A stretch of DNA of 35,473 nucleotides from a virus: positions 1 through 35,473 of IMG/VR virus record IMGVR_UViG_3300023174_000387, one strand, 5' to 3'. Of the stretch, positions 1-35,473 are shown piece after piece. Under the pieces are notes generated by a model, which made no database searches, was not told where the DNA came from, and worked only from the letters and a program-made list of their open reading frames with translations. Positions within the stretch are counted from its first letter, which is position 1. The number at the start of each line of letters is the position of its first letter. The translations under genes and the position numbers were made by a program.

Positions 1-1261
1 CGCGCATCGCGCCCCACATCTCAGCCCGCTTGTTGCCCCACATTACGGGGTTCTTGGCTTTCCAACCAAAGTTCACCCCCCGTACCTTATACCGTTGCTC
101 TGTTAACCTGTCAAGTATACCGTAGCCTAAACCGCCTTCGTCTATTACAGTTAGCGTTGGTTTGTATTCATCAATTGCGTCAATGACACGACCAACAATC
201 GACATCGTATCCTCGCCCTTGTACCGTTTGATTGCCACAATGTCACGCCCGCGTCTGACAACAATGACTGTGCTGTCCAGACCGCCGCGTGCCGGGTCGA
301 CCCCTATTACTATAGGCGCGGTCTCGTCTTTGTATTTAGGTCGCTTGAATGCGTCCTCAACAATCATCGGCGAGATGAACTGATCCTCACCCGCGCTTGG
401 GAAGTCGCCGTACACCTCAACGCGCGCCTGTATCGAATCTTCGCCGTACTCCGCGATGATCTGCTCGTAGACCTGCTTGTCCGTCCCCTCGACCGTGCGC
501 GCATCTATCTGGCGCGTCTGCCAGAAATCACGCTTACTATTAAACGTCTCAAAGAAGTACCCGCTGTTGCGTCGGGGGTTGCTAAACGCAAACCAGTAGC
601 GGTCCAGAATGTTCTCTGTAAAGAAGCCAGCCCCCACCGCCCAGATCGCGTCTGCAATACCTGACGCCTCGTCAAAGATCAACATCATCCCGTCGTGGTT
701 GTGTACCCCGGCGTAAGCGTCGGGGTTCTCTTCACTCCACAGCTTGCCTTCCGCTGCCCAGTAGCGCGTCCCTTTCTTTAAGTCGCGCTCAACCAGTTCG
801 GTCAGCCATTGCGCCGGTACGATCTTAGTTGCGCTGATCTCCCACCAATGGCTGTTGATAATCATCGCTTGCCACTTGGTCAGTTCGCCCCAAGTGACGG
901 ACCGTAACTGCGCTTCGCTGTTGGCGCTGACGATAACCGTAGAGCCGATCCGGGTAGTCAGCATCCACAAGATCAGCCAGCTAACCAGCGCGGACTTGCC
1001 AATACCCCGTCCGCTGGACACCGCTTCGCGCAGCGTGTCCATGTTGACCTTGCCTTCGTTGGTTTTGATGTGCTTACTAATGTCACGCAGTATCTCGCGT
1101 TGCCATTTGCGCGGCCCGCTGAACTTAGCTAACGGTGTGTTGGGCTGGCCCCAAGGAAACGCGAACAGTACAAACGCTTCAGGATCGTTTGCTATCGCGG
1201 GTGACCACAATCGCGTCATCAACGTCTGCTCTTCGGCTGATGTATAAATCGTTTTTTGCAT
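1..1261 (-). CDS. terL: Terminase large subunit (partial, C-terminus beyond the edge)
   Basis: Packaging motor ATPase and nuclease that drives DNA into the prohead through the portal. I translated 420 complete codons from ATG at 1261. The N-terminal ATPase has a Walker A-like GRGIGKSA at residues 84-91 and Walker B LIFDEAS at 194-200. The C-terminal RNase H-like nuclease begins at about 318, with GVDPARGG (D322) and VIDEGG (D374, E375). The third acidic residue of that nuclease is not reached before the edge. The start lies 83 bp inside terS; a second ATG at 1219 (Met15) is an alternative, and neither has a strong Shine-Dalgarno sequence. The right edge of the window (35406-35473) probably carries the C-terminal end. 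Family assignment is firm; the exact start is not. Confidence 0.93.
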   Translation of the reverse strand, partial: MQKTIYTSAEEQTLMTRLWSPAIANDPEAFVLFAFPWGQPNTPLAKFSGPRKWQREILRDISKHIKTNEGKVNMDTLREAVSSGRGIGKSALVSWLILWMLTTRIGSTVIVSANSEAQLRSVTWGELTKWQAMIINSHWWEISATKIVPAQWLTELVERDLKKGTRYWAAEGKLWSEENPDAYAGVHNHDGMMLIFDEASGIADAIWAVGAGFFTENILDRYWFAFSNPRRNSGYFFETFNSKRDFWQTRQIDARTVEGTDKQVYEQIIAEYGEDSIQARVEVYGDFPSAGEDQFISPMIVEDAFKRPKYKDETAPIVIGVDPARGGLDSTVIVVRRGRDIVAIKRYKGEDTMSIVGRVIDAIDEYKPTLTVIDEGGLGYGILDRLTEQRYKVRGVNFGWKAKNPVMWGNKRAEMWGAMR

Positions 1262-1640
1262 TCTCTAGCACTCTGGTTTGCGCGGCTTCTAGCGCCTGTG
1301 TGATGCTAATCCGTTGATACACATCAACACTAACTTCTTGTTTGGCCGTCCACTCGTGCCGGTGACGCAGGATCTCTAACGCGGCTTTGGCGTCGCCACC
1401 TAACGCCGCGCTATTAAGAACCTGCGAGATCTCACGTTCGTTATCCGCGCGGCCTTTTTGTTCTGCCATTTCCGCTAACGGATCTAGCTGACACAGTTGC
1501 CGGTACTCAGCGGGCAGCATACCAGCCGCCAGCGCCAGCGAGTCACCTTTCAGACCTAACTTCGCCGCGTCGTAGATGGACTGAAGACGCGCCTCTGTTG
1601 CCTGAACATTTCTGACAGTTAGTGGCAAAGATTTGAACAT
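1179..1640 (-). CDS. terS: Terminase small subunit
   Basis: Probable DNA-recognition subunit that selects the packaging start site and presents DNA to TerL. The protein is 153 aa. Residues around 20-50 (IYDAAKLGLKGDSLALAAGM) look like the helix-turn-helix region of phage small terminases, followed by a helical stretch suited to oligomerisation. I chose ATG 1640. A longer frame from 1790 would run through the A/T tract and the repeats and adds a low-complexity, non-conserved-looking N-terminus. The gene overlaps terL by 83 bp, and its upstream side abuts the repeat array, which TerS may bind. No clear ribosome-binding site is visible. Assignment rests on position and the HTH-like segment. Confidence 0.8.
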   Translation of the reverse strand: MFKSLPLTVRNVQATEARLQSIYDAAKLGLKGDSLALAAGMLPAEYRQLCQLDPLAEMAEQKGRADNEREISQVLNSAALGGDAKAALEILRHRHEWTAKQEVSVDVYQRISITQALEAAQTRVLENAKNDLYISRRADVDDAIVVTRDSKRS

Positions 1641-1676
1641 GATCTGATTGTAGGCAATGTAGGCAATGTTAGCAAT

Positions 1677-1710
1677 CAAAAAAAAATTCAAAAATTTTTT
1701 AAAAAATGTT
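1677..1710. other. A/T-rich tract, possible DNA-unwinding element
   Basis: About 34 bases are almost entirely A and T (runs of A, then ATT, then T6 and A6), between the variant repeats upstream of terS and a G/C-rich hairpin. A/T tracts beside iterons are typical of replication origins. It could also simply be an UP-like or spacer element of the terS leader. Confidence 0.45.
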
Positions 1711-2042
1711 TGCGGGGGGTGCGTTACCGTGACCGGTCGGGCCAAGGCCCTACCCGGCCCCCCTCGGCCAAACGGCAAAATTGTCAGCAATGGTCAGCAA
1801 TGAAATAAAACCCTTTTAATTGGTGTAACTATTGTCAGCAATTGTCAGCAATGGTTTTCAGTTCTGTTAAAAGCTATAACTAATGTCAGCAATGGTCAGC
1901 AATGGTTTTCAGTTCTTATAAAACGTGGAACTTGTGGTTTTTGGCAAAATGTCAGCAATGTCAGCAATGTCAGCAATGGAAAAAAATCGGGCTGGCTCAG
2001 AACGCGTGGGGGTTTGGCGGCCACTAGCGCGGCCAAATACCC

Positions 2043-2070
2043 TATATATAAAAATTGACTTTTGACTCAA
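2043..2070 (-). promoter_or_regulatory. Candidate leftward promoter for terS-terL and the late operon
   Basis: On the minus strand TTGAGT (2070-2065) is followed after 16 bases by TATATA (2048-2043), a sigma70-like pair. It lies where repeat orientation switches, about 400 bp upstream of terS. Distance and lack of experimental support keep confidence moderate. Confidence 0.4.
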
Positions 2071-2137
2071 ATATCAAAAAAGCATTGCTGACATTGACTA
2101 ACATCGCCCGAAACCCGCGCCAATATTGAAGTTGAGC

Positions 2138-2189
2138 GTAGGCAACGTTTTTTCTTCGGTTGCTGACATTCTGCTGACACGTTGCCTAC
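2138..2189. repeat. 11-bp perfect inverted repeat
   Basis: GTAGGCAACGT at 2138-2148 is exactly complementary to ACGTTGCCTAC at 2179-2189. The 30-base loop contains two reverse-orientation copies of the TTGCTGACA repeat. The arms resemble the TGTAGGCAATG variant upstream of terS, so this may be a paired protein-binding site rather than an RNA hairpin. Confidence 0.7.
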
Positions 2190-2223
2190 AACTGCTGGTT
2201 GTGAAAATCGTGTCAAACATCTA

Positions 2224-2253
2224 TTGACAAGGTACGATCACGCGCGGTAATCT
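2224..2253 (+). promoter_or_regulatory. Candidate rightward promoter for the 2310-3559 operon
   Basis: A perfect -35 box TTGACA lies at 2224-2229. The -10 element is weak: GGTAAT at 2246-2251 (16-bp spacer) or TAATCT at 2248-2253 (18-bp spacer). It is correctly placed about 60 bp upstream of ATG 2310, which has a good AAGGAAA ribosome-binding site at 2299-2305. Confidence 0.5.
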
Positions 2254-2309
2254 CTACCTACGCCGCGCAAGTTGCGCGTCGTTACACTTCACTACACTAA
2301 GGAAAGCAT

Positions 2310-2918
2310 ATGAAGATCAACGTAAAACTCTCAGCGCTCCACGCTGTCGCGCAACTTGCGGCCGATAAAGAAATTCGCTACTACTTGGTGAGCGTTCGCG
2401 TCGAGGCCAACGCGGTCCAAACAATCTTGACTGCGACGAATGGAACTTGCGTCGGGATGTACCGCGTCGTCGACGTTGAGAACGAAGTCGACGACAAAAT
2501 TTCGTTTCTGTTGCCGCTCGACGTCATCAAAATGCTAAAGCCAGCAAAAAATGGTCTCGACGCGGCCGTGATCGAAACCAATGACGGCGCGACGGGTACG
2601 ATTAGCGTGATCGGCGGCGCGACTGTTTCATGGTCCGCCGTCGACGGGAAATTTCCCGACATCGCGCGCGTTATCCCTCAACAATGTAGCGGCGAAGTCG
2701 CTCAGTTCGATCCCGCGTTGATTGCCAAATTCGCCGCCGCGAATAAATGCTTGGGATCGAAAGCTAATCTTAAAATTTGGCACAATGGCGGATCCGCCGC
2801 GCCGATCACGCTCAACGATACGAAATTTTTCGGCGTACTGATGCCTTATCGTGATCCTGAGGGTTTGGCTAACTACGCCGCGCCTTCGTGGACGTTTGAC
2901 GCATTTTCGACACTTTGA
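2310..2918 (+). CDS. Sliding-clamp-like (DnaN-type) protein, short form
   Basis: 202 aa, first gene of the rightward early operon, with a strong Shine-Dalgarno sequence. Several segments resemble bacterial beta clamps: a TNGTCVGMYRV strand near residues 43-53 (compare the TDGHRL region), DGKFPDIARVIP near 113-124 (compare the D-x-x-FPDYRRVIP region), and FFGVLMPYR near 172-180 (compare the C-terminal VxMPMRL strand). A host clamp is about 366 aa with three domains; this protein has room for only two. It may act as a processivity factor for the phage polymerase or bind host clamp partners. The resemblance is motif-level only, so function is inferred. Confidence 0.55.
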   Translation: MKINVKLSALHAVAQLAADKEIRYYLVSVRVEANAVQTILTATNGTCVGMYRVVDVENEVDDKISFLLPLDVIKMLKPAKNGLDAAVIETNDGATGTISVIGGATVSWSAVDGKFPDIARVIPQQCSGEVAQFDPALIAKFAAANKCLGSKANLKIWHNGGSAAPITLNDTKFFGVLMPYRDPEGLANYAAPSWTFDAFSTL

Positions 2919-2932
2919 AGGGATAGCACACT

Positions 2933-3196
2933 ATGAGTAACTATAACGGTTGGACCAATTACGCAACTTGGCGCGTCAACCTTGAGATGTTTGACGGGTT
3001 TGATTTTAAGGAATATTGGCCGGAATCGGACAAATGGAACGCCTACGATCTTGGAGATTTTTTGAAGGGGTACGCCGAAGAGTTGATTGAATCTAGCTCT
3101 TCGGAAGGGTTAGCGCGCGACTATGCACTCGCGTTTATCTCCGACGTCAATTGGCACGAAATTGCCGCCCATTATCAGGATGAGGTCGAGGTATGA
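2933..3196 (+). CDS. Small acidic protein, N-YNGWTNYATW family
   Basis: 87 aa. The N-terminus NYNGWTNYATWRVNL matches a small family I recall from phages and plasmids with the signature NYNGWxNYxTW (DUF7249-like; name given from memory). The rest is acidic and aromatic-rich, with no membrane segment or catalytic motif. It starts 14 bp after the clamp-like gene and its stop overlaps the next start (ATGA). Its place in the early operon suggests host interaction or replication support; function unknown. Confidence 0.8.
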   Translation: MSNYNGWTNYATWRVNLEMFDGFDFKEYWPESDKWNAYDLGDFLKGYAEELIESSSSEGLARDYALAFISDVNWHEIAAHYQDEVEV

Positions 3197-3414
3197 AAAC
3201 CAAAGCACTATTTTATTTTGTAGATTCGCCGCAATTTCGTTCGATTGAATCGCGCGCATGGGCGGCGAATTATTTTCGCGCGCTACGCAACCGCGCGAAT
3301 GGTAACGCGCGCAGCTACACAGTCAAACGCGTGGCGTTTGGCCGTTATACGATCCAATTGAACTACACGGGTTCGCCTGTCGCAACGATCATCACCAACG
3401 GAGTCGATCAATGA
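3193..3414 (+). CDS. Small basic hypothetical protein
   Basis: 73 aa, rich in Arg and aromatic residues, no recognised domain. The sequence (alternating charged and aromatic residues, VKRVAFGRYTIQLNY near 44-58) suggests a compact beta or alpha/beta fold. It overlaps the previous gene by 4 bp and the next by 4 bp (ATGA at both ends), so it is translated as part of the same early operon. Function unknown. Confidence 0.72.
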   Translation: MKTKALFYFVDSPQFRSIESRAWAANYFRALRNRANGNARSYTVKRVAFGRYTIQLNYTGSPVATIITNGVDQ

Positions 3415-3509
3415 AAATAGAAACAATTGCAACCGGCGCGCTAATCGGCTGGGTTATCGTCTGTAGCGTCATCCTATCCGACGCCATTATTGCGGCGTTG
3501 TGTCGTTAG
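3411..3509 (+). CDS. 32-aa single-pass membrane peptide
   Basis: The frame starts at ATG 3411 overlapping the previous stop (ATGA) and ends TAG 3507-3509. After MKIET it is almost wholly hydrophobic (IATGALIGWVIVCSVILSDA and on), enough for one membrane helix. The start-stop overlap supports translation. Function unknown; small early membrane peptides in phages often act on host envelope processes, but nothing here shows that. Confidence 0.5.
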   Translation: MKIETIATGALIGWVIVCSVILSDAIIAALCR

Positions 3510-3559
3510 TGATTGCGGCGGTACTTGCCGCAATCCTAGTCATTATCCTCGACTTATGA
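3509..3559 (+). CDS. Possible 16-aa hydrophobic peptide
   Basis: GTG at 3509 overlaps the previous TAG by one base (TAGTG) and the frame ends TGA at 3557-3559, just before the terminator. The product VIAAVLAAILVIILDL is entirely hydrophobic. It may be a coupled mini-gene or chance; the hydrophobic pattern and exact coupling are the only support. Confidence 0.25.
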   Translation: MIAAVLAAILVIILDL

Positions 3560-3560
3560 G

Positions 3561-3583
3561 ACCCGCCGAAAGGCGGGTTTTTT
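3561..3583 (+). terminator. Rho-independent terminator of the early rightward operon
   Basis: ACCCGCC, loop GAAA, GGCGGGT followed by T6 at 3578-3583. It ends the 2310-3559 operon just before the convergent end of the primase-helicase gene. Confidence 0.93.
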
Positions 3584-3598
3584 ACTTTTTGAAAGTTA

Positions 3599-5878
3599 TT
3601 ACCGCGCCGCCGTGATCGGCGTGACGTTACCCATTATGGGTTCTGGCTCAACTGCGCGCCGAAGGTCCGACGCACTCATTCCAGCATTATCAGGCGCGCA
3701 GAATATGTGCTTGCGAGTAGGCAACGCGCGCGCCGATAAGCGCCCACAGTCGATCCATCCGGCTTCCTTAAGCGCGTGCAGTAGAGCGGCCTGATACAAC
3801 TTCACGCCAGCGGGAGCGAGCGCGCCTAAAGTGTCGCAAACGCCCTGAAACGGCGAACCGATCACGCCGCGCGCAAAAACTGAGCGGCGCGCGCGGATCG
3901 TCTCAAGTAACCAAGATTCCGCGTTTGACATCGAGTTCTCGACAAGGTTCGCCTTGAACTCTGTCATTGCGGGAGTAGCGGCCGGATTGAACCGGCTAAC
4001 GTCCCGCGCATAAAGCCACGAACCTACCGAATCAAACCCTCCCGCGTTGAACCAATCCCACATCGCGCGACCCGCCGCTTCACTCATACGCGGCGCATGG
4101 GACCAAACGCAGAACCAGCGGCGGTCCTGAGAACCTAATGAGATAGGCACTAAATCGTTCGTAAATGCGAGCACGAACCCGCGATTGAGCATCATATAGG
4201 GGTGCAATCCCTTTCGATTGATAGGTAGCACATCAGGCGGCGCAGCAATGATCGGCTTGAGTTTGTTCGCTAACTGTCGACGGTCCGCCGCATTTGGTTC
4301 TTTTAGCTCGTTGATCAATAGGATCTCCGATTCCAACTGATAGCCCCACTGGGACGATATAGAGTCATTGTCGACAATCCCGAGGTTGATCTTGCCGTCC
4401 CCACAGACGGCCCATATAAAGGGAGCCCACATAGTGTCCTTGCCGCAGCCCTCATCGCCCCCATGCAGAATGGCGTGGTTGATCTTGATCTCTGGGTGTT
4501 GGACTTTATAGGCCATTGCGTCCCATATATGCTCTAGTTCCGAACGCTCTGGGACCAAGCGCGCGCAATGGTCGAGCCATATAGATATATCGCCAACGGT
4601 CCCGCTCACTTGCGGCCGCGCATTGCGCCACCAGTTACCAAACACCTCGCCATTGCGCGACACAAGGACCGAATCGCCCGCCGCATAGGTAATCCCGTTT
4701 AGGATACGGCCCCCGCACGCCTGACGGTTCTCATCAAACCAAAGCGACGCATTGATCAAGCGCGGGCTTTTGCCCGTTTGGTGCATCGACGTACACATCA
4801 CGCCGCGATAGGTCGAATCGAACGCGCGGCGCGTGATCTCCCGACGCTCTATAAGATCGAAGTAAGCGTCATCGGACTGAATATAGGCGAACCGTTCGTG
4901 CCAGCCCGACCGCTCGACTCGACCTAGTTCGCGCGCCTCGACTTGGGCGATCACGGCCTTGGCGTCATCAGTAAACATCTCAGAGGGCGTTAGTTTGGAT
5001 AGCGCGCCATTCACAACCGACGCCAATAACTCATCACGTAGGCCATAGGTCCGCTTGGGGCCGCCTTGCTCTTCAACCCATGCAAGGAACCGCGCGGAGT
5101 CCCACTCGGTGCAATGCGAGTGCAGACAGCAATACGCCCGCGAAGCGGGCATATAGCGGCCTTCCGGGTTGCCGTCGGAGTGTTGCGCGCTATTAGGACA
5201 GATCACGCCCCACCAGCCCGCTGGGTTACCTTTTTGTGTAACTTCCTTGCGCTCGACAAGCCACGCTAGAACGTCATCCGACCCGTCATCTTTTAGGACG
5301 CCCGGACGGAATGTCGTTGTCTCGACCGCGCCGGGGACGACCGATAGGGCGTTACAGATCTCTTCAAGGCTGAACTCGCGCGACGGGTTGAACTCGATCA
5401 AGCGCGCAGCAAAACGGTCGCGTCCGGGCTTTAAATTGATCGAGCCGGGAATGCGGATATTACGAACTGGATTGATAGCGCCGGGGTCCGTATAACCCGC
5501 AGCGGCTATGGCCTTGATCGCCGCGCTATAGACGGACTTATGAGGCTGATCGTCTAGCCGGAAAACATAGCACCATTGAAAGTTATCTTTCGACGTTTCG
5601 ATAATCCACGTAGGTCTGATCGTAGGCGTTTTAGACTTCGTACCGACGTCATCTAGAACTAAGCACCATACGTTCTCGCAAAACGCAGCGCCCGCCGATA
5701 CCCGCTGGCCGTCGAACCGACTTTCGATGAAGCTGCCGATGTTGACGTACCACGCACCTTCACCGCGCGGCTTACGCGACGCGGGGTAGATGTAACTGTC
5801 CCCCTTAGGGACTTGTTTAGTGAAAAGTACAACCTCGCCCTCTGGCGCGAGGGCTATGATATGATTCACGAGTTCCAT
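3599..5878 (-). CDS. Primase-helicase (AEP-like primase plus D5/SF3-like ATPase)
   Basis: 759 aa replication enzyme expected to prime and unwind phage DNA. Residues 1-180 look like a RepB/AEP-type primase: VLDDVG at 74-79 (acidic pair D76/D77) and RIPGSINLKPGRD at 142-154. A cysteine/histidine segment at 227-256 (CPNSAQH ... CCLHSHC) could bind zinc. The C-terminal half is a P-loop helicase: Walker A GGDEGCGKDT at 473-482, Walker B ILLINEL at 519-525, and a sensor-like FVLAFTND. The arrangement matches phage DUF5906-type proteins. A strong GAGGAGAG ribosome-binding site precedes ATG 5878. It is the last gene of the leftward replication operon, after the polymerase. Confidence 0.88.
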   Translation of the reverse strand: MELVNHIIALAPEGEVVLFTKQVPKGDSYIYPASRKPRGEGAWYVNIGSFIESRFDGQRVSAGAAFCENVWCLVLDDVGTKSKTPTIRPTWIIETSKDNFQWCYVFRLDDQPHKSVYSAAIKAIAAAGYTDPGAINPVRNIRIPGSINLKPGRDRFAARLIEFNPSREFSLEEICNALSVVPGAVETTTFRPGVLKDDGSDDVLAWLVERKEVTQKGNPAGWWGVICPNSAQHSDGNPEGRYMPASRAYCCLHSHCTEWDSARFLAWVEEQGGPKRTYGLRDELLASVVNGALSKLTPSEMFTDDAKAVIAQVEARELGRVERSGWHERFAYIQSDDAYFDLIERREITRRAFDSTYRGVMCTSMHQTGKSPRLINASLWFDENRQACGGRILNGITYAAGDSVLVSRNGEVFGNWWRNARPQVSGTVGDISIWLDHCARLVPERSELEHIWDAMAYKVQHPEIKINHAILHGGDEGCGKDTMWAPFIWAVCGDGKINLGIVDNDSISSQWGYQLESEILLINELKEPNAADRRQLANKLKPIIAAPPDVLPINRKGLHPYMMLNRGFVLAFTNDLVPISLGSQDRRWFCVWSHAPRMSEAAGRAMWDWFNAGGFDSVGSWLYARDVSRFNPAATPAMTEFKANLVENSMSNAESWLLETIRARRSVFARGVIGSPFQGVCDTLGALAPAGVKLYQAALLHALKEAGWIDCGRLSARALPTRKHIFCAPDNAGMSASDLRRAVEPEPIMGNVTPITAAR

Positions 5879-5894
5879 GTGCTCTCCTCAGTTG

Positions 5895-5923
5895 ATCCCG
5901 CCCTTCCCGGCGGGATTTTTTTT
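5895..5923 (+). terminator. Plus-strand terminator between two minus-strand genes
   Basis: ATCCCGCC (5895-5902), loop CTTCCC, GGCGGGAT (5909-5916), then an eight-T run at 5916-5923. The T-run follows the stem only on the plus strand, so it would stop transcription antisense to the replication operon. On the minus strand the hairpin sits just upstream of the primase-helicase ribosome-binding site and has no T-run after it. Confidence 0.8.
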
Positions 5924-5929
5924 GTCCGG

Positions 5930-7786
5930 CTATTTGCCGTAACGGGTCATCTGCTTAACTTCTGCCTTTAGGGGCAGACCCGCCGCCCACGGCGGCGACA
6001 TACACATGACGCGGCGTAATACGTCGGGGTCACCGTCCTCAAGGACGATCTCGTCGTGTACGTGAAGCACTACGTTATCTAACTGGCGTAGCGCGTGGCG
6101 CAGCACATCATTGGCGACTGCTTGCGTAATGTTCTCGCAAGCCAGTCCTTTCCATAATCGGGCGCGCGGCCATTCCTTGGCGTCAGCGGCGGGCTTCCAA
6201 GCGGCTTTACAGTATGAAATGCCATCGTCTTCCAATTTGGCGAACGGGTAACACAGAACGCGGCCCGAAGGAAGAATGTACCAGAGATGCTGCCGGTCGA
6301 ACAGATAAGTCACCCGCCCCGCGCTGAACTCCGCGTTAGGCGTGTGCATCGCTGACGTATAGGCCCGCTCAAGCTCCGACCAGAACCGCACGGCCCATTG
6401 ATTGCTGCGCCGCCAAGCGTCTACCATGCGCCGCGCGTCGGCCTCTGGCAGATGGATACCATAGGCGCGCCCCATAGCGGCGAACGCGCCTACGCCCCCG
6501 GCGTACCCGCACGATAGCTCCTGAACCTTGCCGATCTGACGCTGATCGTCCGTCACTTGATCGACTGAGCACCCGAACGTAGCGGCGGCGTTGATCTTGT
6601 AGATGTCTTGATCGAACTGCTTGAGCTTCTCGTCGCCCATGCCCGACAGCCACGGGTTGACGCGCGCCTCGATAGCTGACCAGTCAGCGACTACGAAATT
6701 ACCAATGAGCGCGGGTCGAAGCATCCCTTTGAGCACATCTGTAACTCGTCTTCCGTGAAGAGGGATAATTGCTCGACCGCATACCATGTCGTCTCGGACG
6801 GCGGCAGGGTCTTTGGCAGTTTTTCTCGTAAAGTTGTGAACTTGCGCGCCGTAACTTGAGGCACGCCCCGTCGCAGATCCTCCAGCAAAAACAAATGCGC
6901 CTCGAACTCGGTCATCTTCAACATCGGCTAACTCCTGTAGACGTTTGAACTTTGCAATCGAGGACGCCCATAAATCGTCGGCGCATTGCACGACTTCACG
7001 CACATCCGAGTCTAGGTCATCACACGCTAACAGATTAGCGCGAACGGCCTTGTCGATGCTGTACTTCTCACCGACCCACATGAGTTTCTTTTGCTCATCC
7101 GTGACGCGCGCCAGCACCCACTCGCGCGTCCGTGGCGAGCGCACGGCTAGGCCGCCCGTGATCTCAGTTACGATACTTTGTATCTCAGCTAGTTCGGCGT
7201 CAGCGTAGCGAATAGCGGCCTTGCATAGTGCAACGTCCACCTTCACGCCTCGGTCGTTTATGCGCTCGTTTACGTGGTAATCAAGTAGTTCCTCATCCGA
7301 CAGTTGACGCAGGGCGAGGCTCACGGCGCGCATAGCACGCACGTCCTGCTCGCAGTATTCAATCAGTTCGGGAATCAGCTTGTCATTGTAAGGCGGCACG
7401 CAGCATTGCCGCACAAGGTAGTCGCCCCGGCGGTCTTTCTTCATGTCAGCGCCCGCAAAGCGACCGACATCCTCAAGCGACCCCGGCGCGCAGTTGGCGC
7501 GGGCTTGTGTTGCGGTGCAATAGAACTGCTCAAGATCGAAGTTGATCTGTAGCACGTACCAGAAGATCAGACGCTCAAACGCGGCGTTATGCGCGCGGAT
7601 CTGACCTTTATGATTTAACACATCAGACGGAAATGTTAAGTCTGGGGTCCAAGTTTTAACAGGTCCATCGTCGAAAGCGTAGGACATACAGATGACTTCA
7701 GTTTCCAAGTCCTGCGCGTAGTTATAGACACCCGCGACCCGAAGGTCGCAGGTGCTACGGGTTTCAAAGTCAACCCAAAGGATCAC
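5930..7786 (-). CDS. Family A DNA polymerase with 3'-5' exonuclease
   Basis: 618 aa replicative polymerase. The exonuclease domain occupies about residues 1-160: D6 and E8 in VDFETRS, N67 in RAHNAAFE, and Y144/D148 in YCEQD. The polymerase has motif A DWSAIEAR at 368-375, motif B from R416 through K420 to Y428 (RQIGKVQELSCGYAG), and motif C HVHDEIV at 575-581 with D578/E579. All catalytic acids are present. It lacks the 5' nuclease domain of cellular Pol I, as usual for phage enzymes. It starts at GTG 7786, directly after the TAA of the upstream gene. The glycine usual after the motif B tyrosine is alanine here. Confidence 0.95.
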   Translation of the reverse strand: MILWVDFETRSTCDLRVAGVYNYAQDLETEVICMSYAFDDGPVKTWTPDLTFPSDVLNHKGQIRAHNAAFERLIFWYVLQINFDLEQFYCTATQARANCAPGSLEDVGRFAGADMKKDRRGDYLVRQCCVPPYNDKLIPELIEYCEQDVRAMRAVSLALRQLSDEELLDYHVNERINDRGVKVDVALCKAAIRYADAELAEIQSIVTEITGGLAVRSPRTREWVLARVTDEQKKLMWVGEKYSIDKAVRANLLACDDLDSDVREVVQCADDLWASSIAKFKRLQELADVEDDRVRGAFVFAGGSATGRASSYGAQVHNFTRKTAKDPAAVRDDMVCGRAIIPLHGRRVTDVLKGMLRPALIGNFVVADWSAIEARVNPWLSGMGDEKLKQFDQDIYKINAAATFGCSVDQVTDDQRQIGKVQELSCGYAGGVGAFAAMGRAYGIHLPEADARRMVDAWRRSNQWAVRFWSELERAYTSAMHTPNAEFSAGRVTYLFDRQHLWYILPSGRVLCYPFAKLEDDGISYCKAAWKPAADAKEWPRARLWKGLACENITQAVANDVLRHALRQLDNVVLHVHDEIVLEDGDPDVLRRVMCMSPPWAAGLPLKAEVKQMTRYGK

Positions 7787-8410
7787 TTACCCTGCGCGAC
7801 GACGGCGCGTCGGCTGGGGAGCTTCCTCTACCTCTTCAGGTCCGTCCATCGACATAAACTCGACGATCTCAAAGATCGGCGTGAAAATGCGACCATAGGA
7901 CTTGTGCTGATAGTGCTCTTTTTTGAGCAGCACGACCGGCACGGGTTTGCTCTCATCGACCGACACCTGATTAGCGAACGCAGATGCCAGCGCCTCATAG
8001 GAACGCTTACCACCGACCGAAGTCGTCGAATAGCGCGCCTCAAGACCCTTGTCTTCGCCGGTCAGACACTTCAGGCTAAACCCGACTTGCTTTTCCCAAC
8101 CCCTCGCGGAGTTAGGCGGCGCGTCGTCCGTGTCAGGCAACGGATCGGTGAGTGCAACCATCTTCTCACCCAATACCACCCCGTCACCCCACGCAATCCA
8201 GCCGTGGACGAACGAGAAGGGATTGACCGCCCATTTACTGTCAGGCTCGACTTCAGTCTGATCAGCGCCGAACACCCAATGGCCGGTCTTGTCCATTTTC
8301 AGGATGACTGAGCCAGCGGAGGCGGCGGGCGATGCAACGGTTTTGATCGCCGTTGCGATTGCTGCGAGAGCGGGAAGACCTGCTTTATTAAAGGCTACTA
8401 AATTTGACAT
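7787..8410 (-). CDS. Unknown protein, candidate ssDNA-binding partner
   Basis: 207 aa from ATG 8410 (a TTG at 8422 is possible but would overlap the upstream gene). No motif is decisive. Residues 30-180 contain many aromatic and beta-prone segments (GHWVFGADQ, WAVNPFSFVHGWIAWG), ending with an acidic then strongly basic tail (PEEVEEAPQPTRRRRAG). Proteins of this size between a Cas4-like nuclease and a DNA polymerase in other phages are often suggested to bind ssDNA. The tail does not end in the acidic tip of bacterial SSB. Function is inference from position. Confidence 0.6.
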   Translation of the reverse strand: MSNLVAFNKAGLPALAAIATAIKTVASPAASAGSVILKMDKTGHWVFGADQTEVEPDSKWAVNPFSFVHGWIAWGDGVVLGEKMVALTDPLPDTDDAPPNSARGWEKQVGFSLKCLTGEDKGLEARYSTTSVGGKRSYEALASAFANQVSVDESKPVPVVLLKKEHYQHKSYGRIFTPIFEIVEFMSMDGPEEVEEAPQPTRRRRAG

Positions 8411-8414
8411 GATT

Positions 8415-9539
8415 TCATCCAAGTTTAAGAAGAGCAGATTTCATCTGCTCGGGAAGGAACACAACCGCTGACCGAGGATCACTCTCCGGGGCGATTGTGG
8501 TTCCCGACGACACCGCAACAACGATGTCATCGGGGAGGTTGAGTTTACTCTTTTTCAAGATCTTCTCAACCTTGGCGGGCGACAGCAGGGCTGTCTCCAC
8601 CAATTCTTCACGGTCTACGCCTAGCTTAGTCAGCGCGGCGTAGGCCTTGTCTTCGTCAACCCATTGGCGCAGCGCGCGCTTGGGGACCAACTTGTAACCC
8701 GGAACAGGCTCACCAGACTCAAGAATCTGGTGCGCTAGATCGCGCAGATCGCCAATCCACTTCTCCACCAGATCAGCAGTCGCCAAGTACGCGCCGATCT
8801 TAACGGGGTCTAGGTCTTTGATCTGCACCTTCAACGCGCGCTCGGCCGCGCCGGTCATCTGCGGGCAGATCGGCTTGGCAGGGCAGTAGCGGCAATGGTC
8901 GCCAACCTTAAGCGGCGCGGCGGCGTTCTGTGACGCGGTGACGGCGTGAACGAGATCACGCTCAAACTGCTTAACGCGCGCCACGGTAGTCGTCCACCGC
9001 TTGACCGCTGGCGGCTGGACGATGACCATCTCGACCTCAGAGACGTCCTCAAACGCCCACTCCAGACCTTTGGTCCGCATCGCAGCAGCGGCGTAGAACA
9101 GCAATTGCTCGTTCTCTTCAACGTCTACTTCACCACGGCCAAACTTCCAGTCGAGGATGACGGCGCGGTTCTTGATCCGGCCGATCAGGTCCGCAGACCC
9201 GAACACTCCGGGGAGCAGTTTGCCAAAGTTAACGTGCGACTCGACCTTGTACTCCATGTCGCCGTCTGGGTCGATCTCGTTTAGCGCGGCCATTGCCGGA
9301 ATAATTTTTTCCTCGATCAAATCAAGGGTCATAATTTGATCGTTCTCGGTCATGTTGATTACGCTCATGATCTCAAGCGACGGATCTTCTAATAGCATCG
9401 CCATTGCGCTATGACACAACGTCCCCTGATCAGCCGCGTCACCTCCCAGTTTGGGAGGCATCTTCTGCACTAGCGCCACGCTGCCGGGGCAGTTGACGAC
9501 GCGCTTGGCGGTCGAGCCGCCTACGATATTACTGTGCAT
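8415..9539 (-). CDS. Cas4/RecB-like Fe-S exonuclease (DUF2800 type)
   Basis: 374 aa PD-(D/E)XK nuclease, probably an exonuclease for recombination or end processing. Visible active-site residues: H43, D117 in GSADLIG, D130 and K132 in ILDWKFG, and the Q145-x3-Y149 motif in EQLLFYA. Four cysteines fit a Cas4/AddB-type 4Fe-4S cluster: C17 near the N-terminus and C216, C219, C225 in CRYCPAKPIC. The C-terminal 130 residues are helical and unrecognised. The start ATG 9539 has a GAGG site and lies inside the end of the small upstream gene. The next gene begins 4 bp after its stop, so the two are probably co-translated. Confidence 0.88.
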   Translation of the reverse strand: MHSNIVGGSTAKRVVNCPGSVALVQKMPPKLGGDAADQGTLCHSAMAMLLEDPSLEIMSVINMTENDQIMTLDLIEEKIIPAMAALNEIDPDGDMEYKVESHVNFGKLLPGVFGSADLIGRIKNRAVILDWKFGRGEVDVEENEQLLFYAAAAMRTKGLEWAFEDVSEVEMVIVQPPAVKRWTTTVARVKQFERDLVHAVTASQNAAAPLKVGDHCRYCPAKPICPQMTGAAERALKVQIKDLDPVKIGAYLATADLVEKWIGDLRDLAHQILESGEPVPGYKLVPKRALRQWVDEDKAYAALTKLGVDREELVETALLSPAKVEKILKKSKLNLPDDIVVAVSSGTTIAPESDPRSAVVFLPEQMKSALLKLG

Positions 9540-9708
9540 TTTGTGACCTCGCTTTCATCATAGCGTCTGCTAGTTTGTAAGCGTGTTCGGACGAAAACTG
9601 GCGAAGCAGATCAGGATCGTCAATCACGCCTTCGTCGTCTAATTTGGTAAGAAACCAAGTTACTACTTGGGCGGCAAAGTAGTCGCGGGGGGTGAGTTCA
9701 GAGTGCAT
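9529..9708 (-). CDS. Small hypothetical protein (59 aa)
   Basis: I translated this frame from ATG 9708 to TAA 9529-9531: MHSELTPRDYFAAQVVTWFL and on, a helical protein with an acidic centre (LDDEGVIDDPD). It has a good AAGGGA ribosome-binding site and overlaps both neighbours by 11 bp, which fits the compact leftward operon. No domain recognised; function unknown. Confidence 0.72.
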   Translation of the reverse strand: MHSELTPRDYFAAQVVTWFLTKLDDEGVIDDPDLLRQFSSEHAYKLADAMMKARSQNAQ

Positions 9709-9997
9709 TTGCTTTCCCTTTAATGAGGTTTGTTAGTGATTCCTGCGACAACATCGCAGGGTTGTGACGCCCCAGCATCTTCGTGACCCACCCGCGCGGC
9801 CAGAGCAGCGACAAGGACACTTTAGCGCCAAGGGCCAGCAATTCAGCGGTGGTGTAGGTCTTGCCGCCGGGGAAGACCCAAGTGTTCTTGATGCGCCAAT
9901 GCGGTACGCACATCAGGTTGCCTTTGTAAAACACGGGGGTCAGGTCCAACGGCTCGAAATCGCCGTTGTCGTCTTTCATGATGTGGATGAGGTTCAT
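9698..9997 (-). CDS. Hypothetical protein (99 aa)
   Basis: I start it at ATG 9997, which overlaps the upstream stop as ATGA; the longer frame to 10054 duplicates coding sequence of the upstream gene. The protein has an acidic N-terminus (MKDDNGDFEPLDL) and a tryptophan-rich centre (PHWRIKNTWVFPGG). The segment GKTYTTAELLALGAKVSL resembles nothing I can name. It is the second gene of the leftward replication operon; function unknown. Confidence 0.7.
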   Translation of the reverse strand: MNLIHIMKDDNGDFEPLDLTPVFYKGNLMCVPHWRIKNTWVFPGGKTYTTAELLALGAKVSLSLLWPRGWVTKMLGRHNPAMLSQESLTNLIKGKANAL

Positions 9998-10152
9998 TCT
10001 GCTTCGTCCTCTTCCAAGCTGATGGTGACCTTGTGCATTGTGGAGTACCCACAATCGAATTCGACTTTGTTGAACTTCGCGCTAGGCAGCAGCGACTCAA
10101 GGTAGGTGATGAGGATGTTTCGGACTTCTTCGCGGTCTAGGATGATTTTCAC
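9994..10152 (-). CDS. Small acidic hypothetical protein, first of the leftward operon
   Basis: Starting at GTG 10152 gives 52 aa, VKIILDREEVRNILITYLES and on, ending in an acidic tail (SLEEDEAE). The same frame is open to GTG 10272, but that start would place the N-terminus across the divergent promoters and inside the VRR-NUC gene, so I prefer 10152. A GGGA lies 9 bases upstream. It overlaps the next gene by ATGA. No domain recognised. Confidence 0.6.
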   Translation of the reverse strand: MKIILDREEVRNILITYLESLLPSAKFNKVEFDCGYSTMHKVTISLEEDEAE

Positions 10153-10188
10153 TTTGGATTCCCGTGTAGTGAAGTGGTTGGAGTCGTC

Positions 10189-10217
10189 ATCTTGCCCGAT
10201 CACGATCTGCTTGTCAA
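10189..10217 (-). promoter_or_regulatory. Candidate leftward promoter of the replication operon
   Basis: On the minus strand a perfect TTGACA (10217-10212) is followed after 17 bases by CAAGAT (10194-10189), a weak -10. It shares the palindromic core TTGTCAACAA (10211-10220) with the rightward promoter, so the two -35 boxes overlap almost completely and the promoters may compete. Confidence 0.45.
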
Positions 10218-10239
10218 CAACTTTTTTGCAAGATATGAT
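10211..10239 (+). promoter_or_regulatory. Strong rightward sigma70-like promoter
   Basis: TTGTCA (10211-10216), 17-bp spacer, TATGAT (10234-10239): each box matches the consensus at 5 of 6 bases with ideal spacing. The expected start site is about 10245-10247, which coincides with ATG 10246 of the nuclease gene. Confidence 0.72.
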
Positions 10240-10245
10240 GGCGGC

Positions 10246-10527
10246 ATGAAAGAAAGCGAGATCGAGCGCCACTTTGTCTGGACCGTCGAGACGATGGGAG
10301 GCAAGACGTACAAGTTTACAAGCCCCGGCGTGCGGGGCGTGGCCGACCGTGTGGCGTGTCTGCCGGACGGGTCGACGTGGTTCGTGGAACTCAAAACCAA
10401 GGGGGGCAAACTCAGCAAATTACAGGAACACTTCGGCGCGACTATGCGCCAACTCAACCAAAACTACACAGTAATCTGGAACTTAGAAGGGGTAGCACAA
10501 TGGTCCTTAGACCTTACCAAGAAGTAG
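10246..10527 (+). CDS. VRR-NUC domain nuclease
   Basis: 93 aa stand-alone nuclease of the PD-(D/E)XK superfamily, VRR-NUC family. Visible catalytic pattern: E7 region of ESEIERHF, PGVRGVADRV with D34, and FVELKTKGGK with E48-x-K50, then Q60. Phage VRR-NUC proteins act on branched or structured DNA, as expected in replication or recombination. A longer frame from GTG 10174 would cross the promoter and is unlikely. The start overlaps the predicted transcription start, so the mRNA may be leaderless. Its end overlaps the helicase start by 28 bp; nuclease and SNF2-like helicase are a common phage pair. Confidence 0.9.
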   Translation: MKESEIERHFVWTVETMGGKTYKFTSPGVRGVADRVACLPDGSTWFVELKTKGGKLSKLQEHFGATMRQLNQNYTVIWNLEGVAQWSLDLTKK

Positions 10528-11822
10528 CCGCAGACTTTCTTTACGGACAAGACCGCGCGATGATCCTAGCGCCCGTGGGGGCTGGCAAGACGGCGATTAC
10601 GTTAACCGCGTTGTCGGCGCTGCTCAAAATCAAACGCAACGCTTTAGTGCTTGCGCCCAAACGGGTAGCCGAAAGCGTATGGGCGACCGAAGCCGCGAAG
10701 TGGGCGCCTGAGCTAACCGTCGCGGTCGCGGTCGGCACACCAAAGCAGCGACAGAAAGCGTTTGAGTCTGGCGCGCAGGTGGTGGTTACCAACTACGACA
10801 ACATCCAGTCAATGCCGCACTTGGACTTTGACTGCATCATTTTCGACGAATTGACGCGGCTCAAGAACCCATATGGCGCGCGGTTCAAGGCGCTCGCCAA
10901 GCTGATAGATAAAATCGAAATCCGGTGGGGCTTGACCGGATCGTTTACCAGTAACGGACTGGAAGATGTCTACGGGCAATGCAAGATCATCGACCAGACG
11001 CTGCTCGGGCGCTCCAAGGGCGCGTTCTTGCAGCAATACTTCATCGCCATAAATCCTGAATTCGGCCAATGGACGCCGCGCGCCGGTAGTTTGGAACACG
11101 TGATGGAGCGTATTAAACCGGCCACCTACGTCCTTGAACCGGGCGAGTACAGCGACAAGCTACCGCCGCTGCATATCGTCCATGTGGACTGTCAGATGCC
11201 AATGGATCACTACAACAAACTTAAAAAAGAGTTTGTGCTGGAGTACGACACCGCAAACATTGTCGCTTTGAACGCGGGTGTGGTGACGGGCAAGCTACAA
11301 CAAATGGCGTCTGGGTTCGTATACGACACGTATCAGACGCCCGATCTGGTTATGAAAGGCAAGTTCATCACGCATCAGACGCCGATCTGGTTCTCAAAAC
11401 ATAAGTTTGAGGCGCTGGACGATTTGCTGGCCGAGAACCAACACGCCAACACAATTCTGGTGTACCAGTACCAAGAAGAATTGATGGAACTGCACCGCCG
11501 TTACTCCAATCTAGTTACGCTTGACGATGATAACGCCATCGGGCGCTGGAACGCCGGTCAGATTGAACTGCTGGCGGTTCACCCTAAGTCTGCCGGTCAC
11601 GGTCTGAACCTTCAGCACGGCGGCTGCAAGATGGTCTTTGTATCGCTGCCGTGGTCGCTGGAGTTGTTTGAGCAGACGGTCGGACGCTTACATCGCAGCG
11701 GCCAACGCCACGACGTCTGGGTCTACATTATGTCAACTCAGAAGACGATTGACGAAAAAATTTGGACGGCGCTCCAAGACAAACGCGCTGTGTCTGACAT
11801 TGCTATGGAGGCGTTGAAATGA
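10500..11822 (+). CDS. SNF2-like DEAD-family helicase
   Basis: 440 aa superfamily 2 ATPase. Motif I APVGAGKT at 24-31, motif II FDEL with D116/E117, motif III GLTGS at 144-148, motif V HPKSAGHGLNLQ and motif VI QTVGRLHRSGQ in the C-terminal RecA-like lobe. It likely remodels or unwinds DNA at replication or recombination intermediates with the adjacent VRR-NUC nuclease. The start ATG 10500 has AGAAGGGG at 10485-10492; a longer frame from 10356 is just an out-of-frame reading of the nuclease gene. The last codons overlap the next gene (ATGA). Confidence 0.93.
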   Translation: MVLRPYQEVAADFLYGQDRAMILAPVGAGKTAITLTALSALLKIKRNALVLAPKRVAESVWATEAAKWAPELTVAVAVGTPKQRQKAFESGAQVVVTNYDNIQSMPHLDFDCIIFDELTRLKNPYGARFKALAKLIDKIEIRWGLTGSFTSNGLEDVYGQCKIIDQTLLGRSKGAFLQQYFIAINPEFGQWTPRAGSLEHVMERIKPATYVLEPGEYSDKLPPLHIVHVDCQMPMDHYNKLKKEFVLEYDTANIVALNAGVVTGKLQQMASGFVYDTYQTPDLVMKGKFITHQTPIWFSKHKFEALDDLLAENQHANTILVYQYQEELMELHRRYSNLVTLDDDNAIGRWNAGQIELLAVHPKSAGHGLNLQHGGCKMVFVSLPWSLELFEQTVGRLHRSGQRHDVWVYIMSTQKTIDEKIWTALQDKRAVSDIAMEALK

Positions 11823-11962
11823 GATACGGAATCCTTGACGACGAAGGCCGCGTCATCCGATGGGTCTGGCATATGCCGCCGTATCCGCACATCGTCCAGA
11901 AAATCAAACGCCAGCGCAAACCAAAGCTGGACTTGTCCAACGTACCAGAGGCTTTATTTTGA
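11819..11962 (+). CDS. Small basic hypothetical protein (47 aa)
   Basis: Frame from ATG 11819 (ATGA overlap with the helicase stop) to TGA 11960-11962: MRYGILDDEGRVIRWVWHMP and on, with a basic centre (KIKRQRKPKLD). It recalls small proteins following phage SNF2 helicases, though I cannot name a family. Coupled start and stop overlaps support it. Function unknown. Confidence 0.7.
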   Translation: MRYGILDDEGRVIRWVWHMPPYPHIVQKIKRQRKPKLDLSNVPEALF

Positions 11963-12129
11963 TAATCAACGGCAAGATCGTAAAAGACTGGGACAAGCGC
12001 CAGATCAGCACCGCCTACCAGCGTCCAAACCAGTTCCGCGTCATCACGTGGGACATGGGCCGGGTTCAATCTTGGTTACTGGGTAAGCAACCGCTGGCCC
12101 GCACACTACTAGAGAAGGTGATCCGATGA
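11959..12129 (+). CDS. Small hypothetical protein (56 aa), TTG start
   Basis: The frame is open further upstream, but TTG 11959 overlaps the previous stop and has CAGAGG at 11946-11951 at good distance. The product (M)IINGKIVKDWDKRQISTAYQ and on is basic, with a tryptophan-containing VITWDMGRVQSWLLG segment near 27-41. It ends in ATGA overlap with the next gene. Function unknown. Confidence 0.55.
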   Translation: MIINGKIVKDWDKRQISTAYQRPNQFRVITWDMGRVQSWLLGKQPLARTLLEKVIR

Positions 12130-12344
12130 AATTAGTCCGGGCAAAACTGATCGCCGCGCGGGAAGAACTTATAATTCGCCAGCGCGAACTGGCCGCAGCG
12201 CAGCGCAACTACAACCGCGTACTTGAAACGCTCAAAGATTTAGAGGTGCGAATTGAATCACACTTGGCGGGGCTTAAACGTAGCTCTGAAGACGCTGGAC
12301 GAGCAGATGGTGCTGGAGATGTTGAACCACGAGAAAGCGACTGA
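12126..12344 (+). CDS. Small coiled-coil-like protein (72 aa)
   Basis: ATG 12126 overlaps the previous stop (ATGA). Residues 1-50 are heptad-like and highly charged (LIAAREELIIRQRELAAAQR), suggesting a coiled coil; there is no signal or membrane segment. The last 20 residues (SSEDAGRADGAGDVEPRESD) are low in structure and lie in the 92-bp overlap with the next frame, so the true end of selection is unclear. Function unknown. Confidence 0.55.
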   Translation: MKLVRAKLIAAREELIIRQRELAAAQRNYNRVLETLKDLEVRIESHLAGLKRSSEDAGRADGAGDVEPRESD

Positions 12345-12444
12345 GGGGCGCGCCAGCATCCTGCGCCGCATCCACCAACGCTATAACGTGCTGCGCGTGT
12401 CGCGCGAGCGTATCGAACTACTTCAACAGGCTAAACAACCATGA
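12253..12444 (+). CDS. Small helical protein (63 aa), TTG start, deep overlap
   Basis: TTG 12253 lies 4 bases after AGAGGT, inside the previous gene. The protein is helical and basic (ASILRRIHQRYNVLRVSRER near 35-54). An internal ATG (Met19, 12307) is an alternative start that reduces the overlap. Its stop overlaps the next ATG (ATGA), which argues that this frame is translated. Function unknown. Confidence 0.5.
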   Translation: MNHTWRGLNVALKTLDEQMVLEMLNHEKATEGRASILRRIHQRYNVLRVSRERIELLQQAKQP

Positions 12445-12650
12445 CTGATTTTGGCGCGTGGCGCTATGAGAACCTTGTGCAGTTCGCCAAGGAATCGACT
12501 GAACGAATGAACCTACTCAACGCGGAGATTGAGGCGCTAAACGCCGACTTAAAAGCGGCGATTAACGCCTACCGCGACCTACTTCGCCGCGACTCCCTTG
12601 GATTTCTCAAAGCTACGCATCCCGCCGAAGCCGAGAAGACCGGCGAGTAA
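12441..12650 (+). CDS. Small helical protein (69 aa), end of rightward operon
   Basis: ATG 12441 overlaps the previous stop. Residues 10-50 form a probable coiled coil (ENLVQFAKESTERMNLLNAE). The final 72 bases lie opposite the end of the holin gene on the other strand, so two operons converge with coding overlap. No terminator is visible. Function unknown. Confidence 0.6.
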   Translation: MTDFGAWRYENLVQFAKESTERMNLLNAEIEALNADLKAAINAYRDLLRRDSLGFLKATHPAEAEKTGE

Positions 12651-13016
12651 GGTCATCAACTGTTCAACTTGAAGGTCTGGCGGTGCGGCCAAACCCTTTG
12701 GGATCAGGTCTACGCCCTGACCAAACGCCCAACACCATTGCATCAAAGGGTAGCCAAGAAATTGGTAAGCCAAGCCAGCAACCCCAACCCAACCCACAGC
12801 AGGACGCCAGCCGCTGACAAATACGCTAGTGCTTGCAGCTTCAATTTTATTGATATCCACCTGGGCGAGATCGGTGGCTTGATCAATCTTCTTTTCCTCC
12901 AAAGAGAGTTTGCGCTCTTCGAGCGCCATCTCAAGTCTCTCCTTGTCGGTCGTAATGAGATCACCTGCAACTTTCCCAACTCCTTCAATAATTGACCCAA
13001 TACCAATCAGATCCAT
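12579..13016 (-). CDS. Holin, 3TM type
   Basis: 145 aa membrane protein expected to release endolysin at the end of infection. The N-terminal 65 residues are a charged helix (DLITTDKERLEMALEERKLS). They are followed by SGWRPAVGWVGVAGLAYQFL and YPLMQWCWAF (one to two membrane helices), and LQVEQLMTLLAGLLGFGGMR near the C-terminus. This fits the family named holin of 3TMs. ATG 13016 overlaps the endolysin stop as TGATG; GTG 13019 is possible. It is the last gene of the leftward late region and overlaps the end of the rightward operon. Confidence 0.85.
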   Translation of the reverse strand: MDLIGIGSIIEGVGKVAGDLITTDKERLEMALEERKLSLEEKKIDQATDLAQVDINKIEAASTSVFVSGWRPAVGWVGVAGLAYQFLGYPLMQWCWAFGQGVDLIPKGLAAPPDLQVEQLMTLLAGLLGFGGMRSFEKSKGVAAK

Positions 13017-13531
13017 CACTTCAGCCCTTTCAGAGTGCGATTTAACCAGCCCAACAGGAACTTAGACTGCGTGCGGTTTTTGTTGCAGATGTCTGTGTAC
13101 CGGGTAATTTTTGCCAGCGCGTAGGCTTTTTTGAACGCTTCTGGTTCAACATTGCTGAACTTCTCCACGGTCTTGTCCCCAACCGCGCCGTCTGGTGTAG
13201 CACCTACGATCAACTGCGCCAGCTTGACCGCGACTGACAAGCCGGTGTTTACACCGAAGTTAAAAACCGATTCTGCAACAGTTTGGTTCGTAACCTCATC
13301 CCCTCTGATACGATCCCAAAACTCAACTTTATAAAAGTTACGAACCATTCCACTAAGCAACGAATTGTTAGTTTCTTCGTGGTCAATGAGGTTCCACCCA
13401 GGCCATTTGGGGTTTTTGTTTCTGGCAATACCTGCATATGTCATCCCACCCGTGTCACCGGGGATAGTGTGAAGAACGTAGCCACCTTCGTCTGCAATCA
13501 TCTTCTCAAAGGCTTGTTCAAAATTAGCCAT
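13016..13531 (-). CDS. Endolysin, glycoside hydrolase family 108
   Basis: 171 aa cell-wall muramidase. The N-terminal signature FEKMIADEGGYVLHTIPGDTGG carries the family's catalytic Glu (E15 in DEGGY). GMTYAGI follows, and a C-terminal peptidoglycan-binding module includes VGATPDGAVGDKTVEKF at about 110-126. There is no signal peptide, so export depends on the holin downstream. It begins with a TAATG overlap to the metallophosphoesterase and ends at the holin start, forming a coupled lysis cassette. Length is normal for the family. Confidence 0.92.
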   Translation of the reverse strand: MANFEQAFEKMIADEGGYVLHTIPGDTGGMTYAGIARNKNPKWPGWNLIDHEETNNSLLSGMVRNFYKVEFWDRIRGDEVTNQTVAESVFNFGVNTGLSVAVKLAQLIVGATPDGAVGDKTVEKFSNVEPEAFKKAYALAKITRYTDICNKNRTQSKFLLGWLNRTLKGLK

Positions 13532-14484
13532 TAGAATTCGCTCACATCAATAAGTTGACCACGGAAGTTGATGATACCCTCGGCGTGCTTGCTGACTAGC
13601 TCCGGCCAGAGCGGTTTACTGTCTTTCATCGTTATGACGGCAAACCCGCTGCGCCAGTTGACGGGACCGTCTTCAAGGTAGTCAATAAACTGTGGCCCAT
13701 CAATCTCAGCAAGCGTACCAGTATCTACACCCCATCGAGTCCCATTATAGTCCCCAAACGGCGTGACCTTGAGACTGTGTAGATGGCCGGTGATAGTCGT
13801 GACCCCAGAGTTGACCGTGTTGTTGTGAGTAGCGTGAACGCCGCCCTTGTATCGGTGCTTGACCACTACATTGTCTGACAACCAGCAAGACCAGCACGGA
13901 TGCCACTTGGGAAAATGATCCTTGAGCGCCGTGCCGCCGACCCCTTCAAATTGTGGCGCTGCCTCGGACAAACGCGATTCAAAGCGCGAGTCGTGGTTGC
14001 CTAGCGGCCAGATCAGTTGGGTGTGATGGCGGGCCTTCTCGCAAGCATCCTCAATCTCTTTAAGCGCCGCTTGGCACGCTTCTAGCTCCTGCTTCACGTT
14101 TGGGACCGCGCCCCAATTTATTCTAGCGTGTCTGCTGATCGAACTTCCGTCAAAAATATCGCCGTTGGCGATTACGATATGCGGTTTAAGTTCGTTTATG
14201 GCCCACAGGAGGCCCTTGAAGGCGGTTGTGCGGATACCGGGCCAGAAGTGCGCGTCAGAAAAAATGATGGCAATGCCATCAGTCAAGCCAGCTTCGTGTC
14301 TAGCTTTTTGAATGTGGATTGGTTTGCCAACTGCAAGATTAAGTTTTAACTTATTTTCTAAAGAACGACGCCTAGAATGAACGCGCCGCTCAGAAATCCC
14401 CGTAAATCTGGCAACTTTGACGGGTGATTTAAGTTCTTCCCATATCCGCAAAAACTCTTCGTCGCTGATTTTTTGTGGTTTCAT
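13531..14484 (-). CDS. Metallophosphoesterase with N-terminal HTH-like segment
   Basis: 317 aa calcineurin-like phosphoesterase. Metal-binding motifs are complete: DAH at 77-79, GD at 108-109, GNHD at 162-165, H217 and/or H220, and GHLH at 233-236. The first 45 residues (SDEEFLRIWEELKSPVKVAR ... ISERRVHSRRRSL) look like a helix-turn-helix. Substrate unknown; phage members can be phosphatases or nucleases. It sits directly before endolysin. A stable hairpin lies upstream, and its stop overlaps the endolysin start. Confidence 0.88.
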   Translation of the reverse strand: MKPQKISDEEFLRIWEELKSPVKVARFTGISERRVHSRRRSLENKLKLNLAVGKPIHIQKARHEAGLTDGIAIIFSDAHFWPGIRTTAFKGLLWAINELKPHIVIANGDIFDGSSISRHARINWGAVPNVKQELEACQAALKEIEDACEKARHHTQLIWPLGNHDSRFESRLSEAAPQFEGVGGTALKDHFPKWHPCWSCWLSDNVVVKHRYKGGVHATHNNTVNSGVTTITGHLHSLKVTPFGDYNGTRWGVDTGTLAEIDGPQFIDYLEDGPVNWRSGFAVITMKDSKPLWPELVSKHAEGIINFRGQLIDVSEF

Positions 14485-14539
14485 TCTTCATCCTATTAGA
14501 AGAACCACATCAAATAGCACAGTTTTGTTGCGGTTGGGT

Positions 14540-14564
14540 GACCCCCCGAGGTCATCGGGGGGTC
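14540..14564 (-). other. Stable intergenic hairpin
   Basis: A perfect 10-bp stem GACCCCCCGA / TCGGGGGGTC with a 5-base loop (14550-14554) lies between the acidic small gene and the metallophosphoesterase. No T-run follows on either strand, so it is more likely an RNA processing or stability element, or a weak attenuator, than an intrinsic terminator. Confidence 0.7.
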
Positions 14565-14570
14565 TGAGCA

Positions 14571-14792
14571 TTACTCGTCGGTTTGCTCGTCGATTTCTTC
14601 TTCTTCGGCTTCAACTTCTTCGTCATCAGCGTGAGCTTGGAAGAGCGCGTCGGCGGTCGAAGAGAACAAAGAAGAAAGCGTGAACTCGTTGATGTTCGAT
14701 GCTTTAGCAACGAGGAAAGCCACCGAGAACAGCGCGTTCAGCGCGTCAACTGGCTCAGAATCATTGATCGCGGCAAGGATGTCGTCTTTCAT
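14571..14792 (-). CDS. Small protein with very acidic tail (73 aa)
   Basis: ATG 14792 has a TGGAG site 7 bases upstream, better than the upstream in-frame codon at 14819. Residues 1-50 are helical (NALFSVAFLVAKASNINEF), perhaps amphipathic. Residues 56-73 are almost all Asp and Glu. Such tails can mimic DNA or bind basic partners, but no family is recognised. It lies between the XhlA-like gene and the metallophosphoesterase. Confidence 0.72.
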   Translation of the reverse strand: MKDDILAAINDSEPVDALNALFSVAFLVAKASNINEFTLSSLFSSTADALFQAHADDEEVEAEEEEIDEQTDE

Positions 14793-14841
14793 GTCAGGCT
14801 CCAGAAAAAGGAACTTCATCTTACGAACTGTCGATTACCGT

Positions 14842-15033
14842 TTAATGACCTTTCAGAATGATGGACAGCAACATCATAATGATCGCACCACCGCCTGTGA
14901 TCAGGATTTGCTCAAGGCGCTTAATCCGCGCGTGGATACCGCGCGTCTCTTTCTCGATACCTTCGTACCGGATCGCGCAGACGTCCACGTGGGCGTCAAT
15001 CTTGTGATCAACTTCAGATAATGTAACCATCAT
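14842..15033 (-). CDS. XhlA-like membrane protein (63 aa)
   Basis: Residues 1-40 form a charged helix with a coiled-coil look (HKIDAHVDVCAIRYEGIEKE). It is followed by a C-terminal membrane helix (TGGGAIIMMLLSIILKG, about 46-62). This architecture matches haemolysin XhlA-like phage proteins that assist lysis. Two Met codons in tandem (15033 and 15030) both overlap the upstream stop. It is separated from holin and endolysin by two genes. Role in lysis is inferred. Confidence 0.65.
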   Translation of the reverse strand: MMVTLSEVDHKIDAHVDVCAIRYEGIEKETRGIHARIKRLEQILITGGGAIIMMLLSIILKGH

Positions 15034-16586
15034 GGAGCCAAGCTATTTTCGTTGCCGGAATAAAGAGCATTCAACGCGCCGCGACCTGCAAATACCGGTA
15101 CGTTTGCGCCCGCGCTTTCAATAACCTTTGGCCGCGCCCCAAGACGCATTTGATTAGCCAGTCGGTTAATTTCTTGTTCACGTCGTATTGTAGCCAACTC
15201 ACGCGCGGCGTAACCAGCGCCAGCGGTGTACGCGCCGAATGGACTTACGACTGTAAAGATAGTTGATGCGGGCGTTAACGGCGTGAACTTTCCTAACGTG
15301 CGAAGGATGTTCTGTGTAGTGCCGCCTTTGGCGGCGTCCTTAATAGCTTGCTGTTCGTCCGGCGTAAAGAACCGCATTTTCTTTTCGTTTTTAGCCAACG
15401 CTGACAGTTGCGACGCCATGTTTCCTTCTTTGTTTCCTTGGGAGACGTCGGCGCGTTCGATAATGTCGGTGATTAGCTCGCTTTTCTTCATCTTGGCGTA
15501 GTCAGACTTGGCAGTTTTCCAAGCCTCTAACGCCGCAGGGTCGCGCACTATCAATGCTTTGTTGGGCGCGTTCATCAAATAATCATCAAACTCATCTAGT
15601 AGCCTACTTGCTATCAGACGCTCTTGTGGGTCTGGACTCTTTGCCGCGCCGCCTATAACTTTTCTAAGGGCTTGCAACTCAACAATATCTTTTGGCCGGT
15701 CAGACTTAAGTTGTGCCATCACCGCGTCAATCTTAGGCGATGTGCCTTCAGCGTAGCCAACTTCAGACCGCAGTTTGCTAGGCAGCGTGTCCATGTGCTG
15801 GTTAAATTCTTTCCTAAAAAATTGAAAACCAGAGTTATCTAGCACTTTATAAGCCGCGTCGGACTGCGCTTTCAGTTGCTCAGTTGACGGGGTAGCTTCA
15901 CGTTTTGTAGGCCGCAGACCCGCCGCGCCGCTAACCGCAGTTCCTGCAAGTAGACCGGCCAAAGGATTATCTGTTGCTTCGGTTACGCCTTGCGCCGTAG
16001 CCGCCGAAACTGGCGCGGTGACGATCTGACCAACCGGCGCGCGGGCGGCTTCTTTACCCGCCGCGCCAAACATCCCCGGCATCGCCATAGCGCCGCGCCC
16101 AGTTGCTACCGATCCAACAGTACCCGCAAGCGCGTTGGTGGCCGCACCAAGTACGCGCTCGCCAGAAGTTTCTGGACGAGGGCCGGGGAGAAAGTTTGAA
16201 ATTACTTGAGATGGCATTCTCAAGTTACTGTCGGCAAGACGGTTGTAACCTTGAACTATGACATCGGCAGCGGGAATTGCTAAACCACCAACCAAGCCAC
16301 CTACCGCCGCACCAACTGGACCGAACGGCGCGCCCATCAACGCGCCCGTTGCGGGGCCGATCATCGCTTCGCTTGCAGACCGCCCTACGATACCTGCTTT
16401 CCGTACCGCTTCTTCACCCATTGAGGGCTTAGGCGCAAGGAAATCAAGGATTTCGTTTGACTTATAACCAGACGACAACGCCTCATTAACGCGGTTGTCG
16501 CTCTGTTTTAGAAAGTCAACAATCTCATCGTCGCTGTACCCGCGCCTCCGCGCGGTGTTGATCTGCTCGCGGAATTGTTCACTCAT
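15030..16586 (-). CDS. Internal virion/ejection protein, gp16-like position
   Basis: 518 aa. The N-terminus has two repeat-like helices, RGYSDDEIVDFLKQSD and SGYKSNEILDFL (about 15-50). Next comes a glycine/alanine-rich hydrophobic segment at 70-115 (GALMGAPFGPVGAAVGGLVG), able to insert in a membrane, then helical charged sequence. Position as third of three genes after the tail proteins, and size, match P22 gp16 (609 aa), which is ejected with DNA. No lytic transglycosylase motif is visible. Starts by ATGA overlap with the upstream gene. Assignment is by order and character, not by motif. Confidence 0.65.
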   Translation of the reverse strand: MSEQFREQINTARRRGYSDDEIVDFLKQSDNRVNEALSSGYKSNEILDFLAPKPSMGEEAVRKAGIVGRSASEAMIGPATGALMGAPFGPVGAAVGGLVGGLAIPAADVIVQGYNRLADSNLRMPSQVISNFLPGPRPETSGERVLGAATNALAGTVGSVATGRGAMAMPGMFGAAGKEAARAPVGQIVTAPVSAATAQGVTEATDNPLAGLLAGTAVSGAAGLRPTKREATPSTEQLKAQSDAAYKVLDNSGFQFFRKEFNQHMDTLPSKLRSEVGYAEGTSPKIDAVMAQLKSDRPKDIVELQALRKVIGGAAKSPDPQERLIASRLLDEFDDYLMNAPNKALIVRDPAALEAWKTAKSDYAKMKKSELITDIIERADVSQGNKEGNMASQLSALAKNEKKMRFFTPDEQQAIKDAAKGGTTQNILRTLGKFTPLTPASTIFTVVSPFGAYTAGAGYAARELATIRREQEINRLANQMRLGARPKVIESAGANVPVFAGRGALNALYSGNENSLAP

Positions 16587-18061
16587 GGTTTTTTTGCGCC
16601 AAAGATAGTTTTTAACCCAGCTAATCTATCTTTCTTCTCTTGCTCAGATACAGATTTACCTTCCCCAAGCGCTTGCGGCATGACCGCAGTCGGAGTGTAG
16701 TATTTGTATACGTCACGGGCGGCGGGGTCTTTTTCCATCGTACCTAGCAACGTCTGATGGTTAGACCACAACCGGCCAGCCAAACGTTGCGATACGTTAA
16801 CAACAGTCTGAAGTTCTGCGATAGTCATATCGGCAATATCGCCAGACCGCGCGCGTTCCAGCAACTTGGTTTCCGCGTCTGTGATCTGACCTTGGCCTTT
16901 CAATTCAGCGCGGCTTTGCAAAGTCAAGTCAGCCATACCTTGAATAGCGGTACGGGTGGCGGTCAACTTTTCTTTATCGCCAACGCCGGCCATTTCAAGA
17001 ACTTGAGCAAATTTAGTCCGTATACCCGCGCCCGGACCGGCAATCACGTTGCCGGTGTTAAGCGCGTCCCGCACAGAATTCGCGGCGTTCATGATTTCCG
17101 TAGCACCTTCAGCTTTTCCTAGCGACGCAGCGGCAAGTTTTCCAACAGGTTCAGCCAAACTTTTTCCGGCTGGAGTGTTCGTGGCGCTGACGTTTATGTT
17201 TGTAGTCGGTTTGGTAGCCATTCGAAATTTATCAAACGCCGCTTGTTGCGCGGGCGTCATATTCATGTACGCATCAAACATTCGTTGTTCTGCGGGGGTT
17301 CCTTCTGGCGCGGGAGGCGTCATCATGGAAACGTCGCCCAGCATCAGCAATCTGTTTGGCTCAATAGTTTGCATTTTCCTTAATGAATTTACTTGATCGC
17401 GGGCTTGTTTTGCCGCGTCTTTATATTCTTTAGGGTCTCGCAACGCTTGAATTTCATAAAACCTAGCAAATTTTTCTGCTCTGGCTAACTCGTTTTGTAT
17501 CTGTTGCCTAAACGCGTCAGGAACCAAAGCATTAGATGTTGCGGCGGGAGTAAAATTGCTTCCTCGTTCAGCAGTTCCTACAGTAACCCCCGCCATCCCC
17601 GGCGGCGCGTTTTGAAACGTGCGTGGAGCAGCGCCTTCTGGCCCCGTCTCAAGCAAAGAAAGTTGCGGTGCGGTAACGCGCGACGTTGTTGCGCCGGTAG
17701 TTGGGGCAACTGGTTGATCTTCTGGGTTAAGGTTTTTGTACTCAGCTATTCTATCAATACGATCAAGATGTTCTTGAATTCCGCTTGCAGCCGCCCTAAT
17801 TTTAGGGTTTGGGTGGACAAGCATTTTTGGTATTGCTACCCGCAGTTCTGGCCCACCCTCTTGTGTAATTTGATTTTGTATGTCTGTTAAAAATATTCTG
17901 GATTCGTTTTCATTTGCCAAATCTTGCTCACGGATTTGACGAGACATCCGAGCGTTTTTAATCTGTTCCATAGCCGCCACATCCTGCAAAGGATCTGGCA
18001 TATTAAACTTGGGCGGCTGGTAAGCGTTGACAATCGCTGGATCAAGAGGTCGGAGTGCCAT
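16583..18061 (-). CDS. Internal virion/ejection protein, gp20-like position
   Basis: 492 aa, helical, Ala/Gln/Pro-rich, no membrane segment. A central linker (about 115-175) is Pro/Thr/Ala-rich. The C-terminal third has a segment I associate with phage internal proteins (TDAETKLLERARSGDIADMT, about 397-416, then LAGRLWSNHQ). Its length and order match P22 gp20 (471 aa). It would be packed inside the capsid and delivered ahead of the DNA. Overlaps the downstream gene by 4 bp. Confidence 0.65.
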   Translation of the reverse strand: MALRPLDPAIVNAYQPPKFNMPDPLQDVAAMEQIKNARMSRQIREQDLANENESRIFLTDIQNQITQEGGPELRVAIPKMLVHPNPKIRAAASGIQEHLDRIDRIAEYKNLNPEDQPVAPTTGATTSRVTAPQLSLLETGPEGAAPRTFQNAPPGMAGVTVGTAERGSNFTPAATSNALVPDAFRQQIQNELARAEKFARFYEIQALRDPKEYKDAAKQARDQVNSLRKMQTIEPNRLLMLGDVSMMTPPAPEGTPAEQRMFDAYMNMTPAQQAAFDKFRMATKPTTNINVSATNTPAGKSLAEPVGKLAAASLGKAEGATEIMNAANSVRDALNTGNVIAGPGAGIRTKFAQVLEMAGVGDKEKLTATRTAIQGMADLTLQSRAELKGQGQITDAETKLLERARSGDIADMTIAELQTVVNVSQRLAGRLWSNHQTLLGTMEKDPAARDVYKYYTPTAVMPQALGEGKSVSEQEKKDRLAGLKTIFGAKKP

Positions 18062-18066
18062 GATTG

Positions 18067-18744
18067 TTACCTATTTTCAATTGGCGCTGGAGTCCTGCCG
18101 TAGAAATCAGCCAACGCATTTGTGCGCTGCCCGTATTGATACATCTGTCCAGCTTGACCAAGTGCTTGATTCAAAGCGTTTTGACCACCAAGATACCCAG
18201 AAGCTCTAGCGCTTGCAACATCTTGTAGGTTCTGACCTGTCTGAGCGCCAAACGCGCCCGCCGCGCCGGTTAACGTACCTGCTGCTGTTTGACCTATTCC
18301 GGCCAATGATTGCAATGGTTGCAACCGCGCCGCTCGTTCAATTTGGGCGCGGTTAAAAGCGTTTTGAAATTCTTGTGAACCTAATTCTTGACCGTAGCGT
18401 TGCGCCCCTTTGAGCGTTGCGCCAGACAATAACCCACCGCGAGCAGCGGCAGTACGATCCAATGCTTTCATTCCCTCAGTTAATCTAAATTGATAGCCAG
18501 GGTCTTGCGTAAACTGATCCATGCCAAACGGCGTGTAGTTCATGGACAGAGGAAGCAGCTTATTAAGTGCTTCTTCGCCCGCTTTACGCCACGGCTCTTG
18601 CAGTTCAAGTTGCTTGTTGAACATCCGTTCTTGAGCATCTTGCGCCGATTGAGTCGCTTGCGCTTGTACATCGGCAGCTCTACTTGCGGCTCTAGAACCC
18701 ATGTATCCAGAAGCAAGAGAAGCCGCAGCTATCATCCAAGGCAT
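18067..18744 (-). CDS. DNA transfer/ejection protein, gp7-like
   Basis: 225 aa. The N-terminus MPWMIAAASLASGYMGSRAA is a small hydrophobic helix. The conserved-looking core QDPGYQFRLTEGMKALDRTA, followed by ARGGLLSG, is typical of podoviral DNA-transfer proteins; the C-terminus is Gly/Ala/Gln-rich and repetitive. Length is close to P22 gp7 (229 aa), and it is first of the three ejection genes, in the P22 order. It probably helps form the channel across the envelope. Confidence 0.78.
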   Translation of the reverse strand: MPWMIAAASLASGYMGSRAASRAADVQAQATQSAQDAQERMFNKQLELQEPWRKAGEEALNKLLPLSMNYTPFGMDQFTQDPGYQFRLTEGMKALDRTAAARGGLLSGATLKGAQRYGQELGSQEFQNAFNRAQIERAARLQPLQSLAGIGQTAAGTLTGAAGAFGAQTGQNLQDVASARASGYLGGQNALNQALGQAGQMYQYGQRTNALADFYGRTPAPIENR

Positions 18745-18745
18745 T

Positions 18746-19090
18746 TCAATACTCCTTTTTCAGAGTTTGCAATACATTTGCAAACTCTGTCATGTTTGCT
18801 GGTTGAATCAGCGCGTCATCAATTTCGTTTTCATCTGTGCAGTCTGTAGCGTGAATGCAGTACCAAACGGCATCGGTCAAAGTCTTAACGCCGTGGTGCT
18901 TATTGGCTTCAATCGTAAAACACGCGGGGGCGTTGACAACAGACGTTTTCCCATCCACCACCACTTCTACAGACCCACTAGCCAAAATTGAAAGATGGTC
19001 ATACTTGTGGGCGTGTTGAACCAACACATGACCCGCCGGTATGCGCGACTCTTTGGCGTAGACGCCGGGGCCGAAAAAATGTTGAATCAT
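18746..19090 (-). CDS. Cupin-fold protein
   Basis: 114 aa. A single cupin core is visible: PAGHVLVQHAHKYDHLSILA (about 18-37) supplies two or three His of motif 1, and SVEVVVDGKT plus FTIEANKHHGVKTLTD supply the second strand pair and a further His. Cupins bind a metal and often small ligands. In a tail operon it may be a virion or assembly protein rather than an enzyme. It starts by ATGA overlap with the upstream spike and precedes the ejection genes. Substrate unknown. Confidence 0.78.
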   Translation of the reverse strand: MIQHFFGPGVYAKESRIPAGHVLVQHAHKYDHLSILASGSVEVVVDGKTSVVNAPACFTIEANKHHGVKTLTDAVWYCIHATDCTDENEIDDALIQPANMTEFANVLQTLKKEY

Positions 19091-20943
19091 CCGATCTTCC
19101 AGTTCGTACCATCATAGTATACGGGTACGTTATTGCTGCCGCCACCAACAACCGTGCTGGCAAACGTCGTAGCGGTAGCGTCCGTGACCATAGCAACCCA
19201 TCCCTTGACGGGGCTGGCTGGCAACGTAGCAACGGTGTAGGTCTTGAGTTTGAACGGGATAAGCGAGTCAACAGAATCCGCACCGATATCAAATACCTCA
19301 ACGCCGCCGATGTAGAACCGCAGTTTCCTTGGCGACGTTCGATTGTGTACGATGTAATCGTTGGGGTAAAAATTGATCTGCGATGTGCCGTTGGCAAGCG
19401 TCTTGTCGCCGCCAAGGTTCATATAGAAATAGTCATCAACCGCTTGACGAGGCGCAAGATTCCAAACAGCCCCGTTGCTAACGCCGCTTGTGTTGTCAGT
19501 TAAGCATACGTTGCCTGACATCAACAAGGGACCAGCGGTCGTGTTGTTGATCCCATAACCTCCGTTAGCGATCAGTTTGCCGCCCGTCACGCGCACGTTG
19601 TAACTGTCAATGCTTGGATCAACGTACATTCCATCGCTGGCTGCACCTGTAACATACGTCCCTACAAAATCATAGTCCACACCACATTTAACTTGAATAG
19701 CCGCACCCAACGAATAGTCAACCGCCAGTTGGTTGAATCTACCAATCGCCGGGAAAAACGCTGGTTGGGTTGTGATCGGAGTAGTTGCAACAGATTGGCT
19801 GACAGAAACGGTGTAAGTTGTTGAATTTATTACACTTGCGATAGTAGTGCCAGAAGTTACGCCGGTTCCGTAAATTAACATTCCGACCACAATCGGGTTG
19901 GTTGGAGAAGTTGTAAGCGTCAAAGTTGTACCGGCAATTGTTCCGCTTGTTACTGACTTGTACCCACCAACCGTGTTTTGGATCACCGCTCCATATGAAG
20001 TTCTTGTAATTATCCCGCCACTTTCGGTAGCGCAAACAATATCTAAACGGTTTGTACTCAGGCTATGACAATTTCCGTCCCATTCAAGACCATAATAACC
20101 AGTACCGGGGCGAAGCACACAAAAATTAAGGGCAAGAATGTCCGACCGTTTGGCGGCGTCGCCGTACCACTTGATGCCCGGGCCGCGAATGATGCCCCAC
20201 ATCCATTGCACTTCAACTACATTAGCTTGCTCAACGTACAAACCACCAAAAGCGTCATACATATACAGACGCTCAATCGTTACTCGATCTGCGTTGCTGA
20301 TGTAGATAGCGTAGCCTGAAGTCTGCCCCGGCGAGTTGAAGTTGAGCGATAATTTAACGCCTTTGCTTGACCCACCAAGGTTGACACCATTGATTGCCCC
20401 CGAGGTTTTAAGATAACCAGGGCCACCCAACCATTGGTTGTTTGTGGTAATTGATAGCGCGGTGGTATGCAAGTAGGTCTTACCAGCCGCAAGATAAACG
20501 TCGCGCCCAGTATTGATTGCGTTCTGTAGCGCGGTCGTGTCGTTGGTCGTACCGTCGCCAGCAGCGCCAAAGTCTTCTGGGTAAACGCAACCCAGACGCA
20601 GTTTAGCTTGAACAGTCTCAGTAACTGCACCCGTGCCAGATTCAACGTAAGTAATATTGGCCGAACTGGTCAGAACCGAGATGTTGTCAACGGTCCAAAT
20701 TTCTACATCACTTGTGTTTGCAAGTTTAAACTTGTACGAAGACGTACCCAACCAGATGCTGCACTCGCCGCGACTGTCCAGAATGACTGGGTTGGAATTC
20801 GCCGTGTTGCCGGTGTAGTCCGTGTAGGTCGTAAGCGGCGTGGTGGTTCCGGCTGCGTAGGTGTAAACCTTGCCGCCCGACAACGGCACACCGTTGTTGT
20901 CCAGAAATTGCAGCTTTGGTTGCGGCGAGATGTAGGTGGTCAT
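19087..20943 (-). CDS. Tailspike/fibre with beta-helix (spike 2)
   Basis: 618 aa from ATG 20943, placed 2 bp after the previous stop; the longer frame to 21126 reads through the previous gene. Residues 1-100 form a virion-attachment domain common in fibres (ISPQPKLQFLDNNGVPLSGG). DFGAAGDGTTNDTTALQNAI (124-143) is the start of a pectate-lyase-type beta-helix, likely polysaccharide-binding or -degrading. Residues about 180-310 and 400-510 align with spike 1, interrupted by an insert at about 329-397. The C-terminus (YTVATLP ... TVVGGGSNNVPVYYDGTNW) matches that of spike 1. Probably a receptor-binding depolymerase; no catalytic residues assigned. Confidence 0.85.
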   Translation of the reverse strand: MTTYISPQPKLQFLDNNGVPLSGGKVYTYAAGTTTPLTTYTDYTGNTANSNPVILDSRGECSIWLGTSSYKFKLANTSDVEIWTVDNISVLTSSANITYVESGTGAVTETVQAKLRLGCVYPEDFGAAGDGTTNDTTALQNAINTGRDVYLAAGKTYLHTTALSITTNNQWLGGPGYLKTSGAINGVNLGGSSKGVKLSLNFNSPGQTSGYAIYISNADRVTIERLYMYDAFGGLYVEQANVVEVQWMWGIIRGPGIKWYGDAAKRSDILALNFCVLRPGTGYYGLEWDGNCHSLSTNRLDIVCATESGGIITRTSYGAVIQNTVGGYKSVTSGTIAGTTLTLTTSPTNPIVVGMLIYGTGVTSGTTIASVINSTTYTVSVSQSVATTPITTQPAFFPAIGRFNQLAVDYSLGAAIQVKCGVDYDFVGTYVTGAASDGMYVDPSIDSYNVRVTGGKLIANGGYGINNTTAGPLLMSGNVCLTDNTSGVSNGAVWNLAPRQAVDDYFYMNLGGDKTLANGTSQINFYPNDYIVHNRTSPRKLRFYIGGVEVFDIGADSVDSLIPFKLKTYTVATLPASPVKGWVAMVTDATATTFASTVVGGGSNNVPVYYDGTNWKIG

Positions 20944-20944
20944 A

Positions 20945-22372
20945 TCAGGTTTTCCAATTGGAGCCGTCAAAGAAGACTGGGACAACGGAGGAGCCGCCTC
21001 CGACAACGGTGGTATTGTACATTGGGGCGAGGGCGTCTGTAACGTAAGCGGTTGCCCCAATAGGGCCTGTCGGAAGCGTTGCCACCGTGTACTGAGGTAA
21101 GACAAGAGGTTTAAGAGATTGAGCATAAGTGGGTGCTATCTGAAAAATTCCGTTGCCAGCAATTTGAAAGTTATAAGCGTTATTTGTTCTGTCGTAAGAT
21201 ATATAATCGTTAGGTGCAAAAACAATAGACGGCGAATTGCTGCTAACAGTCAGATAGTAATCGTCATCAACTACATATCTTGGTGATTTTGTCCAAAAAT
21301 CACCGTTAACTTCACCCAATGAATTGGAATATAAAGCGGTGTTTCCAGAGTATAAAATAACCCCGCCAAGGTTGTTAATACCGTAACCCGTGTTGCCTAC
21401 TGATTTGCCGCCAGTAATACGAACTTCATAAGCATTGATTCCGGCGGCAATATGAAACCCATCATAAACCCCAGAATATCCGGGCCATGTTCCACAACCC
21501 AAAACATAAGGAATGCAAAAATCGTAATCTAATCCCGCTTGGATTTCTACGCCGTGGCTTGCTGCATAATCAATTTCAATGTGTGCGATTCGGCCAATTG
21601 CAGGGATGTACGGGAAGGGTGACCCAGAAGTATTTCTGATAATCATGCCTTTGCCGCCGCCACCCCCGCAAACAATCCCTAGTTCAAGAACATTTAAGCT
21701 ATGGCAATTGCCATCCCAATCCATTCCGTACTGGCCTTCGCCCGGGTCAACTACAACAAACCCAAGATTTAGAACGTCAGACCGATGCGTTGAGTCTCCG
21801 TACCATTTTATTCCCGGCCCCCTAAGAGAAGCCCACATCCAGTCAACCACTACCCAATTAGCTACTTGAACATACAGACCGCCGTACCCGTCAATGATGT
21901 TTAATTTACTAATTTTAATGCGGCTACTATTGTTGACGTAAACCGCCCAACCAGCGGTTTGGGCTGGCGAGTCAAACGTCAGGTCTAACTGGATGCCGGT
22001 CACAATTGTAGACGTTGGCGAAATTAGTTCAACGCCATTGATTGCTCCAACGATACGCAGAACACCCGGGCCGCCAAACGACTGGTTAGGCGTGGACATC
22101 GTAAGCGTCGTGCCAATCGCATAAACCCGTCCGGGCGGCAGGTAAACGTCATAGCCAGAATCAAGCGCAGCTTGAATGCTGGCTGAGTCATCAATTAGAC
22201 CATCGCCAATCGCGCCGTAGTCGCCGGGAGTCACCGCGTTGGCGTTCTGACTAGTCTTGGTGTATTGGTTATTGAGATACCGATACCACTCACGCGCAAT
22301 CAAACCCGTGCGGTCATCCGTTAACGGAACCCGCGAGGATGGAATTGTGGTGGTGTTATTAGTGACTGCCAT
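20945..22372 (-). CDS. Tailspike/fibre with beta-helix (spike 1)
   Basis: 475 aa paralogue of spike 2 with a different, short N-terminal adaptor (residues 10-40, IPSSRVPLTDDRTGLIAREW). DYGAIGDGLIDDSASIQAAL (51-70) opens the beta-helix. Shared blocks include RGPGIKWYGD (184-193), DWDGNCHSL (218-226) and the C-terminal YTVATLP to NWKT segment. Residues about 370-425 contain the YDRTNN module also found in the large fibre at 29235-32054. Starts by TAATG overlap with the gp10-like gene. Probably binds host surface glycans with spike 2. Confidence 0.85.
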   Translation of the reverse strand: MAVTNNTTTIPSSRVPLTDDRTGLIAREWYRYLNNQYTKTSQNANAVTPGDYGAIGDGLIDDSASIQAALDSGYDVYLPPGRVYAIGTTLTMSTPNQSFGGPGVLRIVGAINGVELISPTSTIVTGIQLDLTFDSPAQTAGWAVYVNNSSRIKISKLNIIDGYGGLYVQVANWVVVDWMWASLRGPGIKWYGDSTHRSDVLNLGFVVVDPGEGQYGMDWDGNCHSLNVLELGIVCGGGGGKGMIIRNTSGSPFPYIPAIGRIAHIEIDYAASHGVEIQAGLDYDFCIPYVLGCGTWPGYSGVYDGFHIAAGINAYEVRITGGKSVGNTGYGINNLGGVILYSGNTALYSNSLGEVNGDFWTKSPRYVVDDDYYLTVSSNSPSIVFAPNDYISYDRTNNAYNFQIAGNGIFQIAPTYAQSLKPLVLPQYTVATLPTGPIGATAYVTDALAPMYNTTVVGGGSSVVPVFFDGSNWKT

Positions 22373-23898
22373 TATGCGTTGGTCCCGCTCAAGTGCAATT
22401 CAGCGCCCATGATGGCAATCTTGACTGGATCTGTGCCAGACACTTCGTAAACTCGATCACGCAGTTTAAGCGTCATACCGAGCCGCCGCCAGAATACGCG
22501 CTGTTGGTAGATGCCAATCTTGCCAATCGGTGACCAATGTTCGTTTGACCAAGTGTGACCGCCATCGTCTGACCAGCGCAGCATAACTTTAGGATCTACC
22601 CCCAACCCGCTGGCGGCTTCAGAGGAAATTAAAAAGTCACCAGATTCGGTCGTTATAAACAGACCGCTTTCGGTTACCAGAAATGTCAGATCGCTGTACG
22701 GCAAACCGCTGACACCAACGCCAGACTCGCAGTCTAGTTGTAGGCTATGGTGTGCGGTGCGGTTTAAGTTGTTCTGGCCCGTTGGCAGCGCCCGCCAAGA
22801 GCGCAGCCATTTTTGGACGTTACCGTTGTCGGCGTAAACGTCTAGGTCAAAAGCGTACAGATTGCCATTAGCAAAGTCGCCAACAACAATCTCGCTGTTA
22901 TACGCCATCTGACAGTTGCTGCGATGGCGCGTAAATTGCCCGTTGTCAAAGCCAGCCCGCTCATGCCACGCTTGTGTAGATACATCGTACACCCAAGTCT
23001 TGTCAGCAGACGGGAACGTCAACACGTAGAAAGAGTGACCTTCCTGCTGGTACGTGTAGGCAATTGCGTCGCTAATGTTGCCGTACTGAGCAATCGCGTA
23101 CTCAATCGCGTGAGTGCTGATCCGCTGGCCTGAGTAGCCTTGCGAGCGGTAGACAATACCCTGGCCGCGAGCGTCTGAACCAAGCCAAAACAAACCGTTG
23201 TCCAGTTTGGCAACCGAGAATGTTGCAGCGCAACCAATCTCGTTATACGCGCCTTGGATGCGTTGCAGCGGAAAATCTGCGTTGCCAGCGTCGTAATAAA
23301 CCTCAACCGAGTTAGTCCCAAACAACCACGCTTCGCGGTGGTCAACAATCATGCTGACTAGGTTGTCTGGTGATCCTTCCGCGCTGGCAAAATCTAACGG
23401 ATCAATTGAAGTTCCATCAAGCAGGGTGGTTACCCAGACTTTTTGGCTATTGGGTTCAATGAAAACAAAGTATCCGTCAAGATAGCCAACGGTCAAAGCG
23501 CCGGGGAAGTCTGGATCTGTGATCGGCCCAAACGCGCCCGTGCTATTGTTGTAGATGTAGCTCGGCCCACCACAGGCAATGAACAACTGCGTACCGTTGT
23601 CCACCATGCTAACGGGACCTGTACCGGAAACTGTACCAATAACGACCGGCGTACCCAATCCGGCCATTGAGTAGAGCGTATCGCCGCTAACAATGTAAGC
23701 AATACCGCCATACGTCCACAATCCCCGGACGGGACCTTGACCGGCGGTGGTCAGTAAACGTAGCCCAGGCGCTCTGTTTAGAAACGCTGGTTCTTTACCG
23801 GCTTCAGGGACAATCTCAGGAAAGAGATTGACCATTCTGTTGTCGGCAGCATTAATGCTCCGAGCAACATACGCCGATCCCAGAATCGGCGTTTGCAT
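22372..23898 (-). CDS. Packaged DNA stabilisation protein, P22 gp10-like tail hub
   Basis: 508 aa (P22 gp10 is 472 aa). It forms the hub below the portal and gp4, and carries the spikes. The N-terminus (GSAYVARSINAADNRMVNLF, then PEIVPE ... PGLRLL) is characteristic of this family, followed by a series of beta repeats resembling a propeller (WTYGGIAYIVSGD, DGYFVFIEPNS, GLFWLGSDARGQG). A C-terminal region has WSDDGGHTWSNEHW and FWRRLGM. Order gp4-gp10-spike is as expected. Starts at a TAATG overlap. Confidence 0.92.
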   Translation of the reverse strand: MQTPILGSAYVARSINAADNRMVNLFPEIVPEAGKEPAFLNRAPGLRLLTTAGQGPVRGLWTYGGIAYIVSGDTLYSMAGLGTPVVIGTVSGTGPVSMVDNGTQLFIACGGPSYIYNNSTGAFGPITDPDFPGALTVGYLDGYFVFIEPNSQKVWVTTLLDGTSIDPLDFASAEGSPDNLVSMIVDHREAWLFGTNSVEVYYDAGNADFPLQRIQGAYNEIGCAATFSVAKLDNGLFWLGSDARGQGIVYRSQGYSGQRISTHAIEYAIAQYGNISDAIAYTYQQEGHSFYVLTFPSADKTWVYDVSTQAWHERAGFDNGQFTRHRSNCQMAYNSEIVVGDFANGNLYAFDLDVYADNGNVQKWLRSWRALPTGQNNLNRTAHHSLQLDCESGVGVSGLPYSDLTFLVTESGLFITTESGDFLISSEAASGLGVDPKVMLRWSDDGGHTWSNEHWSPIGKIGIYQQRVFWRRLGMTLKLRDRVYEVSGTDPVKIAIMGAELHLSGTNA

Positions 23899-24629
23899 TA
23901 GTAGTTACCAGCGTAGACGTTGAACCGCTGGCGCGTTGCAACAATTGCGTAAGGCATCGACATCACATCGTCAGGATTGTTGATGCGCTTCAGATTGCGC
24001 TTGCTGGTCATGGCAATGCGCTTAACCTGCTCTGATGGTTCCACACCAAACTCAGGCGCGATTTCCATCGCCAGATTGTAGGTAAACGCCCGCAGGTATC
24101 CCGGTGGGAAAGCCAGCGTAGTCGCTAACGTAGCTGGTTGCGACAACTCCTCAACACTGATGAAGTGAAACTCCAACAAGCGCGTGGGCTTGGGGTAGAT
24201 GTAGATGTCAATGTCGGGGTAGGTCATGTTTACGAACATGACTTGCGGGTAGGTAGACGTTACGGTCTTGACCGCAATCCCGTCGTACTGCTGCTGATTG
24301 ATTAGCTTGATCCCGTAGGACACGTTAGTCTGCGGATCTCGGTAATACGTCGCGTCATCAACCAAAATGGGACGGACGGCGGTTCCGTTTAGACGCACCA
24401 AAGATCCTGATGGACCGAGCGTAGCGTTAATTGCACCGACAGGCCAATTAACAATTTGATCTATGGTAGAGAACACCGACAACCGCTCGGTGTTCCATGA
24501 ATCAATCATTTGATTCATTGCCATCAGCGAGTCTTGCATCACCGATGCCGATGACGTTTCACCTTCTGCTAGGACACCCAACAAACGCAGGGCGCGGTTG
24601 ATCTGATCACCAGCGGAATATGTTGCCAT
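23898..24629 (-). CDS. Tail accessory/head completion factor, P22 gp4-like
   Basis: 243 aa (P22 gp4 is 166 aa). It joins portal and tail hub after packaging. The N-terminus (AGDQINRALRLLGVLAEGET ... DSLMAMNQMIDSW) is typical of the family. The C-terminal part has YPKPTRLLEFHFI and AFPPGYLRAFTYNLAMEIAPEFG, a recognisable conserved block. The extra length lies in the middle and C-terminus. A GAGG ribosome-binding site and a TTCG-capped hairpin lie just upstream. Confidence 0.92.
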   Translation of the reverse strand: MATYSAGDQINRALRLLGVLAEGETSSASVMQDSLMAMNQMIDSWNTERLSVFSTIDQIVNWPVGAINATLGPSGSLVRLNGTAVRPILVDDATYYRDPQTNVSYGIKLINQQQYDGIAVKTVTSTYPQVMFVNMTYPDIDIYIYPKPTRLLEFHFISVEELSQPATLATTLAFPPGYLRAFTYNLAMEIAPEFGVEPSEQVKRIAMTSKRNLKRINNPDDVMSMPYAIVATRQRFNVYAGNY

Positions 24630-24646
24630 CGTAAACCTCAGTAGGA

Positions 24647-24660
24647 GGGGCCGAAGCCCC
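24647..24660 (-). other. UUCG-capped hairpin upstream of the gp4-like gene
   Basis: On the minus strand GGGGC-TTCG-GCCCC forms a 5-bp stem with a very stable tetraloop, extendable with mismatches. No T-run follows. It is more likely to set mRNA stability or translation of the gp4-like gene than to end transcription. Confidence 0.65.
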
Positions 24661-24665
24661 GCCTG

Positions 24666-25070
24666 TTAGCTTGCGCCGTGAATAGTTGCGTAGTTAAGAA
24701 TGACAGCCTCAGAAAGAGCGCTGCCAGTCATATTACGCAACGTAATAACCGCAGATCCAGTTGTCATGCTGGAAATGTAAGTCGTATACGCCGCTGCCGT
24801 ACCGCCGCCCGACACGTTCACAATGATCGTATCGTTAGCAGAAATCAGCGAGTTGTTCATCGTAAACGAAACAGCGGTGTTAGCCGCCAATTCCGCGTTG
24901 TTCATTGTGATGCGGCCCATGCTTTTGTTAAGCGTGACCGCAGTAGACTTGCTGGTTGCTTGCGTAACCGTACCTTGCGCTCCAGTCGAGTACCCAATCT
25001 CTTGGCTTGCGTACATCGTAGTGAACTCAGGATCGGAATACGCGACTCCAACTGCTTGCGTATTAGGCAT
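24666..25070 (-). CDS. Small decoration-like head protein (134 aa)
   Basis: A beta-rich Thr/Ser/Ala protein with segments I associate with proteins following coat in podoviruses: TQATSKSTAVTLNKSMGRIT (37-56), ELAANTAVSFTMNN and SALSEAVILNYATI. It may decorate the capsid or serve as a short fibre. It lies between an intrinsic terminator and the gp4-like gene, so its expression may be reduced relative to coat. Function inferred from position. Confidence 0.7.
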   Translation of the reverse strand: MPNTQAVGVAYSDPEFTTMYASQEIGYSTGAQGTVTQATSKSTAVTLNKSMGRITMNNAELAANTAVSFTMNNSLISANDTIIVNVSGGGTAAAYTTYISSMTTGSAVITLRNMTGSALSEAVILNYATIHGAS

Positions 25071-25081
25071 AGTAATTCCTT

Positions 25082-25111
25082 AAAAAAGGGGAGAGCTTGT
25101 GGCCCTCCCCC
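25082..25111 (-). terminator. Rho-independent terminator within the head operon
   Basis: On the minus strand GGGGAG ... CTCCCC (stem arms 25105-25110 and 25088-25093, 11-base loop) is followed by T6 (25087-25082). It lies just after the 135-aa gene and before the 134-aa gene; it would partly separate coat transcripts from the tail genes. Confidence 0.8.
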
Positions 25112-25117
25112 TTAGAC

Positions 25118-25525
25118 TTAGACGCGGTAAACGACGTAAGTCGAGTCGCCGGTGCGACGGAACAGGAACCGACCGCTGGCCGTAGTGCCAACCGCTACGA
25201 GAGCGTTGCCACCGTCGGTCACGCCAGTACCAACTGCCAGAGTTGCCGTGCCAGACGACGTACCAAGGTTCACCAACACGAGTTCAAACGTGCTGTTAAC
25301 TTTGGCGCTGGACACTAGAGCGTCAATAGACGTTCCGGTGGGCAGCGTGTACGTCTGAGCAGCGGTAGCACCAGAACCAACCAACAGGACGCCAGAGGCG
25401 ACTTGTGCGGCGGTCAGGGTTGCCGTAGCGGTAACAGACTGAGGAGCAGCTTGGTAGCCGAGGATAACTTCATTCAGGTTGCCGTCACCGACTTGGTAAC
25501 CACCTGCGCCATTAGGGAGAGCCAT
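25118..25525 (-). CDS. Small decoration-like head protein (135 aa)
   Basis: A beta-rich protein of Thr, Ala, Val and Gly without Cys. Segments YTLPTGTSIDALVSSAKVNS and TFELVLVNLGTSSGTATLAV (about 59-98) resemble capsid decoration or fibre-head modules. It lies directly after coat and before a terminator, the usual place for an abundant decoration protein made at coat levels. Function is inferred. Confidence 0.72.
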   Translation of the reverse strand: MALPNGAGGYQVGDGNLNEVILGYQAAPQSVTATATLTAAQVASGVLLVGSGATAAQTYTLPTGTSIDALVSSAKVNSTFELVLVNLGTSSGTATLAVGTGVTDGGNALVAVGTTASGRFLFRRTGDSTYVVYRV

Positions 25526-25546
25526 GATATTTCCTTAAAAAGAGGT

Positions 25547-26758
25547 TCAACCCCAGAGGCGGCAAGCCATCTGTGGACGGATCGTTGAGAAGCCATACAG
25601 AACGTCAATACGACATGGCAGACGGTCGTTATTGATGTCGTACTGGCGAACCACACGCAAGCTGATACCGTTGTGGACAGCGCGCGAAGCCATGTCAACA
25701 CCCTGCGGGAGCAACAAGTCAGCCGTAGCAAACGTGATTGCGTCCTTGTGGTAGACCAAGTTCTGTGGGTACTGGGTTGATGCAGTTCCAAGGAACGTGA
25801 TGGCTGCGCTAGTTGCAGGGAACGAATCAACGGTTGCCAAAGCATTTGCCGACGTATAAAGCGCCGGAGAAATTGCCAAGGTCATTGCAGTACCGGAGGT
25901 CACGCTGTTGTCAGCGGTCACAACGAACTGCTGAAGCGAACCAGTCGACTCACGGGTCTGTGGGTTAACGGCATACACACCAGCGATGGTAAACACGTCA
26001 CCTTGCTTGACCGTTTTGGTTCCGCTGGTGAACGTAATAGCGAGGGTCGACTGACCTTCAACAAACGTAGCACTTGAGGAAACAATCGGGGAAGCAGGGA
26101 AGTTACCCGTGGTGTGCTGCTTGATCGACTGAGACATATTGATCTCGTCAAACCCAAGAACACCAGTTCCCATCATGCCGTTCTTAAACTGCTTGGAAAT
26201 CGTGTCCGTAGGATTGAACAGACCTTTCATGCCCTCAACCAGACCTGCGTTAGCAGCGGGGTTAACCGTTGCGTAGCGTGGGTCCATGACAGCAGCGGCC
26301 TCGTTCAGTTTCTGTTGAGCTTGCAACAGCACCAACGACGAAGCTGGAGTCGTGCCGGGAGTACCAACCGATGCGTAGATGTTCTTGTACGCATTGGCAA
26401 CGTCAGCATCAATGCTAGAAGCCAACTGCGAGATACGCGGCTTGAGAACGCGCTCTGCGAAGTCATCCAACTGCATGGTCAATTCGGCAGAAGTGAAGTT
26501 CACGCCGATATGCTTCTGGGTTGAAACCGTCAAGGTGGTAAACTGCTCGTTGTCGTCCTGAACTTGCAGGGCAGCACCGTCAGTCACCAGAGCGCGGTCG
26601 GGCAGACGAATACGCAGGGTCGAACCAATTTTGGCACCTTCAACAGCGAAGGAGTCATCGTATTGGCGGTTGACGTTACGGGTGATCACAAGGTTGTTCT
26701 CAAGGATTTCGAGAGCCTTCCGAGTGATCATGTCAATCGTAAGAATGCTATTTGACAT
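25547..26758 (-). CDS. Major capsid protein, P22 coat-like
   Basis: 403 aa (P22 gp5 is 430 aa). HK97-fold coat expected. The N-terminal region (MITRKALEILENNLVITRNV, then NRQYDDSF) and GSTLRIRLPDRALV are typical of P22-type coat. LDDFAERVLKPRISQLASSI, VANAYKNIY and the C-terminal RVVRQYDINNDRLPCRIDVL with YGFSTIRPQMACR fit the family. A middle segment (about 225-300, SGTKTVKQGDVFTIAGVYAV) corresponds to the inserted I-domain region. Scaffold is directly upstream, as in P22. Confidence 0.95.
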   Translation of the reverse strand: MSNSILTIDMITRKALEILENNLVITRNVNRQYDDSFAVEGAKIGSTLRIRLPDRALVTDGAALQVQDDNEQFTTLTVSTQKHIGVNFTSAELTMQLDDFAERVLKPRISQLASSIDADVANAYKNIYASVGTPGTTPASSLVLLQAQQKLNEAAAVMDPRYATVNPAANAGLVEGMKGLFNPTDTISKQFKNGMMGTGVLGFDEINMSQSIKQHTTGNFPASPIVSSSATFVEGQSTLAITFTSGTKTVKQGDVFTIAGVYAVNPQTRESTGSLQQFVVTADNSVTSGTAMTLAISPALYTSANALATVDSFPATSAAITFLGTASTQYPQNLVYHKDAITFATADLLLPQGVDMASRAVHNGISLRVVRQYDINNDRLPCRIDVLYGFSTIRPQMACRLWG

Positions 26759-26776
26759 GGTAATTCCTAAAAAGAG

Positions 26777-27511
26777 TTAGCGATACTGAGCTTGCCGTTT
26801 CTTAATCTGCCGCTGCCGTTCTGCTTCAATCCATTCCGAGGTAGTCATGGTCTTGGTCGACCGGGGATCGGTCGTATCATAACTAGGGTTGCCTGAAGTT
26901 CTAGCAGTTACAGGTGAAATGGGTGCGGGCGCGGACGTAGTACGTTTGACCGGAACATCGTTAGCTATTTTAGCCTCAATGCGTCCAATCTCTTTTGCTT
27001 GCAAGATCGGGCTAAGACGGGAAATACGATCTGTCTCTTTTGGATTGGACCCAAGGTAGTAAGCTACATCAGGGCCAGCATCAGAGGCTTGAATCGCTTG
27101 CGCCATCACGGTCGTGATCTTGAGAGTCGGGTTATACGCGACTTGTTCAAAGTCATCGTACTTGGTCCGAGCCTCTTCCTCACGTTCGTGATATGCCTCA
27201 AGAATCTCCGTCTGTTGGCGATGCTGTTCGCGCTGCTCGATTAGCTTGATTGCCTTGGCTTCTGCATACGCATCAACCGAATCAAACTGATCTACAGGCG
27301 GGACATCAACGGCAACGGGCGGCAATGCTTGACGCTCACGCTCCCACTTTCGCTGTTCTCTTGCGAGACGTTTTTGGATTGCTGCATCAAGTTCCTCTTG
27401 CGAGAAGGTCTTGGGCGCAACTTCCGGCGTATCTACAGGTTCTGGAGTCGCCGTGACATCCAGTTCCGGCGCGGGCGCTACTTCCGCTTCAGACGCTACT
27501 TCTTCGGTCAT
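26777..27511 (-). CDS. Scaffolding protein
   Basis: 244 aa (P22 gp8 is 303 aa). An acidic, Pro/Ala-rich N-terminus (1-35) is followed by a highly charged helix (LDAAIQKRLAREQRKWERER, about 42-61) and a second one (IEQREQHRQQTEILEAYHER). The C-terminal basic helix (SEWIEAERQRQIKKRQAQYR) matches the coat-binding end of scaffolds. It sits immediately upstream of coat. It guides prohead assembly and leaves before packaging. Confidence 0.85.
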   Translation of the reverse strand: MTEEVASEAEVAPAPELDVTATPEPVDTPEVAPKTFSQEELDAAIQKRLAREQRKWERERQALPPVAVDVPPVDQFDSVDAYAEAKAIKLIEQREQHRQQTEILEAYHEREEEARTKYDDFEQVAYNPTLKITTVMAQAIQASDAGPDVAYYLGSNPKETDRISRLSPILQAKEIGRIEAKIANDVPVKRTTSAPAPISPVTARTSGNPSYDTTDPRSTKTMTTSEWIEAERQRQIKKRQAQYR

Positions 27512-27561
27512 TTTGAATCCTGAGATTCCCTGGTGAACCGCGCCAGTACGGTTATCTTACA

Positions 27562-27924
27562 TTATTCGGTTGGAACTGCAACCCAATTTGTTACAGATTC
27601 ACCCCACTGATAAAACTGACCGTCCGTTGGATACGGTGTTGGAGCATCCCAAAGGCAAGTGCCTTCGTTTAATGTCCAGCTTGGAAATGGTTGTGGAGGA
27701 ATAAAAGCATCACGGGTTGGGTCGTAGGTGTAGCCAATGCCAGCATAGTTTTTACGGATGTTTCCGTTGTAACTGGTTTGCTTCCAAGCTCCACCAAACA
27801 AACCTACAAGAAATTGAATTCCTTTGTCTTCAGACTCAACACCGTCTTGAAGCAGTTCATTGTTGTGAACAGAGTGAACTTCTAACACAACATTATTTTC
27901 ATCAAGTTTTGCAAAATGAGCCAT
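27562..27924 (-). CDS. Fibre-associated protein of the MAHFAK family (120 aa)
   Basis: The sequence MAHFAKLDENNVVLEVHSVH ... FGGAWKQTSYNGNIRKNYAG, then IGYTYDPTRDAFIPPQP, is highly characteristic of a small protein known from cyanophages and other aquatic phages, often next to tail fibre genes. The C-terminus is Trp/Tyr-rich (LWDAPTP, FYQWGESVTNWV). It may be a structural or chaperone-like protein for fibres. It ends the fibre cassette before scaffold. Confidence 0.8.
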   Translation of the reverse strand: MAHFAKLDENNVVLEVHSVHNNELLQDGVESEDKGIQFLVGLFGGAWKQTSYNGNIRKNYAGIGYTYDPTRDAFIPPQPFPSWTLNEGTCLWDAPTPYPTDGQFYQWGESVTNWVAVPTE

Positions 27925-27932
27925 GTTGTGCC

Positions 27933-28814
27933 TTAGAACGTAATTGAACCGTCGCCGGTAAATGTGTAATATTTATACCCACCAGAGTTGACAAAAGCTG
28001 GCGTTCCACTTGTAGATACAGCATCTTTGTAACTGCTTGGATAACGCAAAATTACAATACCGGAACCGCCAGCGCCGCCTGCAACTGTTTGACTGTTTCT
28101 CGTTCCTCCACCGCCACCGCCACCCGTGTTTGTTGTTCCCGGATTTCCGTTGTTTGCTGGGTAAGCGCCGCCTGCCCCGCCACCTCCAGAGCCTCCAGTC
28201 CCAGCAATTAAAAGCGTTCCGACATATCCACCACTACCACCACCACCAGCATAATAACCACCTACGCCAGTTGATGTAGCAGTTGCCCACGTTGAGTAAG
28301 AATTAGAACCTACGCCTCCCGCTCCTCCGTTTGTTGATACAGATGGGGTTTCCCCTGCCCCTCCTGCACCACCGCCACCACCAGCACCACCGTTGCCAGT
28401 TATACCGTTTCCACCCCCAGCACCTTGACCAGAAGGAGAGGCAGCACCCCCGTTGTAAGCAACACCAGCCCAACTGCCGCCGCCACCTCCAGAACCGCCA
28501 GTATTTCCGTTTGCTTGTGCGCCGCCATATCCACCGCCAGCAGATGTAACGCCAAAAACGGACGAATTGGAACCGTTTAATCCATTGTTAGGCTGATCGC
28601 TTGTTGATGCACCACCAGAACCTCCACCCCCAACAACAATAGGATAAGACGTACCAACGGAAATTGAAAAACTTGAACTTCTTAAACCACCAGCGCCGCC
28701 ACCACCAAACAGAGCTGCGCCGCCACCACCACCAGCAACAATAAGATATTCAACTGAGGACGGGGCTAAAACGCTCGGCTTTCCGCCCAACACAGCTAGC
28801 ATAATCCCACTCAT
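27933..28814 (-). CDS. Glycine-rich fibre protein (293 aa)
   Basis: After VEYLIVAGGGGGAALFGGGG (22-41) most of the protein is runs of Gly with Ser, Ala and Asn, typical of polyglycine-II fibre tips. It ends with GSGIVILRYPSSYKDAV ... GGYKYYTFTGDGSITF, a conserved C-terminal strand pair of such proteins. It could be the receptor-binding tip of the large fibre made from the upstream genes. Starts by ATGA overlap. Confidence 0.8.
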   Translation of the reverse strand: MSGIMLAVLGGKPSVLAPSSVEYLIVAGGGGGAALFGGGGAGGLRSSSFSISVGTSYPIVVGGGGSGGASTSDQPNNGLNGSNSSVFGVTSAGGGYGGAQANGNTGGSGGGGGSWAGVAYNGGAASPSGQGAGGGNGITGNGGAGGGGGAGGAGETPSVSTNGGAGGVGSNSYSTWATATSTGVGGYYAGGGGSGGYVGTLLIAGTGGSGGGGAGGAYPANNGNPGTTNTGGGGGGGTRNSQTVAGGAGGSGIVILRYPSSYKDAVSTSGTPAFVNSGGYKYYTFTGDGSITF

Positions 28815-29224
28815 GACACGTTGCCCGTCAACACACAGTTGGTGGCGTCAATAAACAGAACGGTCGCGACGCCTCGAATTGCAAGCGTTGCAGAAGTCAC
28901 GGTTGTATCGCTTCCAGCAATTTTGGTAGTTACCGCAGAACAGGTAATTGTCTTGGTGCTTGCCGAATTGTTGTACAAAGAGATGGCATCCCCTGCCGCA
29001 AAAATGGAAGCGGGTATCGTTATACCAGCAGACAAAGATACGACTTTACCTACGTCTGCGGCTACAAGCGTAGTGGTTGTAGAACTAACTGGAATGTTCA
29101 AATACCCAAGTGTCACCGCATCCGTAGCTGGTAGCGTCTGGGTAAGTGTGCTTGCGGTATTGGCAGACTGAAGAACCGAAGTTCCAGCACCACTAGAATT
29201 GCCTTGAAGTTTGATTGCGCTCAT
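28811..29224 (-). CDS. Fibre-like small protein (137 aa)
   Basis: A beta-rich Thr/Ala/Ser protein. TLTQTLPATDAVTLGYLNIP (27-46) resembles the repeat end of phage fibres, and TLAIRGVATVLFIDATNCVL (113-132), followed by TGNVS, resembles the closing strands of pyocin/fibre-type domains. It lies between the large fibre and the glycine-rich protein, so it may link the two. Function inferred. Confidence 0.65.
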   Translation of the reverse strand: MSAIKLQGNSSGAGTSVLQSANTASTLTQTLPATDAVTLGYLNIPVSSTTTTLVAADVGKVVSLSAGITIPASIFAAGDAISLYNNSASTKTITCSAVTTKIAGSDTTVTSATLAIRGVATVLFIDATNCVLTGNVS

Positions 29225-29234
29225 GATTGATCCT

Positions 29235-32054
29235 TTAAGCAGCGATGAGCCAAACTTGGCCCGTAGGTACAGTTACGGCAACGCCAGTCGCCACAGATAC
29301 AGGCCCGACACTAAAACCATTAGAGCCAGCGGTCAGGGAATAGTTGGAACTGATGGTTTGGTATGACTCAAGGATGGGGCCAGAAGAACCGCCTCCCGTG
29401 TACACCGGAATATTAAGCGTGTTCCCAACAAAAGTAGCCGCCCCACTAGAGCCGGTTGTGGTTAGCGCAATCGGAGACTGGTAGTCTGTATTGGCAACAG
29501 CAATTGACAACGCCCCGGTGCTGGTTGTTGATTTGACAATACCTGTTGCAAGGGCGCTTGTACCTGCCGAATAATCCGTACCAGCAGTTGCGGCAGTAAA
29601 TGCGCTAGTGCCGTTACCTTTTAGAATTCCAGTAAGTGTTATTGCACCCGTGCCGCCTTGCTGAACCGTAACTGTTGTTCCGGTTTGCAAGATTGTTCCG
29701 CTGGCGTCTGGCAGCGTCAGAGTACGGCTGGCAGTCAGCGTCGTTGGGGTAAGCGTTACACCGTAGCTGTTTGTGCCACCAGCACGACCTTGCAAAACTA
29801 CTGAATCTTGCGTTGCTGCTGCCCGAGCCGTTGCGGTTGTAAATACGCCGGTTGTTGGTGTTGTTGCACCAACCGTACCGTTAAGCGCGCCTGCAAAACC
29901 AGTTGCGGTTACAACTCCAGTACCACTATTAAAAGTAAAAGCCGACGAAGCACCGAAAGCGTTGGAATTGTTGTATTGAACTTGCGTGTCTGAGCCAGCA
30001 GGTGAACCACCGCCAGCCGCAGCCCACGACAGATTTCCAGAACCATCAGTTTGCAAATAGTAACTAGCAATTGGTGCTGTCGGCCAAGTGTACGTTGTGC
30101 TTCCAGCAGTTGCTTGAGCGGCAAACCCAACGTAACCCGAAGTTGACCCCCAAAGCTGTAAAGGTTTGTATGATTGAACAGAAGTTGCGGTTAAACCAAG
30201 AACTCCGCTTCCTGAAATAACAGCATTAAGTTGATTGTTTGTACGATCATAAGAAAAATAACTGGATGCGTCCCATGCTTGTATTGGGTTTGCACCAGAA
30301 AAAGTCAAATAGTAATTAGAACCGACCGTGTATTGCGTTGCCGTAATCGTACCAGCGGCAAAATTACCACTACCGTCGCGCTGGACAAGGTAGTTGGCGG
30401 TATTAGCGCTAGCTGCGTTTACACCAATAACAGGCGCTACTGAGTTTCCGGTGTTAACAACTGGAGACGTAACGCTGACACTAGCAACACCACCCGGAGC
30501 CGTATCCCAAACCGCCGTTGCGCCAGTCGATTTAAGAAACAGCCCCGCAGTACCAATAGCCAAACGGGTAGCAGCGTTAGTCCCACTACCAACAATCAGA
30601 TCGCCAGCAGTAGTGATTGGCGACAACGCATTGAACGCATCAGAAGCGTTGTTCTGACCCGTACCGCCGTTAGCGATTGCAACAAGGCCCGTGACGTTTC
30701 CAGCCGTGCCAGTCGTATTCTGGTTCAGCGTTGGTACGTCCGTTGCTTGGATCGTAGACATCAGCACGTTTGTGCCGTTGCCACGCAGATAAGATCCAGA
30801 CGTTGTAGCACCGGCCAGCGCGTTGATTGCGGTCTGTTGCGAGTTTGCGCCCGTACCGCCGTAGGTAATTCCGACCGTTCCAGACGTAATCTGCGAACCA
30901 GCAATCGCAATATTGGTGTTTGCCGCTGCGGTTAGCTGGCCTTGGGCGTTGACTGAGAACGTAGGGACCTGCGAGCCACTACCGTAGCTGCCCGAAGTGA
31001 CTGCCGTGTTGGTAATGCTGAACTGGTTGGTAGCCAGCGACAGGCCGGTTCCGTTGGTGTAAACGGTTGAGCCAGACGCGAACTGCGTGAACACCAAGCT
31101 AGTCGTGCCAACCGTAATCGGCAGCGGGGTGGTTTGCACCCAAGACGTATTGGCGTTAGTCGTGCCAGCCGTAATCAGAAAGTAGTTGCCAGAATTGATC
31201 TGGTTGTAACCGCTGCCCGACGTATTCATGTCGGTTGCACGAGTCAGCACAAATGGGGTAGACCCATTGCCAACCGTAGTTACAGTATAAACTCCGTTCT
31301 GTAACGCAGATGCTTGATTCTTAACGAGAATTCGGTTGCCAACGCTAGGCGTAACCGAGTCGACCGACAACGCACCGTTAGCCGATGCGGTTAGCGTAGC
31401 GCCAACACCGCTTGATCCGTTGCTATACGTTACCGTTGGCAAAGCAGCGGTTGTTGCAAGATTACAAGCCTCATGGAACGTCAAGCCAGCAGCAATTGAA
31501 TCAACGTATGTCTTGTTGACAAGATCGTTGGCGCTAGTTGGTGCGGTTGTAATCTGACCGCTGGTGGTCGTAAACGTCGTAAAAGCACCCGTAGACCGCG
31601 TTGTAGCGCCCACAGATGTATTGTTGATCGTGCCGCCAGTAAATGTACCGCCTGTTACTGTTTTGCCCGTAAAAGTTAGTGCAGCGGGCAACGAAATTGT
31701 GACTGTTGACGCGCCGGTTGCGGTGACTTCGTTTGCAGTACCAGCAACGGTTGTAACTGGAGCAGAACCACTAGTTACAGCGGTCAATCGACCGTAAGCA
31801 TCAACCGTAAAGCCCGGATTGGTGTAAGTGCCGGGGGTTACCGCAGTCGTTGCAAGGCTAATCGTGCCGCTGGTGGTAATTGGCCCACCAGTTAGCCCTG
31901 CGCCCGTGTTGACGGTAGTAACAGATCCAGACCCACCGACAATGTAACTAACCGCAACCTTTTTAGTTACGCCGCTCTGGACAATAGGAACGACTTCGGT
32001 TCCCGCAAGCGGGGTAGTCGCTGACGGTAGTGCCGTAATCGTCGTATTTGCCAT
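29235..32054 (-). CDS. Large tail fibre protein (939 aa)
   Basis: The N-terminus ([20 protein letters not shown] ... [11 protein letters not shown]) is a common phage fibre adaptor. The body is repetitive beta sequence with GGTG-type repeats: [36 protein letters not shown] and [20 protein letters not shown]. Residues about 577-632 carry the YDRTNN module shared with both spikes. It ends in QVWLIAA without an obvious tip, so the small proteins that follow may supply it. The gene is placed between portal and scaffold, an unusual site for a fibre in P22-type phages. Confidence 0.85.
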
Positions 32055-32057
32055 GCT

Positions 32058-32333
32058 TTACTCGAAGAAAACCGTTGCTGCAACGGTTCCACTAATCACA
32101 ACATACAGGCCGGAGCTAAAATAAACCCCGCCTTCGTCGCCGGTAAACACATAACTGGTTGCACCAGTTGGCGTAAACACACCAACAATCGTGTCGGTCG
32201 TGGTAGCGGCTGCGCTGTTGTACACCGTAATCGTTGGTGTACTGCTGGCGGCAGATACGAAGATGCCCTTAAGCTTGCCACCCATCGGCTTGACGTTAGC
32301 CGATGCCGTTAAATATTTGTACGTCGCGGCCAT
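32058..32333 (-). CDS. Small beta-rich virion-like protein (91 aa)
   Basis: Thr/Ala/Val-rich with a glycine turn (KGIFVSAASSTPTITVYNSA near 22-41; GGVYFSSGLYVVISG near 68-82). It resembles small phage structural proteins of the fibre or decoration type. It sits 3 bp before the large fibre start and after the Dps-like gene. No family named. Confidence 0.65.
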   Translation of the reverse strand: MAATYKYLTASANVKPMGGKLKGIFVSAASSTPTITVYNSAAATTTDTIVGVFTPTGATSYVFTGDEGGVYFSSGLYVVISGTVAATVFFE

Positions 32334-32340
32334 ATTTACC

Positions 32341-32703
32341 TCACGCCAAGAAGCGTAGTTTGTAGAGGGTTCTCAAATAGACTTCAATGATGTTGTCAAT
32401 CAACTGCTGCAAAGACATATCAGTCTTGTCGACAACTTCATAACGAGCGGCTTCAATCTCAGCTAACTGAGCTTCCAAGAATTCTATGATGTTAGTCGTT
32501 TTCTTGGCGGACATCAACGTAATTGGGCCAATCAGACCGTGCCGCCCTTGGTAGGCTTCGGCAAAATCGTCTGCCGCTTCAATGATCAACTCGTAGAACT
32601 TCTGCAACGCCTTGTGTTTGCTGTAACTGCGGGTGTTCAGGTGTACGCTATGGGCTACATCACGCCCTAAGAACAGCAAACCTACGAAATCACAGGCTTT
32701 CAT
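32341..32703 (-). CDS. Dps/ferritin-like protein (DUF5856 type, 120 aa)
   Basis: The helical sequence DVAHSVHLNTRSYSKHKALQ ... ADDFAEAYQGRHG matches a phage family I recall as DUF5856. The residues H18, H30, D45 and E49 have the spacing 12-15-4 of the Dps ferroxidase centre (E. coli Dps H51, H63, D78, E82). The further Asp found four residues after the second His in Dps is Gln34 here. It is shorter than Dps (about 150-167 aa), so oligomerisation is uncertain. Starts by ATGA overlap with the end of portal. Iron binding is inference. Confidence 0.72.
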   Translation of the reverse strand: MKACDFVGLLFLGRDVAHSVHLNTRSYSKHKALQKFYELIIEAADDFAEAYQGRHGLIGPITLMSAKKTTNIIEFLEAQLAEIEAARYEVVDKTDMSLQQLIDNIIEVYLRTLYKLRFLA

Positions 32704-34880
32704 TGCATCATCCCTTGCTGTGGTGCGTACTCAGCTTGTTCTGGCATCATTTCGTTCATTTCTCGTCCGGGCATCTCGCTAACCAGATCGCCACTCGTAA
32801 TCATACCGTGTAGCGTACCCATAACGATGTCTTGGATCTGCTCTTCAGACATACCGGCTTGGACCGCTGCAATACGCTTAGTTTCAGCGTCAAACGCCTT
32901 AATCTTGGCTTCGTAGTCCTTGCGCTCCATGTCCTGCGCTTCCATCGACTTGCCGACATTCTGCAACATCTGGTGCAGTTGATCCAACTCTGCCGCCATC
33001 GCTTGCATCTGCTGCTGCGCGGCTTGCAAAGCTGGATTATCTTCGGCGTCGCCCATGAGCTTGGGGTCAATCGTCTTGGCAAACCGCTTTGCCATTTCTT
33101 GCGCCCCGGGCCAGTCCATGTTCTTGACGAACAAATCGCCCGCGACCGTCCACAACTGCGGGTTACCCTGCAACAGTTGCGCCATCGCCTCAAGAGCCTC
33201 TTGGCGCTTGGTGGCATAACCCGGACCAGTTGCAACCACTACGTCGTACTTGCCAACCGAAGGATTGTAGATCTTGTCGATCACAATACCCTCTTGGTTC
33301 TGGATCTTACGCACAGGTTCCTGCTGCGTAGGGTCAATTTTGACCATCTTCGTCTCGCCATCAATCCCGATAATCCGGGCGATGCGCTGCGTATCGTAAA
33401 TTTTAGGGATTAGGTCAACACATTGCCGACCAATATGCCGTACAGCCCGTGCCAAGTTGTCTTGGTAGTGGTAAGTGCCAACATCGCCTTCACGCTGGCG
33501 GGCCAAGATAGCCTTGCCAGAACGCTCGTTAGAAGTCATGCCCAACGAGGCGTTGTACTGCCCAGTTGAAGACTTAATGTCCTCGGAAGCACCGGCTTTA
33601 GCTTGCAACAGGCCAGATGAAGCCATTGGCGGTTGTGCGCGTTGCGGTAACGGCAGAATTGCACCCTGGCCGTCCGTTACATCTGGATTGACCTCCAAAT
33701 AAGGCCAGTTATTCGTGTTTGCGGTCTTCCACTGGGTCTCGTAACCCTCAAACTGACCGCCATATCCGATAAACGGTGCTTTTGGAGCCAGCGCCAGCAT
33801 TTCTGCCTCTTGGCTAGTCCAATAGTTGTACATCCGCTGGGCATCTTTAGCGTTACGCACCAACCCGCTGATGTAAATGCGGCCTTCGACCTCGTATTCG
33901 TTGCCAATCACCCGCACAACAGGGATGCAACTACCGGCCCACTCCTGCTCTTCAAGGATTTCGTAGCCGTTGATCTTGCACCACTTGATCTTCTTGATCT
34001 CTGCTTGGCGCGACTTCTTTGGCGTGCCGTAAACCGCCTTTAACTGCTTGTCTTCAGGCGTACCCTCAAACGCAGTCACGTTGCCGGGGTACAAATTTAA
34101 CTTTTTACGCTCGTAATCGCAGTAAAAATACTCTGCGATACGGATCGTGTCTGTGTTGAGCCATTGACTCAGGTTCTGGTCACCGATACCGAGCGTTTCC
34201 AGCGTAGAAATAGGCGACGCATTCGGGAAAAGCCGCGCGTATTCGTCTTTAGACAGATCTTCGGTGATAAAACACCATTTAGCATCGCTGCCGCACGGGT
34301 CTTGAATCAGCGGGTCCATGTAGACCGAGAAACTATTCCTAACGCGGGCGATCTTGATGTCCTGATCAAACGTATCGTCGTCGCAATACTCGGTCAGAAT
34401 CCGGATGTAGCCTTCGCCATACGCTACTTGGTTTTCACAGGCCGTGTCGTATGCTACATCGGCATCCGAGATGTACTCAATATGCCGGATCATGCCGTTG
34501 AAAATCTCGGCAACCTCAACGTCAGCATTGTCATCAACCGGGATGACCTTAACACTAGGCCGGTTCTGGCGCTGGTCGTTGGTAATCTGATGTACGTGCT
34601 GCGGCAGCTTGTTAATCGTCAGGCATGGCCGCGCATTGATCGTCTGCCCCTGCACCGCACCACGAGTCGCCAGCACATCTGCGGGCCATTGCCATTGATT
34701 GTCAGGGCTACCCGCGTAGAACCGCAGGTCGTCTAACTCATCTTCCCGACTTTCGGAATACGCCGAGATTGCCATTGACAGGCGATCCCGCGCTGTTGAC
34801 AGCACATCCGAGTCGCTCTTGAGTGGTTTACCACCCAATGCGACGTTGCCAACAGCGTTAATCCCGGTGTAGTCAGCCAT
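32700..34880 (-). CDS. Portal protein, P22 gp1-like
   Basis: 726 aa, close to P22 gp1 (725 aa). Ring at the capsid vertex through which DNA enters and leaves. Family features: RPCLTINKLPQHVHQITNDQ (about 84-103) with the QRQNRPSVKVIP segment, CENQVAYGEGYIRILTEY (147-164), and the C-terminal Gln/Met/Glu-rich helical tail of P22-type portals (LQAAQQQMQAMAAELDQLHQ), which ends in PEQAEYAPQQGMMQ. I use ATG 34880, overlapping the upstream stop as TGATG; GTG 34886 is less likely. Confidence 0.95.
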   Translation of the reverse strand: MADYTGINAVGNVALGGKPLKSDSDVLSTARDRLSMAISAYSESREDELDDLRFYAGSPDNQWQWPADVLATRGAVQGQTINARPCLTINKLPQHVHQITNDQRQNRPSVKVIPVDDNADVEVAEIFNGMIRHIEYISDADVAYDTACENQVAYGEGYIRILTEYCDDDTFDQDIKIARVRNSFSVYMDPLIQDPCGSDAKWCFITEDLSKDEYARLFPNASPISTLETLGIGDQNLSQWLNTDTIRIAEYFYCDYERKKLNLYPGNVTAFEGTPEDKQLKAVYGTPKKSRQAEIKKIKWCKINGYEILEEQEWAGSCIPVVRVIGNEYEVEGRIYISGLVRNAKDAQRMYNYWTSQEAEMLALAPKAPFIGYGGQFEGYETQWKTANTNNWPYLEVNPDVTDGQGAILPLPQRAQPPMASSGLLQAKAGASEDIKSSTGQYNASLGMTSNERSGKAILARQREGDVGTYHYQDNLARAVRHIGRQCVDLIPKIYDTQRIARIIGIDGETKMVKIDPTQQEPVRKIQNQEGIVIDKIYNPSVGKYDVVVATGPGYATKRQEALEAMAQLLQGNPQLWTVAGDLFVKNMDWPGAQEMAKRFAKTIDPKLMGDAEDNPALQAAQQQMQAMAAELDQLHQMLQNVGKSMEAQDMERKDYEAKIKAFDAETKRIAAVQAGMSEEQIQDIVMGTLHGMITSGDLVSEMPGREMNEMMPEQAEYAPQQGMMQ

Positions 34881-35137
34881 CAACACTTCCAGCGTTTAAG
34901 TGACGCCTTAGCCCGCTCTGCATCGCCAGAAGCATGGGCTACAACCCCTTCCATTCTAGCGCAAAAGCTAGACTTCCTGCCTTTATCGGCTTCCGTCTTG
35001 GGATTAGGCGCTGGCGCTTTCAAGTGACTACCTGTTGCGGCGTTGTACTTCTCGCGCCCTTTTTCAGTCAGTCCTGCGCCTTGCTTAACTGGCAACTTCT
35101 CGCCGCGCCCAACCGATAACGATACGCCTTTCTTCAC
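34880..35137 (-). CDS. Small basic protein, DUF6321-like (85 aa)
   Basis: KQGAGLTEKGREKYNAATGS (18-37) and KSSFCARMEGVVAHASGDAE (54-73) match a phage family I recall as DUF6321. Basic, with two Cys and no membrane segment. GTG 35137 overlaps the previous stop (GTGA) and its stop overlaps portal. Position between terL and portal and the basic character suggest DNA-binding or a minor virion role; unproven. Confidence 0.78.
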   Translation of the reverse strand: MKKGVSLSVGRGEKLPVKQGAGLTEKGREKYNAATGSHLKAPAPNPKTEADKGRKSSFCARMEGVVAHASGDAERAKASLKRWKC

Positions 35138-35280
35138 TTTTTCTTCGCCGTTTTAGCCGACTCTTTGAAGTCTTTGGCGGTTGGCGCTCCGGCAGATCCG
35201 GGTTTACGCATTTTCTCGCCAGAGCCAGCAGCGATACGTGCTTTTTTAGCGTTGATATTGGCGTAAAGTCCGGGTTTCAT
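35134..35280 (-). CDS. Small Lys-rich protein (48 aa)
   Basis: MKPGLYANINAKKARIAAGS ... GEKMRKPGSAGAPTAKDFKE, ending SAKTAKKK. ATG 35280 overlaps the upstream stop (ATGA) and its own stop overlaps the next GTG. I recall similar GLYANIxAKxxRIxxGSGEKMRKPG proteins in aquatic phages, always small and beside terminase or portal. Highly basic; function unknown. Confidence 0.75.
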   Translation of the reverse strand: MKPGLYANINAKKARIAAGSGEKMRKPGSAGAPTAKDFKESAKTAKKK

Positions 35281-35405
35281 TTCTTTGCCGCCGCGCGTTT
35301 GGTTGCATATGCAATTGCAACTGCTTGCTTGACTGGTTTGCCAGCCTTTACTTCAGTCTTGATGTTTTCTTTGAACGCTTTAGGAGAAGCAGACTTTTTG
35401 AGCAT
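35277..35405 (-). CDS. Small Lys-rich protein (42 aa)
   Basis: MLKKSASPKAFKENIKTEVK, then AGKPVKQAVAIAYATKRAAAKK. ATG 35405 follows the terL-fragment TAA directly (TAAATG). The segment KPVKQAVAIAYATKRAA is the kind of basic helix seen in DUF6496-like phage proteins. First of three coupled small basic genes before portal. Function unknown. Confidence 0.72.
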   Translation of the reverse strand: MLKKSASPKAFKENIKTEVKAGKPVKQAVAIAYATKRAAAKK

Positions 35406-35473
35406 TTATGCACCCATCCAAGATCCAGACATTGTGGCCCGACTAGACGTTATAGTCCTAGACGGTTCTTTGT
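35406..35473 (-). CDS. terL: C-terminal fragment of a gene cut by the edge, probably terL
   Basis: Only 22 codons are visible: KEPSRTITSSRATMSGSWMG and A, then TAA at 35408-35406. The frame is open to the edge. Gene order (terS, terL, small genes, portal) makes it the likely end of the terL gene cut at position 1. Joining the two edges directly keeps the frame, giving 442 aa, but would leave out the region where TerL proteins have their last nuclease acidic residue. Confidence 0.55.
   Translation of the reverse strand, partial: KEPSRTITSSRATMSGSWMGA

Follow-up and report, generated by a model that had tools for sequence, protein, structure and literature searches.

A repeat array beside terS as the very probable replication origin of a group of uncultured phages, and its predicted reading by the winged helix of their primase-helicase

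The repeat array and its surroundings

The window, that is, the whole stretch of DNA analyzed here, is a viral record of 35,473 bases (IMG/VR record IMGVR_UViG_3300023174_000387). A repeat array lies at 1649-2190, directly upstream of terS. The features of the locus are as follows.

1179..1640, minus strand: terS, 153 aa
1649..1677, plus strand: TerS-proximal iteron triplet in 9-bp phase, TGTAGGCAA TGTAGGCAA TGTTAGCAA
1678..1766: class-independent block, an A/T tract and then GTGACCGGTCGGGCCAAGGCCCTACCCGGCCCCC, outside the iteron specificity
1782..1904, plus strand: three iteron pairs (1782/1792, 1833/1843, 1884/1894), with 10 bp inside a pair and 51 bp between pairs
1950..1978, plus strand: second iteron triplet in 9-bp phase, TGTCAGCAATGTCAGCAATGTCAGCAATG
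2040..2080: A/T-rich segment, a candidate melting site, starting with CCTATATATAAAAATTGACTTTT, between the left and right iteron sets
2083..2190, minus strand: right iteron set, mostly inverted (2085 minus, 2137 plus, 2160 minus, 2171 minus, 2182 minus)
2224..2253, plus strand: weak promoter-like site of the clamp operon, recognized by eye (TTGACA at 2224-2229, 18 bp, TAATCT at 2248-2253)
2310..2918, plus strand: sliding-clamp-like gene (Pfam DNA_pol3_beta_2, below cut-off)

The array contains 17 units of 9 bp with the consensus TGTnRGCAA, and 13 of them are exact; two marginal matches (1609 and 1939) were excluded from this count. Units on the plus strand are at 1649, 1658, and 1667; 1782 and 1792; 1833 and 1843; 1884 and 1894; 1950, 1959, and 1968; and 2137, and those on the minus strand are at 2085, 2160, 2171, and 2182. 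They are spaced by 9 bp in the two triplets, by 10 bp in the three pairs, and by 51 bp from pair to pair. With up to one mismatch allowed and the marginal matches counted, there were 19 matches in 1600-2230, whereas 500 dinucleotide shuffles of this region averaged 2.0 matches and never exceeded 7. The match density was 30 per kb inside the array versus 2.3 per kb outside. All seven exact copies of TGTCAGCAATG in the record are within the array (six forward, one reverse), and the backward control of this sequence had no copy in the record. A preliminary description of this DNA had counted about fifteen copies; the array is real. The exact 11-mers given there account for only nine copies, and the remaining units are variants. 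The tandem 9-bp phase that it reported in places was seen in both triplets, with the pairs at 10 bp, and its arrangement of direct units on the left and reversed units on the right holds throughout except for the plus-strand unit at 2137. The right set also holds a degenerate copy at about 2093-2104. A second cluster of TGTnRGCAA was sought in the window and none was found; exact units outside the array are single and scattered.

The two iteron sets (1649-1978 and 2083-2190) flank the A/T-rich segment at 2040-2080. This matches the layout of PICI origins, in which an A/T-rich region is invariably enclosed by two sets of iterons (PMC6092414). The 40-bp interval from 2041 is 80% A/T, and the alignment of class A with class B (see below) shows that the segment is kept across repeat classes. 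An A/T tract is indeed present at about 1678-1707, with one C interrupting it, and the A/T-rich stretch from 2041 may outweigh it. Class A and class B share the block at 1678-1766, both in this alignment and in pairwise BLAST up to about 1766; this block, more than the iterons, is a candidate for an element that controls terS or serves in packaging. In many relatives, short GC-rich tandem repeats (units of ~6-13 bp) lie between the conserved block and the iterons. Such extra repeats were found in the left part of the array of L039, L047, L066, L090, and L101, for example CCTGCCCG in L090 and GTGCGCCCCCG in L039.

The preliminary description had mentioned outward-facing promoters. The rightward site at 2224-2253 was found by eye only, and its TTGACA is kept in relatives; the consensus promoter scan did not call it and gave two weak leftward sites versus 1.1 expected. 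A GC-skew check gave no origin signature, and the skew follows gene direction.

The divergent clamp operon spans 2310-3414 and separates the array from the primase-helicase gene. BcepC6B is the only phage record with a match to the clamp. PHROGs labels the family of the 2310-2918 product and BcepC6B gp31 as RusA-like Holliday junction resolvases. In Pfam this family is a beta-clamp central domain and in another PHROG it is a processivity factor; the RusA label is probably mistaken. The record also encodes a terminase-portal module, a family A DNA polymerase (5930-7786; PHROG 17, E = 1.4e-82), an exonuclease, and an SNF2-type helicase. Portal and terL are named in the relative MW202483. Since the terL frame runs past the left end of the record, a small part of the genome may be missing. 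One or two in-frame TAA codons were reported in the SNF2-type helicase matches of G001, G007, and G008 (behind L047, L054, and L056), and these are either real or an effect of the alignment ends.

Relatives and repeat classes

Viral contigs were scanned with the clamp, TerS, and the helicase, which gave several hundred loci; the helicase scan reported 567 relatives and the best 80 of these 567 were taken. The contigs compared are metagenomic. The preliminary description had named one finding that would speak against it, namely relatives that share terS and the replication genes and yet have no repeats at this place. None was seen: every relative examined carries a repeat array upstream of terS, with a sequence that varies by lineage, and the repeat spacing at this locus is most often 9 bp. 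There are about a dozen repeat classes in total, including the following.

Class A (the window): TGTnRGCAA
Class B: TGTRCCC/TGTGAGCG
Class C: TGTTGGCTA
Class D: ATGGGTCA
Class E: GTGGGGTA
Class G: TGTGGACAA
Class I: TTTGGGTCA
Class J: TTGGGGTA
Further repeat types: TAGTCA

When classes A and B were aligned, the units of the right set were at matching positions and their sequences were unlike; at these positions class B has TGTGGACAC, ACGCTCACA, and similar units. Class-B relatives do not have the triplet at 1649-1677, and the aligned point reads ..TGT-AACAAAAA... The pairing of helicase type and repeat class was compared across over a hundred relatives, and the small classes L082, L085, L167, and L172/L181 match it less cleanly. 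The contingency table of helicase type and repeat class is descriptive only, since its motif expressions were set after part of the same loci had been viewed.

Class A L049 was found in the same sample (3300027971) as class B L038, L041, and L042, and class D L114 was found together with class E L215 in sample 3300043786. The distant relative L110 (MW202483, 8024-8415; TerS 55%) has a VirE-type helicase, and its repeats are of another sequence, GTTTACRTAAAC; they lie upstream of terS, from which a homing endonuclease gene separates them.

Which protein follows the repeats

The preliminary description stated that no classical Rep gene is visible. This is literally right, as no classical Rep initiator family was matched among the scanned proteins, but a candidate initiator exists, the primase-helicase at 3599-5878.

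3599..5878, minus strand: primase-helicase, predicted reader and initiator, 759 aa (Pfam DUF5906 at 471-587, weak RepB_primase)
4949..5878, minus strand: its N-terminal PrimPol part, aa 1-310
3602..4948, minus strand: its helicase half and C-terminal domain, aa 311-759, which tracks the repeat class
3650..3925, minus strand: its predicted winged helix, aa 652-743, with the wing residues Ser715 and Pro720

The question of which protein reads the array, which the preliminary description had raised, was given a probable answer through natural covariation. Phages of class A and class B are 99% identical in TerL, 97% in the polymerase, and 94-95% in the PrimPol part, and their TerS agree at 150-151 of 153 residues. 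The helicase half is 66-67% identical and the clamp 67-68%; within class A, the helicase half is 98-99% identical. Identity of the primase-helicase between the classes falls sharply at about residue 310, and over most of aa 40-310 it is 95-100%. Only the clamp and the helicase half followed the repeat class among 39 protein segments of the window, compared in two class-A genomes, two class-B genomes, and one more distant class-B genome.

A second exchange lineage is formed by L101 (class D, ATGGGTCA) and L099/L103 (class E, GTGGGGTA). Here the PrimPol part is mostly 90-100% identical, TerS is identical at 142-144 of 144 residues, and the helicase half is 40-86% identical.

Several candidates for the reader were rejected on these comparisons. 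TerS is not the reader, since nearly identical phages carry entirely different repeats: the window and L029/L047 differ at only 2-3 of 153 TerS residues (150-151/153 identical), and L101 and L103 are identical at all 144 aligned residues. The clamp was ruled out because no clamp homolog was found in L035 and L058, and both keep class-A arrays. The small ORFs between the array and the helicase are not shared by class-A phages, and the PrimPol part (aa 1-310) was rejected as the specificity determinant because it is nearly identical across classes A and B. A scan of 18 small or early proteins gave no match to any helix-turn-helix (HTH) regulator family.

A partial Mantel test was carried out on 83 non-redundant loci with motifs found per locus without supervision. 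With PrimPol controlled for, repeat distance is associated with the distance between C-termini (rho 0.34, p <= 0.003). It showed no association with PrimPol given the C-terminus (-0.11) and none with TerL (0.03, p 0.2). These correlations are modest because motif finding per locus has a high noise level for class B and wherever a locus contains short GC-rich tandem repeats.

One locus is discordant. L090 has an E-type helicase that is protein-identical to that of L103 and a D-type array that matches that of L101, and the change-over is inside the clamp gene (L090:4458-5048). Either misassembly into a chimera or genuine recombination could explain this contig. All other loci from the clamp scan with both parts readable are concordant (14 of class E and four of class D).

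The predicted winged helix and its wing residues

The model of the last 120 residues (mean pLDDT 82) has the helix-strand-helix-helix-strand-wing-strand order of a winged helix. The model of the full primase-helicase is of moderate confidence (pTM 0.42). In a fold search the best match was the C-terminal region of NrS-1 (6k9c, E = 2.8e-17), and the next matches were ASFV PrimPol, mpox E5, and the SaPI5 primase-helicase/PriRep1. The winged helix alone had no significant match in the PDB (best E = 0.19).

The repeat sequence co-varies with the C-terminus of the helicase, and specifically with the wing. Among 445 columns of the helicase half, GTGGAC arrays are best predicted by positions 720 (Asp) and 715 (Lys), and TAGTCA arrays by position 715 (Met). 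Both positions are within the wing of the predicted winged helix. The rule that Lys715 goes with GTGGAC was set on earlier loci and held in 40 of 40 later loci, which are different contigs but still relatives: all 22 loci with Lys715 have at least three GTGGAC in 700 bp, and all 18 others have two or fewer. The rule for TAGTCA and Met715 was noticed in the later locus set itself, so it has no held-out result. On a tree of the helicase domain with the winged helix left out, Lys715 changes many times, and independent pairs on this tree were concordant for Lys715 and GTGGAC in 7.3 of 9 cases and never opposite (median p 0.016). Loci in which Leu replaces Arg713 (GLLKSR) have TGTGGGTC despite the presence of Lys715. 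Therefore, the protein-repeat code involves more than one residue.

Comparison with known systems

The satellite phage P4 carries iterons in two regions, ori and crr, at a distance of about 4.7 kb, and its type-1 repeats TGTTCACC occur in pairs and triplets with 9-11 bp spacing. Like these, the units of the array are short iterons that start with TGT, are 9-11 bp apart in pairs and triplets, and are found in both orientations. The repeat sequence differs beyond TGT, and there is one iteron region here, whereas P4 has ori and crr. P4 alpha and the present protein both combine primase and helicase in one polypeptide with a C-terminal origin-binding domain, which is predicted here, but the present protein has a PrimPol-like primase and a DUF5906 helicase. 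Work cited in PMC10516667 identifies the origin-binding domain of P4 as a winged helix. A profile comparison with this domain found no homology (hhalign probability 0.1%; the P4 alignment is shallow, with rows 91-93% identical), and thus we propose that the protein works like P4 alpha and do not claim that it is homologous.

The Pri-Rep proteins of PICI/SaPI islands and SCCmec Cch2 are also initiator helicases with C-terminal iteron recognition, again a predicted property here, and the fold of the primase-helicase in the window matches that of the SaPI5 primase-helicase. The C-terminal domain of SaPI Rep recognizes an iteron origin downstream of its own gene (PMC7581432). PICI/SaPI origins are immediately 3' of the initiator gene, while the array is on the 3' side but ~1.4 kb off. 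Moreover, these islands need a helper phage, while the present phage has its own polymerase, clamp, terL, portal-like, and structural genes.

NrS-1 has the same PrimPol-helicase order, with a PrimPol and a DUF5906-type helicase found here. Its genome contains only two copies of an 8-nt recognition sequence, which directs primer synthesis on the template (PMC7102993), in contrast to the tandem iteron array here. The window phage also differs in having a separate family A polymerase (5930-7786), and thus its primase-helicase is unlikely to be the main replicative polymerase. For PLE, a Vibrio satellite, experiments showed that cognate initiator/ori pairs are required for replication (PMC8263062). 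Neither helicase nor primase activity is predicted for the PLE initiator RepA_N (PMC7145576), and PLE has ~30-bp semi-palindromic iterons and two known module types, compared with the many repeat classes here. In classical iteron plasmids, a Rep gene of the RepA/RepE type is beside the iterons, and none was found among the proteins scanned here.

P4 alpha, SaPI Rep, and Cch2 serve as models for the following inferred order of events. The C-terminal winged helix would bind the 9-bp units, and wing residues near 715-720 would read the variable bases. The direct left set and the inverted right set would serve to load helicase rings around the A/T-rich segment between them (2040-2080), and this segment would melt. 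The SF3-like helicase would then unwind the DNA and the attached PrimPol domain would prime it, after which the family A polymerase and the clamp-like and SSB-like proteins would take over.

Alternative explanations

The array could be a pac site read by TerS, as the preliminary description had proposed. It is directly upstream of terS, and the class-independent block at 1678-1766 beside terS could be a packaging or control element. The natural exchanges described above, in which nearly identical TerS proteins go with unrelated repeats in two lineages, refute this reading for the repeats unless TerS acts without sequence specificity; TerL explains nothing further when the helicase C-terminus is controlled for. 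The repeats are thus almost certainly not a pac site. It is unlikely, though less so, that the array has no origin function and is only an operator of the two divergent operons (terS and clamp), to which a phage regulator or the initiator would bind. Promoter-like sites are next to the iterons or overlap with them on either side (1647-1675 on the minus strand and 2224 on the plus strand), and initiators of known systems commonly regulate themselves through iterons. However, the scan for HTH regulators was negative in the 18 small or early proteins covered, and of all the proteins compared, only the clamp and the helicase half co-vary with the array. An A/T-rich segment between two sets is the architecture of an origin, and a regulatory role of the initiator would supplement its origin role, not displace it.

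The same initiator might instead read the array as a control region for copy number or another cis-acting function, similar to P4 crr, with the true start elsewhere. P4 has type-1 repeats in both ori and crr, and co-variation cannot tell one from the other. The lack of a second unit cluster in the window makes this extremely unlikely, with the proviso that the record may be short of a little genome sequence. It is also very unlikely that the helicase half, the clamp, and the array simply move as one recombination block without any reading. The array is ~1.4 kb from the 3' end of the helicase gene and the exchange boundaries enclose both, and part of the association between helicase and repeats could stem from such co-transfer. 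Yet the genes between them were gained, lost, and replaced while helicase type and repeat class stayed matched, independent changes to Lys715 co-occur with GTGGAC arrays, and the best of the 445 columns are wing residues, not arbitrary linked positions.

The proposed origin and its meaning

The repeats beside terS are very probably the start site of phage DNA copying, and the comparison with relatives supports the iteron-origin reading of the preliminary description. As judged from these sequence comparisons, the array is probably an iteron origin whose reader is the winged helix at the C-terminus of the primase-helicase that the phage itself encodes, a self-loading initiator. That the protein binds the units, loads as rings, and melts the DNA at 2040-2080, and that the site functions as an origin, is proposed by analogy. 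The comparison also indicates that these phages recurrently swap the reader (the helicase half with its winged helix) and the iterons as a matched cassette, which sets them apart from P4 alpha and PICI/SaPI Rep.

Iteron-reading initiator helicases are already known, and so is the exchange of an initiator DNA-binding domain together with its origin, in Vibrio PLE (PMC8263062). As far as we have searched, the phage group, the exchange boundary where PrimPol and helicase join, the number of repeat classes, and the predictive wing residues are new, and we found no description of this origin in the literature on freshwater podoviruses. The comparison extends the module exchange known from Vibrio satellites (PMC8263062) to an apparently complete phage, and a probable origin and initiator have been identified for a widespread group of uncultured phages. 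These phages provide a natural data set on how the winged helix of an initiator changes its specificity together with 10-20 dispersed sites. More tentatively, and with somewhat less than an even chance of being right, this freshwater phage group, which is large and common, may carry an exchangeable origin-specificity cassette that is repeatedly replaced under selection, with one or two wing residues largely setting the specificity. Contigs of different repeat types do share samples (3300027971). If this is true, replacement of the cassette would perhaps serve as an escape from cross-recognition, be it by relatives that infect the same cell, by satellites, or by nucleases directed at origins, and the wing and the repeats would form a readable protein-to-iteron code.
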